From Flavobacterium sp. YJ01 (GTDB lineage Bacteria; Bacteroidota; Bacteroidia; Flavobacteriales; Flavobacteriaceae): DNA of 64,000 bases. Positions 1 through 64,000 of the stretch are shown in pieces. The stretch spans positions 372,001 through 436,000 of the forward strand of contig NZ_CP119757.1 in the NCBI RefSeq assembly GCF_029320955.1, written 5' to 3'. Under the pieces are notes generated by a model. It did not search any database and was not told where the DNA came from. It worked only from the letters and a program-made list of their open reading frames with translations. How positions within the stretch are numbered: position 1 is the stretch's first letter; every line of letters starts with the position of its first letter. Position numbers and translations under genes: made by a program.

Positions 1-319
1 CGATTCCGCCAATCATACGGGCGATATAAAGCATTTCATAAGAAAAACTATAAGCAGACAAAACGATGGATAAAGCATATAAAAAAGCGGCAAGAATCAG
101 TAATTTTTTTCTTCCGATTATATCGCTTAAACGTCCTGAAATCAGCATGGCAAACATTGCCGTAAAAGAAGGTGAACTTACCACCCAGCCTGTTTGAAAA
201 TCGTTCAGATTAAATTCGGGACCAACGTAAGACATGACTCCAGAAATAATTCCGGCATCAAAACCAAACAAAAATCCTCCTAAAGAAACTACAAAAGCGG
301 CAAATATTGATTTTTTCAT
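1..319 (-). CDS. Sugar-porter MFS transporter, N-terminal fragment (cut by window start)
   Basis: Inner-membrane symporter for a sugar, judged from the first 106 residues. The reading frame starts at the ATG whose complement ends at 319 and runs off the window at base 1. Helix 1 carries GGFLFGFDAGIISG, a hallmark of the sugar porter (SP) family, and the loop after helix 2 has GRLSDIIGRKK, the MFS loop 2-3 motif. A further hydrophobic segment follows. It lies downstream of, and on the same strand as, the susC-susD pair, so it may carry the sugar released by that uptake system across the inner membrane; that link is inference, and a repeat-filled gap of about 390 bp separates them. The substrate cannot be told from this fragment. 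Confidence 0.85.
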   Translation of the reverse strand, partial: MKKSIFAAFVVSLGGFLFGFDAGIISGVMSYVGPEFNLNDFQTGWVVSSPSFTAMFAMLISGRLSDIIGRKKLLILAAFLYALSIVLSAYSFSYEMLYIARMIGGI

Positions 320-493
320 TTAAAATTACGGTTGTTACTATTTCATAAATTTGTTCTTATGAGAACTAAATCGTTTGAAATTTAGTTAAATTTTTAAAAA
401 GTTGAGCTGTTTTTATCAAACAGCCCAACTCAGACTAACATGAAATTAACTATAAACTACTTGTGAGGTGAGAGTAATTCATCGAAATAATTT

Positions 494-684
494 AAACACA
501 TAGAACCATAGTTTTTTAAAACTTATGAAAAGACTGTAGAAAGAAACTAGTTTCTAACACATAGTTCACGCAGTGACTTGCGGAGATTCCTCGTTCCTCG
601 GAATGACAAGATTATGCAGACTATGTTCATTTAAACAAGTGAAACGCCTTTTACAGAGATTCAAATTCTATGATTCTATGTGTT
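494..684. repeat. Intergenic repeat A, copy 1
   Basis: It starts with AAACACATAG and ends with CTATGTGTT, so the ends are inverted. Inside are the perfect 14-base palindrome AGAAACTAGTTTCT (542-555) and CAAGTGAAACGCCTTTT. Further copies lie at 14219-14295, 21081-21156, 32225-32365 and 40197-40333. This copy also contains a short piece of repeat B. The 394-bp gap between the MFS gene and susD holds little else. Confidence 0.8.
571..612. repeat. Repeat B fragment (GTCATTCCGAGGAACGAG type)
   Basis: Reads GACTTGCGGAGATTCCTCG then TTCCTCGGAATGACAAG, the right arm of the element seen complete at about 14092-14193. It sits inside repeat A copy 1, as if nested there. Confidence 0.6.
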
Positions 685-713
685 GAAATAAACTACACTC
701 AACGAATTACTTC

Positions 714-2327
714 CTAATATCCTGGATTTTGAATTAAAACGGTCGCTCCCACTTGCTGAATTTCTGATGCTGGAATTGGCAATAATTCGTCTCTTCCCAC
801 AACAAAAACTTTTCCAACCGCTTCGAGAGCAGCTTTAGCATCGCTCCAGCGCACTAAATCGGTATATCTGTCCCAACCTTCTGTTGCCAATTCTCTTCTT
901 CTTTCATCTTTAACCCCTTGCAAAGTGTAAGCTGGAATTTTCGGATTTCCTGCTCCGTAAGCTCTTTCGGTTACTAATTTATAAGAACTTGCTCCGCTTA
1001 AAACGCCTGTTCCGCCCATTAATGTGGCTTCAGCATGCATTAAAAGCACATCTGCATAACGAATGATTTTTTCATTTAATGGAGAGTCCGCATAATTTTG
1101 CAAACCGTCTTGAACTGCAGGCGGAATCCAATATTTGTACATACTTGCTTTAGATTTGAAAGCTGCCGTTCCAGTTGGCCAGAAATAATTGTAAGTATCG
1201 GTTCCAAAAACCCACTGTCCTTCTGTAGCAAAATTGATTGAGCCGTCTGGATTGGTACTGCAATTACAAGAAATAGCGCCTCTTCCGCCTCTTACAATTG
1301 TTTGTGGTGTTATAAAAGTGTATTCTTTTCTTCGGTCAGAATTATCATAAAAATCAATCAATTCTTGCCTTGGAACACTATTTCCGACAGCGCTGTTTCC
1401 AACCGAACTATTAAACAAAAATCCGAACATTTGATGTGTTGAAGAACCTTGATTTGAGTAACTCTGCCCGCCTTCAAAATTATTGTATAAAGAACCGCTG
1501 ATGTAACCAATTTCAAAAATCGATTCTTTTCCATATTCATTATTCAAATCCCAATTGTCTTCAAATTTTTCTTCTAACGAATAACCTAATTTCATTACTT
1601 CTTCGCAATATTTAACGGTTTCATTATAATCTTTCTGATATAAATTGGCTTTCGCTAAAAAAGCATAAGCCGCGCCTTTTGTTGCTCTTCCTTTTTTTGC
1701 CGCAACCGTTGGTAAAGTCTGAGCTGCATCTAATAAATCTTTTTCAATCTGCACATAAACTTCTGCGGCTGTAGCTTTTGGCTTTTTAAAATTATAAGAA
1801 GCATCTTTTATATATTCTGTAATTAAAGGAACGCCTCCAAAATGTTTCACTAATTCGAAATAAGCGAATCCACGTAAAAATTTGGCTTGCGCAATAAGCT
1901 GATTTTTAAAAGCTTCATCTTTTATTTTTTCAGTTTCTGTAATTATTCCAATTGCCGTATTGGCTCTCGAAATCATCGTGTACCATTTTTTCCACATTCC
2001 TTCCACGCTCGGATTATTTGGCGCAATCGGGTTTTTATCAAAAGCCTGACCAGCAACCCAAAACGTTGCCCATTGCGAAACCACATTGTCTGCTCTCATA
2101 TCCTGAAACATAACTGGATACATATGTCTTGTCGCGGCACCATCTACTTGCCAACGCAACGGATCGTAAGCTGCATTTACCAAAGCTTCAAAATCTGAAT
2201 CGGTTTGAATGGCATCTGCTGTTAACTGAGTTGTTGGTTCTATGGTTAAGAAATCTTCAGAACAGCTGTTGAGCATCAATAACATCGAAAATGCTAAAAT
2301 GCTATCTTTTATATATTTAATTTTCAT
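714..2327 (-). CDS. SusD/RagB-family nutrient-binding outer-membrane lipoprotein
   Basis: Surface lipoprotein that captures a glycan or other large nutrient and passes it to the partner TonB-dependent channel. The 537-residue product begins with a short basic stretch, a hydrophobic core and the lipobox LMLNSC, giving lipidation at Cys22, followed by SEDFLTIEPTTQ, typical of SusD N-termini. Internal features fit the family: FLRGFAYFELVKHFGGVPL in the TPR-like helical region, and a C-terminal RRRELATEGWDRYTDLVRW segment. The gene lies 21 bases after susC on the same strand, the usual susC-susD order. The ligand cannot be read from the sequence; no glycoside hydrolase lies beside it, only a sugar-porter MFS gene further downstream. 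Confidence 0.95.
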   Translation of the reverse strand: MKIKYIKDSILAFSMLLMLNSCSEDFLTIEPTTQLTADAIQTDSDFEALVNAAYDPLRWQVDGAATRHMYPVMFQDMRADNVVSQWATFWVAGQAFDKNPIAPNNPSVEGMWKKWYTMISRANTAIGIITETEKIKDEAFKNQLIAQAKFLRGFAYFELVKHFGGVPLITEYIKDASYNFKKPKATAAEVYVQIEKDLLDAAQTLPTVAAKKGRATKGAAYAFLAKANLYQKDYNETVKYCEEVMKLGYSLEEKFEDNWDLNNEYGKESIFEIGYISGSLYNNFEGGQSYSNQGSSTHQMFGFLFNSSVGNSAVGNSVPRQELIDFYDNSDRRKEYTFITPQTIVRGGRGAISCNCSTNPDGSINFATEGQWVFGTDTYNYFWPTGTAAFKSKASMYKYWIPPAVQDGLQNYADSPLNEKIIRYADVLLMHAEATLMGGTGVLSGASSYKLVTERAYGAGNPKIPAYTLQGVKDERRRELATEGWDRYTDLVRWSDAKAALEAVGKVFVVGRDELLPIPASEIQQVGATVLIQNPGY

Positions 2328-2348
2328 AACGAAATTTTTATTTTAGAA

Positions 2349-5300
2349 TTAAAACTTAGCTTGTACGCCCATTAAAATCGTACGGGCTTGCGGATAAAAT
2401 CCTCTATCGATTCCCATATCTAAAGAATTGCTTGCGCCAGATTCTCCAATTTCAGGATCTGTTCCGTCGTATTTCGTACTTACCCATAAATTCTGGCCCG
2501 TTACATAAATTCTGAATTTGTCGATTTTAAACTTATCCACTAAACTTGATGGAAGACTGTAACCTAAAGTCACCGTTTTTAGTTTTAAAAATGAACCATC
2601 TTTTACATAGAAATCTGAAACCTGAGAATCGGTCAAACCAAAACCTAAACTATTTTTTAAGCCATTTGTAGAATAAGAATCTTTTCTGTTCGAATAACCT
2701 GCATCAGTTCTGATTGTGGCATCGTAAATATCATTTCCTTCTGATCCGTATAAAAAGGCATTGAAATCGAAGTTTTTATAAGCTGCTCCTAAATTAACTC
2801 CATAAGTAAAATCAGGCAGAGCGCTTCCTATATAGGTTTTATCTGCTGTTGTAATTCCTGGAACGCCATCGTTGTCTTTATAAACTAAATTCCCCGCAGC
2901 ATCAATAGATTCAACTTGGTAACCATAAAATCCTGCAATAGAATGTCCTTCTGTAGTCAACGTAATGGGATCATTGAAAACAAAAGTTCCTGTTCCGCCT
3001 GTTAATGGCTGTCCGTTGTTTCCTAAACTAGTTACTTTGTTTTTGTTTTGCGCAAGGTTTGCTGCAATATCCCAAGAAAATCCGTTTTCGTATTTTTTTC
3101 TGTAGGAAAGCAATAATTCAAAACCTTTGTTTTCCATATCAGCAATATTCGTTGCAGGCGCTGGATATCCTGAAAATAAAGGAACACCAATTGGAATCAG
3201 CATATCGCTTGTTTTTTTAATGTAATAATCAAATGTCAATCCGAATGAATTATTGAAAGCGTTGATGTCTAAACCAAAATTTGTTTGGGCAACTTCTTCC
3301 CATTTTACATCTGGATTTGGCAAAAATGCAGGCGTTAAACCAGAAACATTTTCGCCACCGAAATTAGTTCCAGAACCTGAATTCAGCACCGCAGAATATT
3401 GAAACGGATTGATATTATCACTTCCATTTATACCCCAACTTGCACGAAGTTTTAGTAGATTAATAAATTTTGAATTGTTTAAGAAACCTTCTTCAGAAAT
3501 TACCCATCCTCCAGAAACAGAAGGAAAAATTCCCGTTCTATTATTAGATCCAAAGTTTGATGAAGAATCGGCTCTCAGCGTTCCAGAAAGTAAATATTTA
3601 TGAGCATAATCGTAATTTACTTTTCCATAATATCCAACCAAAGCCGTATCAAAAGCATAAGGAACAGCAGAAGTTATTCCCGACGGATTTCGGATTGTTG
3701 CAAAATTGGTTGATTTGAAATCATTCGTAAAAAAGCCAACTCCGTTTCTTGAACTGGTTTCGAAAGTGGTTTGATAAACCGACATTCCAACCAAAACATC
3801 TAAATTATGATTGCCTAAATTGGAGAATTTATACGATCCATTTCCATCAAATTGCGTCATTTTGTTAGAATAAAGCGTTTCTCTCAAAGTCGCATTCGTG
3901 TTGACATATCCTTGATCGGAGAAATCAAAAGTAGGTGTAAATTGTTTGTCGAATGTGTTGTCTTTGTAATGAAAATACGTTCCTGTAATTTTAAAATCGT
4001 TCGTAACTTTCCAAGTTCCTTTAATATTCGCCGAAGTAATATCTGAAACCGATTTATTATTGGTTATTATCAAAGCCAAAAACGGATTGGCAACCGCGCC
4101 AACTGTTGGCAAAGAAACACCGTTTACCACAACACCTTGCTGATTTCCCATTCCAAATGGCACAGATCTGTCATTTGAAGCAAAAGCGGGATAAATCGCT
4201 GGAATAGAATTCACGAAATTCATAATCGAAATTCCCGTTCCCGATTGATTTTCAAAAAGATAATCCCTTTCTACATCCACCAAATTCAAACCTACGTTGA
4301 TATTAAATTTTGAAGTAATATCAGTTTCAAAATTCAGTTTTATATTTTTTCTAGTGTATTGCGATTTTCCTTCGTTACCGCCAACCATACCTTTCTGGTC
4401 GAAAAGTTCGCCTGAAATGTTATACGAATAATTCTCTCCACCGCCTGAAATAGAACTGCTTAAACTAGAAACTGGAGTGGTTTCAAACAGTTCTCCATAA
4501 CAATCTGTGTTTGGTAATTTTGCAATTTCAGCAGGTGTCAAAACGTTTCCATTTCCTGGATTTTTGGTTCTAAAATCATTCAAATAAGAAACGTAAGCGT
4601 TTTTATCCATCAAATCTGGTTTATTTCCAAGCGATTGAAAACCAGTATAAGTATCAATTGTAATGGTTGGTTTTGCAGAACCGCGTCTTCCTGTTTTGGT
4701 TTCTACCAAAATAACTCCATTTCCACCGCGCGCACCATAAATTGCTGCAGAAGCTGCGTCTTTCAAGATATTCATGCTTTTAATATCATCAGGGTTTACA
4801 AAGTTCAAATTAGGAACCTGCTGTCCGTCAACCAAATACAGAGGTGCTGAAGCTCCAACCGAAGCCGCTCCTCTCAATCGAACTGTTAAAGGCGCTCCCG
4901 GCGATCCTGAAGTCTGAACCACAGTAACTCCAGGCGATGTTCCCTGCAAAGCCGCTTCTGGACGACTCACAGCTAATTCTGTAATCTGCGCCGCATTTAC
5001 TACTCCAACTGCCGTAGAAACTGCTTTTTTGTTTTGAGTTTGTCCGTACCCTACAACGACAACCTGATCTAAAGTATTCATACTTTCGATCATCGTAATC
5101 GTAACCGACTGATTTCTTTTAACTGTAACTTCTTGTGTTTCGTATCCTAAATAATTTACGACTAAAGTTCCTGTTTCTGAAGTTAAAGCAATCGAAAACT
5201 TCCCATCAAAATCTGTAGTTGTTCCGACATTACTGCCTTTAACTTTTAAATCTACGCCAGGCAAAGGACCTGTATTTGATGTCACAATTCCTGAGACATT

Positions 5301-5369
5301 TTGAGAAAATGCATTTGCCGTAATCAATAGAAAAACGGAAAACACCATCTTAAATAAATAATTTTTCAT
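2349..5369 (-). CDS. SusC/RagA-family TonB-linked outer-membrane channel
   Basis: TonB-dependent importer that works with the SusD lipoprotein. The 1006-residue protein has a signal peptide (about residues 1-22, ending NAFSQ), a carboxypeptidase-regulatory-like domain at about 23-105 (VSGIVTSNTGPLPGVDLKVKG), a TonB-box-like stretch LDQVVVVGYG, a plug domain with APLYLVDGQQVP and DDIKSMNILKDAASAAIYGARG (about 115-230), and a 22-strand-type barrel to a C-terminal aromatic-rich strand ending in F. Length is normal for SusC. It is the first gene of the pair and is transcribed away from a LacI-family regulator across a 392-bp gap, so transcription is probably sugar-responsive. This last point is inference. 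Confidence 0.96.
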   Translation of the reverse strand: MKNYLFKMVFSVFLLITANAFSQNVSGIVTSNTGPLPGVDLKVKGSNVGTTTDFDGKFSIALTSETGTLVVNYLGYETQEVTVKRNQSVTITMIESMNTLDQVVVVGYGQTQNKKAVSTAVGVVNAAQITELAVSRPEAALQGTSPGVTVVQTSGSPGAPLTVRLRGAASVGASAPLYLVDGQQVPNLNFVNPDDIKSMNILKDAASAAIYGARGGNGVILVETKTGRRGSAKPTITIDTYTGFQSLGNKPDLMDKNAYVSYLNDFRTKNPGNGNVLTPAEIAKLPNTDCYGELFETTPVSSLSSSISGGGENYSYNISGELFDQKGMVGGNEGKSQYTRKNIKLNFETDITSKFNINVGLNLVDVERDYLFENQSGTGISIMNFVNSIPAIYPAFASNDRSVPFGMGNQQGVVVNGVSLPTVGAVANPFLALIITNNKSVSDITSANIKGTWKVTNDFKITGTYFHYKDNTFDKQFTPTFDFSDQGYVNTNATLRETLYSNKMTQFDGNGSYKFSNLGNHNLDVLVGMSVYQTTFETSSRNGVGFFTNDFKSTNFATIRNPSGITSAVPYAFDTALVGYYGKVNYDYAHKYLLSGTLRADSSSNFGSNNRTGIFPSVSGGWVISEEGFLNNSKFINLLKLRASWGINGSDNINPFQYSAVLNSGSGTNFGGENVSGLTPAFLPNPDVKWEEVAQTNFGLDINAFNNSFGLTFDYYIKKTSDMLIPIGVPLFSGYPAPATNIADMENKGFELLLSYRKKYENGFSWDIAANLAQNKNKVTSLGNNGQPLTGGTGTFVFNDPITLTTEGHSIAGFYGYQVESIDAAGNLVYKDNDGVPGITTADKTYIGSALPDFTYGVNLGAAYKNFDFNAFLYGSEGNDIYDATIRTDAGYSNRKDSYSTNGLKNSLGFGLTDSQVSDFYVKDGSFLKLKTVTLGYSLPSSLVDKFKIDKFRIYVTGQNLWVSTKYDGTDPEIGESGASNSLDMGIDRGFYPQARTILMGVQAKF

Positions 5370-5421
5370 AAATGCTGGTTTTTAATTTTGGATTTTTCTG
5401 GTCTTTTTTTTGTTAATAGTT

Positions 5422-5429
5422 CAAATATA
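5422..5429 (-). promoter_or_regulatory. Candidate -7 element for susC
   Basis: On the minus strand this reads TATATTTG, matching the Bacteroidota -7 consensus TAnnTTTG, 53 bases before the susC start. No clear -33 TTG lies at the usual distance, so the call is tentative. Confidence 0.4.
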
Positions 5430-5542
5430 TAGACGTGAAATAGGAATAATTTAATTTTTAACGTGGTTGAACTTAGAATCAAAAAAATCTCAACTCTTAA
5501 AAAATCGATTTCAAAATTGTGAAGAAGCAGCAAATACAAGGC

Positions 5543-5594
5543 TTCCAAAGTGATTGGAAATTTTGCCAAAATTTTACTTAAAGGTTTAAGTAAA
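5543..5594. promoter_or_regulatory. Palindromes in the susC/lacI intergenic region (candidate operator)
   Basis: Two inverted repeats lie close together: TTCCAA-N5-TTGGAA (5543-5559) and a perfect one with 10-base arms around GG, TTTACTTAAA-GG-TTTAAGTAAA (5573-5594). They are about 170-220 bp from each start codon in the divergent region between susC and the LacI-type gene. LacI-family proteins bind such near-palindromes, but most family operators have a CG centre, so this could also be a hairpin. The rest of the 392-bp gap shows no gene. Confidence 0.45.
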
Positions 5595-5761
5595 TTTTTA
5601 TCAAAAAATTAAAAAACAAAGAAATTAACTACAATTTTATACAAAGGAAAAAATTTTATGAAAACCAAAACACTATTCATAAAACAAGATAATTTATATT
5701 GTATATTCGTTAAATTAAAACCCAAAATACTGTTGATTTCTATTATCAAAGAGTCCCAAAA

Positions 5762-6793
5762 ATGAATAAGAAAATTACTTTGAAACAGATCGCAAAAGAG
5801 TTTAATACTTCTATTGCAACGGTATCTAAAGCCCTGAATGACAGCCATGACATTAGCACAGCTACAAAAAATAAGATTAAAAATTACGCAGAACTTCATA
5901 ATTACAAACCCAACAGCATTGCGTTAAGTTTACTCAATAAAAAAACCAAAACAATTGGCGTAATTATGCCAACTATTCTGAATCATTTTTTTGTTCAGAT
6001 TTTTAACGGAATGGAACAAGCGGCTAATGAAAAAGGTTATAATTTGATTACGATTATTTCGAATGGAAAACTCGAAAAAGAAATCACCTCAATCAATCTT
6101 TTAGAAAATGGAATTATCGACGGTTTGCTGATTTCTTTATGTGAAGAAGCACAATCTAAACATCACATTTCTCATATTGAAAATTTCATCAAAAATGCTG
6201 GTCCGGTTGTTATGTTCGATCGCGTTTTTGAATCTTTAGATACAGATAAAATTATTGTGGACGATTTTAATTGTTCCTATAAAGCGACAGAACATTTGAT
6301 AAAAACCGGTTGTAAAAACATCGCCATTGTAACTGTTTTAGATTATTTAGGAATTGTAAAACTGAGAATCGACGGCTATTTGAAAGCGCATGAAGATTAT
6401 AATATTCCTGTAAATAAAAAACTGATTTCGCTCATTAAAAAGGAATATGATTTTGAAACCGAAATAAAAACCATGTTAGATTATCAAAAAGTAGATGGAA
6501 TTATCGGTTTAGAAGAATATTCTACAGTCGAATCGATGACAATTGCACAAAATAGAGGCTATAAAATTCCTGAAGATATTTCGATTATCGGATTTACAAA
6601 CAGCGAAATGTTTAAATATTGCAAACCATCAATATCTTGCATTAGTCAACATGGTGTTTTCATGGGACAGATTGCAGTACAAAAAGTAATTGAACGTATT
6701 GAAAATGAAGAGCTAAACCAACCAGAATTTGAGACTAAAATCATAAAAGCGAGTCTTATCGAACGTGATTCGACTAAGAAAATTACATTTTAG
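5762..6793 (+). CDS. LacI-family transcriptional regulator
   Basis: DNA-binding repressor or activator of the sugar-operon type, 343 residues as usual for LacI/GalR proteins. Residues 5-50 form the helix-turn-helix and hinge helix (TLKQIAKEFNTSIATVSKALN, then YKPNSIALSLL). The rest is a periplasmic-binding-protein-like effector domain beginning KTIGVIMPTILNHFF and including GLEEYSTVESMTIAQ and IIGFTNSEMFKY near the C-terminus. The start is the only upstream Met before the HTH. It is divergent from susC, so the simplest reading is local control of the susC-susD pair in response to a sugar; the ligand is unknown. The next gene belongs to another pathway and is 95 bases away. Confidence 0.93.
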   Translation: MNKKITLKQIAKEFNTSIATVSKALNDSHDISTATKNKIKNYAELHNYKPNSIALSLLNKKTKTIGVIMPTILNHFFVQIFNGMEQAANEKGYNLITIISNGKLEKEITSINLLENGIIDGLLISLCEEAQSKHHISHIENFIKNAGPVVMFDRVFESLDTDKIIVDDFNCSYKATEHLIKTGCKNIAIVTVLDYLGIVKLRIDGYLKAHEDYNIPVNKKLISLIKKEYDFETEIKTMLDYQKVDGIIGLEEYSTVESMTIAQNRGYKIPEDISIIGFTNSEMFKYCKPSISCISQHGVFMGQIAVQKVIERIENEELNQPEFETKIIKASLIERDSTKKITF

Positions 6794-6807
6794 TATCCAT
6801 AAAGAAG

Positions 6808-6840
6808 TTGCATAATTTCAATCTTTCTCTTATAATTTTA
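6808..6840 (+). promoter_or_regulatory. Candidate promoter of the type III polyketide operon
   Basis: TTG at 6808-6810, a 22-base spacer, and TAATTTTA at 6833-6840, an imperfect form of the Bacteroidota -33/-7 pair. It lies 48 bases before the first start codon. No other promoter-like site appears inside the operon, whose genes nearly all touch or overlap. Confidence 0.4.
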
Positions 6841-6888
6841 GCCAAATTATATAAACAATATTCCATATTTTATGACTAAATTGGTGGT

Positions 6889-8016
6889 ATGGAAAAAAAT
6901 CCAGATGTACTTATTATTGGTGGCGGTCTTGCTGGTTTGGCAAGCGCTATTCATTTGTCTAGAGCTGGATTGAAAGTCACGCTTTTAGAAAAAAACAATT
7001 ACCCAAAACATAAAGTTTGTGGCGAATATATCTCAAACGAAATTTTACCTTATCTAAACTGGCTTGGCGCAAATGTTTCTGTTCTCGATCCGTCTAAAAT
7101 TACCAATTTCGAATTTACAGCTCAAAACGGCAAAAGCGCCGAAACTAAACTTCCTTTAGGCGGATTTGGAATCAGCCGTTACGCGTTAGATCATTTTTTA
7201 TTTGAAAATGCCATTAAAAACGGCTGCATTATTATTAATGAAAATGTCACGGAAGTTTCTTTTGAAAATGATGTTTTTACTGTAGAAACTTCAGAACAAC
7301 GTTTTTTAGCAAAAATAGTTTTGGGCGCTTACGGAAAACGTTCTAATATCGATCAGCAATTAGCTCGAGAATTTATGAATAAAAAATCACCTTGGCTTGC
7401 TGTAAAAGGTCATTATTATGGAGATTTTAATTCTAATTTGGTCGCGATTCATAATTTTGATGGCGGTTATTGCGGTGTTTCTACTGTCGAAAATAATATT
7501 GTAAATATTTGTTATCTGGCAGATTATGAGACTTTCAAAAATTATAAAAATATAGAAGACTATCAAAAAGAAGTTCTTTATAAAAATAAAAATCTTAAAA
7601 CTGTTTTTGAAAACAGCACTCCCCTTTTTGATAAACCTTTAACTATTAGCCAAATTTCATTTGATAAAAAACTGCCTGTAGAAAATCATATTTTAATGAT
7701 TGGAGACACTGCAGGACTTATTCACCCGATGTGCGGCAACGGAATGGCAATGGCAATTCACAGCGCAAAAATAGCATCCGAATTAATAACTGATTTTTAC
7801 AACGGAAATATTGTTTCGCGCGATGCATTAGAAAAAAAATATGCTATAGAATGGAAAAAGCAATTTAGTAAGCGTCTTTTTTTCGGAAGAATTTTAGCTA
7901 AAGCTTTAACGTACAAAAAATTTACTTCTTTCTTAACTACTATAGCAGCATCATTTCCAGCTTTACTTTCAACCATAATCAAACAAACGCACGGAAATCC
8001 CGTAACTATAAATTAA
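6889..8016 (+). CDS. FAD-dependent oxidoreductase (geranylgeranyl reductase/aromatic hydroxylase-like)
   Basis: Group A flavoprotein-like enzyme of 375 residues. The N-terminus has the dinucleotide-binding fold VLIIGGGLAGLASAIHLSRAG followed by the ribose-binding Glu in LLEKN. KVCGEYIS at about 45 resembles the motif of geranylgeranyl-reductase-type flavoproteins, and GDTAGLIHPMCGNGMAMA at about 275 is the second FAD-binding motif. It is the first gene of a seven-gene operon and is followed directly by the methyltransferase. In Streptomyces griseus the flavoprotein SrsC, methyltransferase SrsB and type III synthase SrsA together make methoxylated alkylquinones from alkylresorcinols; an equivalent ring-oxidising role here is inference. 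A double-bond reductase acting on the acyl chain is the main alternative. Confidence 0.85.
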   Translation: MEKNPDVLIIGGGLAGLASAIHLSRAGLKVTLLEKNNYPKHKVCGEYISNEILPYLNWLGANVSVLDPSKITNFEFTAQNGKSAETKLPLGGFGISRYALDHFLFENAIKNGCIIINENVTEVSFENDVFTVETSEQRFLAKIVLGAYGKRSNIDQQLAREFMNKKSPWLAVKGHYYGDFNSNLVAIHNFDGGYCGVSTVENNIVNICYLADYETFKNYKNIEDYQKEVLYKNKNLKTVFENSTPLFDKPLTISQISFDKKLPVENHILMIGDTAGLIHPMCGNGMAMAIHSAKIASELITDFYNGNIVSRDALEKKYAIEWKKQFSKRLFFGRILAKALTYKKFTSFLTTIAASFPALLSTIIKQTHGNPVTIN

Positions 8017-8730
8017 ATGGCAATAAATACGCAATATAGAACTGAAGAACCTGAAATAATGGACGATTTTTCGCTAGAAGGCGAAGAACTCACTGTTGCG
8101 CTTGATAAAATTGCCGCAATTAACCGATTATTAGGCGGTAATAAACTGACTTTGCATGGTATTAAACAGCTTTTAAAAAAAACAGAGAATTCTAAAACCA
8201 TTACGATTGCTGATATTGGCTGCGGAAATGGCGATATGTTGAGAATGCTTTCAAAATATGGTAAAAAAGAAGATCTTAATTTCAGATTAATTGGCATTGA
8301 TGCAAATGCTTTTACAATAAATTATGCTAGAGAACTTTCTAAAGAATTCAAAAATATTGATTATTTGTGTTTGGATATTTTTAGTAAAGAATTCCATGAA
8401 TTAAAATATGATATTGCACTGTGTACCTTGACCTTGCATCATTTTTCAAATCAAGAAATTGAAAATATTCTCGATTTGCTTCATCAAAATTCTTCAATCG
8501 GAATTGTCGTAAATGATCTTCATCGCAGTAAATTGGCGTACCGACTTTTTGAAGGAATTTGCTATGTTTTCAATCTCAATAAAATGTCAAAAAATGACGG
8601 TTTGGTTTCTATCTTAAGAGGATTTAAAAAGAGTGAATTGATACATTTTTCTAAAAAATTAAATTTAAATAACTATTCCATCAACTGGAAATGGGCATTT
8701 CGTTACCAGTGGATAATTTCTAAAATATGA
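8017..8730 (+). CDS. Class I SAM-dependent methyltransferase
   Basis: 237 residues with the Rossmann-fold SAM-binding motif ADIGCGNGDMLRML at about 68-81, an acidic motif II (LIGIDANAFTINYAR), and ALCTLTLHHFSNQE corresponding to motif IV and its following loop. This is the small-molecule methyltransferase type. The ATG follows the stop of the oxidoreductase without any gap, and its own stop overlaps the next ATG (ATGA). By position between a flavoprotein and a type III synthase it probably methylates a phenolic oxygen or ring carbon of the polyketide, like SrsB; this is inference from neighbours. The N-terminal 60 residues, before the SAM motif, are acidic and helical. Confidence 0.88.
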   Translation: MAINTQYRTEEPEIMDDFSLEGEELTVALDKIAAINRLLGGNKLTLHGIKQLLKKTENSKTITIADIGCGNGDMLRMLSKYGKKEDLNFRLIGIDANAFTINYARELSKEFKNIDYLCLDIFSKEFHELKYDIALCTLTLHHFSNQEIENILDLLHQNSSIGIVVNDLHRSKLAYRLFEGICYVFNLNKMSKNDGLVSILRGFKKSELIHFSKKLNLNNYSINWKWAFRYQWIISKI

Positions 8731-9779
8731 GTGTAAAGATAATTACAGCTGTGAAACAGCTTCCGCAATATTCCCGTTCAACCGAAGATATTCTTCCGCT
8801 TGTAGATGTTTGGCTGGAAGGACAAGAAGAACGTTTTATCAAAAAAGTAAAGAAAATTTTTGAAGGCGCGTCGGTAGACAAACGCTATTCGATTATGGAA
8901 CCTTCGGAAGTTTTTACTGCTACTTCTTTTGAAGAAAAAAATGATATTTACAGCAGAGAAATGATTGTTTTAGGACATCAGGTTTTGGAGAAAGCGCTTG
9001 AGAAAGCCAATTGGGATCCGCAAAGTCTTGATTATATTATCACAGTAAGCTGCACCGGAATTATGATTCCCTCTTTAGATGCGTATCTCATCAATAAAAT
9101 GAAATTGCGTCAAGATATTGTGCGCCTTCCCGTTACTGAAATGGGTTGTGCAGCAGGTATTTCTGGAATTATTTATGCGAAAAACTTCCTGAAATCAAAT
9201 CCTGGAAAACGCGCGGCAGTAATTGCAGTTGAATCGCCAACAGCTACTTTTCAATTAAATGATTTTTCTATGCCAAATATTGTGAGTGCTGCTATTTTTG
9301 GAGACGGAGCCTCTTGTTGCTTATTATCTTCTGATGAAAAAGACGAAGGCCCAGAAATTCTAGACGAACAAATGTATCATTTTTATGATGCCGAACATAT
9401 GATGGGTTTTAAACTCACGAATGGCGGACTGCAAATGGTTTTGGATATTGAAGTTCCAGATACGATTGCCTCTCATTTTGGCGACATTATTCATCCTTTT
9501 TTAAGTAAAAATAATCTGGAAATTAAAGATGTTGATCATATGATTTTTCATCCCGGAGGAAAAAAAATTGTAAATACGGTTGAAGAACTTTTTTCGGGTT
9601 TAAATAAAAATATAGACGATACTAAAGAAATTCTGAAACAATATGGAAATATGTCTAGTGCGACGGTTTTGTATGTTTTAGAAAGCATTATGGATCGAAA
9701 ACCAAAAAAGGGAGAAAAAGGCTTAATGCTAAGTTTTGGACCTGGATTTTCAGCACAACGCGTTTTATTACAATGGTAA
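8727..9779 (+). CDS. Type III polyketide synthase (chalcone/stilbene synthase superfamily)
   Basis: Homodimeric ketosynthase that extends an acyl starter with malonyl units and cyclises the product, commonly to resorcinols or pyrones. The 350-residue protein has the full catalytic triad: Cys141 in TEMGCAAG, His275 in IFHPGGKK, and Asn308 in YGNMSSAT. GPGFSAQRVLL near the C-terminus matches the family GFGPG loop with a shift (SFGPGFS). VSCTGIMIPSLDAYL is also family-typical. It starts by ATGA overlap with the methyltransferase. Unusually for bacterial type III systems, dedicated ketosynthase, dehydratase, ACP and PPTase genes follow, which suggests that the starter chain is built and delivered on a special ACP. 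KAS III (FabH) was considered, but the Cys-His-Asn spacing and C-terminal loop favour type III PKS. Confidence 0.94.
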   Translation: MSVKIITAVKQLPQYSRSTEDILPLVDVWLEGQEERFIKKVKKIFEGASVDKRYSIMEPSEVFTATSFEEKNDIYSREMIVLGHQVLEKALEKANWDPQSLDYIITVSCTGIMIPSLDAYLINKMKLRQDIVRLPVTEMGCAAGISGIIYAKNFLKSNPGKRAAVIAVESPTATFQLNDFSMPNIVSAAIFGDGASCCLLSSDEKDEGPEILDEQMYHFYDAEHMMGFKLTNGGLQMVLDIEVPDTIASHFGDIIHPFLSKNNLEIKDVDHMIFHPGGKKIVNTVEELFSGLNKNIDDTKEILKQYGNMSSATVLYVLESIMDRKPKKGEKGLMLSFGPGFSAQRVLLQW

Positions 9780-9789
9780 TTTTAGAATT

Positions 9790-10227
9790 ATGGAATTAAA
9801 CGACATTATAAAACAGCTTCCGTATAGCGAGCCTTTTTTGTTTGTAGATGAATTATTGTCTGCGGATGAAAACGGTATTACAGGAACGTATACTTTTAAC
9901 GAAAATCTTGATTTTTATAAAGGTCATTTTAAAAATAATCCCGTTACTCCTGGCGTTATCTTAACAGAAACAATGGCGCAAATCGGAATGGTTTGTTTGG
10001 GGATTTTTCTATTAAATAATGACTTACAAAGCGACACTGTAATTGCTTTTACATCAGCCGATATGGAATTTTTAAAACCTGTTTATCCGAATGAAAAAGT
10101 AACGGTAACTTCAGAGAAACTATTTTTCCGTTTTGGAAAACTAAAATGCAGTGCGGTAATGAAAAATGAAGCTGGACAAGAAGTTTGCAGAGGAATTTTA
10201 GCTGGAATGATAACCAAAAGATTATGA
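9790..10227 (+). CDS. FabZ-like 3-hydroxyacyl-ACP dehydratase
   Basis: Hotdog-fold dehydratase, 145 residues, close to FabZ length. LPYSEPFLFVDELL is the N-terminal family segment; FYKGHFKNNPVTPGVILTE carries the catalytic His (GHF) and the PGV loop, and ETMAQIG follows. I chose the ATG at 9790, ten bases after the polyketide synthase stop, because the upstream in-frame ATG at 9736 would overlap that gene by 44 bases and add an unrelated N-terminus. Its last bases overlap the next ATG. Since primary FabZ is normally encoded with lipid A or fatty acid genes, this is likely an extra, pathway-specific dehydratase acting on the operon's own ACP. Confidence 0.9.
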   Translation: MELNDIIKQLPYSEPFLFVDELLSADENGITGTYTFNENLDFYKGHFKNNPVTPGVILTETMAQIGMVCLGIFLLNNDLQSDTVIAFTSADMEFLKPVYPNEKVTVTSEKLFFRFGKLKCSAVMKNEAGQEVCRGILAGMITKRL

Positions 10228-11492
10228 AAAAACGAGTCGTAATAACTGGACTTGGCGTCGCTGCACCAAATGGCGTCGGAATTTCTGCGTTTACAAATGC
10301 CATTAAAAATGGAATTTCAGGAATTCGTTTCGATGCGCAATTAGCAGAATTGCAGTTTTCTTGCCAAATTGCTGGTCAGCCGCAGATTTCAGACGAACTT
10401 AAATCAGAATATTTTACTGAGTTAGAACTTCGTGGATTTAACAGCACAGGAATTCTATATGGCGTAATTGCAGGATTAGAAGCTTGGAAAAATGCAGGTT
10501 TACCCATAAACGAAACTACAGATTGGGATAGCGGAACCATCTTCGGATCTGGAACTTCTGGAATTGAAAAATTTCGCGAAAGCATTTATAAAATTGACGA
10601 TTTACAAACTCGAAGATTAGGAAGCACGGTTGTTGCACAAACCATGAACAGTGGCGTGAGTGCTTATTTAGGCGGAAAAATTGGACTTGGAAATCAGGTT
10701 ACTACAAACTCATCGGCTTGCACAACGGGAACCGAAGCTATTTTAATGGCGTACGATCGCATACAATCTGGGCAGGCAAAACGAATTTTGGCAGGAAGCA
10801 CTTCAGACAGCGGTCCGTATATTTGGGCGGGTTTTGATGCGCTTCGCGTTTGTTCTTCCAAATACAATGAAAATCCCGAAGAAGGTTCAAGACCAATGAG
10901 CGCAACAGCTTGCGGTTTTGTTCCGGGAAGTGGCGCAGGTGCTTTGGTTATTGAAGATTTAGAAAGCGCTTTAGCACGAAATGCTGTAATTTATGCCGAA
11001 ATATTAGGCGGGAACGTCAATTCTGGAGGACAACGCGACGGCGGAAGTATGACTGCTCCAAATAGCATTGCTGTTCAAAAATGCATTAAGGATGCCGTTT
11101 TGAATGCGAATATCAATCCAAACGAAATTGATGCCATAAACGGGCATCTTACCGCAACTACAAAAGACAGTCTGGAAATTGAAAATTGGACAAAAGCTTT
11201 AGAACGGAATGGCGCTGATTTTCCATACATCAATTCTTTAAAAAGCTTAACTGGACATTGTTTAAGCGCCTCAGGAAGTATAGAAAGTGTCGCTTCTGTT
11301 TTACAGCTTCAAGAAGGTTTTTTATTCGGAAATCTAAATTCTTCTGATCTTCATCCCGAAATTGCAGCACTTATTGATTCATCAAAAGTGCTTCAGAAAA
11401 CAATACATAACAATCCAAAAATAATCGCAAAAGCCAGTTTTGGTTTTGGCGATGTAAATGCCTGTATATTATTTAAAAAATTCGAAAAATAA
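10224..11492 (+). CDS. Beta-ketoacyl-ACP synthase (KAS I/II, FabF-like)
   Basis: Condensing enzyme of 422 residues that elongates acyl-ACP with malonyl-ACP. It has the Cys-His-His triad: Cys166 in NSSACTTGT, His308 in INGHLTATTKDS, and His345 in KSLTGHCLSASG. The N-terminus KKRVVITGLGVAAPNGVG is standard. The His308 motif reads NGHLT rather than the usual NAHGT, a sign of a divergent, secondary-metabolism ketosynthase. I chose the ATG at 10224 because it overlaps the dehydratase stop as ATGA and gives the normal family N-terminus; the upstream ATG at 10185 adds unrelated residues. Together with the FabZ-like enzyme and the ACP it can make a chain; no ketoreductase or enoyl reductase is present in the operon. 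Confidence 0.93.
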   Translation: MKKRVVITGLGVAAPNGVGISAFTNAIKNGISGIRFDAQLAELQFSCQIAGQPQISDELKSEYFTELELRGFNSTGILYGVIAGLEAWKNAGLPINETTDWDSGTIFGSGTSGIEKFRESIYKIDDLQTRRLGSTVVAQTMNSGVSAYLGGKIGLGNQVTTNSSACTTGTEAILMAYDRIQSGQAKRILAGSTSDSGPYIWAGFDALRVCSSKYNENPEEGSRPMSATACGFVPGSGAGALVIEDLESALARNAVIYAEILGGNVNSGGQRDGGSMTAPNSIAVQKCIKDAVLNANINPNEIDAINGHLTATTKDSLEIENWTKALERNGADFPYINSLKSLTGHCLSASGSIESVASVLQLQEGFLFGNLNSSDLHPEIAALIDSSKVLQKTIHNNPKIIAKASFGFGDVNACILFKKFEK

Positions 11493-11493
11493 A

Positions 11494-11748
11494 ATGAACA
11501 GAACAGAAATTACCGAAAAACTAAAAGAGATTATAAAGCCATACGCAGCTAATACAGAAGCACACGAAAACCTAACGGAAGACACCGATTTCATCAAAGA
11601 TTTGAATATCAATTCGGCTAATCTTGTTGATATTGTATTGGATATTGAAGAAAAATTTGATGTAGTAATTGACAACGCCGACATGGAACGTATGCTTGAT
11701 GTGAAAACCGCAATTGAAATTATCGAAACTAAACTCGAGGCAAAATGA
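11494..11748 (+). CDS. Acyl carrier protein
   Basis: 84-residue four-helix carrier protein. The phosphopantetheine site is Ser41 in DLNINSANLVDIVLDIEEKF; the usual Asp before Ser is Asn, so the motif is NSA instead of DSL. The following IVLDIEEKFDVVI is the typical helix II. The ATG at 11494 lies one base after the ketosynthase stop and gives a normal ACP N-terminus; an ATG at 11458 would add 12 odd residues. The last codon overlaps the PPTase start (ATGA). It probably carries the acyl chain for the operon's ketosynthase and dehydratase and is loaded by the adjacent transferase. Confidence 0.93.
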   Translation: MNRTEITEKLKEIIKPYAANTEAHENLTEDTDFIKDLNINSANLVDIVLDIEEKFDVVIDNADMERMLDVKTAIEIIETKLEAK

Positions 11749-12242
11749 TAGGCAACGATATTGTAGATCTTGCGCAATCTCGGCTAGAAAGCAGATGGTC
11801 ACGTAAAGGTTTAATTGAAAAGCTTTTTAATCCACAAGAACAACAGCTTATAAAAAATTACCATGATCCAGAAATCATGGTATGGTTGCTTTGGAGCATG
11901 AAAGAAGCTGCCTATAAAATCTACAATAGACAAACTAAAATAAGAGAATTCAGTCCCAAAAAACTAGTATGCGATTTGAATTCTCTAAGCGATTTTCAAG
12001 CGCTCGGAACTGTTTCTTGCCTTCAAAATACATTTTACACCAAAACTATTATCTCTTCAGAAAACATTCATTCTATTGCTGTTAATAACTTAGAAAACCT
12101 CAACAATGTGATAGAAATCGAAAGAAAGGAAATTGTAAAAGACGAATTTGGTATTCCATATTTAAAAACTTCGTCCGCAACTTTTAAAGATGTTTCTGTT
12201 TCTAATCATGGGCGTTTTGAAAAGGTTGTGACTTATAAATAA
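11745..12242 (+). CDS. 4'-phosphopantetheinyl transferase
   Basis: 165 residues. It transfers phosphopantetheine from CoA to the Ser of a carrier protein. The magnesium-binding N-terminal motif is MIGNDIVDLAQ and the second motif is WSMKEAAYKIYNR, with Glu and Lys in the positions used by AcpS/Sfp enzymes. The length is between AcpS (about 120) and Sfp (about 230). It overlaps the ACP gene by four bases, so the natural target is that ACP. It is the last gene of the operon; about 420 bases without a gene follow. Confidence 0.9.
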   Translation: MIGNDIVDLAQSRLESRWSRKGLIEKLFNPQEQQLIKNYHDPEIMVWLLWSMKEAAYKIYNRQTKIREFSPKKLVCDLNSLSDFQALGTVSCLQNTFYTKTIISSENIHSIAVNNLENLNNVIEIERKEIVKDEFGIPYLKTSSATFKDVSVSNHGRFEKVVTYK

Positions 12243-12569
12243 ACGTCTTTTTCAAATTATTCTAGCAGAATTTACTGCAACAGCGAAAAGTTAAATTACT
12301 TCTTCTTGTAATTAAAAATGCCTACGTTTCAAAATCGATTCTCGCTTCCCCCCCTTTCGCACCTTGGTGCACTTAATTGTCTATTTTTTTAACGTCTGTT
12401 TGCGCATATTCGTAAAACGATAATCGCAATTACAACCCATATTTTATAGTTTGTATAACTTCTGATTCTAATTATTTATTTTTCTTATAATTTCTTCTTC
12501 AAAAGTATTTCGATAACCTTAAAAACTTCAAAATTATAAATAAATTTAATAATCATAAAAAATTATTAA
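12243..12569. other. Gap after the polyketide operon, no gene seen
   Basis: AT-rich sequence with no convincing frame. A short perfect hairpin, GCACC-TT-GGTGC (about 12358-12369), followed within 20 bases by a run of T, might end the operon transcript, but the T-run is not adjacent to the stem. Confidence 0.4.
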
Positions 12570-12601
12570 TTTGATTTATAAATACCTTCCCTATACCTTT
12601 G
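12570..12601 (+). promoter_or_regulatory. Bacteroidota-type promoter of the OsmC gene
   Basis: TTTG at 12570-12573, a 20-base spacer, then TACCTTTG at 12594-12601. This is a full match to the TTTG/TAnnTTTG pair and is the clearest promoter in the window. It leaves a leader of about 55 bases before the ATG. Confidence 0.75.
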
Positions 12602-12663
12602 CTTCATCAAAATCAAAGAAATGATTTGATCATCGTAAAAAATAACTTTAAAAAATAGAAATC

Positions 12664-13080
12664 ATGAAATTTACAAGAAGAGCAAACGCAAACTGGAAAG
12701 GTACAGGAATGGAAGGAAAAGGTACTATTAGTACACAAAGCACCACTTTAGATAATGCACAATTGTCTTTTAAAACTCGTTTTGAGCAAGGTGTCGGAAC
12801 AAATCCTGAAGAATTAATCGCAGCGGCACATTCTGGCTGTTTTACCATGCAATTAAGTTTTTTATTATCTGAAGCTGGATTTGTACCAGAAGATTTAGAC
12901 ACAACTGCTAAAGTAACTTTTGAAGACGGAACTATTACTTTAATCGCTTTAGAATTGACCGGAAAAGTGCCTGGAATTTCTGAAGAAGATTTTCAACAAA
13001 CAGCTCAAAAAGCAAAAGAAATTTGTCCTATTTCTAAGTTATTGAATACTGAAATAACTTTACAAGTAACACTTAATTAA
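12664..13080 (+). CDS. OsmC-family peroxiredoxin
   Basis: 138-residue thiol peroxidase that reduces organic hydroperoxides in the cytoplasm. The two reactive cysteines are present: Cys59 in AAAHSGCFTMQLS and Cys121 in KEICPISK. The N-terminus RRANANWKGTGMEGKG and the TNPEELIAAAHSG stretch are typical of OsmC itself rather than Ohr. It has its own promoter 60-95 bases upstream. An OxyR-like regulator with both redox cysteines lies 1.2 kb away in opposite orientation, a plausible but unproven regulator. Confidence 0.95.
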   Translation: MKFTRRANANWKGTGMEGKGTISTQSTTLDNAQLSFKTRFEQGVGTNPEELIAAAHSGCFTMQLSFLLSEAGFVPEDLDTTAKVTFEDGTITLIALELTGKVPGISEEDFQQTAQKAKEICPISKLLNTEITLQVTLN

Positions 13081-13091
13081 TTTTTATTTTC

Positions 13092-13237
13092 AACAAAGTT
13101 TTGTCTTCCTGAGCGGAGTCGAAGGACGCGCCAGAAAATTCCACAAAGAATATCACCAATCTTTGTCGAGATACTTGCGAAGATTTGCTTCGCCAGTTCG
13201 CTATCGCTTGTGTTTCCTTCGTCGAAATGACAACATT
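13092..13237. repeat. Repeat B copy (GTCTTCCTGAGCGGAGTCGAAGG ... TTCGTCGAAATGACA)
   Basis: Imperfect inverted repeat with outer arms of the TGTCATTTCGA(C/G)(G/A)AAGGA type. The inner part includes ACTTGCGAAGATTTGCTTCG, also found at 14163-14181 within the next copy. It separates osmC from the hydrolase gene and would form a long hairpin if transcribed. Confidence 0.7.
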
Positions 13238-13291
13238 ATGGAGAATTAAATTTCTAAAATCTAAAATCAACAATTTAAAATCTAAAATAAA

Positions 13292-14053
13292 ATGAAAACA
13301 ATATCTAAAAGCTTTTTAGCATTCGCAGTAATAATCTTTACTTTAGCCTTAACAAACCTAAACGCGCAAACAACTCCAAAAATTAAAAATGTAGTATTAG
13401 TTCACGGTGCTTTCGCAGACGGTTCTGGATGGCAAGGTTTATATCAAATTTTAACTAAAAAAGGCTATAATGTAACGATCGTTCAAAATCCGTTGAGTTC
13501 TTTGGAAGATGATGTAAATGCAACCAATTTAGCTTTAGACAAACAAGACGGACCAACAATTTTGGTTGGGCATTCTTGGGGTGGAACTGTAATTACTGAA
13601 GCTGGAAATCACCCGAAAGTAGCCGCTTTGGTTTACGTGGCGGCTTTACAGCCAGATAATGGTGAAAATTCTATTCAGTGGTTGCAAACTGCGCCTCCTG
13701 CTCCTGAAAATGGTGTATTGCCTCCAGATGATAAAGGAATTGCATATTATGATAAAGCTAAATTTCACGCTGGTTTTGCAGGAGATTTAAGCAAAGAACA
13801 AGCAGATTTTATGTATGCTTCACAAGGTGCTTTTCATGCGCAAGGTTTTGGAACTCCAATTACAAAAGCGGCTTGGAAAACTAAACCTTCTTACGGAATC
13901 GTAGCAACTTAAGATAAAAGTATTGTGCCAAGTATTCAACACGCGATGTACAAACGTTCTAACACTAAAATTACAGAAATAAAAGGTAGTCACGTGGTGT
14001 TTATTTCTCAGCCACAGAAAGTTGCTAATGTGATTATTGAGGCGAGTAAATAA
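13292..14053 (+). pseudogene. Alpha/beta hydrolase interrupted by an in-frame stop
   Basis: Secreted or periplasmic esterase-like alpha/beta hydrolase. A signal peptide (about residues 1-25, LALTNLNAQ) precedes VVLVHGAFADGSGWQGL and the nucleophile elbow GHSWGG. The frame meets TAA at 13910-13912, codon 207, but continues without any shift to a second TAA at 14051. The continuation reads DKSIVPSIQHAMYKRSN and KGSHVVFISQPQKVAN, exactly what relatives have after YGIVAT(E). One base change, GAA to TAA, explains it. The short 206-residue product would keep the serine but lose the acidic residue and the histidine of the triad, so it should be inactive. A sequencing error is the alternative. It is followed by repeats B and A. 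Confidence 0.85.
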
Positions 14054-14091
14054 TGGTTAATTGTAAATTATAAATTATAAATTCACATAAT

Positions 14092-14193
14092 CTTGTCATT
14101 TCGAGGAACGAGAAATCTCCGCGAGAAACTCTACAAAGATTGGCGACATTCTATACGGAGCTACTTGCGAAGATTTCTCGTTCCTCGAAATGA
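14092..14193. repeat. Repeat B, most complete copy
   Basis: Inverted repeat: TGTCATTTCGAGGAACGAGA at the left and TCTCGTTCCTCGAAATGACA at the right, with ATCTCCGCGAGAAACTC and TTGCGAAGATT inside. The 20-base arms pair perfectly. Partial or diverged relatives lie at 571-612, 13092-13237 and 39169-39193. Confidence 0.85.
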
Positions 14194-14218
14194 CAGAATT
14201 GCATTTAATTTTACAAAT

Positions 14219-14295
14219 TAACACATCGCTATGTTTATTAAAAACAAGTGAAACGCCTTTTTACACAAAGAAAAACTATGTTTCTATGTGTTTAG
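14219..14295. repeat. Intergenic repeat A, copy 2 (half copy)
   Basis: Contains AACACATCGCTATG, AAACAAGTGAAACGCCTTTT and ends AACTATGTTTCTATGTGTT. It matches the right part of copy 1 and lacks the AGAAACTAGTTTCT palindrome. Confidence 0.75.
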
Positions 14296-14309
14296 AAAAA
14301 GAAAAAAAA

Positions 14310-15278
14310 TCAACTTAACTTACTAACTGCTTTTATAAAATAAGGCGAATCGTTCCAGCGGATTTTCTTATACGAGAAGTCTTTTTTAAGCGATTCAGGA
14401 AGACAATTCCAGATCGCTTCGTTCATTTTTTCGAGTAATAATTTCTTTGAAAAAGAATCAGAAACTACGAGGCTTATTTCTCTTACGGGAACAGGTTCTT
14501 TGAAAGGTTTGAAAAGTCCGCCCGACTCGTTCAAGGTCGAAAGTTTGGGAATAATCGCAAATCCTAAATGGGCACGAACGAGATTTTTTAAAGTTTCTAT
14601 AGAATTAATATCGTACGTAAATTGTTCTTTTATTTTATCTGATGTTTTTAGTCCGCAAATGTCTAGCAATTGTGCGTTATAGCAATATTCATGATGAAGC
14701 AATAATAATTCGGTTTTATCGCCTGGCTGCATTTCATAAAATTCATCATTTGCCATCGGATGCGTCTCATTTAAATAGGCCACAAAAGGCTCTTTAAAAA
14801 CAACATGTTCAATTAAATTAGAATTTCCGGTTGGCGTTGCCATAATTGCGACATCAATCGCGCCCGTTTCTAATTCCTTCATTAAATGTCCCGTATACCC
14901 TTCTTTGATAATAAAATGCACTTTTGGCGCCGCTTCTTTCATTGCTTGAATAAATAAAGGAATCAAATAAGGAGATAAAGTTGAAATAATGCCTAGTTTC
15001 AACTCGCCTTCCAGTAAGTTTTTTTCGTTTACAACAAAATCACGAATTTCATCTACTTCGCGAAGAATCTTTTTGGCTTTGTTTATAATTTCGATTCCTA
15101 AAACCGTTGGAGTAAGCGGCACTTTATTCCGATCAAAAATCTTGATTCCAATTTCTTCTTCCAGGTTTTTTAACTGAATTGTAAGCCCAGGTTGCGTTAC
15201 CATACAAACTTCAGCAGCTCTTGCAAAATGGCGTTCTTCATCTAAAGCGACAATATATTTTAATTGCTGAATGGTCAT
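14310..15278 (-). CDS. oxyR: OxyR-type LysR regulator
   Basis: 322-residue LysR-family regulator that senses hydrogen peroxide. The N-terminal winged helix-turn-helix is typical (YIVALDEERHFARAAEVCMVTQPGL). In the effector domain the two cysteines used as the redox switch in E. coli OxyR are present at identical numbers, Cys199 (HHEYC) and Cys208 (LLDIC), with eight residues between them. This argues for a true peroxide sensor rather than a generic LysR protein. It reads towards the broken hydrolase and OsmC. Four tandem 8-base repeats lie directly upstream of its start, which may affect its expression. Confidence 0.92.
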   Translation of the reverse strand: MTIQQLKYIVALDEERHFARAAEVCMVTQPGLTIQLKNLEEEIGIKIFDRNKVPLTPTVLGIEIINKAKKILREVDEIRDFVVNEKNLLEGELKLGIISTLSPYLIPLFIQAMKEAAPKVHFIIKEGYTGHLMKELETGAIDVAIMATPTGNSNLIEHVVFKEPFVAYLNETHPMANDEFYEMQPGDKTELLLLHHEYCYNAQLLDICGLKTSDKIKEQFTYDINSIETLKNLVRAHLGFAIIPKLSTLNESGGLFKPFKEPVPVREISLVVSDSFSKKLLLEKMNEAIWNCLPESLKKDFSYKKIRWNDSPYFIKAVSKLS

Positions 15279-15285
15279 ACTTTGA

Positions 15286-15317
15286 GGTGCTAAGATACTA
15301 AGATGCTAAGGTACTAA
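15286..15317. repeat. Four tandem 8-base repeats (GRTRCTAA)
   Basis: GGTGCTAA, GATACTAA, GATGCTAA and GGTACTAA follow each other directly, eight bases upstream of the oxyR start codon, i.e. in its leader or promoter region. Confidence 0.8.
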
Positions 15318-15342
15318 GTTTTTAGTTTTAGTTTCTAATGAA

Positions 15343-15375
15343 AACTTTGTCAAAGTTCTAAACTTTGACAAAGTT
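15343..15375. repeat. Repeat C copy 1, perfect inverted repeat
   Basis: AACTTTGTCAAAGTT, a 3-base loop, then AACTTTGACAAAGTT. The same two 15-base arms with a different 3-base loop occur at 21170-21202. Confidence 0.9.
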
Positions 15376-15494
15376 ACTTTACAAGCTAGAATATTATTTA
15401 AAATTAGAATAATTATCATCTTTTTCACATATAACAAAATCCAGAATAGTCAATTTATCGTACATATACAAAACGGATTAAAGGAATGCAGTAA

Positions 15495-15563
15495 ATGCAA
15501 ATGGAAGTAGTTTTTGGAGCATATTGTGTTTATCATTCCCAAATGATGTTTTTTTCAAAGTAA
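15495..15563 (+). CDS. Candidate 22-residue ORF, uncertain
   Basis: ATG at 15495 to TAA at 15561, encoding a short peptide MQMEVVFGAYCVYHSQMM plus four residues. Its only support is a strong intrinsic terminator 18 bases after the stop in a region with no other gene on this strand, which implies that something here is transcribed. It could equally be part of a small noncoding RNA. No promoter of the standard kind was found upstream. The rest of the 594-bp gap before kaiC, apart from the repeats listed, shows no gene. Confidence 0.2.
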   Translation: MQMEVVFGAYCVYHSQMMFFSK

Positions 15564-15580
15564 ACTAAACTTGAAATTAA

Positions 15581-15615
15581 AAAAGCGATCCCTAACCGAT
15601 CGCTTTTGTTTTTTT
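15581..15615 (+). terminator. Intrinsic terminator
   Basis: Perfect 10-base stem AAAAGCGATC / GATCGCTTTT with a 7-base loop, followed by G and a run of T. No annotated gene lies upstream on this strand, so it marks an unidentified short transcript. Confidence 0.75.
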
Positions 15616-15842
15616 ATACCAGAGCTGACGCGCATTTTAACATCAAAATCATATCAAAAAATCTGTTTTACTCAAATTGTATTTTTATATGTTAAATATT
15701 CACTTATTATTTTTCAGTTTTTAAGTTAAATTTTATTCATTTATTACTATTTTTAAGTGATTTATCTTAATTTATTTTTAAAACTTCATTAAACAGCTGT
15801 TAAAAGTTAATAAGAATTCATCGAAAATTCTGTAGAAAAAGG

Positions 15843-15850
15843 TATATTTG
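15843..15850 (+). promoter_or_regulatory. Candidate -7 element of the Kai-like operon
   Basis: TATATTTG matches TAnnTTTG and lies 22 bases before the GTG start of the KaiC gene, implying a very short leader. The -33 element is not clear. Confidence 0.5.
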
Positions 15851-15872
15851 AGTATTATAGAAATTTAATATC

Positions 15873-17546
15873 GTGCAAGAAAAAACAAAATCACATAGTT
15901 TTATATTTCCAAAAACTCCTACTGGAGTCGACGGATTAGACGAGATTACAGAAGGAGGATTTCCGCAAGGACGACCAACTTTAATCTGCGGTGGCGCTGG
16001 ATGCGGAAAAACATTATTGTCATTGCAATTCTTAATAAAAGGAATTACAGAATATAACGAACCCGGAGTTTTCATGTCTTTTGAAGAACCTTCAGACGAC
16101 TTGACTCTCAATGTTAAATCATTAGGCTTTGATCTAGAACAACTTAAAAAAGACAAAAAACTTGTTGTAGATCATGTTCGCGTTGAAAGATCAGAAATTG
16201 AGGAAGCTGGCGAATACGATTTGGACGGCTTATTTATTCGTTTAGGACATGCCATCGATTCCATAAAAGCGACTCGTGTTGTACTAGATACAATAGAATC
16301 GTTATTTGCTGGTCTTGACAATCAAGCAATACTGCGAGCCGAATTACGAAGATTGTTTCATTGGCTCAAAGCCAAAGGCGTAACAGCCGTTATTACTGGA
16401 GAACGTGGCGAAGCAACTTTAACTCGTCAAGGTCTAGAAGAATATGTTTCGGACTGTGTGATCGTTCTCGATCATCGCGTAATTGAACAGGTTTCGACTA
16501 GAAGACTACGAGTTGTAAAATACAGAGGATCAACACATGGAACAAACGAATATCCATTTTTAATTGATGAAGATGGAATTTCGGTACTTCCGATTACGTC
16601 TTTAAAATTAGATAATGAAGTTTCGTCTGATATTATTTCTACAGGCGTTCCAGGACTAAACGAAATGTTTAACGGAGGCGGTTTTTATCGTGGAAGTAAT
16701 ATTTTGGTTTCTGGAACAGCTGGAACGGCAAAAACTACTGTTGCCTGTTATTTTGCCAACCAACAATGCGAAAAGAACGAAAAAACAATTTATTTTGCTT
16801 TTGAAGAATCTCCGCATCAATTGGTTCGTAACATGAAATCGATTGGAATTGATCTTGAAAAACACATTAAAAAAGGCATTCTACAAATTCACTCTTCTCG
16901 CCCATCTTTAAATGGTCTTGAGTTGCATTTGCTTACGCTTAGAAAATTAATCAAAGAGTTTGCTCCAACGACAATTATTATTGATCCTATCAGTAATCTT
17001 ATTTCGGTGGGAAGTGAACACGAAGTTCGCTCGATGTTAGTTCGATTAATTGATATGCTGAAAGCCAATAATATTACGGCAATGTTTACTTCTTTGAACA
17101 AACAAACGGACAATTTCAGACCTGATTTGGCAGAAGAATCAGTTTCTTCATTAGTCGATACTTGGATTACAGTTCGCGATATGGAGGGAATTGGCGAAAG
17201 AAATCGCGGTATTTTTATCATCAAAGCACGCGGAATGGGACATTCTAACCAGGTAAGAGAGTTTGTGATCACAAGTAACGGAATCGAATTATTGGATGTA
17301 GAATTAGGTCCGCAAGGAATTTTAACAGGCGCAGCAAGACAATCTTATCAATTCAAGAAAACTATGTCTGATATTAAGCTTCAAAACGAAATTAACAGAA
17401 AAGACAGAGAAATTGAGCGTAAACGTAAAGTACTCGAAGCCAATATTGAAGCATTAAGAAACGAATTTGAGTCGGCAGAAGAAGAATTAAGTATCCTTAA
17501 AGCAACAGAAGAATTGCAGGAAAAACTATCTTCTAAGAAAAAATAA
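15873..17546 (+). CDS. kaiC: KaiC-like double-ATPase protein with C-terminal coiled coil
   Basis: 557-residue RecA-superfamily protein with two KaiC domains. CI (about 15-240) has Walker A GGAGCGKT (40-47) and the catalytic Glu pair E71-E72; CII (about 255-480) has Walker A GTAGTAKT (281-288) and E311-E312. By hand alignment Ser425-Ser426 fall where cyanobacterial KaiC has its phosphosites Ser431-Thr432, while Thr426 is replaced by Ala420. Residues about 495-553 form a charged heptad coiled coil in place of the KaiA-binding tail, as in the KaiA-less KaiBC timer of Rhodobacter sphaeroides. The start is GTG at 15873, preceded by a -7-like site. Two kaiB genes, a kinase and a receiver follow within a few bases. 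A hexameric ATPase with timer or stress-signalling function is likely; true circadian function is unproven. Confidence 0.93.
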
Positions 17547-17551
17547 ATCAG

Positions 17552-17845
17552 ATGAAAAAAGAAGTAGCCGAATGGCAATTATTACTTTATATAGCAGGAC
17601 AAACGCCAAAATCAATCAAGGCGCTTGAGAATATAAAAAAGTATGCAGAAGAATATTTAAAGGGAAAATACAGCATTGAGATTATCGATTTGCTGAAAAA
17701 TCCGCAATTGGCAGAAGGCGATCAAATTTTGGCGGTACCAACTTTGGTGCGAAAATTTCCTGAACCTATCCGTAAAATTATAGGTGATCTTTCTAATGAA
17801 GAAAGAGTGCTTGTAGGTCTTAACATTAAACCTATAAACTCTTAG
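17552..17845 (+). CDS. kaiB: KaiB-family protein 1 (close to canonical)
   Basis: 97-residue thioredoxin-like Kai[21 protein letters not shown], then [20 protein letters not shown] and [19 protein letters not shown] match the conserved KaiB core almost throughout, including the NPQLAE and GDLS motifs. In cyanobacteria KaiB changes fold to bind the CI ring of phosphorylated KaiC; this copy keeps the region that refolds. It begins five bases after the kaiC stop. Confidence 0.93.
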
Positions 17846-17847
17846 AA

Positions 17848-18159
17848 ATGGAAGATTCATCTGATGGCACAAGTACAACCAAACATAAGTTTATGCTTTT
17901 TGTTTCAGGTATGTCTGTTAAATCAGGACATGCAATAGAAAATTTACGCAAAATCTGCGACACTTACCTCACAAACAATTATGAATTAGAAATTGTCGAT
18001 ATCAGTCGAGATAAAGAACAAGCTGTTATTCATCAAATTGTAGCGATTCCGACATTAATAAAGACTCACCCAGAACCAAAAAGAATTATTCTGGGTGATT
18101 TATCAGATAAAGAAAAAGTATTATATATACTGAATATAAACGAAAAGCTTGGAGGATAA
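17848..18159 (+). CDS. KaiB-family protein 2 (divergent)
   Basis: 103 residues, beginning two bases after the first kaiB. The fold is recognisable (KFMLFVSGMSVKSGHAIENL, AIPTLIKTHPEPKRIILGDLSDKEKVL), but the NPQLAE segment of true KaiB is replaced by DKEQAVIHQ. It has about ten extra residues at the N-terminus. This pattern of one canonical and one divergent KaiB suggests different partners: one for KaiC, the other perhaps for the kinase encoded next, since SasA-type kinases use a KaiB-like fold. That is inference. Its last codons overlap the kinase gene by 11 bases. Confidence 0.88.
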   Translation: MEDSSDGTSTTKHKFMLFVSGMSVKSGHAIENLRKICDTYLTNNYELEIVDISRDKEQAVIHQIVAIPTLIKTHPEPKRIILGDLSDKEKVLYILNINEKLGG

Positions 18160-19405
18160 CAAAAAAAATATAGCCGCATTATTAGCAGAAATTGAATCGT
18201 TAAAGGAAGAACTTTACGAGTCAAACAGTATTGTCAATGCCATAAAACAAGGAGATGTAGATGCACTTGTAGTAAGCAGCAATGGTGTTCCTGAACTTTA
18301 CTCTTTAGAAACTGCCGATTATACTTATCGCCTTCTTATTGAAAAATTTGGACAGGGCGCTTTGAGTATTTCTAGAAAAGGGCTCATTCTTTATTGTAAT
18401 GAATATTTTTCGAAATTAGTCGGAATTCCGTCAGAGAAAATAATTGGAAATTACTTAAGCGAATATTTTGTTAGCCCCACGCAATTTGTATCTATAATAG
18501 AAGCGTTGCGCTACGGTATTACAACTCATGAAATTCTTTTAAAATCGGAAAATGAAAAAAAGATTTTCCCTGCTTATATTGCCTTAACTGATCTTGAACC
18601 TGCTGTAGAAGCCATCGGAATTGTAATTACCGATTTGACAGAAAAGAAAAAACACGAGGAAGCTCTAATTAAACACCAAAAAGAATTAGAAGAAAAAATA
18701 AACGAACTCAATAAAACAAATCGTAATCTGGAGGAATTTATTCATGTAATATCGCACGATTTAAAAGAACCACTGCGAAAAATTGTCATGAATACCAGCA
18801 GAATTGACCAAAGTTATTTTAAAGAATCGGACGTTAAAGCTATAAATGTAATGAAGTTATCTGCTCTTCGATTAAATTCGCTTGTAGATGATTTAGTTCA
18901 ATATTCCTCGCACACGGCACAAGAAGAACGAACCGAAATAGATTTAGAAACCGTAATTTCAGAAGTTCTTGAGGATTTTGAAATTGTAATTTCTGACAAA
19001 AATGCAAGTATTAAAACAGGAAAACTGCCTAGAATTAAAGCTTCTAGAGTACAAATGCGACAGCTTTTCTCTAATCTTATTTCGAACGCGATTAAATACA
19101 GTAAAACTAACATTTCTCCTGTAATAGAAATTTATCAAGAAGAAAATTTAGATGCTGAAATACCAAACCAAAATGCTAAATTTGTAAAAGTTCAGATTAA
19201 AGATAACGGCATTGGAATGGAAGAATCTCATTTGCTTAAAATCTTTGTCATCTTTCAGCGACTGCATGCCCGAAACGAATATTCGGGAAACGGTATTGGT
19301 CTTGCCATTTGTAAAAAAATTATGGAAAACCATTCTGGAAATATTACAGTCGAAAGTACATTGAACGAAGGAACAGTATTTAACCTTTACTTCCCAATTT
19401 TATAA
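18149..19405 (+). CDS. PAS-domain sensor histidine kinase of the Kai-like operon
   Basis: 418 residues, soluble (no membrane segment). An N-terminal coiled segment contains AIKQGDVDALVVSSNGVPELYSLETADYTYRLL, then a PAS domain (about 60-165), a second coil, a HisKA domain with phospho-acceptor His203 in VISHDLKEPLRKI, and an ATPase domain with NLISNAIKYSK, DNGIGMEES and GNGIGLAICKKIM. The frame has no Met near its beginning; the best start is TTG at 18149, inside the last codons of the second kaiB. It probably reads the state of KaiC/KaiB and signals to the receiver gene that follows one base later. In cyanobacteria that task belongs to SasA; here the sensor part is PAS, not KaiB-like. Confidence 0.9.
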   Translation: MEDNKKNIAALLAEIESLKEELYESNSIVNAIKQGDVDALVVSSNGVPELYSLETADYTYRLLIEKFGQGALSISRKGLILYCNEYFSKLVGIPSEKIIGNYLSEYFVSPTQFVSIIEALRYGITTHEILLKSENEKKIFPAYIALTDLEPAVEAIGIVITDLTEKKKHEEALIKHQKELEEKINELNKTNRNLEEFIHVISHDLKEPLRKIVMNTSRIDQSYFKESDVKAINVMKLSALRLNSLVDDLVQYSSHTAQEERTEIDLETVISEVLEDFEIVISDKNASIKTGKLPRIKASRVQMRQLFSNLISNAIKYSKTNISPVIEIYQEENLDAEIPNQNAKFVKVQIKDNGIGMEESHLLKIFVIFQRLHARNEYSGNGIGLAICKKIMENHSGNITVESTLNEGTVFNLYFPIL

Positions 19406-19406
19406 A

Positions 19407-19811
19407 ATGCCAGAAAAATACAATTTACATATTCTGATTGCCGAAGATGACATCGATGATGCAGATGTTATGTCAGAAACTTTTAACAATAATCCAAGTT
19501 TTAGCAAAGTAAGTATTGTTGCTAATGGTGAAGAACTGCTGAATTACTTAAAAGACGAATCAAACAAAAAACCCGACGTTATTCTTACCGATATCAACAT
19601 GCCAATTATTGATGGTATTGAAGCGTTGCAAGAAATTCTAAATACGAAAGAATTAAAAGATATTCCGTGTTTTGTTTATTCAACAAGCATTAACCCATCT
19701 TACAAAGAAAAATGCGATGATATGGGCGTTAAAGCCTATTTGATTAAGCCTTATTCTTTTGAAGCTTTCGCCGAAATTCCGAAAACTATTTTAAGTATTA
19801 TCGAAGCTTAA
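19407..19811 (+). CDS. Stand-alone receiver-domain response regulator
   Basis: 134 residues consisting of a single CheY-like receiver domain: acidic pocket EDD at 13-15, phospho-acceptor Asp62 in VILTDINMP, Thr/Ser switch YSTS, and Lys in YLIKPYS. There is no DNA-binding or output domain. It starts one base after the kinase stop and ends the Kai-like operon. This receiver type (NINMP/DINMP with a KPYS end) is common beside phytochrome and KaiC-linked kinases. The output partner must be encoded elsewhere or be a protein-protein target. Confidence 0.92.
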   Translation: MPEKYNLHILIAEDDIDDADVMSETFNNNPSFSKVSIVANGEELLNYLKDESNKKPDVILTDINMPIIDGIEALQEILNTKELKDIPCFVYSTSINPSYKEKCDDMGVKAYLIKPYSFEAFAEIPKTILSIIEA

Positions 19812-19849
19812 ATTTCAGTTTTTTATTCTTCATAAATAAATCATTTTCT

Positions 19850-19874
19850 AAGCTCAAAAATCATATTTGAGCTT
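19850..19874. repeat. Short inverted repeat after the Kai-like operon
   Basis: AAGCTCAAA-N7-TTTGAGCTT. It lies 40 bases past the receiver gene and may help end the transcript, although no run of T follows the stem. Confidence 0.5.
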
Positions 19875-19999
19875 AAAAAGTGCTTAAAAATGTAGTTTTT
19901 TATCATTTTTAGCTATAAAAACCCTATCTTACAGAAAAGATAAAAGTCGATTCTGTTGGCCCTATCGACATTACAGCTAATTTTTAAAAACTACAAAAA

Positions 20000-21073
20000 A
20001 TGAAACAATTATTACAGTGGACCATCATTATTCCAATTCTATCTTGGGTTCTTTTATTTAGCGGACTAATCGCAGATAGCAGTATTTTTCAAATTGTTTC
20101 TAGTATTTTACTTATTCTCAGCGTAATGTCGGCTGTTCATCATTCTGAAATTATTGCAGAACGTGTTGGAGAACCTTACGGAACCATAATTTTGGCTATC
20201 TCAATCACTGTAATTGAAGTTTCTATTATCGTTTCTTTAATGCTTTCGGAAGGTTCTGAAGCGGCTTCTCTTGCCCGCGATACCGTTTATGCCGCGACAA
20301 TGCTAATTTTAAACGGTATTATCGGATTGTGTCTTCTTATTGGAAGCATAAAACATTACGAACAGAATTTCTCTACTTCTTCCGTTACCATTGGTTTAGT
20401 TTCGCTAATTTCTATTATTGTGTTTACTTTGGTCTTCCCTACTTTTACAGAAAGTGTTCATGGTTCTTATTATTCTACTCCACAGTTGATTTTTGCTTCT
20501 ATTGCCTGTTTGGTTATTTACGGCTCATTTTTATTTGCTCAAACAAAAGGTTATCGCCAATATTTTCTAACGAATGGAACGGATGAAGATGCTAAAACTC
20601 ATCCCATAGAAATCAATAATAAAACATTTTATACCAGTCTTATTTTTCTTTTGGTAAGTTTAGGAATTGTAGTTTTACTTGCCAAAACCCTTTCTCCTAC
20701 TATCGAGACTATTATTATAGGTTACAATCTTCCTAAATCTTTAGTTGGAGTTATTATTGCCATAATTATTTTATTACCCGAAGCTATCGCAGCAATTATT
20801 GCTGCAAGAAAAAACAGATTGCAAACAAGTCTTAATTTAGCTTTAGGTTCTGCTCTAGCCAGTATCGGATTGACAATCCCAAGTGTTGCGGCCGTTTGTA
20901 TTATAATGGGGATGCCAATTGTTCTCGGACTCGATATTAAATCGATTGTACTTTTAGCACTATCTGTTTTTACAGTTATGCTTTCTTTAAGCAAAGGAAA
21001 ATCGAATATTGTATATGGCGTTGTGCTTTTGGTTAATTTATTTGCTTTTATGTTTTTGATGATTTATCCTTGA
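20000..21073 (+). CDS. ChaA-like Ca2+(Na+)/H+ antiporter
   Basis: 357-residue inner-membrane antiporter of the CaCA superfamily with about ten hydrophobic helices. The two family repeats are visible: HHSEIIAERVGEPYGTIILAISITVIEVSII (N-terminal alpha-1 region with the ion-binding Glu) and LLPEAIAAIIAARKNRLQTSLNLALGSALASIGLT (C-terminal alpha-2 region). These match ChaA, which exports calcium, sodium or potassium in exchange for protons. It stands alone, 188 bases after the Kai-like operon and followed by a repeat-rich gap. Confidence 0.9.
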   Translation: MKQLLQWTIIIPILSWVLLFSGLIADSSIFQIVSSILLILSVMSAVHHSEIIAERVGEPYGTIILAISITVIEVSIIVSLMLSEGSEAASLARDTVYAATMLILNGIIGLCLLIGSIKHYEQNFSTSSVTIGLVSLISIIVFTLVFPTFTESVHGSYYSTPQLIFASIACLVIYGSFLFAQTKGYRQYFLTNGTDEDAKTHPIEINNKTFYTSLIFLLVSLGIVVLLAKTLSPTIETIIIGYNLPKSLVGVIIAIIILLPEAIAAIIAARKNRLQTSLNLALGSALASIGLTIPSVAAVCIIMGMPIVLGLDIKSIVLLALSVFTVMLSLSKGKSNIVYGVVLLVNLFAFMFLMIYP

Positions 21074-21080
21074 TTTTTTT

Positions 21081-21156
21081 AAACACATAGAAACATAGAT
21101 TTTAATTTCTTGAAAAAAGAATACTAAAAGAAACTAGTTTCTCACACATAGCTTTG
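21081..21156. repeat. Intergenic repeat A, copy 3 (half copy)
   Basis: AAACACATAGAAACATAG, then AGAAACTAGTTTCT (21129-21142) and CACACATAGC. It matches the left part of copy 1 in the same orientation. The 404-bp gap before gnd holds this, repeat C and a short palindrome, but no gene. Confidence 0.75.
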
Positions 21157-21169
21157 CGTATATGAAGTC

Positions 21170-21202
21170 AACTTTGTCAAAGTTTCGAACTTTGACAAAG
21201 TT
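21170..21202. repeat. Repeat C copy 2
   Basis: AACTTTGTCAAAGTT-TCG-AACTTTGACAAAGTT, arms identical to those at 15343-15375. Confidence 0.9.
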
Positions 21203-21347
21203 TAATACGACCTTACCAATTACAACGATATAGTTCATAAACAGCGTTATAAGTGTATTTTTAACACCTATAAAAGTATCACAATAAAGACCAAAAGTGA
21301 ACTATTTTACTCCTCATTTTTCATCATTTTTCTCTAACTTAGCGCTC

Positions 21348-21363
21348 TACATTTTGAAATGTA
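21348..21363. promoter_or_regulatory. Inverted repeat in the gnd leader
   Basis: TACATTT-TG-AAATGTA, about 115 bases before the gnd start. It could be an operator or part of an RNA leader; nothing else identifies it. Confidence 0.3.
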
Positions 21364-21477
21364 AGATTAAAATAAACTTTGTTTTTCTGCAAAACATTGA
21401 TTGAAAAAGAATTACCAAACTTTCTCTTACTTTTTGCTAGAAAAACATCCTTCTAATAATTTAGTTAATTGAAAACT

Positions 21478-22887
21478 ATGAGCAAATTTGATTTTGGAAT
21501 TGTAGGACTCGGTGTAATGGGCCGTAACTTACTTTTAAATATTGCTAGCCATAACTTCGCGGCGGCAGGTTTAGATTTAGATACAGAAAAAGTCAACTCT
21601 CTTCAGCAAGAAGCTGATGCGGACCATACTATTGAAGCGACTACAGATGTTAAGCATTTTGTAGAACTTATTCAACAGCCTAGAGCTATTATGTTATTGG
21701 TTCCTGCAGGAAAACCTGTTGATAGCGCAATCGCTAGCTTACTTCCTCATTTAGATAAAGGTGATATTATTATTGATGGTGGAAACACGTATTTTACCGA
21801 TACAGACAGAAGATTTTTAGAATTATCTGAAAAAGGAATTCACTTTTTCGGAATGGGAATTTCTGGTGGAGAAAAAGGCGCTCGTTTCGGTCCTGCTATG
21901 ATGCCAGGTGGCGATCAAAAAGCGTATGAAAGACTTCGTCCTATTTTTGAAGCAATTGCAGCAAAAGTTGACGGAGAACCTTGCGTAGAATATCTAGGAA
22001 ATGGTTCTGCTGGAAACTACGTAAAAATGGTTCATAACGGAATCGAATACGGAATTATGCAGTTGATTTCTGAGATTTATGACTTAATGAAAAGAGGTTA
22101 TAATTTGGATGATGAAACGATTCAGAAAACTTTTGAAGAATGGAACCAAACAGACGATTTAAGATCTTACTTGATTGAAATTACTGGGAAAATCCTAAAA
22201 CAAAAAGACGAAGACGGAGCTCTTTTAATTAATAAAATTTCAGATTGGGCAAAATCTAAAGGCACGGGAAAATGGACTTCGCAAAACGCAATGGATTTAC
22301 AAGTTCCAGTTCCAACTATCGACGCTGCAGTTATAATGCGCGATATGTCTAAAACAAAACCGGAAAGAATTGAAGCTGCTAAAAAATTAGTTTGGAATGC
22401 TTCTGAAACAAATGTTCCGCAAAGCGAAGCAATTGCAGCTTTAAAATCGGCTTTATATCTTTCGATTGTTGTGACCTACGCACAAGGATTAGCGCAACTT
22501 AACACCGCTTCTAAAGAATACAACTACGGATTAAATCTAGAAACGGTTGCTAAAATCTGGCGTGGCGGATGTATCATTCGTGCTACAATTTTAGAAGATT
22601 TTAGAAAAGCATACGTTACAAAATCAGATTTGCCAAATTTGCTTTTAGATAACGGAATTGCTTCAAAACTAACAGAAAACCAAGCAGGAATGAGAGCCGT
22701 GATTCAGTTTGCTGTTCAAAAAGGATTACCTGTTGCTGGATTAATGAATTCGTTAGCCTATTTCGATGCTTACCGTTCTGCAAATCTGCCAACAAACCTA
22801 ATTCAGGCACAACGCGATTTCTTTGGAGCACATACGTACGAACGTATTGATAAAGAAGGCGTTTTCCATACACAATGGGCTGAATAA
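21478..22887 (+). CDS. gnd: 6-phosphogluconate dehydrogenase (decarboxylating)
   Basis: 469 residues, normal for the long homodimeric form. It converts 6-phosphogluconate to ribulose 5-phosphate, CO2 and NADPH. The N-terminus is the nucleotide-binding motif IVGLGVMGRNLLLN; IIDGGNTYFTDT, GMGISGGEKGARFGPAMMPGG and GNGSAGNYVKMVHNGIEYG carry the substrate-binding and catalytic residues (Lys and Asn of KMVHNGIEY). I chose ATG at 21478 over the TTG nine bases earlier. It is the first of three oxidative pentose phosphate genes in a row, so it is probably co-transcribed with zwf and pgl. Confidence 0.97.
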   Translation: MSKFDFGIVGLGVMGRNLLLNIASHNFAAAGLDLDTEKVNSLQQEADADHTIEATTDVKHFVELIQQPRAIMLLVPAGKPVDSAIASLLPHLDKGDIIIDGGNTYFTDTDRRFLELSEKGIHFFGMGISGGEKGARFGPAMMPGGDQKAYERLRPIFEAIAAKVDGEPCVEYLGNGSAGNYVKMVHNGIEYGIMQLISEIYDLMKRGYNLDDETIQKTFEEWNQTDDLRSYLIEITGKILKQKDEDGALLINKISDWAKSKGTGKWTSQNAMDLQVPVPTIDAAVIMRDMSKTKPERIEAAKKLVWNASETNVPQSEAIAALKSALYLSIVVTYAQGLAQLNTASKEYNYGLNLETVAKIWRGGCIIRATILEDFRKAYVTKSDLPNLLLDNGIASKLTENQAGMRAVIQFAVQKGLPVAGLMNSLAYFDAYRSANLPTNLIQAQRDFFGAHTYERIDKEGVFHTQWAE

Positions 22888-22915
22888 CAATTAAAGCAAC
22901 ACAACTACAACCACA

Positions 22916-24448
22916 ATGACTAAAAATAAACTTAAGAATCCAACAATCATTGTTATTTTTGGAGGAACCGGAGATTTGGCGAAGAGAAAGCTCTTTCCCG
23001 CATTTCAAAATCTGTACCTTGACGGGCGTATGTCTGAAAAGTTTCAGATTATTGCTCTTGGAAGAGCAGAAAAAACCAATGAAGATTTTCGCAGTTATGT
23101 CGCAGAAAACCTAAATCTTTTTTCAAGAAGAAAAGGAGTTGATGATCCAGAAACTGAAAAATTTCTTTCGCACATAACCTACCATAGTCTTGATATTGAC
23201 AAGGAAGAATCGTATATCGGATTGAATGAAAAAATCAACAATTTCGATCTGGCTTTTGGCGAACGTGCTAATCGTCTTTTCTATCTTTCGATAACACCTT
23301 CTTTTATTTCAACGATTTCAAGCAATATCAAAAAAATCGGACTTGCGGCAAATCCGAAACAAGATCGTATTATCATCGAAAAACCATTTGGTTACGATAA
23401 AACTTCTGCAATTGAATTGAATGAAATGCTTTCGCAGACTTTTAAAGAAGAGCAGATTTATAGAATCGACCATTATTTAGGTAAAGAGACAGTTCAGAAT
23501 ATTTTGGCTTTCCGTTTTGGAAATTCAATGTTTGAACCTTTATGGAGTCGTAATTTCATTGATTTTGTACAAATTACCGTTGCTGAAGAAGTCGGCGTTG
23601 AAGAACGTGGCGGATTTTACGAAGGTGTTGGAGCATTAAAAGATATGATTCAGAACCATTTGCTTCAAATTTTATGTATGACGGCTATGGAAGCGCCTGC
23701 ATCCTTAAATGCAGATGATATTCGTAACCGGAAAGCAGACGTTTTAAAATCTATTCGCCGTATTAAACCAGATGAAGTCGATCATTATATTGTCAGAGGT
23801 CAGTACGATGCTGGAGAAATAAAAGGCGTTCCAGTTCCAGGATATCGCCAAGATAAAGGCATTGCACCAGATTCTAATACAGAAACTTATGTAGCCATGA
23901 AGATTTATTTGGACAACTGGAGATGGCAGGGAATTCCGTTTTACTTGCGTTCTGGAAAAAGAATGGAAGAAAAACAGTCTTCTATCATTATTCAGTTTAA
24001 ACCAGTCCCACATTCTTCATTTTCTTATGGAAAAGAAGGTATGACTCCAAACCGATTGATTATCAACATTCAGCCTTCAATGGACATTAAACTACAGTTT
24101 ATGACCAAAAAGCCAGGTTTATCAATGTCTTTAAGACCTGCTGAAATGGTTTTTGATTATTTTGCTTGTTCTACAATGTCACCAGAAGCTTATGAAACAT
24201 TAATAGCAGATGCCTTATTAGGAGATCCTACTCTATTTATGCGTTGGGATCAAGTGGAAGAAGCTTGGGACGCAATTGATACCATTCAGCAAGTTTGGAA
24301 AACAACTGCTCCAAAGAATTTCCCGAATTACAAAGCAGGAAGCTGGGGACCTGAAGAAGCTGACGAATTGTTAGCACGCCAAGGACACGCATGGATTCCG
24401 AATACACAAACAAAAGAAGAAGTTTTAAATGATACAGATTTACAATAA
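22916..24448 (+). CDS. zwf: Glucose-6-phosphate 1-dehydrogenase
   Basis: 510 residues. It oxidises glucose 6-phosphate to 6-phosphogluconolactone with NADP+. The N-terminal coenzyme motif is VIFGGTGDLAKRKLFPA, EKPFGYDKTSA follows, and the substrate-binding and catalytic segment is RIDHYLGKETVQN, which contains the essential His. It starts 28 bases after gnd and overlaps pgl by 20 bases. The gene order is the reverse of the pathway order, which is common in this phylum. Confidence 0.97.
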   Translation: MTKNKLKNPTIIVIFGGTGDLAKRKLFPAFQNLYLDGRMSEKFQIIALGRAEKTNEDFRSYVAENLNLFSRRKGVDDPETEKFLSHITYHSLDIDKEESYIGLNEKINNFDLAFGERANRLFYLSITPSFISTISSNIKKIGLAANPKQDRIIIEKPFGYDKTSAIELNEMLSQTFKEEQIYRIDHYLGKETVQNILAFRFGNSMFEPLWSRNFIDFVQITVAEEVGVEERGGFYEGVGALKDMIQNHLLQILCMTAMEAPASLNADDIRNRKADVLKSIRRIKPDEVDHYIVRGQYDAGEIKGVPVPGYRQDKGIAPDSNTETYVAMKIYLDNWRWQGIPFYLRSGKRMEEKQSSIIIQFKPVPHSSFSYGKEGMTPNRLIINIQPSMDIKLQFMTKKPGLSMSLRPAEMVFDYFACSTMSPEAYETLIADALLGDPTLFMRWDQVEEAWDAIDTIQQVWKTTAPKNFPNYKAGSWGPEEADELLARQGHAWIPNTQTKEEVLNDTDLQ

Positions 24449-25145
24449 TACAGAAGAAATAAATACTGTTGCGGCAGATTTATTTGTAGAATCGGCTGAG
24501 AAAGCAATTGCTGCAAAAGGCAAATTCACAGCTGTGCTTACAGGAGGTTCTTCGCCAGCAGGAATTTATAAATTATTAGCATCTGATTCTTATAAAAATA
24601 AAATAGACTGGAGTAAAGTTTATATTTTTTGGGGAGACGAACGCTGGGTTCCGCTTAACGATGATTTGAGTAATGCTAAAATGTCTTATTCAACTTTACT
24701 AAGCCACGTTCCTGTTCCGCAAGAAAACATTTTTGAAATGTACAAAGACGGTGTTACGCCTGAAGAATATGCCGTTACTTACGAAGAAATCATTAAAAAG
24801 ATTTTAGGAGAAGAAGGTAAATTTGACCTTATTTTATTAGGTATGGGAGATGACGGACACACGGCTTCTCTTTTTCCTGGTGAAGCTGTTTTAAAAGAGC
24901 AAACAAAATGGGTTGACGCTTATTATTTAGCTCCGCAGAAAATGTACAGAATTACACTAACTGCCCCATTAATCAACAAAGCAGAAAAAATTGTGGTTGT
25001 CGCTTTTGGTGAAAAGAAAGTTCATGCTTTAAAAGAAGTTACAACTGGAGAATTTAATCCAACTTTATATCCAATGCAATTGATTAAGCCGGTTTCTGGA
25101 GAATTATTGTTTTTGGTGGATAAAGTTGCTGCTGGACAGAATTAA
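24429..25145 (+). CDS. pgl: 6-phosphogluconolactonase (DevB type)
   Basis: 238-residue hydrolase that opens 6-phosphogluconolactone. Family motifs are LTGGSSPAGIYKLL, IFWGDERWVPLND and LILLGMGDDGHTASLFPG, the last holding the proposed catalytic His. It begins inside the 3' end of zwf (20-base overlap in another frame), implying translational coupling. A perfect intrinsic terminator lies 26 bases after its stop, closing the operon. Confidence 0.96.
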   Translation: MIQIYNNTEEINTVAADLFVESAEKAIAAKGKFTAVLTGGSSPAGIYKLLASDSYKNKIDWSKVYIFWGDERWVPLNDDLSNAKMSYSTLLSHVPVPQENIFEMYKDGVTPEEYAVTYEEIIKKILGEEGKFDLILLGMGDDGHTASLFPGEAVLKEQTKWVDAYYLAPQKMYRITLTAPLINKAEKIVVVAFGEKKVHALKEVTTGEFNPTLYPMQLIKPVSGELLFLVDKVAAGQN

Positions 25146-25171
25146 GAAATTGTTTTTATAAATAAAGAATT

Positions 25172-25203
25172 AAGGTTTATACTTTTCAGTATAAACCTTT
25201 TTT
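25172..25203 (+). terminator. Intrinsic terminator of gnd-zwf-pgl
   Basis: Perfect 11-base stem AAGGTTTATAC / GTATAAACCTT with a 6-base loop, running into T residues. Confidence 0.9.
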
Positions 25204-25241
25204 AGTTTAACATATTTCAAATTCATGCATTTTAAGCGATA

Positions 25242-25411
25242 ATTCATTCCGTAGGAATGTCTCGTCGGTAGAAATAAATTTGAATTACATTTAGGCGTTT
25301 AGGAGGAACGCTTGATTAATATATAATTTTGTGTAAAAAACAGGTATCCCGACAGGACACATGCAAATCGATATTATTTTTTTCTACCGACCATATATTC
25401 CTACGGAATAT
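25242..25411. repeat. Long inverted repeat element (repeat D)
   Basis: Outer arms ATTCCGTAGGAATGTCTCGT-CGGTAGAAA (left) and TTTCTACCG-ACCATATATTCCTACGGAAT (right) pair imperfectly over about 28 bases, enclosing some 110 bases that hold further small palindromes (ATCCCGACAGGA). No gene is visible. Confidence 0.7.
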
Positions 25412-25435
25412 TAAATTGTAATTCCAATCTCGCTG

Positions 25436-25532
25436 TGCGAAGTCTCAGACTTCGTACCCACTCCAATTAGACACAAAGGAAAATAAATTCGAAACGGAAT
25501 ATAGCTGCGGGTACGAAGTCTCAGACTTCGCA
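25436..25532. repeat. Inverted repeat pair (repeat E)
   Basis: TGCGAAGTCTCAGACTTCG-TACCC at 25436-25459 and its complement GGGTACGAAGTCTCAGACTTCG-CA at 25509-25532, differing only at one central base. Each arm is itself a near-palindrome (CGAAGTCT-C-AGACTTCG). With repeat D this fills the 441-bp gap between pgl and the next gene. Confidence 0.8.
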
Positions 25533-25586
25533 AAGCTACAAAAAACGCACAGCTACAAAAAACACAAATGAAATGGAGATTAACCT

Positions 25587-26651
25587 TTAATAACCAATAC
25601 AAAAAACCGTTTCGTTTTTATTTACTGGCGGCGTTCCAATTTTATACAAAATAACTCCATTTGCCGATGATTTAATTTCAGTTAAAATTTTTCCAAATTC
25701 ATTTGAAATAAATCCGATTTTGTCATCCTTTTTAACGTAATCTCCGCTTTTCAAATTGCTGTGGAAAATTCCATTAAAATCTGACTTAATGTATTCCTGA
25801 TTATTTAAATAAACTGCCGAAGGATTTTTTGCTGGAGTTGTTCCTTTACTGTACATTTCCATATAATTCAGCATATTATAAACTGCTTTCTTTATTAAAT
25901 GAACCGATTCTGTCTGTACATTTCCCAACTTTCCTGACTCAATGCTTAAAGCTGTTTTTCCGTTTTGAGAAGCTTGTTTAAAAGCATATTTGGCAGGTTC
26001 AGATTTTGTAATCGTATATGGATAAGAAACAATATGATTGATCCCTGAAATTTCAGAAAGTTTATGACTCAAAAGTGTCTTCTTTTCTTCTGATGTATTA
26101 TTGTAATAACAAATAAACGGTAATAAATCTTCGTTTGCATCTCCTGCATGAATATCCAGAAAAACATCCGAATTCGGAATTATTTCCTTAGTTATATAAT
26201 TAGCAATCTGCTCAGTAATAGTTCCAGATGCTGAACCCGGAAAAGCATTATTTAGATTTTTCTGGTCAAGCGGATTTACAAATGGCGTTCTTTTATAAAA
26301 CGAAGCAACATTTGCAATTGGAACCACAACCAAAGTTCCTTTTAGCTTTTTAGGATCAATTTCTTTAATTAATTCCTGAACAGCTGTTATTGGCGGATAT
26401 TCAAAACCATGAATTCCAGCAATTATGGTAAAAATAGGTCCTTTTTCTTTTCCCAAAATAATAGTTACGGGCATGTAATTATAAGGAGAATCTGTTTTAA
26501 ATTCAACTAAAGTATCAATTCGTTTTCCGATATTTTCTTTTACTATTTTTTCTAGATTTTGACTAAAACCAATAAAAGGGAGTAACAGCAATAATTTTAT
26601 GCTTAAGAGCTTTAAGTAATTCACGTGGTATTCTTTAATATAAGAAAACAA
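25587..26651 (-). CDS. Secreted succinylglutamate desuccinylase/aspartoacylase-family zinc enzyme
   Basis: 354 residues with a hydrophobic N-terminus ending LLPFIGFSQ, so it is probably exported to the periplasm or lipid-anchored by another means. The catalytic core is of the carboxypeptidase M14/AstE-AspA fold: IAGIHGFEYPP (zinc-binding His and Glu), FLDIHAGDANEDL (second zinc-binding His), and SIESGKLG (possible catalytic Glu). The C-terminal 90 residues form a barrel-like domain (GDYVKKDDKIGFISNEFG) as in other AstE-like proteins. The reaction is hydrolysis of an N-acyl amino acid or related amide; the substrate is unknown. No amino acid catabolic genes lie nearby. Confidence 0.82.
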   Translation of the reverse strand: MFSYIKEYHVNYLKLLSIKLLLLLPFIGFSQNLEKIVKENIGKRIDTLVEFKTDSPYNYMPVTIILGKEKGPIFTIIAGIHGFEYPPITAVQELIKEIDPKKLKGTLVVVPIANVASFYKRTPFVNPLDQKNLNNAFPGSASGTITEQIANYITKEIIPNSDVFLDIHAGDANEDLLPFICYYNNTSEEKKTLLSHKLSEISGINHIVSYPYTITKSEPAKYAFKQASQNGKTALSIESGKLGNVQTESVHLIKKAVYNMLNYMEMYSKGTTPAKNPSAVYLNNQEYIKSDFNGIFHSNLKSGDYVKKDDKIGFISNEFGKILTEIKSSANGVILYKIGTPPVNKNETVFCIGY

Positions 26652-26771
26652 AAGCCGTTCTCTTTATTCATTTTTAAACCTCAAATATAAAAAACTTAAA
26701 TAGTTTAGACTAAAATCACGAGTTACGAAATTATTCTTAATACTCAATTCTTAATACTAAATACTAAAATC

Positions 26772-27131
26772 TTAATTCTCCATCAACTCAATATCCATAG
26801 TTTTAATCAATCCATTTTCAAAAGTATAAACATGTTTTACAAATCCATCAAACATTAAATTTCCTTGAAGATCTTTTACGTTTTGATGCACTTTTACTTC
26901 CAAGCTTCCGTTTTCTCTTTCATCAAAACCAACAGGCTCTACTTTCGGATTAATTTCTGTCCATTGTCTCGTCCAATATTGACGGATTTCGTCGTGACCG
27001 CTTATATAACCGCCTTCCCAAGCTTTTGACCATTGTACATCTTCCTGCATAGTTGATAAACAGTTGTCGATATTTCTTTCGTTAAAAGCATTATACGCTT
27101 TTGCAATTACTTGTTCCAATTGATTTGACAT
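26772..27131 (-). CDS. NTF2-like (SnoaL-type) protein
   Basis: 119 residues forming a single NTF2-like cone-shaped domain: an N-terminal helix pair (VIAKAYNAFNERNIDNCLS), VQWSKAWEGGYISGHDEIRQYW, and C-terminal strands KHVYTFENGLIKTMDIELM. Such proteins are small ligand-binding or isomerase-like folds without one fixed function. It stands alone, without a signal peptide, and nothing nearby points to its role. Confidence 0.82.
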   Translation of the reverse strand: MSNQLEQVIAKAYNAFNERNIDNCLSTMQEDVQWSKAWEGGYISGHDEIRQYWTRQWTEINPKVEPVGFDERENGSLEVKVHQNVKDLQGNLMFDGFVKHVYTFENGLIKTMDIELMEN

Positions 27132-27296
27132 AGTTTGTTTGTTTAATTAGTTTCATAAAAGTAAGATAGAAATTATAACTTTTTAATATAAAACCGAATA
27201 AAAATTAAAACCTTAAAAATCAACTTCGATTATTATTAAATCTTAAAATCTCACTGTATTTACAAAAATTTTAAGAATCCTTGCTTTTCAATTTGC

Positions 27297-27304
27297 TATA
27301 TTTG
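27297..27304 (+). promoter_or_regulatory. Candidate -7 element before the efflux region
   Basis: TATATTTG, 61 bases before the ATG at 27366. The -33 partner is unclear. It may drive the small protein and the RND efflux genes behind it. Confidence 0.4.
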
Positions 27305-27365
27305 GCGCACTATAAACAATTTTAAACCTATTTCTAAGGAACAAAATTAATTTGCTGTGCTGTAA

Positions 27366-27725
27366 ATGAAACCTATAAAGTTCATATATATCGTTTTACT
27401 TTCGCTGCTTTCTTTTTTTAGAGGAACAGAGACGTATCAGCCAATTCTTCATGCCAGCAGCTGTATTACTCTTGACAGCGTTGCAACAGACGATGTACTT
27501 AGTTTCTCTTCAGATTTTTCTACTTCAAAAACCATTGATCTTCATTGTGTTGCAAAAAAGAAAATAAAAGGAAGAGCTACTACTTTAGAACAAAGTACGA
27601 TAAAAGCTCCTTATTTCAGTAATTTAATCAACTTCAAGCTTTACAAAAAGAGCTTAATATATGGTATAGCCAAAATATACCAGGTTCAAAGGCATACTTA
27701 TCTGCATTTGTACCAACTTTTCTAG
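27366..27725 (+). CDS. Hypothetical small exported or membrane protein
   Basis: 119 residues that I do not recognise. A hydrophobic N-terminus (FIYIVLLSLLSFF) could be a signal peptide or anchor; the rest is polar, with two cysteines (SSCITL, LHCVAKKK) and an aromatic C-terminus ending LHLYQLF. It lies 229 bases ahead of the RND adaptor gene on the same strand, and has a -7-like site upstream, which supports it being real. A link to the efflux operon is inference only. The gap after it contains the hairpin TTCAGAA-GCT-TTCTGAA and no other gene. Confidence 0.5.
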   Translation: MKPIKFIYIVLLSLLSFFRGTETYQPILHASSCITLDSVATDDVLSFSSDFSTSKTIDLHCVAKKKIKGRATTLEQSTIKAPYFSNLINFKLYKKSLIYGIAKIYQVQRHTYLHLYQLF

Positions 27726-27954
27726 ACCTCAAAATTTTGTTGTTTTTATATTTAAGTTCAGAAGCTTTCTGAAATGACTTCTCATTTGCGCTCACCTCGT
27801 ATTTTGAGAGAATCATTTATATAAAAATATTCCCAAAAACGGAACTTCTAAACTTGAAGCATCCGAACACCATTTTATATCTAAAATCCAAATTCACTTC
27901 CTTTTATTTTTTAACGGGAAGAAGATCTATTTATTCAAAAAAATTAAAAACCTA

Positions 27955-29043
27955 ATGATGAGCATTTATAAAAATAAATTCCTTTTATGCACTTTGGCTT
28001 TATTTGTTTTAGTCTCGTGCGGAGATAAATCTAAAAAGAATTCAGACAACATAAAAACAGTTCCTGTTTATAAGGTTACCTTAAAAGACACTATAGTTTC
28101 GAGCAAATTTGTTGCCGATGTACACGCAAAAAACAATGTAGAAATACACGTTCGTATTCCGGGTTTACTGGATAAAGTTTATGTAAGTGAAGGACAAAAA
28201 GTTAAAAAAGGACAAATCCTTTTTAAAATCAGTGATGTTGAACTTCAGATTCAACTCTTAAAAGCCGAAGCCGTTTACAAAAGTGCCAAAGCCGATTTAA
28301 GAATTGCAACTGTAGAACTAGAACAGGCGCAAACCCTTTTCAATAAAAAAGTAATTGCAGACAAAGAATTAGAATTATCTAAAGCAAAACATGAAGCCGC
28401 TTCCGCGAAAGTTGCACACGCCGTTGCAGAAAAAAAAGCAATCAACCAACAAATTAGTTTTACCACAATTCGCGCACCATTTGATGGAACAGTTGACAGA
28501 ATTCCTTTTAAAGAAGGAAGTTTAATTGAAAACGGTTCATTGTTAACTACTGTTTCTCAATTAGATGACGTTTACGCGTATTTCTCAATTCCTGAGAATA
28601 CGTATTTCCAAATGATGGAAGACAAGACCTTGAATACGCAAGGCGATATCAAATTAATATTACCAAACGGACTAGTTTATGACCAAAAAGGAGAATTAAG
28701 AACCGCTGACGGAGAAATCGACAGAGAAACAGGTTCTATTCAATACAAAGCAAAATTTCATAATCCGCAAGGTTTTATCAAACACGGAACTTCTGGAAAA
28801 TTGATTATTTCCGAGCCTAAAACCAATGCGATTTTAATTCCGCAAAAAGCGGTTTTTTCTATCCAAGACAAACAATATGTTTTTCTTGTACAAAAAGATG
28901 GAGTAGTTAAAATGACAAATGTTACTATTGAAACCACTCTTGATGATGTTTATATTCTAAATGAAGGTCTAAAAAGTGAAGACTTAATTGTAGAAGAAGG
29001 CACGCAATCGTTGAGAGATGGAGATAAAATCAACATCAAATAA
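27955..29043 (+). CDS. RND efflux periplasmic adaptor (membrane fusion lipoprotein)
   Basis: 362 residues. Links the inner-membrane pump and the outer-membrane channel. A lipoprotein signal ends LFVLVSC, lipidation at Cys22. The order of domains is typical: first lipoyl half (EIHVRIPGLLDKVYVSEGQKVKKGQILFKI), a coiled-coil hairpin (about 95-160), the second lipoyl half with TTIRAPFDGTVDRIPFKEGSLI, then beta-barrel and membrane-proximal domains. There are two ATG codons in a row; either can start it. The pump gene follows after 56 bases. Confidence 0.94.
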   Translation: MMSIYKNKFLLCTLALFVLVSCGDKSKKNSDNIKTVPVYKVTLKDTIVSSKFVADVHAKNNVEIHVRIPGLLDKVYVSEGQKVKKGQILFKISDVELQIQLLKAEAVYKSAKADLRIATVELEQAQTLFNKKVIADKELELSKAKHEAASAKVAHAVAEKKAINQQISFTTIRAPFDGTVDRIPFKEGSLIENGSLLTTVSQLDDVYAYFSIPENTYFQMMEDKTLNTQGDIKLILPNGLVYDQKGELRTADGEIDRETGSIQYKAKFHNPQGFIKHGTSGKLIISEPKTNAILIPQKAVFSIQDKQYVFLVQKDGVVKMTNVTIETTLDDVYILNEGLKSEDLIVEEGTQSLRDGDKINIK

Positions 29044-29099
29044 ATGTAGTTTATCGACCTGTAAAACAGTTATTTAATTATTGATCTAAAAAAAATAAA

Positions 29100-32000
29100 A
29101 TGATAGAGTTATTTATCAGAAGGAAAATATTGTCGTTAATTATCTCGGTAATGATAGTCCTTTTGGGATTGCTGGCGTTGTTTCAGCTTCCCATAACCCA
29201 ATTCCCCGATATTGTACCACCGTCTGTAACCGTTACAGCAAAATATACAGGAGCCAACGCAGAGGTTTCTGCCAATGCCGTCGCACTTCCGCTCGAAAGA
29301 GCTATAAATGGAGTTCCAGGAATGACCTATATGTCGACCGTAACTTCTAATGATGGTTTAACTTTAATTCAGGTTTTCTTCGAAGTAGGAACCGATCCCG
29401 ATCTGGCTGCTGTAAACGTACAAAACCGTGTAACCACAATTTTGGATGAACTTCCAGAAGAAGTTATTCGTGCCGGAGTTACGACCGAAAAAGAGGTAAA
29501 TAGTATGTTGATGTACTTAAACATTACAAGTACCGACAAAACTCAAGATGAGCAGTTTATCTTCAATTTTACGGATATTAATATTCTTCAAGAATTAAAA
29601 CGTATTGATGGTGTCGGTCGTGCCGAAATTATGGGACAGAAAGAATATTCAATGCGTGTTTGGTTAGATCCGCAGAAAATGCTTTCCTATAATATTTCGG
29701 CAAATGAAGTCATTAATTCGCTTCAAAAACAGAACATTTCGGCAGCGCCAGGAAAAGTTGGTGAAGGTTCAGGACAAATGAACAATCAATTACAATACGT
29801 AATTAAATACGGCGGAAAATTTTTCGAACCTAAACAATATGAAGAAGTTCCTTTAAGAGCCAATGCTGACGGAACTATCTTAAGATTGAAAGATATTTCT
29901 AAAATCGAATTTGGAGCCATGAGTTACGGAATGGTTTCTAAAACCGATGGAAAACCTTCTGCTTCGATCATGCTAAAACAACGTCCAGGTTCAAATGCTT
30001 CTGAAGTAATTGCCAGCGTAAAAGAAAAAATGACAGAATTGAAAGGCACTTCTTTTCCTCCTGGAATGGAATTCAATATTGCATACGACGTTTCGCGTTT
30101 TCTTGACGCCTCTATTCATGAAGTTTTAAGAACTTTAGTTGAAGCCTTTATTTTAGTGGCGTTCGTTGTTTTCCTTTTCCTTCAGGATTGGAGATCGACA
30201 TTAATTCCGGTTTTAGCAGTTCCTGTCGCGCTTATTGGTTCGTTTACTTTTATGTCGATGATGGGATTCTCGATCAACTTATTGACGCTTTTCGCTTTGG
30301 TACTTTCGATCGGAATTGTAGTCGATAACGCAATTGTCGTCGTCGAAGCTGTTCACGTAAAAATCTCCGAAGAACATATGTCGCCAATGGAAGCTACGAT
30401 TAGTGCGATGAAAGAAATTACTGGAGCCGTTATTGCTATTACGATTGTTATGGCTGCGGTGTTTATTCCGGTTGCTTTTTTGAGTGGTCCTGTTGGGGTT
30501 TTCTATAGGCAGTTTTCATTAACAATGGCAATTAGTATTGTGATTTCAGGTATTAATGCGCTTACCCTAACTCCTGCTCTTTGTGCTATTATGCTGAAAC
30601 CGCACGATCCTAATAAAGAGAAAAAATCACTTCTAGATCGTTTCTTTCATAGATTCAACAATTGGTTCGATAATATCACTTCAAAATACATCAAAGTATT
30701 GGTGAAGTTCGCTGATCGAAATACCGTTACAGTTGGTTTATTGGTTCTGTTTTGTGTTTTAACTTGGGGAACAACCAAATTCTTAGCATCTGGATTTATT
30801 CCGACAGAAGATCAAGGAATGGTTTATGTAAGCGTTACAACACCACAAGGCGCAACGGTAGAACGTACCGAAAAAGCTTTAGATGAAGTAACAAGAATCG
30901 CAAAAGGAATTAAAGGCGTTGATAACGTTACCACTCTTGCAGGATACAGTATTGTTACTGAAATTGCTGGAGCTTCGTACGGAATGGGAATGATCAACTT
31001 AAAAGATTGGAGCGAACGTGATATTTCGGTAACCGAATTTATGGCAGAACTTACCGAAAAAACAAAAGGAATTTCTGATGCTCAAATTGAGATTTTTGCT
31101 CCGCCAACAGTTCCAGGTTTTGGTAACACGAGTGGTTTTGAGCTTCGTTTACTGGATAAATCTGGAGGAAGCATTACCAATACCGATAAAGTAACCAAAG
31201 AATTTATCAAAGAATTAAATGCTTCACCAGAAATTCAGAATTCATTTTCGAGTTTTGATGCCACTTTCCCGCAGTATTTAATTCACATCGATTATGATCT
31301 TGCAGCAAAAAAAGGAATTTCGGTAGACAATGCTATGTCAACTTTGCAGACTATGTTAGGTTCTTTTTATGCAACCAATTTTATTCGTTTTTCTCAAATG
31401 TATAAAGTTATGGTTCAGGCAAGTCCGCAATTTCGTCAAAATCCAGAAAGCATTTTAGATATGTATTTAAAGAATGATAAAGGCGAAATGATTCCTTTTT
31501 CAACATTTATCAAATTAGAAAGAGTTTACGGCCCAGAGGTTTTAACGCGTTATAATATGTACATGTCGGCTATGATTAACGGTGAAGCAGCCGAAGGTTA
31601 CAGTTCTGGAGATGCAATCGCAGCCGTTGAAAAAATTGCTGCAGAAAAACTTCCAAGCCGTTTTGAATTAGAATGGTCTGGAATGACACGTGAAGAGATT
31701 TTATCAGGAAACCAAACCATATACATTTTTGCGCTTTGTATACTTTTCGTATACTTACTATTGGCAGCGCAATACGAAAGTTTATTGCTTCCTTTCCCAG
31801 TTTTATTAAGCCTTCCTGTTGGAGTTTTTGGTTCTTACATTGCACTTGTAATGGTTGGACTGGACAATAATATTTATGCTCAAGTAGCACTCGTCATGCT
31901 GATTGGTCTGCTCGCCAAAAATGCCATTTTGATTGTAGAGTTTGCTATGGCGCAAAACAAACTCGGACGTGATATTGTCGAAGCCGCGATTGAAGGAGCC

Positions 32001-32216
32001 AGACTTCGTTTCCGTCCAATTTTGATGACTTCGTTTGCTTTTATTTCAGGATTGATTCCACTGTGTATTGCTTCTGGTGCGGGTGCAATTGGTAACCGCT
32101 CAATCGGAACAGCAGCTGCGGGAGGAATGTTAATCGGAACCGTGTTTGGTCTTTTGATTATTCCGGGACTTTATATACTGTTTGCAAAATTGGAAAAACG
32201 AGTGAGTAAATCTTAA
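29100..32216 (+). CDS. RND multidrug efflux pump, HAE-1 (AcrB) family
   Basis: Proton-driven inner-membrane exporter of 1038 residues, the normal length for AcrB-type pumps. Twelve membrane helices in two blocks; the first, at about 10-30, is followed by LPITQFPDIVPPSVTVTAKYTGANAE, the family N-terminal signature. Helix 4 carries GIVVDNAIVVVEAV with the two Asp/Asn proton-relay positions, and helix 10-11 has LLAKNAILIVEFA with the relay Lys. This identifies the hydrophobic/amphiphilic-drug subfamily, not the heavy-metal one. The adaptor lies before it and the outer-membrane channel after it, separated from the latter by repeat A. Confidence 0.96.
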   Translation: MIELFIRRKILSLIISVMIVLLGLLALFQLPITQFPDIVPPSVTVTAKYTGANAEVSANAVALPLERAINGVPGMTYMSTVTSNDGLTLIQVFFEVGTDPDLAAVNVQNRVTTILDELPEEVIRAGVTTEKEVNSMLMYLNITSTDKTQDEQFIFNFTDINILQELKRIDGVGRAEIMGQKEYSMRVWLDPQKMLSYNISANEVINSLQKQNISAAPGKVGEGSGQMNNQLQYVIKYGGKFFEPKQYEEVPLRANADGTILRLKDISKIEFGAMSYGMVSKTDGKPSASIMLKQRPGSNASEVIASVKEKMTELKGTSFPPGMEFNIAYDVSRFLDASIHEVLRTLVEAFILVAFVVFLFLQDWRSTLIPVLAVPVALIGSFTFMSMMGFSINLLTLFALVLSIGIVVDNAIVVVEAVHVKISEEHMSPMEATISAMKEITGAVIAITIVMAAVFIPVAFLSGPVGVFYRQFSLTMAISIVISGINALTLTPALCAIMLKPHDPNKEKKSLLDRFFHRFNNWFDNITSKYIKVLVKFADRNTVTVGLLVLFCVLTWGTTKFLASGFIPTEDQGMVYVSVTTPQGATVERTEKALDEVTRIAKGIKGVDNVTTLAGYSIVTEIAGASYGMGMINLKDWSERDISVTEFMAELTEKTKGISDAQIEIFAPPTVPGFGNTSGFELRLLDKSGGSITNTDKVTKEFIKELNASPEIQNSFSSFDATFPQYLIHIDYDLAAKKGISVDNAMSTLQTMLGSFYATNFIRFSQMYKVMVQASPQFRQNPESILDMYLKNDKGEMIPFSTFIKLERVYGPEVLTRYNMYMSAMINGEAAEGYSSGDAIAAVEKIAAEKLPSRFELEWSGMTREEILSGNQTIYIFALCILFVYLLLAAQYESLLLPFPVLLSLPVGVFGSYIALVMVGLDNNIYAQVALVMLIGLLAKNAILIVEFAMAQNKLGRDIVEAAIEGARLRFRPILMTSFAFISGLIPLCIASGAGAIGNRSIGTAAAGGMLIGTVFGLLIIPGLYILFAKLEKRVSKS

Positions 32217-32224
32217 TTTTTTTT

Positions 32225-32365
32225 AAACACATAGAATCATAGGATTTTGAAGGCGTTGAAAGGCGTTTCACTAGCATTAACACACATAGCTATGTGTTAG
32301 AAACTAGTTTCTTTCAATTCTCTTTTTTTGAGAAAGAATCCCGATAGCTATCGGGACTATGTGTT
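32225..32365. repeat. Intergenic repeat A, copy 4 (inverted orientation)
   Basis: AAACACATAG at the left, then AAAGGCGTTTCACTAG, the palindrome AGAAACTAGTTTCT (32299-32312), CCCGATAGCTATCGGG, and CTATGTGTT at the right. The order of the internal blocks is reversed relative to copy 1. It lies inside the efflux operon, between the pump and channel genes. Confidence 0.85.
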
Positions 32366-32405
32366 AAAAAACTAAACGATAGATTGAACAAAATAAACTA
32401 AAACA

Positions 32406-33896
32406 ATGAAAGAGATATTAAATCAATATAAAAATGCAAATATGCCTTTTCTAAGGACAACCAAAAGTGCCGTAGTAATAATCGCAATTTCACTTTTGAC
32501 AGCTTGTTCTGCACCAAAAGTCAGTACAAAACTAGACGCCGCGAAACTTCCAGAAAATTTTGATGCAAAAAGAAAAGAAGCTGTAAACAATGATTTTATT
32601 CCATTAAAAACAGAAACTTTTTTTAAAGATCCAAAATTAGAGGAATTACTAAAAAAAGCGATTGCTAAAAATCCTGATTATTTAATCATGCAGGAAAGAA
32701 TCCTGATTGCCAATTCGCATTTAAAAGTCGCAAAATTAGCGCTTCTTCCCTCTTTAGATTTGGTTGCAGATGCTTCTGGAACGCATTACGGAAAGTATAC
32801 GATGGATGGCGTTGGTAATTACGATACCAATTTTTCGCAGAATATTAGCGAAAAACAAAGAATTAACGAAGATCTTACTCCTAACCTATTTTTGGGCGGA
32901 AAAGTTTCTTGGGAAGCAGACATCTGGGGAAAACTAAGCAATCGTAAAAAAGCGGCGCAACAGCGATTTTTTGCTTCACAACAAGGAATGCGTTTATTGC
33001 AAACACGTCTTTTGGGCGATGTTGCCGATTTGTATTTCAAACTTATCGCTTTAGACAAACAAGCTACAATTTATGATGACAACTTAAAAACGCAAGAAAG
33101 AGCACTTGATATTGTTTCGGCACAAAGATCTGTCGGAAAAGCAACGGAATTAGCTGTGCAGCAATTTAATGCGCAAAACAATAATATACATGCCGAAGCT
33201 TCAGAATTGAAATTAAGCATCGATCAAACTGAAAAAGCTTTGCTAACACTTTTAGGTGAATACGGAGGAAAAATAGACAGAAGCAGCGATTTCTTAGCTG
33301 GTCATTTAGAGGTTTTAAACCAAAAAATAAGTGTGGATTCTATCATTCATAAAAGACCTGACGTTTCTGAAGCTTATTTTGAATTATTGGCAAGCAACGC
33401 AGATGCAAAATCGGCTCGAGCGGCCTTTTTTCCGACTGTAAATCTGGGAGGTTATGCAGGTTTCAATTCGTTTTCATTCAACACTTTTTTTGATGCTGGT
33501 TCTTTTGCTTGGCAGATTTTAGGCGGGTTAACAGCTCCTGTTTTCAACAAAGGTCAGATCAAACAGGAATTTTATGTTTCGAACAGAAGACAAGAAATTT
33601 CCTTTCTTCAATATCAAAATAGTGTAACAACGGCTTTTAACGAATTGAGCGCATTATTGCACAGAAATGAAGCTTATGAAGATGTTTTAAAATATAAACT
33701 GAAAGAAATTGATCATCTTGAAATTGCTGTAAATGTTTCTAATGATTTGTATTTAAGCGGTTATGCTAATTATTTGGAAATCATTAATGCGCAAAAAAAC
33801 AAACTGCAAGCAGAACTTGATTTTGTAGATATTCAGCTACGCAATGCTAATTCACAAGTATTGCTATACAAAGCTTTAGGCGGAGGAATTAATTAG
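32406..33896 (+). CDS. Outer-membrane efflux channel (TolC/OprM-type lipoprotein)
   Basis: 496 residues; third component of the RND system. The signal ends AISLLTACS, with lipidation at Cys34. The OEP halves follow: FFKDPKLEELLKKAIAKNPDYLIMQERI with long helical hairpins, GKVSWEADIWGKLSNRKKAAQ, and the second half starting near HKRPDVSEAYFELLASNADAK. I kept the first ATG at 32406; an internal ATG at 32442 would give a shorter, also valid signal peptide. An intrinsic terminator follows 57 bases later. Confidence 0.93.
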   Translation: MKEILNQYKNANMPFLRTTKSAVVIIAISLLTACSAPKVSTKLDAAKLPENFDAKRKEAVNNDFIPLKTETFFKDPKLEELLKKAIAKNPDYLIMQERILIANSHLKVAKLALLPSLDLVADASGTHYGKYTMDGVGNYDTNFSQNISEKQRINEDLTPNLFLGGKVSWEADIWGKLSNRKKAAQQRFFASQQGMRLLQTRLLGDVADLYFKLIALDKQATIYDDNLKTQERALDIVSAQRSVGKATELAVQQFNAQNNNIHAEASELKLSIDQTEKALLTLLGEYGGKIDRSSDFLAGHLEVLNQKISVDSIIHKRPDVSEAYFELLASNADAKSARAAFFPTVNLGGYAGFNSFSFNTFFDAGSFAWQILGGLTAPVFNKGQIKQEFYVSNRRQEISFLQYQNSVTTAFNELSALLHRNEAYEDVLKYKLKEIDHLEIAVNVSNDLYLSGYANYLEIINAQKNKLQAELDFVDIQLRNANSQVLLYKALGGGIN

Positions 33897-33953
33897 TTTT
33901 TATATATTGGTCAAAATTGCCTCTGTTTTATAGCTCATCTCAGAGGTGATTTT

Positions 33954-33987
33954 AAATCCCATTTCAGCAGAAATGGGATTTTTTTTT
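33954..33987 (+). terminator. Intrinsic terminator of the RND efflux operon
   Basis: Perfect 11-base stem AAATCCCATTT / AAATGGGATTT with loop CAGCAG, followed by T residues. A smaller hairpin, CCTCTG/CAGAGG, precedes it. Confidence 0.9.
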
Positions 33988-34041
33988 GAATGAAATTTTC
34001 TGTTCGTCTTAACAAAAACTATCTTTATTGAAAAATTAGAA

Positions 34042-34602
34042 ATGGATATTTCGAATATTCTAGACCAAATACATTTACTTCCTGAGCAATCCAAATTGGA
34101 TTTGCAAAATAATGTTTCGGAAATTGCTTTCCCGAAAGGGCATATTTTATTAAAAGCCAATAAAATAGAATCGAATATTTATTTTATAAAGAAAGGATTG
34201 GTAAGGGCTTTTGTAGAAAGAGACAATGAAGTGACTTTTTGGTTTGGAAAAGAAGGCGAAACCATTATTTCGATGAAAAGTTACGTAGAAGACCAACCTG
34301 GTTATGAAAATATAGAACTTCTTGAAGATTGTGAATTATACGAACTAAAAACAGATAATCTTAGAAACCTATTTAAAGAAGATGTCCATATTGCCAATTG
34401 GGGAAGGAAATTTGCCGAAAAAGAATTGATTAAAACTGAAGAACGTTTGATTTCCAGACAATTCAAAAATGCTTCAGAACGTTATTTGGAATTGATGAAA
34501 GATCATCCGGAAATCATAAAAAGAGTTCAATTAGGTCATATTGCATCTTATTTAGGAATTACACAAGTGAGTTTAAGCAGAATTCGGGCAGAATTAAAAT
34601 AA
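34042..34602 (+). CDS. Crp/Fnr-family regulator 1
   Basis: 186 residues. An N-terminal cyclic-nucleotide-binding-like beta roll (about 10-115, FPKGHILLKANKIESNIYFIKKGLVRAF) without the Arg-Ser pair needed for cAMP binding, and a C-terminal winged helix ending HIASYLGITQVSLSRIRAEL. This short, cAMP-independent type is abundant in Bacteroidota. It lies 73 bases before a small multidrug exporter gene on the same strand, so it probably controls that gene or is co-transcribed with it. Confidence 0.92.
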   Translation: MDISNILDQIHLLPEQSKLDLQNNVSEIAFPKGHILLKANKIESNIYFIKKGLVRAFVERDNEVTFWFGKEGETIISMKSYVEDQPGYENIELLEDCELYELKTDNLRNLFKEDVHIANWGRKFAEKELIKTEERLISRQFKNASERYLELMKDHPEIIKRVQLGHIASYLGITQVSLSRIRAELK

Positions 34603-34675
34603 ATAGATTTTTTATCATTTGTTAAATTTTTTCCGAATTCGATAAAAGAACTTTGCACCACAAAATTTTAACTAT

Positions 34676-35002
34676 ATGAACTGGATTATTTTAATCATCG
34701 CTGGCTTATTTGAAGTAGCCTTTGCCTCATGTCTTGGAAAAGCAAAAGCAACAACTGGAACTGAAATGTATTACTGGTATATTGGATTCTTTATTTCGCT
34801 AACCGTAAGTATGCTTTTATTAATGAAAGCCACAGAAACACTTCCTCTAGGAACAGCTTATGCGGTATGGACTGGAATTGGTGCCGTTGGAACAGTTTTA
34901 GTCGGTATTTTTGTTTTTAAAGAACCAGCAGCTTTCTGGAGATTGTTCTTTTTGGCAACTTTAGTTGGTTCTATTGTTGGTTTAAAGGCGGTTTCGCATT
35001 AA
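34676..35002 (+). CDS. SMR-family exporter, Gdx/SugE type
   Basis: 108 residues with four membrane helices, the normal size of small multidrug resistance dimers. Glu13 in IIAGLFEVAFA is the essential proton/substrate residue. LPLGTAYAVWTGIGAVGTVLVGI is the signature of the guanidinium exporter (Gdx, formerly SugE) subgroup more than of EmrE. Substrates of this group are guanidinium ions or quaternary amines. No guanidine riboswitch was recognised in the 73-base upstream gap. Confidence 0.9.
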   Translation: MNWIILIIAGLFEVAFASCLGKAKATTGTEMYYWYIGFFISLTVSMLLLMKATETLPLGTAYAVWTGIGAVGTVLVGIFVFKEPAAFWRLFFLATLVGSIVGLKAVSH

Positions 35003-35014
35003 AATATATTTTTT

Positions 35015-35071
35015 GTTTCAGGTTTCAGGTTTCAGGTTGCTCAACTTAACCTGAAACCTGAAACCTGAAAC
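35015..35071. terminator. Perfect 24-base inverted repeat of TTTCAGG units, likely two-way terminator
   Basis: GTTTCAGG(TTTCAGG)2TT at 35015-35038 and its exact complement at 35048-35071, loop GCTCAACTT. Each arm is built of three 7-base units. It fills the gap between two converging genes, so a bidirectional terminator is the natural reading; there are T-rich bases on both sides. Confidence 0.7.
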
Positions 35072-35087
35072 TTGAAACTTAAAAATT

Positions 35088-36125
35088 TTAAAAATCTGTA
35101 AGTGTCTTTCCATCATAACGATAGACTCCATTCATAGATCCAAACCAAATACTTCCATCTTTAGCTTCCAAAATACCGCAAAGCATTCCCAATCCGTTTT
35201 GTGCAAATATTTCAGTAACATTTGGATTTTTATCATATAAAGATTCTTTATCGTAACGTGAAAACACCCAATTTCCGTTGACTTTTAATGCACCCGTTGT
35301 CCAAATATTTCCCTTTTTATCTTGTAATATAATCGAAGTTCCTTTGTCTGATACCTTTGTATAATTAATGCCATCATAACGCCAAAGACCAAATTCAAGA
35401 ACCAAAGTATCACCTCTCTCGCCTTTTCTGTCTTTGAGTATAGAACCTCCAAACCAAATATTGCCATTTTTATCTTCGATTATAGACCAAACGTTGTAAA
35501 AAGACTTACCGTTTATTTTTTTGAAAACCGTAAATTTCTTTCCATCATAATAGCAAGGCTCTTCTCTGGTTCCAAACCATAATTTTCCCGTTTTATCTTC
35601 CATAATCGAAGTAACAGCATTACTTGAAAGTCCATCTTTTGTTGTAAAATTTCGAAAAGATTTTCCATCGAAACGGCTTGCGCCACCGCCAGTAGCAAAC
35701 CAAATATTTCCTGATTTATCTTCATAAATAGATCCAACGAAATTACTGGCAAGTCCATTCTTGGTTGTAAAGTGCTGGAAGCTTTTTTTATTGTAATAAT
35801 AAATACCAGAATCTTTAGAAGCGAACCAAAGATTTCCTTTTCGATCTTCCAAAACATCCCAAAAAGTGGGCGATTTTATCTTGCTCGTTAGATTGGTAAA
35901 CGTTTTTCCATCGTATCTAAAAACGCCTTTGAAAGCAGCAATCAGAATATTCCCTTTTTTATCTTGTCTTATATTTCTAACCATTCCAGTCGGTCCATAG
36001 AGCGAAACTGTATCTTTTTCTGGTTTGCTAACTTGATTCGGATTGCTTGTCTGGTTGGAATCTTTACAAGAAGTAAAAAAAACAAACATGAGGAACAAAA
36101 TGTAAAGTGTTGGGTATTGCTTCAT
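35088..36125 (-). CDS. Beta-propeller (Reg_prop repeat) lipoprotein
   Basis: 345 residues. A lipoprotein signal ends MFVFFTSC, lipidation at Cys20, and then repeats of the two-component-regulator propeller type follow through to the end: about seven copies of a unit like EDKSGNIWFATGGGASRFDG. Such propellers form the extracytoplasmic sensor of hybrid two-component systems in Bacteroides; here the propeller stands alone as a lipoprotein without kinase or membrane helix. A divergent gene 111 bases away encodes a membrane-anchored winged-helix regulator, so the two may form a split sensor and regulator pair. That is inference. Confidence 0.9.
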   Translation of the reverse strand: MKQYPTLYILFLMFVFFTSCKDSNQTSNPNQVSKPEKDTVSLYGPTGMVRNIRQDKKGNILIAAFKGVFRYDGKTFTNLTSKIKSPTFWDVLEDRKGNLWFASKDSGIYYYNKKSFQHFTTKNGLASNFVGSIYEDKSGNIWFATGGGASRFDGKSFRNFTTKDGLSSNAVTSIMEDKTGKLWFGTREEPCYYDGKKFTVFKKINGKSFYNVWSIIEDKNGNIWFGGSILKDRKGERGDTLVLEFGLWRYDGINYTKVSDKGTSIILQDKKGNIWTTGALKVNGNWVFSRYDKESLYDKNPNVTEIFAQNGLGMLCGILEAKDGSIWFGSMNGVYRYDGKTLTDF

Positions 36126-36236
36126 TTTTTTATTTTTTTAGAAAGTTGTTACCGCAAAATTACTTTCATATTTTTCGATTGAAGGGATTTGAATTGTAAA
36201 TAAAATTGTAAACTTTGTAAATAAACTATTGACAAT

Positions 36237-37127
36237 ATGCTTTATAGCCAAAATATCTTGCAGAAGAAATACAAATATCTATTTGGAGTGATCGCAGTTG
36301 TGTTTATTGCTGTAATCTGTTTTGCTTTCAACGAAACTGACAATAATTCTTTTGATATTGCCAAAAGGGAAATTTTGCTCCGCAGCATCGGACATGAATT
36401 ACTTTTACAATCAGGAGATAGCACATCTAGAGTTCTTCCCATAAAAAATATTGCCAAAAATGAATACGAAATCCAGTTTGAAAAGAGTTTTACTTTTCAA
36501 CCCGACACTTTAGTTAATATTATCCGTCGTTTTTTGTCTCAAGATCCTCGAGCGTCAGATTATGTTGTGACTGTTTTGAATTCTCAAAATTCTAGTGTAA
36601 TTTATGGATACACAATAGCGAAAAACAAAAAAAATGATGCTGTACCTTGTCGAAAAAGAATACAACCCAAAGCAAATTACATCATAAATATCAAATTCAA
36701 ACCATTACAAATAAGTGTTTTCGATAATAAATATCTTTTGGGAAGTCTGCCACTTTTTGCTGTTTTAGCTTTTATTTTTTTTAGACCGGTTCAGTCACAA
36801 AAACATTTACCTAAAAATCTGGAAAGTGATTTGCTGGAATTAGGCAGAATAAAGTTTGATGTAAAAAATCGAAATCTAATAATAAACGATAAAACAATAG
36901 AATTAACTGCAACCGAATCGCGATTACTGCATATTTTTGCACTTTCTCCTAACAATACGATACAAAGAAATCGCCTTCAAAAAGAGATTTGGGAAGATGA
37001 AGGTGTCATTGTCGGTCGCAGTCTAGATATGTTCATATCAAAACTTAGAAAAAAATTAGAAGTTGATCCACACGTCAATATTGTTGTTGTGCGCAGCAAA
37101 GGATATAAACTTGAAATCACTACTTAA
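36237..37127 (+). CDS. Membrane-anchored winged-helix regulator (OmpR/PhoB-type domain at the C-terminus)
   Basis: 296 residues with an unusual layout: a membrane helix at about 14-31, a presumably periplasmic domain to about 165, a second helix at about 167-183, and a C-terminal OmpR-type winged helix at about 200-295 (ELTATESRLLHIFALSPNNTIQRNRL, GRSLDMFISKLRKKLEVDP, VVVRSKGYKLE). No receiver domain or kinase domain is present. It resembles ToxR/CadC-type one-component membrane regulators but with the DNA-binding domain last, after two helices. The divergent neighbour is a propeller lipoprotein, a possible ligand sensor for it. Confidence 0.87.
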   Translation: MLYSQNILQKKYKYLFGVIAVVFIAVICFAFNETDNNSFDIAKREILLRSIGHELLLQSGDSTSRVLPIKNIAKNEYEIQFEKSFTFQPDTLVNIIRRFLSQDPRASDYVVTVLNSQNSSVIYGYTIAKNKKNDAVPCRKRIQPKANYIINIKFKPLQISVFDNKYLLGSLPLFAVLAFIFFRPVQSQKHLPKNLESDLLELGRIKFDVKNRNLIINDKTIELTATESRLLHIFALSPNNTIQRNRLQKEIWEDEGVIVGRSLDMFISKLRKKLEVDPHVNIVVVRSKGYKLEITT

Positions 37128-37208
37128 CACAATTTATCACTTAAAGATTAATGCATTTTTAGCATCACATGATAAAAAAATAGCATTTTAAAACATTATT
37201 CTCTCTTT

Positions 37209-37216
37209 TATCTTTG
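37209..37216 (+). promoter_or_regulatory. Candidate -7 element of the ElaA-like gene
   Basis: TATCTTTG, matching TAnnTTTG, 25 bases before the ATG at 37242. No clear -33 element. Confidence 0.5.
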
Positions 37217-37241
37217 TTGAAAATTAAAGCATAAAATTAGA

Positions 37242-37688
37242 ATGACATTTAGCCATACCATTAAATCTTTTGAGGAATTAACCAATCACGAATTATATAA
37301 TATGCTTCGGTTAAGAAGTGACGTTTTTGTTGTAGAACAAAACTGTCCATATTTAGATTTGGATAATAAAGACCAAAAAGGTTTTCATGTTTTATTTCAT
37401 GTCGATAACGAATTAGCGGGAGTAACACGTTTACTTCCTATCGGAGTATCTTATGACGAAATTTCAATAGGAAGAGTTGTAATTTCAAGAGCGCATCGCG
37501 GATTAGGTTTGGGAGTAAAATTAATGGAAGCTTCTATTGCAGGTTGCGAAGAAAAGTTTGGAAAAGGTCCTATTCGCATTAGTGCGCAATATCATTTATC
37601 CAAATTCTATCAATCTTTAGGATTTGCAGAACAAGGTGAAGTTTATGATGAAGATGGAATTCCTCACATTGGAATGCTTCGTGCCTAA
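37242..37688 (+). CDS. ElaA-like GNAT N-acetyltransferase
   Basis: 148 residues. Typical ElaA features are LYNMLRLRSDVFVVEQNCPYLDLDNKDQ near the N-terminus and the acetyl-CoA-binding motif A, ISIGRVVISRAHRGLGLGVKLMEAS. The substrate is not known for this family. It converges with the LysR gene; the stops are only three bases apart. Confidence 0.93.
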   Translation: MTFSHTIKSFEELTNHELYNMLRLRSDVFVVEQNCPYLDLDNKDQKGFHVLFHVDNELAGVTRLLPIGVSYDEISIGRVVISRAHRGLGLGVKLMEASIAGCEEKFGKGPIRISAQYHLSKFYQSLGFAEQGEVYDEDGIPHIGMLRA

Positions 37689-37691
37689 AAT

Positions 37692-38555
37692 TTAAGGAAT
37701 AATCAATTTTAAAACATTAGCTAAAACAGGATTATGATCTTCTGTTCGCCAATTGATATACAAATCGGTTTCCAACGGAAGTTTAATAAATCGGATTCCT
37801 GGAATTTCATGAAAAAGATACGAATCAGGTAAAATCGCAATTCCGAGTCCTTTTCGAACCAAAGCAATTATCGCCGAACCAAATTCAGAATGAAGATATA
37901 CTTCTGGAGCGTTCTCTAAAGAATTGAATAATCGTCTAATAAGGTCGCTGTAACTACTTCCTTCGTCATTAGTAGGCAAAATAAACTTTTGAGAGGCAAG
38001 CGTTTCTTTCGTTAAATCTTCGGGAGTTTGATACGAATGATCTTCGGGAACAACAATCGCTAAGTGATCTGTATGGATTTTTTGAGATTCAATGTCTTTT
38101 GCGTTATTGATATCTCTCGTGATTGCTAAATCAATTTTATAATTGCGTAGAAAATCCTGCTGATTCTCATAAAGAACTTGAACCAATTTGATTTTAAGTT
38201 TTGGATAAGCATCAGAAATACGAGATAAAATCTCAGGCATAATAGAAGCCGAAATAGAATCAGGATGAGAAATGGTAATAGTACCGCTTTCACCTAACTG
38301 AATCTGGCGGGCAGATTGATGAATAAATTCGAGTTTATTGAGCTCGACTTCCCATTTTTCTTTTAGAAATTGTCCCGCAGCGGTAAGTTTGACATTTCGT
38401 TTGTTTCGTTCAAACAACTGAATGCCAAGCTGATTTTCTAAAGACTGAATCTGGCGACTTAGTGCAGATTGCGTAATATTCATTTTTCCGGCTGTGTTCC
38501 AGAAATGAAGTTCGCGTGACAACGCTAAAAAATATTTAATTTGCTGTAAATCCAT
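37692..38555 (-). CDS. LysR-family regulator
   Basis: 287 residues. The N-terminal helix-turn-helix is FLALSRELHFWNTAGKMNITQSALSRQIQSLENQLG; the effector domain has GESGTITISHPDSISASIMPEIL and VRKGLGIAILPDSYL. It is divergent from an acetyltransferase gene over 63 bases holding two ATGC/GCAT palindromes, so it probably regulates that gene and perhaps the following EamA transporter. It does not have OxyR's cysteines; the effector is unknown. Confidence 0.94.
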   Translation of the reverse strand: MDLQQIKYFLALSRELHFWNTAGKMNITQSALSRQIQSLENQLGIQLFERNKRNVKLTAAGQFLKEKWEVELNKLEFIHQSARQIQLGESGTITISHPDSISASIMPEILSRISDAYPKLKIKLVQVLYENQQDFLRNYKIDLAITRDINNAKDIESQKIHTDHLAIVVPEDHSYQTPEDLTKETLASQKFILPTNDEGSSYSDLIRRLFNSLENAPEVYLHSEFGSAIIALVRKGLGIAILPDSYLFHEIPGIRFIKLPLETDLYINWRTEDHNPVLANVLKLIIP

Positions 38556-38557
38556 TG

Positions 38558-38608
38558 ATGCAATTTACGCATTTATTAAGAACAAAAAATAGCTTTTAAT
38601 GCATTAAA
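38558..38608. promoter_or_regulatory. Two palindromes between divergent lysR and GNAT genes
   Basis: ATGC-AATTTAC-GCAT at 38558-38572, which contains the T-N11-A pattern of LysR boxes, and the perfect 14-base palindrome TTTAATGCATTAAA at 38595-38608. Both share ATGC/GCAT cores and lie between divergent start codons, as expected for autoregulation by the LysR protein. Confidence 0.5.
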
Positions 38609-38618
38609 GAATAAAAAA

Positions 38619-39137
38619 ATGAATTCATTAGAAATAAAAAAAGCAACGGTAAAAGATTTAAACGCGCTTCAATTAATTGGAAGACAAACTTTTTCTGAAA
38701 CATTTGCAGAAGTGAATAGCGAAGAAAATATGAATAAATATTTGAATGAAAGTTTTGCTACTGATAAATTAACTTCAGAACTAAACAATCCGAATTCTTA
38801 TTTTTATTTGGCTGTTTTAGAAGAAAAAGTAGTTGGTTATCTAAAATTAAATACTGGCGATGCGCAAACTGAAAAAGAAGATTTGAATGCTTTGGAAATT
38901 GAACGTATTTATGTTGCCAAGGAATTTCACGGAAAAAAAGTCGCGCAAGCACTTTACGCTCAAGCGGAACAAACTGCCAAAAAACTACAAGCTTCTTATA
39001 TCTGGCTAGGTGTTTGGGAAAAGAATTTTAGAGCCGTTAGTTTTTACACTAAAAATGGTTTTGCACAATTTGCAACACATATTTTTAGATTGGGCGATGA
39101 TGAACAAACGGATTTAATGATGAAAAAAGTTTTATAA
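38619..39137 (+). CDS. GNAT N-acetyltransferase
   Basis: 172 residues with a GNAT fold: IKKATVKDLNALQLIGRQTFSETF at the N-terminus, IERIYVAKEFHGKKVAQALYAQAEQTA as motif A for acetyl-CoA, and LGVWEKNFRAVSFYTKNGF as motif B. This arrangement is like spermidine/spermine and peptide N-acetyltransferases (YkkB, PaiA type). The divergent LysR gene is its likely regulator. The following transporter gene is 95 bases away. Confidence 0.92.
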   Translation: MNSLEIKKATVKDLNALQLIGRQTFSETFAEVNSEENMNKYLNESFATDKLTSELNNPNSYFYLAVLEEKVVGYLKLNTGDAQTEKEDLNALEIERIYVAKEFHGKKVAQALYAQAEQTAKKLQASYIWLGVWEKNFRAVSFYTKNGFAQFATHIFRLGDDEQTDLMMKKVL

Positions 39138-39168
39138 GTCTAGCTAACAGTTAAATATAAACCCGCAG

Positions 39169-39193
39169 TTTGTCATTCCGAGGAATGACAAGA
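39169..39193. repeat. Repeat B fragment
   Basis: TTGTCATTCCGAGGAATGACAAG, a perfect short palindrome matching the outer arms of the other repeat B copies, with the interior missing. Sits just before the EamA transporter. Confidence 0.6.
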
Positions 39194-39232
39194 TTGGGAG
39201 GATTTTTAATCTAAAAAAACACCTAAATTTTA

Positions 39233-40120
39233 ATGAAAAAAAGACAACTTTTACTGCTTTTGCTAATTCTTGGCACTGCTTTCTGGGGTATCTCCTATTC
39301 AATTACCAAAATGGCGATTGGGAATTATTCGCCTAACACTTTTTTGTTTTATCGTTTCTTTCTGGCGGTAATAGTTTTGAGTATCGTTTTTTGGAAATAC
39401 GTTAAAAACACGAATCTTGAAGCTATCAAAACTGGTTTTATTCTTGCTGTTCCGATGTTTTTAGGTATTCAATTGCAGACTGTTGCTCTAACATACACAA
39501 CAGCTTCACAATGTTCTTTTATTGCGGGATTAACTGTGATTATTATTCCGTTGATAAAATTGGCTTTTTATAAAACCACAACACCTCTGAAAATCTGGAT
39601 TGCGGCTTTGACAGCTTTAACTGGTTTATTTATTATCGCTGTACAAGAAAAATTCACGATAAATTTTGGCGATTTGCTTACCATTGCCGGCGCATTTGCT
39701 TTTGCTGTTTATTTAATTTCGGTTGAAAAACATTCCATATCAAAGAATCTTTTGTATTCAATTGTTCCAATGTTTTCATTTTGTGCTTTGTTTACTTTTT
39801 GTCTGGCATTTACAGATCAACATGCAGAATGGTTTCCAAAAAGTGATACATTTTGGCTTGGCGTTGTTTACTGTGCTTTGTTTTCTACCGCTTTTATGTA
39901 TACGGTTTCTAATATTTCGCAACGTTATTTATCTGCAGAACGCGTTGCCGTAATCTATTTATTTGAACCCGTTTTTGGCGCTATCGGAGCTTTTTTTATT
40001 TTAGGAGAAAATCTTTCTTGGCGTTTGCTTTTGGGTGGAACTTTAATCTTTTCAGCCACAATTATTTCTGAAGTCAATTTTAAAAAGACTAAAATCAAAA
40101 TTGTCGCTGATAAAAATTAG
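39233..40120 (+). CDS. EamA/DMT-family transporter
   Basis: 295 residues with ten predicted membrane helices in two EamA repeats. The first begins LILGTAFWGISYSITKMAIGNYSPNTFLFYRF and the second has FSTAFMYTVSNISQRYLSAERVAVIYLFEPVFGAIGAFFILGE, both typical. Family members export amino acids or other metabolites; the substrate is unknown. It may be co-transcribed with the preceding acetyltransferase. Confidence 0.92.
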   Translation: MKKRQLLLLLLILGTAFWGISYSITKMAIGNYSPNTFLFYRFFLAVIVLSIVFWKYVKNTNLEAIKTGFILAVPMFLGIQLQTVALTYTTASQCSFIAGLTVIIIPLIKLAFYKTTTPLKIWIAALTALTGLFIIAVQEKFTINFGDLLTIAGAFAFAVYLISVEKHSISKNLLYSIVPMFSFCALFTFCLAFTDQHAEWFPKSDTFWLGVVYCALFSTAFMYTVSNISQRYLSAERVAVIYLFEPVFGAIGAFFILGENLSWRLLLGGTLIFSATIISEVNFKKTKIKIVADKN

Positions 40121-40196
40121 ATATTATTATTTCACGCAGATTTAAACAGATTTTAGCAGATTAAATATGATTAAATCAATAAGCGAAAATTTATTC

Positions 40197-40333
40197 AACG
40201 CATAGAAACATAGCTCACTATTATAAGTAAAGGCGTTTCACTTGTTTAAACAAACATAGTTGACTATGTGTTATAAACTAGTTTCTTTCGATTAACTCTT
40301 TGTAAAAGAAAAAATCTATGTTTCTATGTGTTT
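40197..40333. repeat. Intergenic repeat A, copy 5 (inverted orientation)
   Basis: CAACGCATAGAAACATAG at the left, AAAGGCGTTTCACTTGTTT, the palindrome with one mismatch (40273-40286), and CTATGTTTCTATGTGTTT at the right. The block order is that of copy 4, opposite to copy 1. It separates two converging genes. Just before it, at 40131-40165, is a short CAGATTTxxxCAGATT repeat. Confidence 0.85.
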
Positions 40334-40347
40334 AAAATTAATATATC

Positions 40348-42624
40348 TTACAATGGCAAAAGCGTATCCTCAGGATCGCAAGGAAAATATATTATAATAT
40401 CAGTACCTTCACCTGGTTTTCCTTCTGCTCTAATATCACCGCCAACGGCTTGCATGATTTTTTTACATAATGCAAGACCTATGCCTGATCCCGTATATTG
40501 TTCTTGTGTATGAAGTCTGGTAAAAATCTTAAATATAGATTCGTTATACTCTGACTCAAAACCAATTCCGTTATCCGAAAAACGAACCCAATGGCAATAT
40601 ACTTTAAACAAATCATGAATAATTACAGGCTCTTGAGAAGCTGTAATTGTAATTTTTGTCGTTCTTTCTTGAGAGGAATATTTTAGCGAATTCTGAATAA
40701 TATTGACAAATAATTGTCTCATTAAAAAACCAATAGCATGAACTTCTGGTAACTTTTCAGATTCAATTACAGCATTGTTTTCTAGAATTACTTCATTCAT
40801 TTCTTTGATTGTCGATTCTAGAATTTCATTCAGATTTACTTCTTGCAAAGTATCTCTTGTATTTTTGATGCGAGTATATTTTAGAATATCTTCCAATAAT
40901 CCGCTCATTCTATTGGCAGATTTTGAAACTCTTTCTAATGAATTTGAAATGGATTCTGTCGAAATAACATCAATTTCTGATAACATTTTAGAAGTAATAA
41001 GCTGAATTTTACGCAAAGGTTCCTGTAAATCATGCGTACTGATCCAGTTGATGTTTTCTAGTTCAGAATTCGTTTCTTTTAAGATTTCGCTTTGATTACG
41101 ATATTTTTCTTCTTCCTCACTCAACATAATCAAAATAAGTTGATTATGTAAAGTATGAGTATATTGAACCGTAGCATTAATTTCGTACTGTTTCCAGTTG
41201 CTGCTTTGGTTCTTTACAATTTGTTTATAGATATTAAATGAGTTGCCAGGATGTAGTCCCGTACTGTCTTTTAAAATTCTTTTTTCTGGATCGCCGCCCC
41301 ATTTAATTTCCGAAATCGTTTCTGGTCTAAACCATACAACATGTCCATTGTTACCCAATGGTTGGTAAATAATTCCAGCAAAATTGGAGTTTTCATCAAA
41401 TTCAGGAAAATGCTCACTAATTTTATTGGTAGAGAAAAAATCAGTAATATCATTACCTTTAAGCTGTCTGATTAAACTAATAATTTGTTCATCAGAAGGC
41501 GTTAGACCATTTTTATAAATTTTATTTCTCGTAATAATCGATACGCCAGAAGCATTTGCAATTTCTAACAATTGTCGAGCCTGCACAATTTTTTCTATCG
41601 ATTCTTTTAAAACAGGAAGTTCCAGACTTGTCAATTGTTCTAATGCCAAATTCGTTTTCTGAGCACTAATATATTCATCATTAGATTGTCTGATATCGAT
41701 TTGAGAAGTAATAAACTGTCCTTGAAGTTTTGCCGCCAATCTAATTTCAGGAGAAATATTTTTCTCTGAATAATGATGGCAAGCAATTAATCCCCATAAT
41801 TTTCCATGATGAATAAGCGAAATAGTCAATGTTGCGCCAACTCCAATATTTTTTAGATATTCTACGTGAATCGGCGATGTACTTCTTAAAATAGAAAGGC
41901 TTAAATCAAGATTTTTTCCTTCCCTATCATCAACTGTATAAATGGGAACAGGCACATAATCAATATCAACAATCAATCTCAACAGATTTTTGATATATAA
42001 TTCTCTGGCTTGCGCAGGAATATCGGTGTGCGGATAGTGTAAGCCTAAAAAAGGTTCTAGATCTTCTCGGCAATCTTCTGCAAACACTTCTCCGTTGTAT
42101 TGTTCATCAAAACGATAAATCATTACACGATCATAACCCGTAATTTCTCGCGTTCCCTGTGCTACAAGTGCGCACAAATCTTTAAGCGAAGTAGTTTTAT
42201 TCATCTGACTTACAAACTGAATCGTTTGTTTATAAGCATCAGCCAATTTTTCCCTATCAACAAAAAGCAATTCTGCTTCCAGAACATAAATCCCGTCGCT
42301 TTTATGAATGTTTATTTGAAAAAATTTGCCTAATAATTCAATTTCCAGAGGAAAAGCATCTCTAAATTCATCTCCGTTAGTATAAGCTAAAATTTCTTCT
42401 TCGGCAGTAATTCCAAAAACTGCAGAAAAATCTTTTCCTAACATCTCACTGTGAGAAACACCAAAATAAGAGGCAACATTTTCTGAACAGAAATCTATTT
42501 TCCATTTAAGTGTAATACCAAGTAAAAAGCCATGTGGCTGTATTTTACCTGGAATATGTATGGGTTCATGTTCGCAATTGGTTAAGTTAACAAGATCGCG
42601 ATTAACTATATCCTTAATCTTCAT
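40348..42624 (-). CDS. bphP: Bacteriophytochrome histidine kinase
   Basis: 758-residue red/far-red light-sensing kinase. PAS-GAF-PHY photosensory core: Cys17 in LTNCEHEPIHIPGKIQPHG is the biliverdin-attachment cysteine; LHYPHTDIPAQARELY is the GAF chromophore motif (HTDIP where most have ASDIP); the PHY tongue has IIYQPL and VVWFRPETISEIKWGGDPEK. A HisKA domain with STHDLQEPLRKI and an ATPase domain (NIIQNSLKYSS, DNGIGF, GSGIGLALCKK) follow. I chose the ATG at 42624, which puts Cys17 near the end as in other bacteriophytochromes and lies four bases after the heme oxygenase stop. No response regulator is adjacent. Confidence 0.96.
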   Translation of the reverse strand: MKIKDIVNRDLVNLTNCEHEPIHIPGKIQPHGFLLGITLKWKIDFCSENVASYFGVSHSEMLGKDFSAVFGITAEEEILAYTNGDEFRDAFPLEIELLGKFFQINIHKSDGIYVLEAELLFVDREKLADAYKQTIQFVSQMNKTTSLKDLCALVAQGTREITGYDRVMIYRFDEQYNGEVFAEDCREDLEPFLGLHYPHTDIPAQARELYIKNLLRLIVDIDYVPVPIYTVDDREGKNLDLSLSILRSTSPIHVEYLKNIGVGATLTISLIHHGKLWGLIACHHYSEKNISPEIRLAAKLQGQFITSQIDIRQSNDEYISAQKTNLALEQLTSLELPVLKESIEKIVQARQLLEIANASGVSIITRNKIYKNGLTPSDEQIISLIRQLKGNDITDFFSTNKISEHFPEFDENSNFAGIIYQPLGNNGHVVWFRPETISEIKWGGDPEKRILKDSTGLHPGNSFNIYKQIVKNQSSNWKQYEINATVQYTHTLHNQLILIMLSEEEEKYRNQSEILKETNSELENINWISTHDLQEPLRKIQLITSKMLSEIDVISTESISNSLERVSKSANRMSGLLEDILKYTRIKNTRDTLQEVNLNEILESTIKEMNEVILENNAVIESEKLPEVHAIGFLMRQLFVNIIQNSLKYSSQERTTKITITASQEPVIIHDLFKVYCHWVRFSDNGIGFESEYNESIFKIFTRLHTQEQYTGSGIGLALCKKIMQAVGGDIRAEGKPGEGTDIIIYFPCDPEDTLLPL

Positions 42625-42628
42625 TTGC

Positions 42629-43225
42629 CTATCTTCGATCAAAATGCTTGTAAATGTTATCAAAAGCAAATATTGCTCCTTCTATAATTTCCTCTCCGCA
42701 ATTATGCTCCTGTTCGTATTCTGCTAGAAAATTCAGGAAAGATTTCCAGAAACTTCCTGTTTTATCGCCATAACCGTTAAAATACGAAACACCATTTTCT
42801 ACAGAAAGCTCTGGTAATTTTGAAACATTTTTTAAAATAAATCTTCCGCCAAGTGTTGAACCTTCAACAACATATAAAATTCCCAATGCAAAAGGAGTTG
42901 AAATTCCTTCTGTTTGAAAAACTTTTTCATTATTGGTTTTATTCGAATTTAAAAATAATAGATCATTTTCTATCAGATGTTTCTTTCTTCTTTGTTCTAA
43001 ATCATCAATTAAATCAGAAAAAAAGGGAAAAATTAAGCCTTCTGTATCATTATGAACATCGTGCATTAAACTTAAATAATAGGTATAATCTTCGATTTTC
43101 ATGTCGGGTGACATTATTGACATTGAAACTGGAAGTTCTTCTAATTTCTTATGAGAATCTGAAGTTTGCGTTTTTAAATCACTAAGAAAATTAGAAGCTA
43201 TTGAAGAAGTTGAATTTGTACTCAT
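42629..43225 (-). CDS. bphO: Biliverdin-producing heme oxygenase
   Basis: 198 residues. It opens heme to biliverdin, the chromophore of the phytochrome encoded immediately downstream. The proximal heme ligand is His25 in TQTSDSHKKLEE, and LYVVEGSTLGGRFILKNV is the distal helix glycine motif. The pair bphO-bphP is a well-known arrangement. A -7-like site lies about 50 bases upstream. Confidence 0.95.
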   Translation of the reverse strand: MSTNSTSSIASNFLSDLKTQTSDSHKKLEELPVSMSIMSPDMKIEDYTYYLSLMHDVHNDTEGLIFPFFSDLIDDLEQRRKKHLIENDLLFLNSNKTNNEKVFQTEGISTPFALGILYVVEGSTLGGRFILKNVSKLPELSVENGVSYFNGYGDKTGSFWKSFLNFLAEYEQEHNCGEEIIEGAIFAFDNIYKHFDRR

Positions 43226-43274
43226 TATTGATTTTTTCTTTATTTATAAGAGTCAATTATCAACTCCTTATTCA

Positions 43275-43282
43275 CAAATTTA
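43275..43282 (-). promoter_or_regulatory. Candidate -7 element of bphO-bphP
   Basis: On the minus strand TAAATTTG, a match to TAnnTTTG 49 bases before the bphO start. No clear -33 element. Confidence 0.4.
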
Positions 43283-43322
43283 AAAAAAAAACTGAGCATT
43301 TAAAATCCCTTTTTAAACATTT

Positions 43323-44660
43323 TTAATACTCTTCAATCAGACAGATTTCAAAAGTTGTTTTTTCCTCTTTAGTATTATAAAGAATATAACCGCCGTGAGC
43401 TTCCACAATATTCTTCGATAAAGTCAAGCCTATCCCCGCACCTTCATTTCTGGTGGTAAAAAACGGAAGAAATATTTTGTCTTCAATTTCTTTTTCTATT
43501 CCTTTTCCGTTGTCTGAAATCTTTATGAAAATTCTATTGTCTTTGGCTCCAGCCGCAATTATGATTTGTTTAGAAATTACATTTTCTAATGCATTTATAG
43601 AATTTGTCATTAAGTTAATCAACACTTGTTCAATTTGTTGTTGATCTACATGGATTGGATATTTCGCTTTTGCATTATTAATGACCTCTATATTTTCTTT
43701 TTTAAACAACGGATTCATGACCTGAACACAGTTCTCAATTAAATCCTGCAACATTATAGATTCTTTTTTGGGAGATGGAAGCATTGCTAATTTTCGATAA
43801 CCTTCTACAAATTTCTGCAAATGATCGCTTCTTCTCAACATTGTCTGCACGCTATTTTTTATATCTTCCAAATCTTCTGAAGAAAGAGAATCTTGCTCTA
43901 CTAAATCTTCTAAATTTTGACAAATAGAACGAATTGGCGTAATAGAATTTAAAAGTTCATGCGAAATAACTTTCATCAAATTTATCCAAGCATCTTTTTC
44001 TTTTTTTTCAACAACATTCTGAATTGAATCTAGCAAAACGATAAAATAATCTTGTTCAAAAATCTCAGTTCGAGAAGCTTGCAAAACAAAAGTTTGTCTA
44101 CTTTGTTCGTTTACACTTATTTCTAATGAAGTTTTTATTTCTTGAAAATTATCTTTTTCGAGAATTTCGCACAACGATGGCATCTGATTTTTAAGGTATT
44201 TCCATTTAGAAACTTTGGGAACATTAAAATGAGTCGAAAAATAATCATTCATCAAAAAAATACTCCAATCGTCTTCTTGCTTTTGCAGAATAATAACTGC
44301 TGTTTCAATGTTATTCAAGATCGAACGATAAATAATATCTCTAGAAATCTGTTCATTTCGATTGTCTTTCAATGTTTCATACAATTGAAATAAATCGCCA
44401 TAATTTGTATCGCTTTTATGTTTAGAAAAATCTGACGTAAAATCATTCTGCAAAATCGAAGAAATGGTTTTATTGTAAAGCAAAACCATGTTTTGAACAT
44501 AAAAATACATTTCGCGAACTAGCAGAAAAACCATGCATAGCCCAAATATTCCAGTAAAAAACAGATCAATTTTAAAGAAAAAAATAGACAATTCAATTCC
44601 GATAACAATCAAAATTAATCGCACGAAAATGAGTTTATAAGTTTGTGCCGTTTTAAACAT
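43323..44660 (-). CDS. NtrY-like membrane sensor histidine kinase
   Basis: 445 residues. Two hydrophobic helices at the N-terminus (about 10-50), a linker, a PAS-like domain (about 105-215), a HisKA domain with LMKVISHELLNSITPIRS, and an ATPase domain with NLMTNSINALE, DNGKGIEKEI and GAGIGLTLSKNIVEAHGG. The long signature at the C-terminus (EKEIEDKIFLPFFTTRNEGAGIGL) is that of NtrB/NtrY-type kinases that partner NtrC regulators. The regulator gene ends one base before this gene begins, so they are co-transcribed. Confidence 0.93.
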   Translation of the reverse strand: MFKTAQTYKLIFVRLILIVIGIELSIFFFKIDLFFTGIFGLCMVFLLVREMYFYVQNMVLLYNKTISSILQNDFTSDFSKHKSDTNYGDLFQLYETLKDNRNEQISRDIIYRSILNNIETAVIILQKQEDDWSIFLMNDYFSTHFNVPKVSKWKYLKNQMPSLCEILEKDNFQEIKTSLEISVNEQSRQTFVLQASRTEIFEQDYFIVLLDSIQNVVEKKEKDAWINLMKVISHELLNSITPIRSICQNLEDLVEQDSLSSEDLEDIKNSVQTMLRRSDHLQKFVEGYRKLAMLPSPKKESIMLQDLIENCVQVMNPLFKKENIEVINNAKAKYPIHVDQQQIEQVLINLMTNSINALENVISKQIIIAAGAKDNRIFIKISDNGKGIEKEIEDKIFLPFFTTRNEGAGIGLTLSKNIVEAHGGYILYNTKEEKTTFEICLIEEY

Positions 44661-44661
44661 A

Positions 44662-46014
44662 TTAACTGATATTGATATTGTATTTTTCTAAACGTCGGTA
44701 TAAAGAGCCTCTTGATAAACCTAGCTCTGTCGCGGTTTTACTGATATTATTGTTATTTTTTAAGAGTGCTTTTTCAACCGTAATTTTTTCTACCGCAGAA
44801 AGCTGAATATCGTCCATATTTTCTTCGTAAGGCGTAATAATTTCGAGATCTAAATCAGAAACCGTAATAATATTGTTTTCGCAAAGAATAACAGCGCGTT
44901 CTATTTTGTTTTCCATTTCACGGATATTTCCGTTCCAAGCGTGTTTTTCGATTTGCTCGAGCACTTTTTTGTCAAATTTAATCTCATCACGTGCGTATTT
45001 TTCAATCATTTTATCCAAAAGATATTCGGCAAGCGGAATTTTGTCTTCGTTTCGTTCTCTCAACGGAGGCAAAATAATTTCCATCGTATTAATGCGATAA
45101 TACAAGTCTTCACGGAAGTTTTTGTCGGCAACTTCTAATTTTAAATTCAAATTGGTTGCCGTAATAATTCTAACATTCAAAGGCCTCGATTTTGTTTCGC
45201 CCAATCTTGTTACGGTTTTGGTTTGAATAACTTGTAATAATTTCGATTGTAAATGAAGCGGCACATTTCCTATTTCATCCAAAAAAATGGTTCCGTTTTG
45301 CGCCATTTCAAAACGTCCTGGCGTATCTAATTTTGCATCTGTAAAAGCACCCTTTGCATAACCAAACAATTCACTTTCGAAAATATTCGAATTTAAAGAA
45401 CCCAAATCAACCGCAATAAACGGCTGATTTTTTCTTTCGGACTGTAAATGAATATGATGCGCAAGAACAAATTTTCCTGTTCCATTTTCTCCTAAAATCA
45501 AAACATTAGCATCGGTTTTGGCAACTTTATCTGCTAATGAATAAGCTTTGTTTATAATTTCTGAATTTCCTAAAAAAAAGTCATTTTTAATTTCTAACTC
45601 TTCTTTTTTATTTTTTTGATCTTTTCTAGATTTATCAACCGCTTGTTTTACCGATTCTAAAAGTTTTTTGTTTTCCCAAGGTTTCAAAATATAATCAAAA
45701 GCACCCGATTTTAATCCTTCAACGGCTGTTTCTACTTTTCCAAAAGCTGTCATTAAAATCACAACGGTTTTAGGCGAAAGCGTTTTTATTTCTTTCAATA
45801 AATATAACCCCTCTCTCCCATCTTCAAAACCAATTCTGTAATTCATGTCCAACAAAACAACATCGATCGCATTTTTCGATAATAATTCGACAATATTTTT
45901 GGGATTATTGAGCGTATAAATGTTCTCAAAATACTTTTTGAGGTACACTTTTGATGCAAAAAGAATGTCTTCTTGATCGTCAATAATTAAAATAGATGCG
46001 TTGGTCTTTTTCAT
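44662..46014 (-). CDS. NtrC-type sigma-54-dependent response regulator
   Basis: 450 residues: receiver (Asp56 in VVLLDMNY), AAA+ domain with Walker A GENGTGKF, the loop that contacts sigma-54 (FGYAKGAFTDAKLD, GAFTDA instead of GAFTGA, a variant frequent in this phylum), GTIFLDEIGNVPLHLQSKLL (Walker B), and a Fis-type helix-turn-helix at the end (NNISKTATELGLSRGSLYRRLEKY). It activates sigma-54 promoters when phosphorylated by the kinase encoded next. It is divergent from a MacB-type ABC transporter; TGGAC half-sites lie in the intergenic region. Confidence 0.95.
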   Translation of the reverse strand: MKKTNASILIIDDQEDILFASKVYLKKYFENIYTLNNPKNIVELLSKNAIDVVLLDMNYRIGFEDGREGLYLLKEIKTLSPKTVVILMTAFGKVETAVEGLKSGAFDYILKPWENKKLLESVKQAVDKSRKDQKNKKEELEIKNDFFLGNSEIINKAYSLADKVAKTDANVLILGENGTGKFVLAHHIHLQSERKNQPFIAVDLGSLNSNIFESELFGYAKGAFTDAKLDTPGRFEMAQNGTIFLDEIGNVPLHLQSKLLQVIQTKTVTRLGETKSRPLNVRIITATNLNLKLEVADKNFREDLYYRINTMEIILPPLRERNEDKIPLAEYLLDKMIEKYARDEIKFDKKVLEQIEKHAWNGNIREMENKIERAVILCENNIITVSDLDLEIITPYEENMDDIQLSAVEKITVEKALLKNNNNISKTATELGLSRGSLYRRLEKYNINIS

Positions 46015-46027
46015 TGTTGTTCAGTTT

Positions 46028-46054
46028 TGGACGAAAGGTGTCCATTTGTGGACA
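46028..46054. promoter_or_regulatory. Candidate binding sites of the NtrC-type regulator
   Basis: TGGAC-N7-GTCCA-N4-TGGAC: the last pair forms the perfect palindrome TGTCCA-TTTG-TGGACA (46039-46054). It lies between the divergent regulator and ABC genes, 14 bases before the regulator start and about 75 bases before a possible sigma-54 promoter facing the transporter. The remaining 285-bp gap has no gene. Confidence 0.55.
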
Positions 46055-46115
46055 GTTTAGATTTTTATTAAAATATAATCACCTAAAAACAAATAAGTTA
46101 TAAGGTTTAATTTCT

Positions 46116-46130
46116 TGGCATGAAAATCAC
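46116..46130 (+). promoter_or_regulatory. Possible sigma-54 promoter of the ABC transporter, imperfect
   Basis: TTGGCATGAAAATCAC resembles TGGCAC-N5-TTGC: the GG of the -24 box is followed, at the right 10-base spacing, by AC where GC is expected. The NtrC-type neighbour favours it; the -12 mismatch weakens it. Confidence 0.35.
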
Positions 46131-46299
46131 TTTATAACTGGTAAATCATTAATTATTAAAGCCTTTCGGAGGTACAAATAACAAAATAAATAGCGATAAT
46201 TTGAAAATAATTTATCTTAATTTTCAGACTTGTTTCTGTCATTTCCGAAGACATAAAATTTTAAAAGAAAAATCAATCAAAAACTAAAACAATCAATTT

Positions 46300-47010
46300 A
46301 TGATTACCATCAAAAAACTTTCAAAAGTATTTAGAACTGAGGAATTGGAAACAAGAGCATTAAGTGAAATTTCACTAACGATTAATCAAGGCGATTTTGT
46401 GTCTATCATGGGGCCATCCGGAAGCGGAAAATCTACTTTATTAAACATTATCGGACTTCTAGACAGCGCGTCAGACGGAAGTTATGAACTTCTTGGACAA
46501 GAAATGATAGGTTTAAAAGAAAAAGCAAAATCTCAGGCACGAAAAGAAAACATCGGATTCATTTTCCAGAACTTCAATCTAATTGATGAATTGTCGGTTT
46601 TTGATAATATCGAATTGCCTTTAATTTACAGCAATGTTCCTTCTGCCGAAAGAAAATCTCGAGTAAATGAGATTGCCAAAATACTTGGAATTGCACACAG
46701 ATTGAAACATTTTCCGCAGCAACTTTCGGGCGGACAACAACAGCGTGTTGCCGTTGCGAGAGCTTTAATCAATAATCCGAAAATTATTCTGGCCGATGAA
46801 CCAACTGGAAATCTAGACAGCAAAAGCGGAAATGAAGTTATGGAACTCTTAACCGATCTTCATGCCAGCGGTTCGACAATTCTAATGGTAACACACTCTG
46901 ATTACGATGCTTCTTTTTCGCAAAAAACTATTTTAATGAAAGACGGAATGATTCTTTCTGAAAAGATGAATCATAGAAATGTGGATGTTTTAGTAAACGC
47001 AAACAATTAG
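46300..47010 (+). CDS. ABC transporter ATPase (MacB/LolD type)
   Basis: 236 residues. Walker [11 protein letters not shown]-loop [10 protein letters not shown], signature [15 protein letters not shown] and Walker [13 protein letters not shown] are all intact. The sequence after the Walker A (LLNIIGLLD) is typical of the MacB/LolD/FtsE group, which powers mechanotransmission or extraction rather than solute transport. The permease gene starts four bases later. Probably activated by the divergent NtrC-like regulator. Confidence 0.95.
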
Positions 47011-47014
47011 GGTT

Positions 47015-49438
47015 ATGCTGAAAAATTGGATCAATATATTTATATATCAAATTAAGAATAACAAGCTTTTTACAGCATTGAATGTTCTAGGCTTGAGTAT
47101 TGGAATTGCGGGATTAATTTTTGCGATTCTGTACTGGAATGATGAAAAAAGTTACGATCAATGGAATCCTAATAAAGAAAATGTCTTTTTAGTAGCCAAC
47201 CAAATGGATCCGACAACTTATTGGGCTTCTAGTTCTGCGCCAATTGGAGCGGCTATAAAAGAAGCTTCTCCAGAAGTAGCGTCTTTTTGCTATGTAAATG
47301 GTAATTATGATAATGAAATCATTACTTATAATGACAAAAAAGTTCAGTCTGAAAATGTGTTGGTGGCTCAAAAAAACTTCTTTGATTATTTTCCGTATCA
47401 ATTTGTTGAAGGCAATTCACAAAAAGGCCTTATTGACGGAAACAGTATTTGTTTATCTCAAGATTTGGCGCAACAACTTTTTGGAAATGAACGTGCTTTT
47501 GGCAAAAAGATAATTTTACAAAATCAGGTTGTAGTTGTGAGAGGCGTTTACAAACTAGACAAAAAATCTATTTTTAATCCTTCTTGTGTCGTAAATTTTA
47601 TGGATTTACGCATAAAAAATGGCATTCAGCAATGGGGAAATTTTCAATATATTCTTTTATTGAAATTAAAAAATCCAATGCAGGCAAATTCAGTTACGAA
47701 CAGTCTTTCTAAAGTTTATTACGACAACATGACTTTGCCACGTGCTGAAAGTCAAGGCATGAAACCAGAAGAGTACATAAAGAAATTTGGCGAAGTAAAA
47801 CCTCATTTAGAAGCTTTAGGAACAATTCGGTTGCACACCAAAACTGGTGGATTAATCGAATCTAACGGAAATTATCAGCTTTTATTGATTGTTGTAGGAT
47901 TGTCGATATTAATTCTCACGTTATCAATTGTAAATTATATTAATTCTGCAACAGCAAATGCTGTAAAACGCGCTAAAGAAATTGGAGTTAGAAAAATTAT
48001 CGGAGCTTCTAAAATCAATATTATACAGCAATTTATATTTGAAACCGCAATTATTGCAATTATTGCAATTTTAATTTCGCTTGTCATAGTAGAACTTTCG
48101 CTGCCTTATTATAATGTCTTTTTAGAAAAAACATTGGTGATGCAAAGTACTCAATTCTATCTTCAGCTAATTGCCATATTTATAATCATTGTAATTGCTG
48201 CAGGAATATTTCCAGCTGTTTATGTATCAAATTTTGAAGTTCTAAAGGTTTTAAGAGGAAATTTTGCGCGTAGCAAAAGCGGAGTTTGGCTTAGAAACGG
48301 AATGCTGATCTTTCAATTTGCTGTTGCTTCTTTCTTTATTATCGGATCTTATATTGTACATCAGCAAATTAACCATATGAGTTCACGGGAATTGGGTTTT
48401 AAAGGAGACCAAATTTTAAATGTCTCTTATAGAAATATTTATGGCGAAAAGGTATCCAATAATGACCGAATGAAGAAATACGAACAAATAAAAAATGAAT
48501 TACTTCGTGTTAAGGGTGTACAGCAAGTTGCAGGCGGCGGATTTGTTCTTGGATATGGCGCAAAATCTGTGATTTCGTATCATCATAAAGATATAAATAT
48601 AGACGGAAATAATGTTCCTGTCGATTTTGGTGTGCTTGAAATGATGAATGTAAAATTAGCAAAAGGACGTTTTTTAAGTCCAGAATACTCGCAAGACACT
48701 ATTAATTCGATGCTGATTAATGAAACTGCCTTAAAATTGCTCAACGAAAAAGATCCGATAGGTAAAAAGATAAATTGGGACAGTAAAGAAGCAATTATTG
48801 TTGGAGTTGTTAAAGATTTTAATGTTGGAAATCCAGGCGAACCTATTCCTCCTATTACTATTTTTCATTTTAAAAGCGTGCCATGGTTTAGTAATCTTTT
48901 AAACAACATTTATATAAAAGCAGATCCGAAAACAATGCCGCAAACAATTGCTGATATAGAAAATGTTTGGTCAAAAAAAGTAGATTCAAATTATCCTTTT
49001 TCGTTTGATTTTGTTGATAAAGAATATGCGCGATCTTATCAAAATTACGTAAAGCAAAAAAACCTTTTTAGTTTGCTAAATATTTTTGTTATCGTAATTG
49101 CCCTTATCGGATTATTTGCTTTAGCTTCTTATTCTATTGAAAGAAGAATGAAAGAGATTGCAATTCGCAAGACACTCGGCGCAGAAACAAATGTTTTACT
49201 AAAAGAACTTTGCAAACAATATATCGTTTTTAGTATTATCGGATTTGTTATTGCTTTATTTCCAGCGTATTATTTACTTAATAAATGGCTTGAGAATTTT
49301 GCCTATAGAATTGGAATTTCCATCTATCCATTCCTAACAGGATTTACTGTTTTACTTTTTTTAACTTTGTCAGTAGTTATTTCAAGAGCTTATCAAGCTA
49401 CAAAAGTGGATGTTTTAAAATATCTTAAATACGAATAA
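47015..49438 (+). CDS. MacB-type ABC transporter permease, double FtsX
   Basis: 807 residues with two MacB-PCD/FtsX halves: helix about 20-40, a large periplasmic domain, three helices around 290-400 (NAVKRAKEIGVRKIIGASK is the FtsX signature), then a second block with a helix at about 425 and a final set at about 680-790 (RRMKEIAIRKTLGAETNVLLKEL). This fused double-FtsX form is common in Bacteroidota. Function is probably export of a peptide, lipid or antibiotic, or cell-envelope stress relief; the exact substrate is unknown. Confidence 0.94.
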   Translation: MLKNWINIFIYQIKNNKLFTALNVLGLSIGIAGLIFAILYWNDEKSYDQWNPNKENVFLVANQMDPTTYWASSSAPIGAAIKEASPEVASFCYVNGNYDNEIITYNDKKVQSENVLVAQKNFFDYFPYQFVEGNSQKGLIDGNSICLSQDLAQQLFGNERAFGKKIILQNQVVVVRGVYKLDKKSIFNPSCVVNFMDLRIKNGIQQWGNFQYILLLKLKNPMQANSVTNSLSKVYYDNMTLPRAESQGMKPEEYIKKFGEVKPHLEALGTIRLHTKTGGLIESNGNYQLLLIVVGLSILILTLSIVNYINSATANAVKRAKEIGVRKIIGASKINIIQQFIFETAIIAIIAILISLVIVELSLPYYNVFLEKTLVMQSTQFYLQLIAIFIIIVIAAGIFPAVYVSNFEVLKVLRGNFARSKSGVWLRNGMLIFQFAVASFFIIGSYIVHQQINHMSSRELGFKGDQILNVSYRNIYGEKVSNNDRMKKYEQIKNELLRVKGVQQVAGGGFVLGYGAKSVISYHHKDINIDGNNVPVDFGVLEMMNVKLAKGRFLSPEYSQDTINSMLINETALKLLNEKDPIGKKINWDSKEAIIVGVVKDFNVGNPGEPIPPITIFHFKSVPWFSNLLNNIYIKADPKTMPQTIADIENVWSKKVDSNYPFSFDFVDKEYARSYQNYVKQKNLFSLLNIFVIVIALIGLFALASYSIERRMKEIAIRKTLGAETNVLLKELCKQYIVFSIIGFVIALFPAYYLLNKWLENFAYRIGISIYPFLTGFTVLLFLTLSVVISRAYQATKVDVLKYLKYE

Positions 49439-49464
49439 AGCATTACCAAATAAAACTTTTTATA

Positions 49465-49559
49465 AACTTTGCTTCTTAGCGACTTTGCGAGCAATTTTCG
49501 AAAGTAAGAATTAAAAACTCTTAGAATGGAATCTCGCAAAGTCTTTAAGACGCAAAGTT
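49465..49559. repeat. Inverted repeat (repeat F, CTTTGCGAG type)
   Basis: AACTTTGCTTCTTAGCGACTTTGCGAG on the left and CTCGCAAAGTCTTTAAGACGCAAAGTT on the right pair with few mismatches, with a 40-base interior. It follows the permease gene and may terminate transcription. Confidence 0.7.
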
Positions 49560-49583
49560 ATTTATATTGATTCTTAAACGATT

Positions 49584-49597
49584 TTGACATTCGTCAA
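49584..49597. promoter_or_regulatory. Crp/Fnr-like palindrome upstream of regulator 2
   Basis: TTGAC-ATTC-GTCAA, the same layout as an FNR box (TTGAT-N4-ATCAA), 52 bases before the start of a Crp/Fnr-family gene. A TAACTTTA element (49614-49621) follows. It suggests autoregulation. Confidence 0.5.
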
Positions 49598-49648
49598 TGT
49601 TTTTTTCATCGATTAACTTTAATTTTGAAAATGATTAATTTTTGAGAG

Positions 49649-50218
49649 ATGATGAGTGAACTTGAAGCTTTAATTCAAAGCAAATTACAATTGGAGAATG
49701 AGGAATTGAACTCCATTCTTTCCTGCTTTAAATTAGTGCAAGCAAAAAAAAATGAACAATTGCTTAAAAGCGGAGCAATTGCAGACAAAATATTTTTTAT
49801 AAACAAAGGCTGTTTAAGACTTTACTACAGCACAGAAGATCATGCCATTGCAACTCGTTTTATGGCTTTTGAAGGTACATTTCTAACTTCAATTGTTAGC
49901 TTTATTTCAAGAGAACCAAGCGTCGAATATATTGAAGCCGTTGAAACTTCCGAGCTTTTGGCTATTTCTTATGAAGATTTTTTTAGACTTCGCAAGACTA
50001 TTCCGCAATGGGACAAAATGTATATTTATATTTTAGAATACGGTTTAACAGTTATCACTTCTAAACTCAGCAGTTTACTAACGCAAAATGCAGCTGAACG
50101 CTACAGAAGTTTGCTTAAAAATAATCCTGAACTCATTCAAAGATTATCTAATGCTAATCTTGCTTCCTATCTTAATATTTCTCCTGAAACATTAAGCAGA
50201 ATAAAATCGCAGATCTAA
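49649..50218 (+). CDS. Crp/Fnr-family regulator 2
   Basis: 189 residues. N-terminal cNMP-binding-like roll (KKNEQLLKSGAIADKIFFINKGCLRLYYS) and C-terminal winged helix ending NANLASYLNISPETLSRIKSQI. No cysteine cluster for an iron-sulfur cluster is visible. Two ATG codons in a row open the frame. It is 45 bases ahead of ilvD and could be co-transcribed with it, though its family usually acts on unlinked stress or metabolic genes. Confidence 0.92.
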   Translation: MMSELEALIQSKLQLENEELNSILSCFKLVQAKKNEQLLKSGAIADKIFFINKGCLRLYYSTEDHAIATRFMAFEGTFLTSIVSFISREPSVEYIEAVETSELLAISYEDFFRLRKTIPQWDKMYIYILEYGLTVITSKLSSLLTQNAAERYRSLLKNNPELIQRLSNANLASYLNISPETLSRIKSQI

Positions 50219-50263
50219 CATACTGCAAAAAACAAAAACACAACATTTAAAAACATTTTTATC

Positions 50264-51955
50264 ATGAGAAGTGATGAAGTAAAAAAAGGCGTTCAGAGAA
50301 CGCCTCACAGATCGCTATTGCGTGCAACTGGCTTAAAAAACGAAGATTTCAACAAACCTTTTATTGGTGTTGCTAATTCATTTATTGAAATTATTCCGGG
50401 ACATTTTTTCCTGAACAAAGTATCAGAGATTATCAAAGAAGAAATTCGTGCCAATGGATGCGTTCCGTTTGAATTTAATACTATCGGAATCGACGATGGA
50501 ATTGCAATGGGACATGATGGAATGCTGTATTCGCTTCCTAGCCGAGAAATTATTGCCAATTCTATCGAAAGCGTTATGAATGCTCATAAACTAGACGCGA
50601 TGATTGCCATTCCGAACTGCGATAAAATTGTTCCAGGTATGATTATGGGTGCTTTACGCGTTGATGTTCCGACTATTTTTGTAAGCGGCGGTCCAATGTC
50701 TAAAGGATACACAAAAAACGGAACTGCCATTGATCTAGCTTCTGCATTTGAGGCGGTTGGAAAACACGAAGCAGGAAAAATAACAGACGAAGAATTATAC
50801 GATATTGAATGCAACGCCTGTCCAAGCGGCGGAAGCTGTTCTGGAATGTTTACCGCAAATTCTATGAATACTCTGATGGAAGCAATGGGAATTGCTCTTC
50901 CCGGAAACGGAACCATTTTGGCGCAAACTCCAGAACGTGAACAATTGTATCGTCAGGCGGCGAAAAGAATCTGCGATATTGCAAAAGATAAGCACGCGAT
51001 AGAAAAATTCAAACTGAAAAATATCTTGAATGAAAATGCAATTCGTAATGCTTTTGCAGTTGATATGGCAATGGGCGGAAGCACAAATACTGTTTTACAC
51101 ATGCTTGCCATTGCAAATGAAGCAAATGTTGCTTTTAAGCTGCAAGACATTAATACCATTTCTGGCAATGTTGCGCATATTGCTAAAATTTCACCAAGTT
51201 TAAGCACCGTTCATATGGAAGATATTAACAGAGCTGGCGGTGTTAATGCGGTAATGAAAGAAATAAACAAAAGAGGTTCTGGCGTTTTAATTGATAATCT
51301 GACTATTGGTGGAGAAAGTTTATTAGAGAAAATTGCCAATGCAGAAATCAAAGACACAACCATCATTCATACTATTGATAATCCGTATAGTAAAGTTGGT
51401 GGTCTGGCGATTTTGTATGGAAATCTTGCCGAACAAGGGGCTGTAATTAAAACGGCAGGCTTAACTGGAGATCGCGTTTTTACAGGAAGTGCCGTTTGTT
51501 TTGACGGTCAAGCCGAAGCCATTGCCGGAATTATGATGGGAAAAGTAAAAGCTGGCAATGTAGTCGTAATCCGTTATGAAGGTCCAAAAGGCGGTCCGGG
51601 AATGCAGGAAATGCTTTCTCCAACCAGTTTAATTATGGGAATGGGGTTAGGAAGTTCGGTTGCTTTAATTACCGACGGACGATTCAGCGGTGCAACTAGA
51701 GGTGCTTCAATTGGACATGTTTCTCCAGAAGCTGCAGAAGGCGGAATGATTGGTTTGGTTCAAGATGGCGACGAAATTCATATTGATGTTGATCAATATA
51801 TTTTGTCTGTAAATTTAACTGATGAAGAAATAGCCAAACGAAAAGCAGCTTTTAAACCAGTGAAAAAAACGTTAAATTCTAAATGGCTTTTGCAATATAG
51901 AGCATTGGTAACAAATGCTAGTACAGGCGCTATATTGAGAACAGATTTGGACTAA
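50264..51955 (+). CDS. ilvD: Dihydroxy-acid dehydratase
   Basis: 563 residues, normal for IlvD. It makes the 2-oxo acid precursors of valine, leucine and isoleucine. Iron-sulfur cluster cysteines lie in [10 protein letters not shown] and [43 protein letters not shown] and [18 protein letters not shown] are further conserved motifs. IlvD rather than Edd (phosphogluconate dehydratase) is favoured by these patterns and length. No other branched-chain amino acid genes lie beside it. A good intrinsic terminator follows. Confidence 0.96.
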
Positions 51956-51978
51956 AAAAAAGATTTTCAAATACTTAA

Positions 51979-52012
51979 AAAAAAGCTAAATCAAATTTGA
52001 TTTGGCTTTTTT
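51979..52012 (+). terminator. Intrinsic terminator after ilvD
   Basis: AGCTAAATCAAA / TTTGATTTGGCT stem with one G-U pair, preceded by A residues and followed by TTTTTT. Confidence 0.85.
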
Positions 52013-52073
52013 CATTTTTTTTTAATATATTTATAAAATAAAGCTCAAAACTATCCACCTTAAATTATTAAAA

Positions 52074-52244
52074 ATGGAAAAAATAACCTCCAAATCTCTA
52101 ATGCTGCTATCCGTTGGAATTTTTATTATTGCAGCTTCACTTATTATTCCTCATTTTGTAAATATATCTGATTTATCTCGAGGATTAATTGTTGGAATGG
52201 GTCTTGGTATGTTATTATTGGCGCTTTCTCCTAAAAGAATTTAA
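52074..52244 (+). CDS. Small two-helix membrane protein
   Basis: 56 residues. Two hydrophobic segments, LMLLSVGIFIIAASLIIPHF and LIVGMGLGMLLLAL, joined by a short polar loop and ending SPKRI. I do not recognise a family. It is preceded by a TATATTTA -7-like site at 52026-52033 and lies between the ilvD terminator and a converging glycosyltransferase gene. Codon use is that of a normal gene for this genome. Confidence 0.6.
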   Translation: MEKITSKSLMLLSVGIFIIAASLIIPHFVNISDLSRGLIVGMGLGMLLLALSPKRI

Positions 52245-52258
52245 TCTATAATTCTATT

Positions 52259-53689
52259 TTATTTCTTAGTAAATCCTTTTCTCGTCATTTCGCCCCAACC
52301 TTTAGTTCCCATAATTTTTTCTTTATAACCAATTAAAGCTGAGTAAACTGTAAGCGGATGAAAATAGATTGGCTCAATAAATGCGGCCATTAAAAGCTTA
52401 AAAAAATCTGCTTGTTTTGGATATTTGTGATACGTTCTTTCTTCGCTAAATAAAGCAATAACCGAAAAGAAAACGGCAAAAGAATAGACAAATAGCAACA
52501 GAAGAAAAAAGAAATGCCAATTTAATAATCCGAAAATTATAAAAATTACGGTTATTACAAGTCCAATAAATTCAATACCTGGCGCTAGAAATTCGAACAA
52601 TGTCCAATACGGAACACTCAGCATTCCTAAAAGTTTGTATTTTGGATTAAGGAACATTTTCTTGTGAAAACTCAACGTTTCAATTGTTCCTCTCATCCAG
52701 CGGCTTCTTTGTTTTTTAAATATCGTAAAATCTTCTGGAGCTTCTGTCCAACAAAGCGGATCTGGAATATAACTTACAGCATAAGGCAATTTATTTTCAA
52801 GCATATAACGACGCATTCTCACAATCAGTTCCATATCTTCACCAACTGTTTTTGTGCTATATCCTCCTGATAAAACCGCAATTTCTTTGTCGAAAGCACC
52901 AAAAGCGCCACTAATTAATAAAAGTCCGTCTAATCTCCCCCACGCCATTCTTCCTAAAAGAAAAGCTCTCAAATACTCTAAAACCTGAATTCTTGGCAAC
53001 ATTACATCAGGAATATTTACCTCAACCAAACGGCCATTTTTTATCACACATTGATTTGCAATTCGCACGACGCCTCCAGTGGCAATAATTCTTTTTCCTT
53101 GAGATTCTAAAAACGGTTTTGCTAGTTTTAAAAGTGAATCTTTATCCAGAATACAATCAACATCAATGCAAACTACATACGGATTCTGTGCAATGTTTAA
53201 TCCAACATTCAATGCATCTGCTTTACCTCCGTTTTCTTTGTCTACAACTATTAATTTTTTAAAAGCCGCATTTCTAGATGCATAAATTCCTTTCATTTTC
53301 TTGGTTTCAATTTTAGGATGAATATCTAAATCTGTCAAAACAAGATCATATGTTTTTATTAAGATTTCCATCGAATTATCTTTACTTCCGTCGTTTACCA
53401 CAATAACTTGATAATTATTATAATTTAATGAAAGTAAAGATTTTACATTCTCTTGAATAGTCAAACCTTCATTATATGCTGGCGCAATTAGTGAAAGTTT
53501 TGGCGCAAATTCGCTGGTTAAAAGCACTTCATAATCTACAAAGCTATTTTTCTTTAAATAACCTCTTAATTCTTTTTGCGAGAGATATGCTAATATTAGA
53601 TAAGAAGACATAATTAATATAGCATACCCCAATATGAGAAGTATGTATATATCTAAAAACCATGTGATGTCTGTATTAAAAAAAGTCAT
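52259..53689 (-). CDS. Processive family 2 glycosyltransferase
   Basis: 476 residues. Inner-membrane polysaccharide synthase of the BcsA/PgaC/HasA type: N-terminal membrane helix (about 12-36), cytoplasmic GT-A domain with LIAPAYNEG and VVNDGSKDN, metal-binding DVD (176-178), catalytic Asp285 in GED, and QRSRW (327-331), the Q(Q/R)xRW mark of processive synthases; then three or four helices from about 360. It is last in a five-gene set with a hybrid kinase, receiver, YaiO-type outer-membrane protein and HEAT-like membrane protein. The polymer is unknown; a beta-linked exopolysaccharide is the likely product. Confidence 0.92.
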   Translation of the reverse strand: MTFFNTDITWFLDIYILLILGYAILIMSSYLILAYLSQKELRGYLKKNSFVDYEVLLTSEFAPKLSLIAPAYNEGLTIQENVKSLLSLNYNNYQVIVVNDGSKDNSMEILIKTYDLVLTDLDIHPKIETKKMKGIYASRNAAFKKLIVVDKENGGKADALNVGLNIAQNPYVVCIDVDCILDKDSLLKLAKPFLESQGKRIIATGGVVRIANQCVIKNGRLVEVNIPDVMLPRIQVLEYLRAFLLGRMAWGRLDGLLLISGAFGAFDKEIAVLSGGYSTKTVGEDMELIVRMRRYMLENKLPYAVSYIPDPLCWTEAPEDFTIFKKQRSRWMRGTIETLSFHKKMFLNPKYKLLGMLSVPYWTLFEFLAPGIEFIGLVITVIFIIFGLLNWHFFFLLLLFVYSFAVFFSVIALFSEERTYHKYPKQADFFKLLMAAFIEPIYFHPLTVYSALIGYKEKIMGTKGWGEMTRKGFTKK

Positions 53690-53699
53690 TCTTGTCTAC

Positions 53700-54521
53700 T
53701 TATACTGTTAAAGCTTGTAAAACACTTTGTGCTTCGTATTTTATAATCGTATTTGGAGCTTTTGTACTTAATTCTGCAACAAAAGGAACTTTTTGTGTCA
53801 GTTTCAATTCTTTTATCAATTTTAAACCTAAAGAAACAACTGTAGTATTCTGCGATTCTAGCAAAAGTTCGACGCCTTTTGTATCGCCGATATCATGTTT
53901 TTTAAAGGCGTTTATTATATTTACCTGCGTCCATTCGTCAATAATATCGGCATGCTCTGTTAAATGCGTAATTCCTTTAGTTCCTTCTAATTTAATTCCG
54001 GCGTTTATAGCAGTAATTTTTAAAGTTTTGTTTCGAGCTTTAGCGCAAGCAATAATCTGATCAAAAGCTTCATTGATATTAAACTCGGCCAATTCGGTGA
54101 TTCCTTTGCATTTTACTTCCCAATTAAAGCTTTTCAGTTTTTTAAATGAATCCTTTATCAAACCTGAATCTTTATAAAATTGTTCTAGCTTTTGTGCATA
54201 AACACCCTCGTAATTTTTATGAAGATTGATAAGCGTTTCTGTCAAAACTTCTCTAAAAAAATTAGTGTCAAAAAGCACCATGAAATTTTTATCTTTCTTT
54301 ATTTGCGAATAAAGTACATCTTCAAAAATTACAGAAGACATTACTTTTTCAATTAAAACATTGTATTCGACTCTTAGTTTTTCTCTTTTAATGTTTCGAT
54401 TTCTACTTGCAACAATTATCAAATAAAAGATAAAGGAAGCCGATACAAACAAATAGATTGAAAATGTGAGGAAAGGTATCTCCCACTCGCCGCTTTTATA
54501 TAGTTCCCAAAGGTTTTCCAT
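53700..54521 (-). CDS. Membrane-anchored HEAT-like repeat protein
   Basis: 273 residues. One membrane helix at about 17-39 is followed by a basic cytoplasmic region and then helical pairs from about 130 to the end, in which ITELAEFNINEAFDQIIACAKARN, KITAINAGIKLEGTKG and VSLGLKLIKELK look like HEAT-type repeats. I do not know a named family. It starts one base after the outer-membrane gene stop and ends ten bases before the glycosyltransferase, so it very probably works with the synthase, perhaps as an adaptor between it and other parts. Confidence 0.75.
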   Translation of the reverse strand: MENLWELYKSGEWEIPFLTFSIYLFVSASFIFYLIIVASRNRNIKREKLRVEYNVLIEKVMSSVIFEDVLYSQIKKDKNFMVLFDTNFFREVLTETLINLHKNYEGVYAQKLEQFYKDSGLIKDSFKKLKSFNWEVKCKGITELAEFNINEAFDQIIACAKARNKTLKITAINAGIKLEGTKGITHLTEHADIIDEWTQVNIINAFKKHDIGDTKGVELLLESQNTTVVSLGLKLIKELKLTQKVPFVAELSTKAPNTIIKYEAQSVLQALTV

Positions 54522-54522
54522 A

Positions 54523-55737
54523 TTAAAAACGTTTCGTTACAATTAACTGTACATTAAACCTATTTCGATATTGTCCAGGAATATATTCTTCGTCTTCATA
54601 CAAAAAAATCGGTCGCACAAAAAACGAATCGCCAAAACGATGTTGGTATTGAATTCCGATTCTATATGCTTTTAAAGGTTGTGTAAAATTGTTGTACAGA
54701 TATAAATAAGGAACATTTCCGTATTGAAGTTCTAATCTAATAATTCGTTCTTTTTCTTCATTTGTTCTTTGAATACTTAAAACATGAGAAAATAATTCGT
54801 TTGAAGTATCGTAATACGGTCTGTAAGCAAAAGAGTAAATTCCTGGATTATAAGAAAGTTGCCCCGTTACCAAAGTGATATCATCAGAATCAAAATGCAT
54901 AAATCTTGCTCCGAGTGAATATTCAAATTTTTTATAGGGTTTAAAATAATATTCCAAACCTGCTTTTGCTACTGGGAAAATCGTTTCTCCTGTTGAAACT
55001 CCAGCATTTGCATACAAGTAGCTTTTATTAGAAAAGGTCTGATAGAAATCGGTTTCAAAAAGCATTTGTGTTTCATTGCTCACATTTCCGATGTTTGCTC
55101 TTCCAACAATAGCAGATTTGCTGAATTTATGCGAATACTCCGCATAACCATAATGAAACGGAGATTGACCAGGATCTGAAGTAGAAATATTCAGATAAGA
55201 AACCGATACTGCATTTTTTGCCTTACGCCCAATTAATGTTCTTATTCCTTTAAATGCTTGTGTGCTATTATCTGCAAAAGAGGCTTTTTCTATCAATTCT
55301 AAAGCTTCCTGATCGCGATTTAGTTTTTCTAGACAAGTTGCTTTAATTTTTAAGATTTCTACAGATTTCGGATCTATAGCTAAATATTTATCGCAATAGA
55401 AATTACATTTTTCATAATTCTCCGACCAGAAATAAACATTGATTATAGCTTGAAGCGCTTCTGGATTCGGATTACTTCGATCTGTCAAAGGCGACAAAAT
55501 TTTTATTGCGGATTTATAATCTTTTTTCCAGCTGTAAATTCTTCCTGTATAGGTTTGAATATCTTCATCTTGAGGATATTTGGCGCGTAAAGGTCCTATA
55601 AGAGATAAAGCTTTGTCATAGTTTCCTTTTTCAACTTCTCGTTTCACGGCAGTTAAAGTTTCATCGACATTGATTTCCTGACCAATTGCAATGGAGGAAA
55701 TAAATAAAAGGCAGATAAAATAATATATAGATTTCAT
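54523..55737 (-). CDS. YaiO-family outer-membrane beta-barrel protein with TPR domain
   Basis: 404 residues. A signal peptide (ends SSIAIGQ), a TPR-like helical part at about 20-165 (DKALSLIGPLRAKYPQDEDIQTYTGRIYSWKKDYKSAIKIL and the next two repeats), and a barrel of about 175-404 beginning AVSVSYLNISTSDPG and ending FNVQLIVTKRF with terminal Phe. TPR plus barrel in one protein recalls PgaA, the exporter of poly-N-acetylglucosamine. Its start overlaps the stop of the receiver gene by one base (TAATG). Its adjacent membrane protein and synthase suggest a role in polysaccharide secretion. Confidence 0.88.
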   Translation of the reverse strand: MKSIYYFICLLFISSIAIGQEINVDETLTAVKREVEKGNYDKALSLIGPLRAKYPQDEDIQTYTGRIYSWKKDYKSAIKILSPLTDRSNPNPEALQAIINVYFWSENYEKCNFYCDKYLAIDPKSVEILKIKATCLEKLNRDQEALELIEKASFADNSTQAFKGIRTLIGRKAKNAVSVSYLNISTSDPGQSPFHYGYAEYSHKFSKSAIVGRANIGNVSNETQMLFETDFYQTFSNKSYLYANAGVSTGETIFPVAKAGLEYYFKPYKKFEYSLGARFMHFDSDDITLVTGQLSYNPGIYSFAYRPYYDTSNELFSHVLSIQRTNEEKERIIRLELQYGNVPYLYLYNNFTQPLKAYRIGIQYQHRFGDSFFVRPIFLYEDEEYIPGQYRNRFNVQLIVTKRF

Positions 55738-56102
55738 TAAACACGTGTATTTAGTAATTTATTAATTCTCACTAAAAGCACAGCCGGACTAACAGGTTTC
55801 GCAATAAACTCATTGGCTCCAATATCAAACGAGTCTAATTCTGTTTGTTCTACACCAGAAGAAGTCAATATAATAACTGGAATATCAGATTTGAGTGTTT
55901 CTCTAACATATTGCGTAATTTCCATTCCGCTAATGCCAGGCATATTAATATCGGTAAGAATTAGATTGTAAGTGTTGTTTTCAATCGCTTCGAGTGCTTC
56001 TTTGCCATCTGAAAACTGGTCAACACTAAATCCTTTAGATTCTAAGAAAAAAGATAATGATTTGCGTAGGATGTCATTATCTTCGGCTAAAATTATTCTC
56101 AT
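55737..56102 (-). CDS. Single-domain response regulator
   Basis: 121-residue receiver with phospho-acceptor Asp51 in LILTDINMPG, EDN at the acidic pocket, Thr switch in IILTSSG and Lys in FIAKP. It has no output domain. It is coupled by a one-base overlap to the YaiO-type gene and lies 77 bases after the hybrid kinase, so it presumably relays the kinase signal to the polysaccharide proteins by direct contact, or takes phosphate from the kinase's HPt domain. Confidence 0.92.
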   Translation of the reverse strand: MRIILAEDNDILRKSLSFFLESKGFSVDQFSDGKEALEAIENNTYNLILTDINMPGISGMEITQYVRETLKSDIPVIILTSSGVEQTELDSFDIGANEFIAKPVSPAVLLVRINKLLNTRV

Positions 56103-56179
56103 TTTTTAAAACTTTAAACTTGGGGCAAAAATTTAATTATAACGTCAGAATTGTAAAGCTATTGCTTATTTCTCTTTTA

Positions 56180-58162
56180 TCATAGTTCTTTTAAAACTTT
56201 AACGACCTCAGCAATTCCACAGCTTAAATAATTTATCTTATCTAGAATTTCTGTAGAAAACTGATTCATCGAAGCTTCTTCTTCAATTATCGAAGCACAT
56301 TTGCTAAGATCTTCCAACATGAAAATATCTAAACTTGACTTCATATTATGAGCCAGTTTTTTTACACTATCGTGATTGTTATTTTTAAAAGCTTCTTCTA
56401 ATTCTGCTACTTGATTCGGAATTTTTTCTAAGAAAAGATGAATCATTTCTTTTTTAAATTGTTCGTCTCCGCAAGCCATTTCATCCAAAAAAGAAAAATC
56501 TATTCTTCTTTTCTTTTCAATTGTAAAATCTTCTGTCATTGCTGCTTTTATTGCTTTTAAGAGCACAGATTGTTTAAAAGGTTTTGGCACGTAACCATTC
56601 ATTCCTTCTTTATAACAGCGTTCTTGTTCTCCAACCAAAGAATGTGCTGTCATGGCGATGATTGGAACCGAAGAATTCATCTCATTTCTAATATAATCTG
56701 TAGTTTGGTAGCCATCTTTTACTGGCATTTGAAGATCCATTAAAACTAAATCATATTTATTTTGAGATAAAAGTTCTATTCCTTCATCTCCATTTGAAGC
56801 CGTATCCAATTCAAAACCAAAATTTTCAATAACACTTTTTACTAATTTCTGATTTAGAACATTGTCTTCACAAAGTAAAATTTTTAAACTTCCAAGATCA
56901 TTCTTAGATATCGATTTTACTGTTGTTTTTGGAGTGACGGCTTTTTTATAAGTTAGGAAAAAGAAAAATTCTGAGCCGCGATTGAGTTCGCTTTTTACGT
57001 GAATTTCTCCTTTATGCAATTCTACTAATTGTTTTACAATATTTAGTCCAAGTCCCGTGCCACCAAACGTTCTGGTTGTACTTTCTTCACCTTGCGTAAA
57101 ACGTTCAAAAATAGTTTTAAGTTTATTTTTAGGTATTCCGATTCCAGTATCTTTTACAGAAAATCTAAGTTTGTACTTATCATCACTTTCCTCTACTTTC
57201 TTTACAGAAACCGTTACTTCGCCTTCTTGGGTAAATTTAAGTGAATTACCAACCAAATTAACCAATATTTGGTTCAATCTTCCTTGATCGCCAATAACAT
57301 TATCAGGCATATCGGCATCTAAATAAAGATTAAACTCAACATCTTTATGAACTTTAACTTTCAATAAGTTATAGACATGCTTAAGAGTTCTTTTTAGATT
57401 AAATGGTTCCGATTCTATAGTTAAATTTCCAGATTCTATTTTTGAAAGATCCAGAATATCATTGATAATAATAAGTAGATTTTCTCCAGCAACTTGTACG
57501 CTGTCAATGTAATCTTGTTGAACATCATCTAAATCTGTTTGAGCCAAAAGATCTGTAAAACCAATAATCGCATTTAATGGCGTTCTGATTTCGTGACTCA
57601 TATTGGCTAAGAAATTATCTTTTGCCAAAACTGCACGTTCCGCAATTTGTCTTTGCGTATATAATTCATAATTCTTTGTTCCCAACTCTAATTGCGCCAT
57701 GACGTGTTTTGCCACAATAGAAAGTGCATTTCGCTGATTATCATCAAGTTCTTTTACTACATGATCTACTGCGCACAAAGTTCCGATATTGTATCCGTCT
57801 GGAGTTGTAAGCGGCACTCCTGCATAGAAACGAACATTGAAGCCTCCCGTTACATTAGGATCGTCTTTAAAAGTGTCGTTTAAATGAGTGTCATTAATTT
57901 CGACCATTTTAGTATCCAAAATCGTGTAGTTGCAAAATGAGATTTCGCGGGGAACTTCTGAAACTCCCACTCCAATCTCAGATTTAAACCATTGTCTTGT
58001 CTCGTCTATAAAAGAAATATGTGCAATTGGAACGCCACAGATATAAGAAACCAGTTTTGTGGCATCATCAAAAGCATTGTCTGGAAGTGTATCAAGAATA
58101 TTGTAACGTTTTAAAGCCGCTAAACGCTGCAGCTCATTTTCTGGAATGGGGTAATCTCTCAT
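56180..58162 (-). CDS. Hybrid histidine kinase: GAF, HisKA, ATPase, receiver, HPt
   Basis: 660 residues, soluble. GAF domain at about 20-165 (VSYICGVPIAHISFIDETRQWFKS, FYAGVPLTTPDGYNIGTLCAVD), HisKA with NMSHEIRTPLNAIIGFTD, ATPase with NLVGNSLKFTQ, DTGIGIPKNK and GTGLGLNIVKQL, receiver with LVLMDLQMPVKDGY, and HPt with KKLAHNMKSSLDIF at the end. It can therefore run a full phosphorelay to an external receiver, and a receiver gene is next. The GAF type is the same as in many free-GAF sensors of small molecules or redox state. It is the first gene of the polysaccharide-associated set. Confidence 0.94.
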   Translation of the reverse strand: MRDYPIPENELQRLAALKRYNILDTLPDNAFDDATKLVSYICGVPIAHISFIDETRQWFKSEIGVGVSEVPREISFCNYTILDTKMVEINDTHLNDTFKDDPNVTGGFNVRFYAGVPLTTPDGYNIGTLCAVDHVVKELDDNQRNALSIVAKHVMAQLELGTKNYELYTQRQIAERAVLAKDNFLANMSHEIRTPLNAIIGFTDLLAQTDLDDVQQDYIDSVQVAGENLLIIINDILDLSKIESGNLTIESEPFNLKRTLKHVYNLLKVKVHKDVEFNLYLDADMPDNVIGDQGRLNQILVNLVGNSLKFTQEGEVTVSVKKVEESDDKYKLRFSVKDTGIGIPKNKLKTIFERFTQGEESTTRTFGGTGLGLNIVKQLVELHKGEIHVKSELNRGSEFFFFLTYKKAVTPKTTVKSISKNDLGSLKILLCEDNVLNQKLVKSVIENFGFELDTASNGDEGIELLSQNKYDLVLMDLQMPVKDGYQTTDYIRNEMNSSVPIIAMTAHSLVGEQERCYKEGMNGYVPKPFKQSVLLKAIKAAMTEDFTIEKKRRIDFSFLDEMACGDEQFKKEMIHLFLEKIPNQVAELEEAFKNNNHDSVKKLAHNMKSSLDIFMLEDLSKCASIIEEEASMNQFSTEILDKINYLSCGIAEVVKVLKEL

Positions 58163-58391
58163 TTTTAAGTAGGTAATGTGCGCAAAGATAAGGTAAAATG
58201 AACAAAAAAGCCTTATTTAGGACATAAACGTATTTGATATTCAGAATTGTAATGCTTTTCTCAGGTATAATTCGGAAGTTTTTTGTTCTATAAAATGAAA
58301 TCAACTTTTTATCTGATTCACAATTTTTAAAACCTTTTTAGAAAAACCAAAGTTGTTCTGAGTCTACTATCTTTTAAAAACGAATTTTAGT

Positions 58392-59030
58392 TTAAAGCTT
58401 TAAAATTTTATTAAGTTCAAGAATTACTTTGCCAGTTGAAAATTCTTTTGGTGCTTTTAATAATTTACTCGCTAGAAATGCAGTTGTAATAGGTTTTAAA
58501 TTTTGAAAAAGCCCAATTGCATTCAGCATTTTTATTAGTTTTATCGAGACTTTTTCTGCCCAACGATCTGATCCTTCACGAATAAGCGGTCCGGGCCTGA
58601 AAATAATATATTGAGGAAAATGAAGCCTTTCGATATTTTCTTCTAGCTTTCCTTTCATCATAGAATAAAAAACATTGCTTTTTGATGAAGCGCCATACGA
58701 AGAAACCAAAACTAAAGAATTCACATGATTTTCTTTTGCAGCAGCGGCAAATTGAGCCGGAATATCAAAATCAATTTTCCATTGATTGTCTTTTGAACCT
58801 GCATCTTTTAATGTAGTTCCTAAACAAGAAAAAAGTACATCGCCTGTAATTAGATTTTTAAACGAATCTATTTCTGAAAAGTTCACCACATTTTCGGTCA
58901 ATTTCGGATGTGATTTTCCTGTGGCACGTCTCACAAAAATGGAAACTTCAGCATAATCATTACTTTCTAAAAGCAAATTGACCAATTCTTTTCCTGTTGC
59001 GCCTGTAGCTCCAATTACCAATGCTTTCAT
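58392..59030 (-). CDS. NAD(P)-binding SDR-like protein (HTATIP2 type)
   Basis: 212 residues. N-terminal Rossmann motif ALVIGATGATGKELVNLLL, FSCLGTTLKDAGSKDNQWKIDFD and VLVSSYGAS fit the atypical short-chain dehydrogenase family of HTATIP2/YtfG-like oxidoreductases; RPGPLIREG follows. I chose the ATG at 59030 rather than a TTG nine bases upstream. The function is probably oxidoreductase or regulator; the substrate is unknown. It stands alone. Confidence 0.88.
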   Translation of the reverse strand: MKALVIGATGATGKELVNLLLESNDYAEVSIFVRRATGKSHPKLTENVVNFSEIDSFKNLITGDVLFSCLGTTLKDAGSKDNQWKIDFDIPAQFAAAAKENHVNSLVLVSSYGASSKSNVFYSMMKGKLEENIERLHFPQYIIFRPGPLIREGSDRWAEKVSIKLIKMLNAIGLFQNLKPITTAFLASKLLKAPKEFSTGKVILELNKILKL

Positions 59031-59160
59031 AATATACAATTTTGAAAGTAAATATAATGATCTTTTTAATTGAAAACCCTTTACCAGATTAGGGGCTTCT
59101 AAAATTTTAATTTACTCTTTTTACAACAATCTTATTAAAAAGAATAAGTCGCTGTAAGGT

Positions 59161-60453
59161 TTATAAATGCTTTTCAATCAAAGTTTGAATTTCAGGCGTA
59201 GAAGGTCTTGGCGCATCTTTATGAATAATTTTTCCATCTTTTCCAATTAAAACATAACGCGGAATTGTAGTAACATTTATTTGTTTTAATAACTCGTCTT
59301 TTTCAGATTTTGCAATTAAAACGCTATTTTCTTTGTTTAAAATATCTTTGTAAACGTCCATTGCTTTTTTCCAAGAGTTTGCGCTTTTATCAATAGAAAT
59401 AAATACAAAAGCAACATCGGTATATTTATCCATTAATTTTTTTTCGTCTGGAAATTCTTCTCTGCAAGGCATACACCAAGAAGCCCAAAAATCTATCAAA
59501 ACCAATTTTCCTTCGTGTTTTTTAATTATTTCTTTTAAAACTAAAGGAGTTTGGGCAGGTTTTAATTCATTCTCAACATTAGCTACAAAAGTCTGATTTT
59601 TGCAGTATTTTCTAAATATTTCTAATGCTTTTGGATCAAAAGGAACTTTCTGATCTCGTGTACTTATCGGATAATAAATAGTCGAATACAATAAATAATC
59701 TACAATATTCTGATTGTAGAAGATTTTAGAAATAAATTCCATTTCGGCAGAAAGGCTTTTTTTCAAACCCAAAACTTTCATTTGTTTTTGGACATAGTTT
59801 TGAAGAAGTTCGCGGTATTTATCTACGTCGAGCAATCTATCAGCTTGATCAAAACTTTCTTCTATCGCCTTAAATGTGTTTGGATTTATAGTTTTTTCTT
59901 CTAATTCATTATATAAAGTTAAACTCCAATAAGTAGCAGAAAGATAATCGTAGAATTCTTTTGAGAGTTTATTCTCTTTATAATACATTTCTAGTAACTC
60001 CTTTTCTTTTATATAATCTTTATCGAAGTAATTATTTATCTTTTGCGATGCCATAATAATCTTCAATTGATTATAATTGGGAAGATTTTTAATAAAACCA
60101 TATTTTTCAAAAGAAGCGTTTAAAAATTCAGATTCAGATTTACGAATCGGATTTGAAGCGCAATAATAATGTATCAGCCCTTTTGCGTCAATATCAAATT
60201 CTAAAGTATCGTTTGGTGCTGCGTAAATAAAAGTACCTCTATAAATATCATTACAAAAGATTGAACAATCATTATCGATTATTAATTCTCTATTCTTTGT
60301 ACTGAGAACCGCTCGATCATAAATATTTGTTCTTGATTCTGAAGTTAGATTAATTACACCTTCACTATTTCCAACATATTTTATGGTAATTTGTTGCGAA
60401 AATAAAGTAGCTGAAATCAGAAATAAGAAAAGAAAATTTTTGAGTTTAGACAT
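59161..60453 (-). CDS. TlpA-like thioredoxin-domain protein
   Basis: 430 residues. A signal peptide (FLFLFLISATLFSQ) exports it to the periplasm. About 290 residues with no clear family similarity, rich in helices, precede a TlpA/ResA-type domain in which FWASWCMPCREEFP holds the redox-active CxxC, and cis-Pro is in VTTIPRYVLIG. Long N-terminal extensions like this are common in Bacteroidota TlpA-type lipoproteins and periplasmic proteins. I chose the ATG at 60453 rather than TTG at 60480. It reduces disulfides or assists in cytochrome or envelope protein maturation. Confidence 0.88.
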   Translation of the reverse strand: MSKLKNFLFLFLISATLFSQQITIKYVGNSEGVINLTSESRTNIYDRAVLSTKNRELIIDNDCSIFCNDIYRGTFIYAAPNDTLEFDIDAKGLIHYYCASNPIRKSESEFLNASFEKYGFIKNLPNYNQLKIIMASQKINNYFDKDYIKEKELLEMYYKENKLSKEFYDYLSATYWSLTLYNELEEKTINPNTFKAIEESFDQADRLLDVDKYRELLQNYVQKQMKVLGLKKSLSAEMEFISKIFYNQNIVDYLLYSTIYYPISTRDQKVPFDPKALEIFRKYCKNQTFVANVENELKPAQTPLVLKEIIKKHEGKLVLIDFWASWCMPCREEFPDEKKLMDKYTDVAFVFISIDKSANSWKKAMDVYKDILNKENSVLIAKSEKDELLKQINVTTIPRYVLIGKDGKIIHKDAPRPSTPEIQTLIEKHL

Positions 60454-60625
60454 ACAGTTTTTGGTTGGTTTACTTAGCAAATTAAAACTTCAAAGCATTT
60501 ATGTTCAACACCTTAAATAGTAATCAAAAATAGCAACTTTCTCCTCATTTACAAGAATATTCTTAATTATTTTTAAACTAAAAAAAACAGATATAAATTC
60601 TTGGACAATTTGGTTGGTTTAATTT

Positions 60626-60645
60626 TATATCGTAATATTGCAATA
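60626..60645. promoter_or_regulatory. ArsR operator copy 1
   Basis: TATATCGTAATATTGCAATA, 16 bases before the arsR start. An almost identical sequence lies after arsR at 61007-61026. Both contain the near-palindrome GYAATATTGC. Confidence 0.7.
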
Positions 60646-60660
60646 TTAAATAATAAAAAA

Positions 60661-60987
60661 ATGGGAGCAACTAAAACAGAACATTTTACAGATGCACAAA
60701 ATCAAATTGCAACAATAGCAAAAGCTCTTGGACATCCTGCTAGAATTGCGATTCTAGAATATTTATTAAAAGTAAATGAATGTATTTGTGGCGATATTGT
60801 AAATGAACTTCCTCTTGCCCAACCTACAATTTCTCAGCATTTAAAAGAACTTAAAAATGCAGGAATCATCAAAGGAAACATATCTGGAAATTCGATTTGT
60901 TATTGTATTGATGAAAAAACTATTGAAATCTTAAATGCTTATTTCTTAAATATTACTCAAAACCTTTCAAAATCAAAATGTTGCTAA
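60661..60987 (+). CDS. arsR: ArsR-family metalloregulator
   Basis: 108 residues. A winged helix-turn-helix repressor that probably dissociates upon binding arsenite or antimonite. LKVNECICGDIVNELPLAQPTISQHLKEL has the CxC metal-binding pair at the start of the recognition region, as in ELCVCDL of other ArsR proteins, and the protein ends with SKSKCC, another cysteine pair. I chose the ATG at 60661; the ORF could begin further upstream but that would cover the operator. It is first of an arsenic-resistance gene set, with a second operator copy between it and the next gene. Confidence 0.93.
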   Translation: MGATKTEHFTDAQNQIATIAKALGHPARIAILEYLLKVNECICGDIVNELPLAQPTISQHLKELKNAGIIKGNISGNSICYCIDEKTIEILNAYFLNITQNLSKSKCC

Positions 60988-61006
60988 AACATTTTTTTTG
61001 ACTTAT

Positions 61007-61026
61007 TATATCGCAATATTGCAATA
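61007..61026. promoter_or_regulatory. ArsR operator copy 2
   Basis: TATATCGCAATATTGCAATA, 22 bases before the DUF6428 gene. It includes the exact palindrome GCAATATTGC and differs from copy 1 by one base. Confidence 0.7.
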
Positions 61027-61047
61027 AACAAATTATAAAAAAAAAAG

Positions 61048-61518
61048 ATGAAATTATCAGAAGTAAAACAGATTTTACCAACATTAGAAAATGTTGAATT
61101 TGAATTAGAAAACGGAACTTTTGTTCCAGAACATTTCCACGTTACAGAAGTTGGAATTATCAAAAAGAACTTTATCGATTGTGGTGGAGTCATTAGAAAT
61201 GAAGAAGTTGCAAACTTCCAGCTTTGGAATGCAAATGATTTTGAACATCGTTTGAAACCAAATAAACTATTAAACATTATTACACTTTCTGAGGAAAAAT
61301 TAAGCATTAAAGACTTAGAAATTGAAGTCGAATATCAAAACGAAACCATCGGAAAATATGATTTAGCTTTTAATGGTAAAAACTTTGTCCTTAAAAACAA
61401 AACAACAGCTTGTTTAGCACAAGATTCTTGCGGAATTCCGGTAGAAAAACAGAAAATAATTTTAAGAGAATCGACAGATACAGCGTCTTCTTGCTCGCCA
61501 AATTCAGGATGTTGTTAA
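61048..61518 (+). CDS. DUF6428-family protein with cysteine-rich tail
   Basis: 156 residues with no known activity, but members are usually encoded in arsenic gene clusters. EFELENGTFVPEHFHVTEVGIIKKNFIDCGGVIRNEE and FQLWNANDFEHRLKP contain conserved His, Cys and Trp residues. The C-terminal 60 residues hold several cysteines (TACLAQDSCGIP and SCSPNSGCC at the end), which suggests arsenic or thiol binding. A second ArsR-type operator lies just upstream, so it may be transcribed from its own ArsR-regulated start. Confidence 0.85.
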   Translation: MKLSEVKQILPTLENVEFELENGTFVPEHFHVTEVGIIKKNFIDCGGVIRNEEVANFQLWNANDFEHRLKPNKLLNIITLSEEKLSIKDLEIEVEYQNETIGKYDLAFNGKNFVLKNKTTACLAQDSCGIPVEKQKIILRESTDTASSCSPNSGCC

Positions 61519-61522
61519 GTTG

Positions 61523-61648
61523 ATGAAAGCTAAAATCATAAAATATAAAAAACCAATTATTATAACCACATCTGTAATTGTGCTACAGCTTATTTTTGGG
61601 TTTGAACCTAAATTTTGCATCATAAATCTGATTTGGTTATTTGTTTAA
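61523..61648 (+). CDS. Small membrane protein in the ars operon
   Basis: 41 residues: a basic N-terminus (MKAKIIKYKKP) and a hydrophobic stretch PIIITTSVIVLQLIFGF, then PKFCIINLIWLFV. It starts four bases after the DUF6428 stop and ends three bases before the arsC start, which makes a real gene likely. I do not recognise a family. Confidence 0.55.
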   Translation: MKAKIIKYKKPIIITTSVIVLQLIFGFEPKFCIINLIWLFV

Positions 61649-61651
61649 ACT

Positions 61652-62071
61652 ATGAAAAAGAAAATATTAATACTTTGTACAGGAAATAGCTGCAGAAGTC
61701 AGATCGCAGAAGGTTATATGCGCCATTTTGGCGGCAATAAAGCCGAAGTTTACAGCGCAGGCGTAGAAACACATGGCGTAAACCCGAAAGCAATTTTGAT
61801 AATGGAAGAAGATAAAATTGACATTTCCAATCATACCTCAAATAATATAGAGGAATACCAAAATATTGATTTTGATTTTGTGATTACTGTTTGTGATAAT
61901 GCAAAAGAGAGATGTCCTTTCTTCCCTACGAAAGCTAAAAAATTTCATTACAATTTTCCCGATCCCGCAAAAGCGACAGGAACAGACTCTCAAATTGAAA
62001 CACAATTTAGAATTGTTAGAGATTTAATAAAAGAGTATTGCAGAAATTTAGTTGATGAAAATCTTAAATAA
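61652..62071 (+). CDS. arsC: Arsenate reductase, low-molecular-weight phosphatase type
   Basis: 139 residues. It reduces arsenate to arsenite using a cysteine relay and thioredoxin. Cys9 and Arg15 of CTGNSCR form the phosphatase-like P-loop, and Cys81 and Cys88 in VCDNAKERCP are the relay cysteines, as in ArsC of plasmid pI258. The FPDPAKATG loop contains the usual acidic residue. It is the last gene of the operon and no arsenite efflux pump (ArsB/Acr3) occurs in the window, so detoxification needs one elsewhere. Confidence 0.95.
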   Translation: MKKKILILCTGNSCRSQIAEGYMRHFGGNKAEVYSAGVETHGVNPKAILIMEEDKIDISNHTSNNIEEYQNIDFDFVITVCDNAKERCPFFPTKAKKFHYNFPDPAKATGTDSQIETQFRIVRDLIKEYCRNLVDENLK

Positions 62072-62081
62072 AATAATAAAC

Positions 62082-62109
62082 AAAAACCACTCTCAAAAGG
62101 GTGGTTTTT
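62082..62109. terminator. Intrinsic terminator between arsC and converging gene
   Basis: AAAAACCAC / GTGGTTTTT stem with a 10-base loop. It lies between two convergent genes and could serve both strands. Confidence 0.75.
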
Positions 62110-62112
62110 CAA

Positions 62113-63021
62113 TTAATCATGATTTACCATTTGGCGAAAAATCATCAATTCACCACTACTATTCCTTTTCCAAACATTTATGCTTTTCCCTTTCACATTA
62201 CCAGTTTTATCGCCATCACTCCAATCTACATTATAAAAGCCAAATTCTACAATTGCTTTTTTGGCAACAATAACTCCCGAAGTCTGAATCGAAATTTGAT
62301 CTATTTTTAAAGTTCCAGGTTTTTCGTGTTCTAGAAAATAAGCTGTAATCTCTTTTTCACCAGAGAGAATTGGTGTATAATAAGTTAAATACATTGCATC
62401 GGGCATAAACATTTTAGCGTGCTCTGCTCCTAATCTATTCTGAACTAGATTCTTAATAGAACTGTTTCTTTGTATTACTTCTTTAATTAATTTATCTGAT
62501 GAAACATATGCTTTTGTTTGAGGAACAAGTTTATCATCAACTTCAGGAATAAATCGATCATCAAAATAACTATTGGCTCCCCAAATTTCAGCCACGATTG
62601 TCATAATTTTATCCTTAGTCTCTTTCGTCCACAAAACCATATATTTTCCTGAATAAGTATAAGGTTTCAGGTCTTTTAATTGAAGTTTTTCTGTGAAATT
62701 TCCGATTTCTAAAACATAATCATCAAAATCTTGTATTTCTAGAATTGTTTTTTCGAACGAGGTTACTTTTGCCTGCGATAACCATTGCTCATAAAAATCC
62801 TTAATAATCTTTTTTCCCGCTCTTTCTCTACTATGTTCGGGCATTAATACAGATTGATCTGTATAAGATTTTAAAAGAATATCTTTATCGTTTTTAATTA
62901 AAGCAGAAGCAAAAGAAGAATTATAGTCTTCAAGCCATTTTCTAATATTATTATTTATTTTATTTTCCTGTGCAAAAGCAATTGCTGTAGTAAGAAGAAA
63001 CAGCAAACTAAATTTTCTCAT
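62113..63021 (-). CDS. Secreted protein with two SnoaL/DUF4440-like domains
   Basis: 302 residues. The ATG at 63021 gives MRKFSLLFLLTTAIAFAQ, a textbook signal peptide; a start 12 bases earlier is also possible. Two NTF2-like domains follow: residues about 20-145 (IRKWLEDYNSSFASALIKNDKDILLKSYTDQSVLMPEHS, YSGKYMVLWTKE) and about 170-302 (EHAKMFMPDAMYLTYYTPILSGEKEIT, SINVWKRNSSGELMIFRQMVN). The domain type binds small ligands or acts as an isomerase; the role is unknown. It converges with arsC. Confidence 0.78.
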   Translation of the reverse strand: MRKFSLLFLLTTAIAFAQENKINNNIRKWLEDYNSSFASALIKNDKDILLKSYTDQSVLMPEHSRERAGKKIIKDFYEQWLSQAKVTSFEKTILEIQDFDDYVLEIGNFTEKLQLKDLKPYTYSGKYMVLWTKETKDKIMTIVAEIWGANSYFDDRFIPEVDDKLVPQTKAYVSSDKLIKEVIQRNSSIKNLVQNRLGAEHAKMFMPDAMYLTYYTPILSGEKEITAYFLEHEKPGTLKIDQISIQTSGVIVAKKAIVEFGFYNVDWSDGDKTGNVKGKSINVWKRNSSGELMIFRQMVNHD

Positions 63022-63084
63022 AGCAAATTCCATTAAAACAAAAACAAATATACAATATTGATTTACAATACTTTAAATTGAAAA

Positions 63085-64000
63085 TTATTTAATTAGAAAA
63101 CTGAAATTTTCAACTTCTTCAATTAAATTTTGAATAACAATTCCTGTTGAAACAGCCGAATAACCGTTAATCGATTGTCCTGCCCAAATGCTCACAAAAT
63201 CAGAATTTTTGTGCGATTTAGAGCTTTTTCTCAAATCAGCAGTTAATTTATTTTGATATGGATAAGGAAGAATATATTCTGAATTTTCAATTTCTTCTAT
63301 AAAAGCATTTCTAATTCCGCGCGCGTATCTGCCTGAAAAACTTTTGGTTAAAACGATTTCATTTTCTTTTAAGTTTCGAAGACGCTGTTTTTCAAAATCC
63401 ATCAAAGCACTTTCTAACGTTCCTAAAAACAAGCTTCCAATCTGAAAACCATTTGCTCCCAAAGTTTTAGATGCCAGCAAAGTTTTAGCATTATAAATTC
63501 CTCCAGCATAAATAATCGGTACATTTATATTATCTGCTACTTGCGAAAGCAATGATAATCCTCCAATTTGCGGAATCGTTTCTTCTAAAAAACTTCCACG
63601 ATGTCCTCCTGCTTCAATTCCTTGAACGCAAATAACATCAATTCCGCTTTTCTCCAAAACTAAAGCTTCTTCAACAGAGGTGCAAGTTCCAATAAGAATT
63701 ACATTGTTTTCTTTTAAAAATGCAATACTTTTTTCATCTAAATTACCAAAAGTAAAGCTTACAATTTTACAATTTTCGAGAATAATCGCCTCAATCTGAT
63801 CATGATAATCTGTTAGCTGAATTTCGTTTATATCCGGAAAATCAGCTATAATTTCGTTCCTCTCTGCAATTTCTCTTAAATGCTTTTTCGTTTTATTATA
63901 TTTATTTTCTAGTTCTGGTGTAATTGCATCAATTTTATTCACAAAAATATTTACTGCAAAAGGCTTGTCCGTAAGTTTTTTAGTTTGCTTAACTAATTCT
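63085..64000 (-). CDS. Nitronate monooxygenase (2-nitropropane dioxygenase family), 5' end beyond the window
   Basis: 305 codons are visible; translation continues past 63942 to the window end with ELVKQTKKLTDKPFAVNIFV, a normal NMO segment, so the apparent start at 63942 is internal. FMN-dependent TIM barrel: VQGIEAGGHRGSF holds the catalytic-site His, and PIIYAGGIYNAKTLLASKTLGANGFQIGSLFLGT is the phosphate-binding part of the barrel. It oxidises nitroalkanes or related toxic propionate-3-nitronate. The gene's beginning lies outside. Confidence 0.9.
   Translation of the reverse strand, partial: ELVKQTKKLTDKPFAVNIFVNKIDAITPELENKYNKTKKHLREIAERNEIIADFPDINEIQLTDYHDQIEAIILENCKIVSFTFGNLDEKSIAFLKENNVILIGTCTSVEEALVLEKSGIDVICVQGIEAGGHRGSFLEETIPQIGGLSLLSQVADNINVPIIYAGGIYNAKTLLASKTLGANGFQIGSLFLGTLESALMDFEKQRLRNLKENEIVLTKSFSGRYARGIRNAFIEEIENSEYILPYPYQNKLTADLRKSSKSHKNSDFVSIWAGQSINGYSAVSTGIVIQNLIEEVENFSFLIK

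Follow-up and report, generated by a model that had tools for sequence, protein, structure and literature searches.

The genome of Flavobacterium sp. YJ01 carries, at positions 15873..19811 of the 64,000-nucleotide stretch analysed here (the window), five plus-strand open reading frames that encode a KaiC, two KaiBs, a soluble PAS histidine kinase and a single-domain receiver, together a putative operon related to the cyanobacterial clock. By sequence its KaiC is closely related to the KaiA-less timer protein of Rhodobacter, down to the catalytic residues, the Ser pair and the coiled coil, and two further features, KaiBs predicted to have opposite shapes and a kinase segment linked to Kai genes, suggest how such a timer might hand on its signal. 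Operons of this kind are already known (a 2017 paper describes Kai pairs in Bacteroidetes; PMC5520375) and the Flavobacterium case is no one-off; our literature search, whose coverage of subscription journals was slight, found no account of the five-gene operon in Flavobacterium. The features of the locus are:

15843..15850, + strand: promoter-like TATATTTG, 22 nt upstream of the kaiC start
15873..17546, + strand: kaiC, 557 aa, GTG start; two RecA-like ATPase domains (CI, CII) and a coiled-coil tail
17145..17150, + strand: codons of the putative phosphosite pair Ser425-Ser426 (alignment to 8dba; conservation)
17343..17543, + strand: KaiC C-terminal coiled-coil tail (alignment to the corresponding part of the solved Rhodobacter KaiC)
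17552..17845, + strand: kaiB1, 97 aa, clock-type KaiB; switch positions I73, V88, G89; predicted ground-state fold
17848..18159, + strand: kaiB2, 103 aa, diverged KaiB; switch positions K78, Y93, I94; predicted fold-switched, thioredoxin-like fold
18149..19405, + strand: soluble PAS histidine kinase, 418 aa, TTG start; PAS 60-118, HisKA 194-257, HATPase_c 301-416
18155..18484, + strand: Kai-linked N-terminal kinase segment, about 110 residues (helix, GDVDALVV element and first part of the PAS domain; alignment A3)
19407..19811, + strand: single-domain response regulator, 134 aa, no output domain; phosphorylatable Asp62 (codon 19590-19592)

The Pfam matches fall in gene order as KaiC ATPase (two stretches), KaiB, KaiB, PAS with HisKA and HATPase_c, and Response_reg. 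The initial annotation described five tightly packed genes, and the frames are indeed nearly gapless, with the kinase start overlapping kaiB2; the search it proposed for the same gene order in related genomes finds all five, in order, at 60 of 63 Flavobacterium-type loci. In these 63 aligned relatives the gaps are -12 to 22 nt (kaiC-kaiB1), -4 to 9 nt (kaiB1-kaiB2) and -4 to 6 nt (kaiB2-kinase), and between kinase and receiver -17 to 8 nt in the 60 that have a receiver. The arrangement kaiC-kaiB(-kaiB)-signalling gene is found in further phyla too. TATATTTG, a fit to the -7 promoter element of Bacteroidetes, lies 19-26 nt upstream of the kaiC start in 52 of the 63 relatives, as against 0.6% of base-shuffled upstream pieces. 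The operon is flanked by genes for an OxyR-type regulator, ChaA and gnd-zwf-pgl (these last three named from their sequences); we dropped this neighbourhood as a functional clue, since it is conserved in close relatives only and hence uninformative.

KaiC and the search for KaiA

The operon KaiC is the sole two-domain KaiC of the genome. Its best solved relative is Rhodobacter 8dba at 604 bits (the next KaiC type scores 369), which bears out the likeness to the Rhodobacter KaiBC timer proposed at the outset. The residues that had been singled out are also in place: the Lys in each Walker A motif and both Glu pairs, Ser425-Ser426 at the position of the cyanobacterial phosphosites, and, by alignment under cyanobacterial numbering, Ala420 in place of Thr426. 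Conservation was counted over 110 related KaiC loci, with L086 and L088 left out for want of a KaiC and L001 and L002 because they are the window itself. The two positions of the pair, taken singly, carry Ser in 108 of the 110; at the Thr426 position 70 loci have Ala and 28 have Thr. The pair aligns with Rhodobacter Ser413-Ser414, and Trp431 with Rhodobacter Trp419, residues whose roles are described in PMC10076222. The C-terminal coiled coil claimed earlier is upheld by alignment, in which the tail matches that of the solved Rhodobacter KaiC as far as residue 550; a quick heptad count was indecisive. Among the relatives listed most have coil-like tails; L110 and L111, and the KaiCs of another type at L097 and L101, have none. 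With Walker Lys, Glu pairs, Ser-Ser site and coiled-coil tail all present, the protein has the features of a Rhodobacter-type (KaiC2/KaiB2 type) KaiC.

In Rhodobacter, KaiC acts as a phosphorylation timer whose setting depends on the ATP/ADP ratio and on KaiB (PMC10076222). The Flavobacterium operon might instead be an energy- or stress-responsive regulator and not a timer, with the amount and phosphorylation of KaiC reporting temperature, UV or redox and the kinase and receiver triggering protection. KaiC proteins set temperature-dependent UV resistance in Methylobacterium extorquens AM1 (PMC8069551), and an OxyR-type regulator and gnd-zwf-pgl stand beside the operon, albeit in the closest relatives only. 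The phosphorylation-timer residues kept in KaiC speak for a timer, yet sequence cannot separate a slow switch from one, and we regard such a regulator as a possible though somewhat doubtful reading.

That KaiA is missing was confirmed: PF07688, which gave a match in Synechococcus as positive control, has zero matches in the entire genome (99.97% complete, one contig), a result for that model as such and not for diverged KaiA3-type proteins (PMC11372060). The KaiA component of the cyanobacterial KaiABC circadian clock is therefore not found in this genome. A true self-sustained circadian oscillator seems to us very improbable; KaiC and KaiB are conserved, and a damped KaiA-less rhythm has been reported in Synechococcus (PMC7205874), but besides the lack of a KaiA match the nearest system that has been studied is described as an hourglass timer, with an ATPase that is not temperature-compensated (PMC10076222).

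The two KaiB proteins

kaiB1 and kaiB2 are the only two KaiB matches genome-wide. KaiB1 scores 102 bits against the Rhodobacter KaiB and 95-99 bits against cyanobacterial clock KaiBs, and it resembles the shape-switching KaiB of the Rhodobacter-type timer by sequence, switch residues and model. The second-best solved match of KaiB2 is Legionella KaiB 4kun (59 bits), with cyanobacterial KaiBs below it at 44-49 bits. The AF-Cluster paper mentions a fold-switched crystal of a Legionella KaiB (PMC10808063), which 4kun probably is; 8ubh, the other fold-switched solved KaiB, is the weakest KaiB2 match at 40 bits and scores higher, 61, with KaiB1.

Exchanges at three positions of the Rhodobacter KaiB flip its fold (PMC10808063). 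At the two-KaiB loci the first KaiBs have a hydrophobic residue, V or I, and G at these positions (95 of 95 each), and the first of them is K or R in 60 of the 95 second KaiBs. This substitution is found in 58 of 69 second KaiBs of Flavobacterium-type loci; the other 26 have a hydrophobic residue there in 19 cases and R, Q or E in seven. A fixed fold for every second KaiB was rejected on account of those 19 copies. Given matched 15-row alignments, AlphaFold2 places KaiB1 in the ground-state order (pLDDT 66.8) and KaiB2 in the switched order (pLDDT 73.3), both modest scores from a program held by its critics to recall known KaiB folds. The two proteins are thus predicted by modelling to take opposite folds, and the residue pattern of KaiB2 is in line with this prediction.

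In a tree of 68 rows hand-picked from the loci, the first KaiBs split from the second KaiBs, and the second-copy group is retained in several phyla, so that KaiB1 and KaiB2 look like old paralogs in fixed order. KaiB2 could still be a relaxed or regulatory duplicate outside the output, with KaiB1 alone serving KaiC and the kinase reading KaiC or KaiB1 directly; we think this rather unlikely. Fast evolution would fit it (mean pairwise identity at 60 loci is 77.5% for KaiB2 vs 93.4% for KaiB1), as would the presence of the same kinase segment in single-KaiB operons (L083, L093, L094, L096, L110 and L111), which makes KaiB2 unnecessary for coupling in general and led us to reject it as a universal coupler. 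It sits less well with the fixed place of KaiB2 at 63 of 63 Flavobacterium-type loci, with its membership of the old second-copy group, and with its divergence, which tracks that of kinase and receiver (partial correlation given KaiC distance 0.49-0.52) over that of KaiB1 (0.21), although relatedness is not fully removed from these values and KaiB1 itself reaches 0.27-0.41 with kinase and receiver.

The kinase, its N-terminal segment and the receiver

The kinase has TTG at its aligned start in most relatives. Its N-terminal segment was defined from alignment A3 (18 relatives and the window; 19 loci were chosen and L078 failed the motif filter). All 28 full-length segment matches in 395 Bacteroidota genomes, and all ten in 398 genomes around L081, lie no more than 272 bases from a KaiB, in total 38 matches in 793 genomes, two being anchors; at most 11 candidates per genome were scored in these phylum-wide searches, which may let weak additional copies escape. 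Seventeen Kai-bearing genomes scored fully gave one strong copy each and two weak matches. One of these two, near full length (47 bits, positions 3-108, in G401), belongs to a kinase, and the 7 kb of sequence inspected there contains no KaiB. Nine Bacteroidota genomes have a KaiB and no segment, the KaiB being only partial in G177 and G217 (the latter at a contig end). The segment heads output enzymes of three sorts (HisKA kinases, HWE kinases and GGDEF-EAL enzymes), as expected of an input module. A literature search, in which the segment as such is unsearchable, found nothing on a Kai-linked segment of KaiB-bearing operons.

Kinase and receiver have the makings of a two-component pair: HisKA, HATPase_c and Response_reg all score over the cut-off, and SHDLKEP and Asp62 can be read. 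The statement that the output path is included in the operon was too strong, as the receiver has no output domain by Pfam. It is present in 60 of the 63 close relatives (missing in L048, L056 and L059), and three Hymenobacter loci have no receiver match near kaiC; on these grounds we rejected it as a core part of the system.

A possible timer with its own signalling branch

The operon most probably works as a KaiBC switch or hourglass that responds to ATP/ADP and is read out by way of KaiB2 and the kinase segment. KaiC hexamers or dodecamers would be held together by the coiled coil (L110 and L111, which keep the kinase with a coil-less KaiC, count against the scheme) and would autophosphorylate Ser425/Ser426 at high ATP. 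With a rise in ADP, and as KaiB1 goes through its slow change of fold and docks on the CI ring, KaiC would drift back. KaiB2, pre-set in the binding fold, may skip the slow step in engaging this ring and thereby compete with KaiB1 binding or report on it; the KaiB-like domain of SasA plays such a role in cyanobacteria. The kinase segment would read the KaiC/KaiB state, and the kinase would phosphorylate the receiver, which may then act on a partner elsewhere. This scheme joins putative binding events, a direction of signalling and possible timing to the genes, residues, conserved order, fold predictions and segment linkage described above, and as a whole, a KaiA-independent Rhodobacter-type KaiBC switch or hourglass with its own signalling branch, we give it an even chance of being correct.

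The kinase had been taken to set this operon apart from that of Rhodobacter, which it does not: in sphaeroides KD131 a gene for an HWE histidine kinase follows kaiC and kaiB in the operon, and this kinase is in print (PMC5520375, PMC4794148), so on this count the free receiver is the sole extra of the Flavobacterium operon. The Rhodobacter (Cereibacter) sphaeroides operon shares the lack of a KaiA, the KaiC Ser-Ser site, Glu pairs and coiled coil, and a kinase after KaiB with an N-terminal segment identical in kind; it differs in having one KaiB, an HWE in place of a HisKA kinase, and no adjoining receiver gene.

The 2017 survey describes SasA relatives outside cyanobacteria as having no KaiB-like domain and concludes that the output path of KaiC systems there must differ from the known one (PMC5520375). 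The separate KaiB2, with its predicted SasA-like fold, and the Kai-linked segment are two testable candidates for that path, and many relatives in the genus are in culture. SasA itself carries its KaiB-like part as a fusion with the kinase (PMC5520375). The Flavobacterium locus likewise has a KaiB-like part predicted to be of thioredoxin fold (KaiB2) and a HisKA kinase next to a KaiC system; it differs in that KaiB2 has a gene of its own, overlapping that of the kinase, and in that the kinase begins with a different segment and a PAS domain. We put forward, quite tentatively and as an unlikely idea, that the old tandem KaiBs have divided their labour. The first would be the shape-switching timer part. 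The second, in Flavobacterium and a number of other Bacteroidota, would be locked in the shape that binds KaiC, and with the Kai-specific segment on whichever enzyme comes next it would form a KaiC output path outside cyanobacteria, so that Flavobacterium KaiB2 and kinase would be a two-piece SasA. If true, the operon would hold natural side-by-side KaiB paralogs, one a fold switcher and one fixed. Gene fusion as proof of a split SasA was rejected: there is no KaiB-kinase fusion among 63 KaiB matches in the 395 Bacteroidota genomes (open frames of at most 199 aa), nor among 61 in a second set, whose lone 360-aa frame was read and proved to be none.

Ramlibacter has a KaiC-kinase group, without KaiB, whose RtaNt kinases have a conserved N-terminus proposed to read KaiC (PMC3164672), a likeness to the present segment drawn by description only. 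In Methylobacterium extorquens AM1 (kaiC1-kaiB2-kaiB1-kaiR1; PMC8069551) and on a Pararhizobium plasmid (kaiC-kaiB-kaiB-kinase/response regulator) the signalling protein is one gene (kaiR1 by description only), vs a kinase and a free receiver here, and both share with Flavobacterium the two KaiBs between KaiC and the signalling gene.

The operon and its KaiC

The initial annotation claimed the gene order kaiC-kaiB-kaiB-kinase-receiver, and this is present, nearly gapless:

15873-19811, + strand: KaiC, KaiB, KaiB, soluble PAS histidine kinase and single-domain receiver (five genes; ORFs and Pfam)

The sequence TATATTTG lies 22 nt upstream of kaiC here and 19–26 nt upstream in 52 of 63 relatives. 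A search of the whole genome (5.48 Mb, one contig) gave no KaiA match, in agreement with the absence claimed earlier; the operon's KaiBs are the only ones in the genome, and it has a single two-domain KaiC. Among named relatives, Flavobacterium species come closest (top KaiC identity 98%).

Among solved structures the closest relatives of this KaiC are the Rhodobacter KaiC entries, whose alignment spans residues 13–550, tail included, and which score 600–604 bits at full length and 574 bits when truncated, against 369 bits for the next KaiC type. In CII, the Walker Lys and the Glu pair occur in 110/110 KaiC loci, and their CI counterparts in every locus covering these positions (87, 90 and 92); the Ser-Ser site has a one-position departure in 4 of the 110. 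The loop with Gly113 (G in 105/105 loci) and Asp116 (D in 101/105) presumably corresponds to the KaiB-binding loop of cyanobacterial KaiC. According to PMC10076222, Rhodobacter KaiC is phosphorylated at Ser413/Ser414, is dephosphorylated with ADP, shows higher ATPase activity with KaiB, and is termed, with KaiB, an hourglass timer. Two loci of the window's family (L110 and L111, in genomes G234 and G130) encode a KaiC without the C-terminal coiled coil and a single KaiB; a gap of about 245 bases precedes a kinase that keeps the N-terminal segment described below. They offer a natural test of the coil's role.

Two KaiBs with opposite predicted folds

The best matches of the first KaiB (KaiB1) among solved structures are clock KaiBs. 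The second (KaiB2) is most like Rhodobacter KaiB (75 bits), then Legionella KaiB 4kun (59 bits), with cyanobacterial KaiBs lower (44–49 bits) and the fold-switched 8ubh last (40 bits, versus 61 for KaiB1). These 8ubh scores count against a switched fold for KaiB2. According to the AF-Cluster paper (PMC10808063), a Legionella KaiB and a T. elongatus variant (8UBH) are fold-switched, and Rhodobacter KaiB is flipped by I68R (hydrophobic to charged), V83D and an exchange at N84.

AlphaFold2 was given 15-row alignments (the window and the identical 14 loci for both proteins). The KaiB1 model has a helix at 73–78 and a C-terminal strand at 88–94, the ground-state order (pLDDT 66.8); that of KaiB2 has strands at 69–74 and 79–82 and a helix at 88–94, the switched order (pLDDT 73.3). 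The switch positions were placed by the sole spacing that gives I, V and N in Rhodobacter KaiB. In two-KaiB loci the first KaiBs have I/M/V/L, V/I and G there (95/95 each), and position 68 of the second is K or R in 60/95, Q/E/N in 10/95, hydrophobic in 22/95 and Pro in 3/95. K or R occurs in 58/69 loci whose KaiC is close to the window's (Flavobacterium-type loci, which are not independent); outside this type the residue is K or R in 2/26, hydrophobic in 19/26 and Q or E in 5/26.

A tree of 68 chosen KaiBs (limited by its 97 columns and by long branches) has 2 label changes for 29 second copies and 4 for 29 first copies, against about 22 with shuffled labels. Because the copies separate in this way, the tandem pair seems either to be ancient with its order preserved or to have been transmitted as one block.

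The Kai-linked segment of the kinase

Eighteen operon kinases from multiple phyla and the window's align over a shared N-terminus (about 110 residues) made up of a helix, a G-x-V-D-A-L-V-V-like element and the start of the PAS domain; Pfam finds no domain upstream of residue 60. We searched with a model built from Kai-linked kinases, which distant unlinked forms may escape. In 395 Bacteroidota genomes it has 28 full-length matches (116–153 bits, one per genome, the window's included), all with a KaiB 20–272 bases away; 15 further matches (<=46 bits) cover the PAS half only, none of them within 2 kb of a KaiB above cut-off. Of the 37 genomes in this set whose KaiB scores above cut-off, 9 are without the segment. 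In 398 genomes from the phylum of the Pseudohoeflea locus L081 there are 10 full-length matches (67–145 bits, anchor genome included), each with a KaiB 25–93 bases away, plus 5 partial matches; nine of the ten full-length sites were fetched, and the segment lies behind KaiC and KaiB in 9/9. Seventeen Kai-bearing genomes scored fully have one strong match each, one of them (G402) with an extra partial match; genome G401 has an extra near-full-length match (47 bits) with no KaiB within the 7 kb fetched. The segment heads HisKA kinases, HWE kinases (L083, L122) and GGDEF-EAL proteins (L075, L078, L121), which argues that its spread is not simply that of one kinase family inherited whole.

In 2011 a KaiC-KaiB pair with a kinase or GGDEF/EAL protein behind it had been described (PMC3164672), the kaiC-kaiB-kinase operon of Rhodobacter and R. 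palustris was known by 2016–2017 (PMC5520375, PMC4794148), Kai pairs in Bacteroidetes were reported in 2017 (PMC5520375), a review notes diel expression and kai genes in microbial-mat Bacteroidota (PMC10173096), and the two-KaiB layout is already described in Methylobacterium (PMC8069551). In a literature that leaves subscription journals largely outside, we found no earlier account of tandem KaiBs predicted in opposite folds, nor of the segment, which is itself not searchable by text.

Distribution, divergence and neighbourhood

We kept 80 of 103 related loci. Sixty-three are Flavobacterium-type (KaiC identity 76–98%; some carry family- or phylum-level labels only), and the five-gene order, sought in relatives as the initial annotation had proposed, is found in 60; L048, L056 and L059 lack the receiver gene. 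The other 17 (Hymenobacter, a Pseudohoeflea isolate, MAGs of several phyla) have kaiC-kaiB-kaiB-signalling gene, except L078 with one KaiB. KaiB matches occur in 39 of 395 evenly drawn Bacteroidota genomes (above cut-off in 37), 8/24 genomes of the window's genus (its own counted) and 38/398 from the L081 phylum.

Over the 60 complete loci mean identity is 89.4% for KaiC, 93.4% for KaiB1, 77.5% for KaiB2, 71.8% for the kinase and 74.3% for the receiver, and KaiB2 divergence tracks that of kinase and receiver more than that of KaiB1. These rates fit a slow core (KaiC, KaiB1) and a fast output group (KaiB2, kinase, receiver), a fit that is suggestive only. The weakest steps of the proposed mechanism are the putative KaiB2-KaiC binding and what reads what.

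An OxyR-like regulator (14310-15278, -) lies upstream of the operon, and a ChaA-type antiporter and what we take, from reading the sequences, to be gnd-zwf-pgl lie downstream (20000-25145, +); only the closest Flavobacterium genomes share this neighbourhood. Farther upstream (9736-12242, +) a group of genes, presumptively named from a reading of the ORFs alone, resembles dehydratase, ketosynthase, acyl carrier protein and phosphopantetheinyl transferase; this may be where an aryl polyene or flexirubin cluster ends. In L135:5917-10136 (genome G184) and L128 (G373) a KaiB gene is flanked by two histidine kinases with no adjoining KaiC, and the top KaiC-family (PF06745) match of these genomes, only 64 bits, lies elsewhere. 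Reading the ORFs of locus L132 (G480) for domains gives a doubled arrangement, kaiB-kaiC-receiver protein-kaiB-kaiC-GGDEF protein, with two differing KaiCs within about 6 kb.
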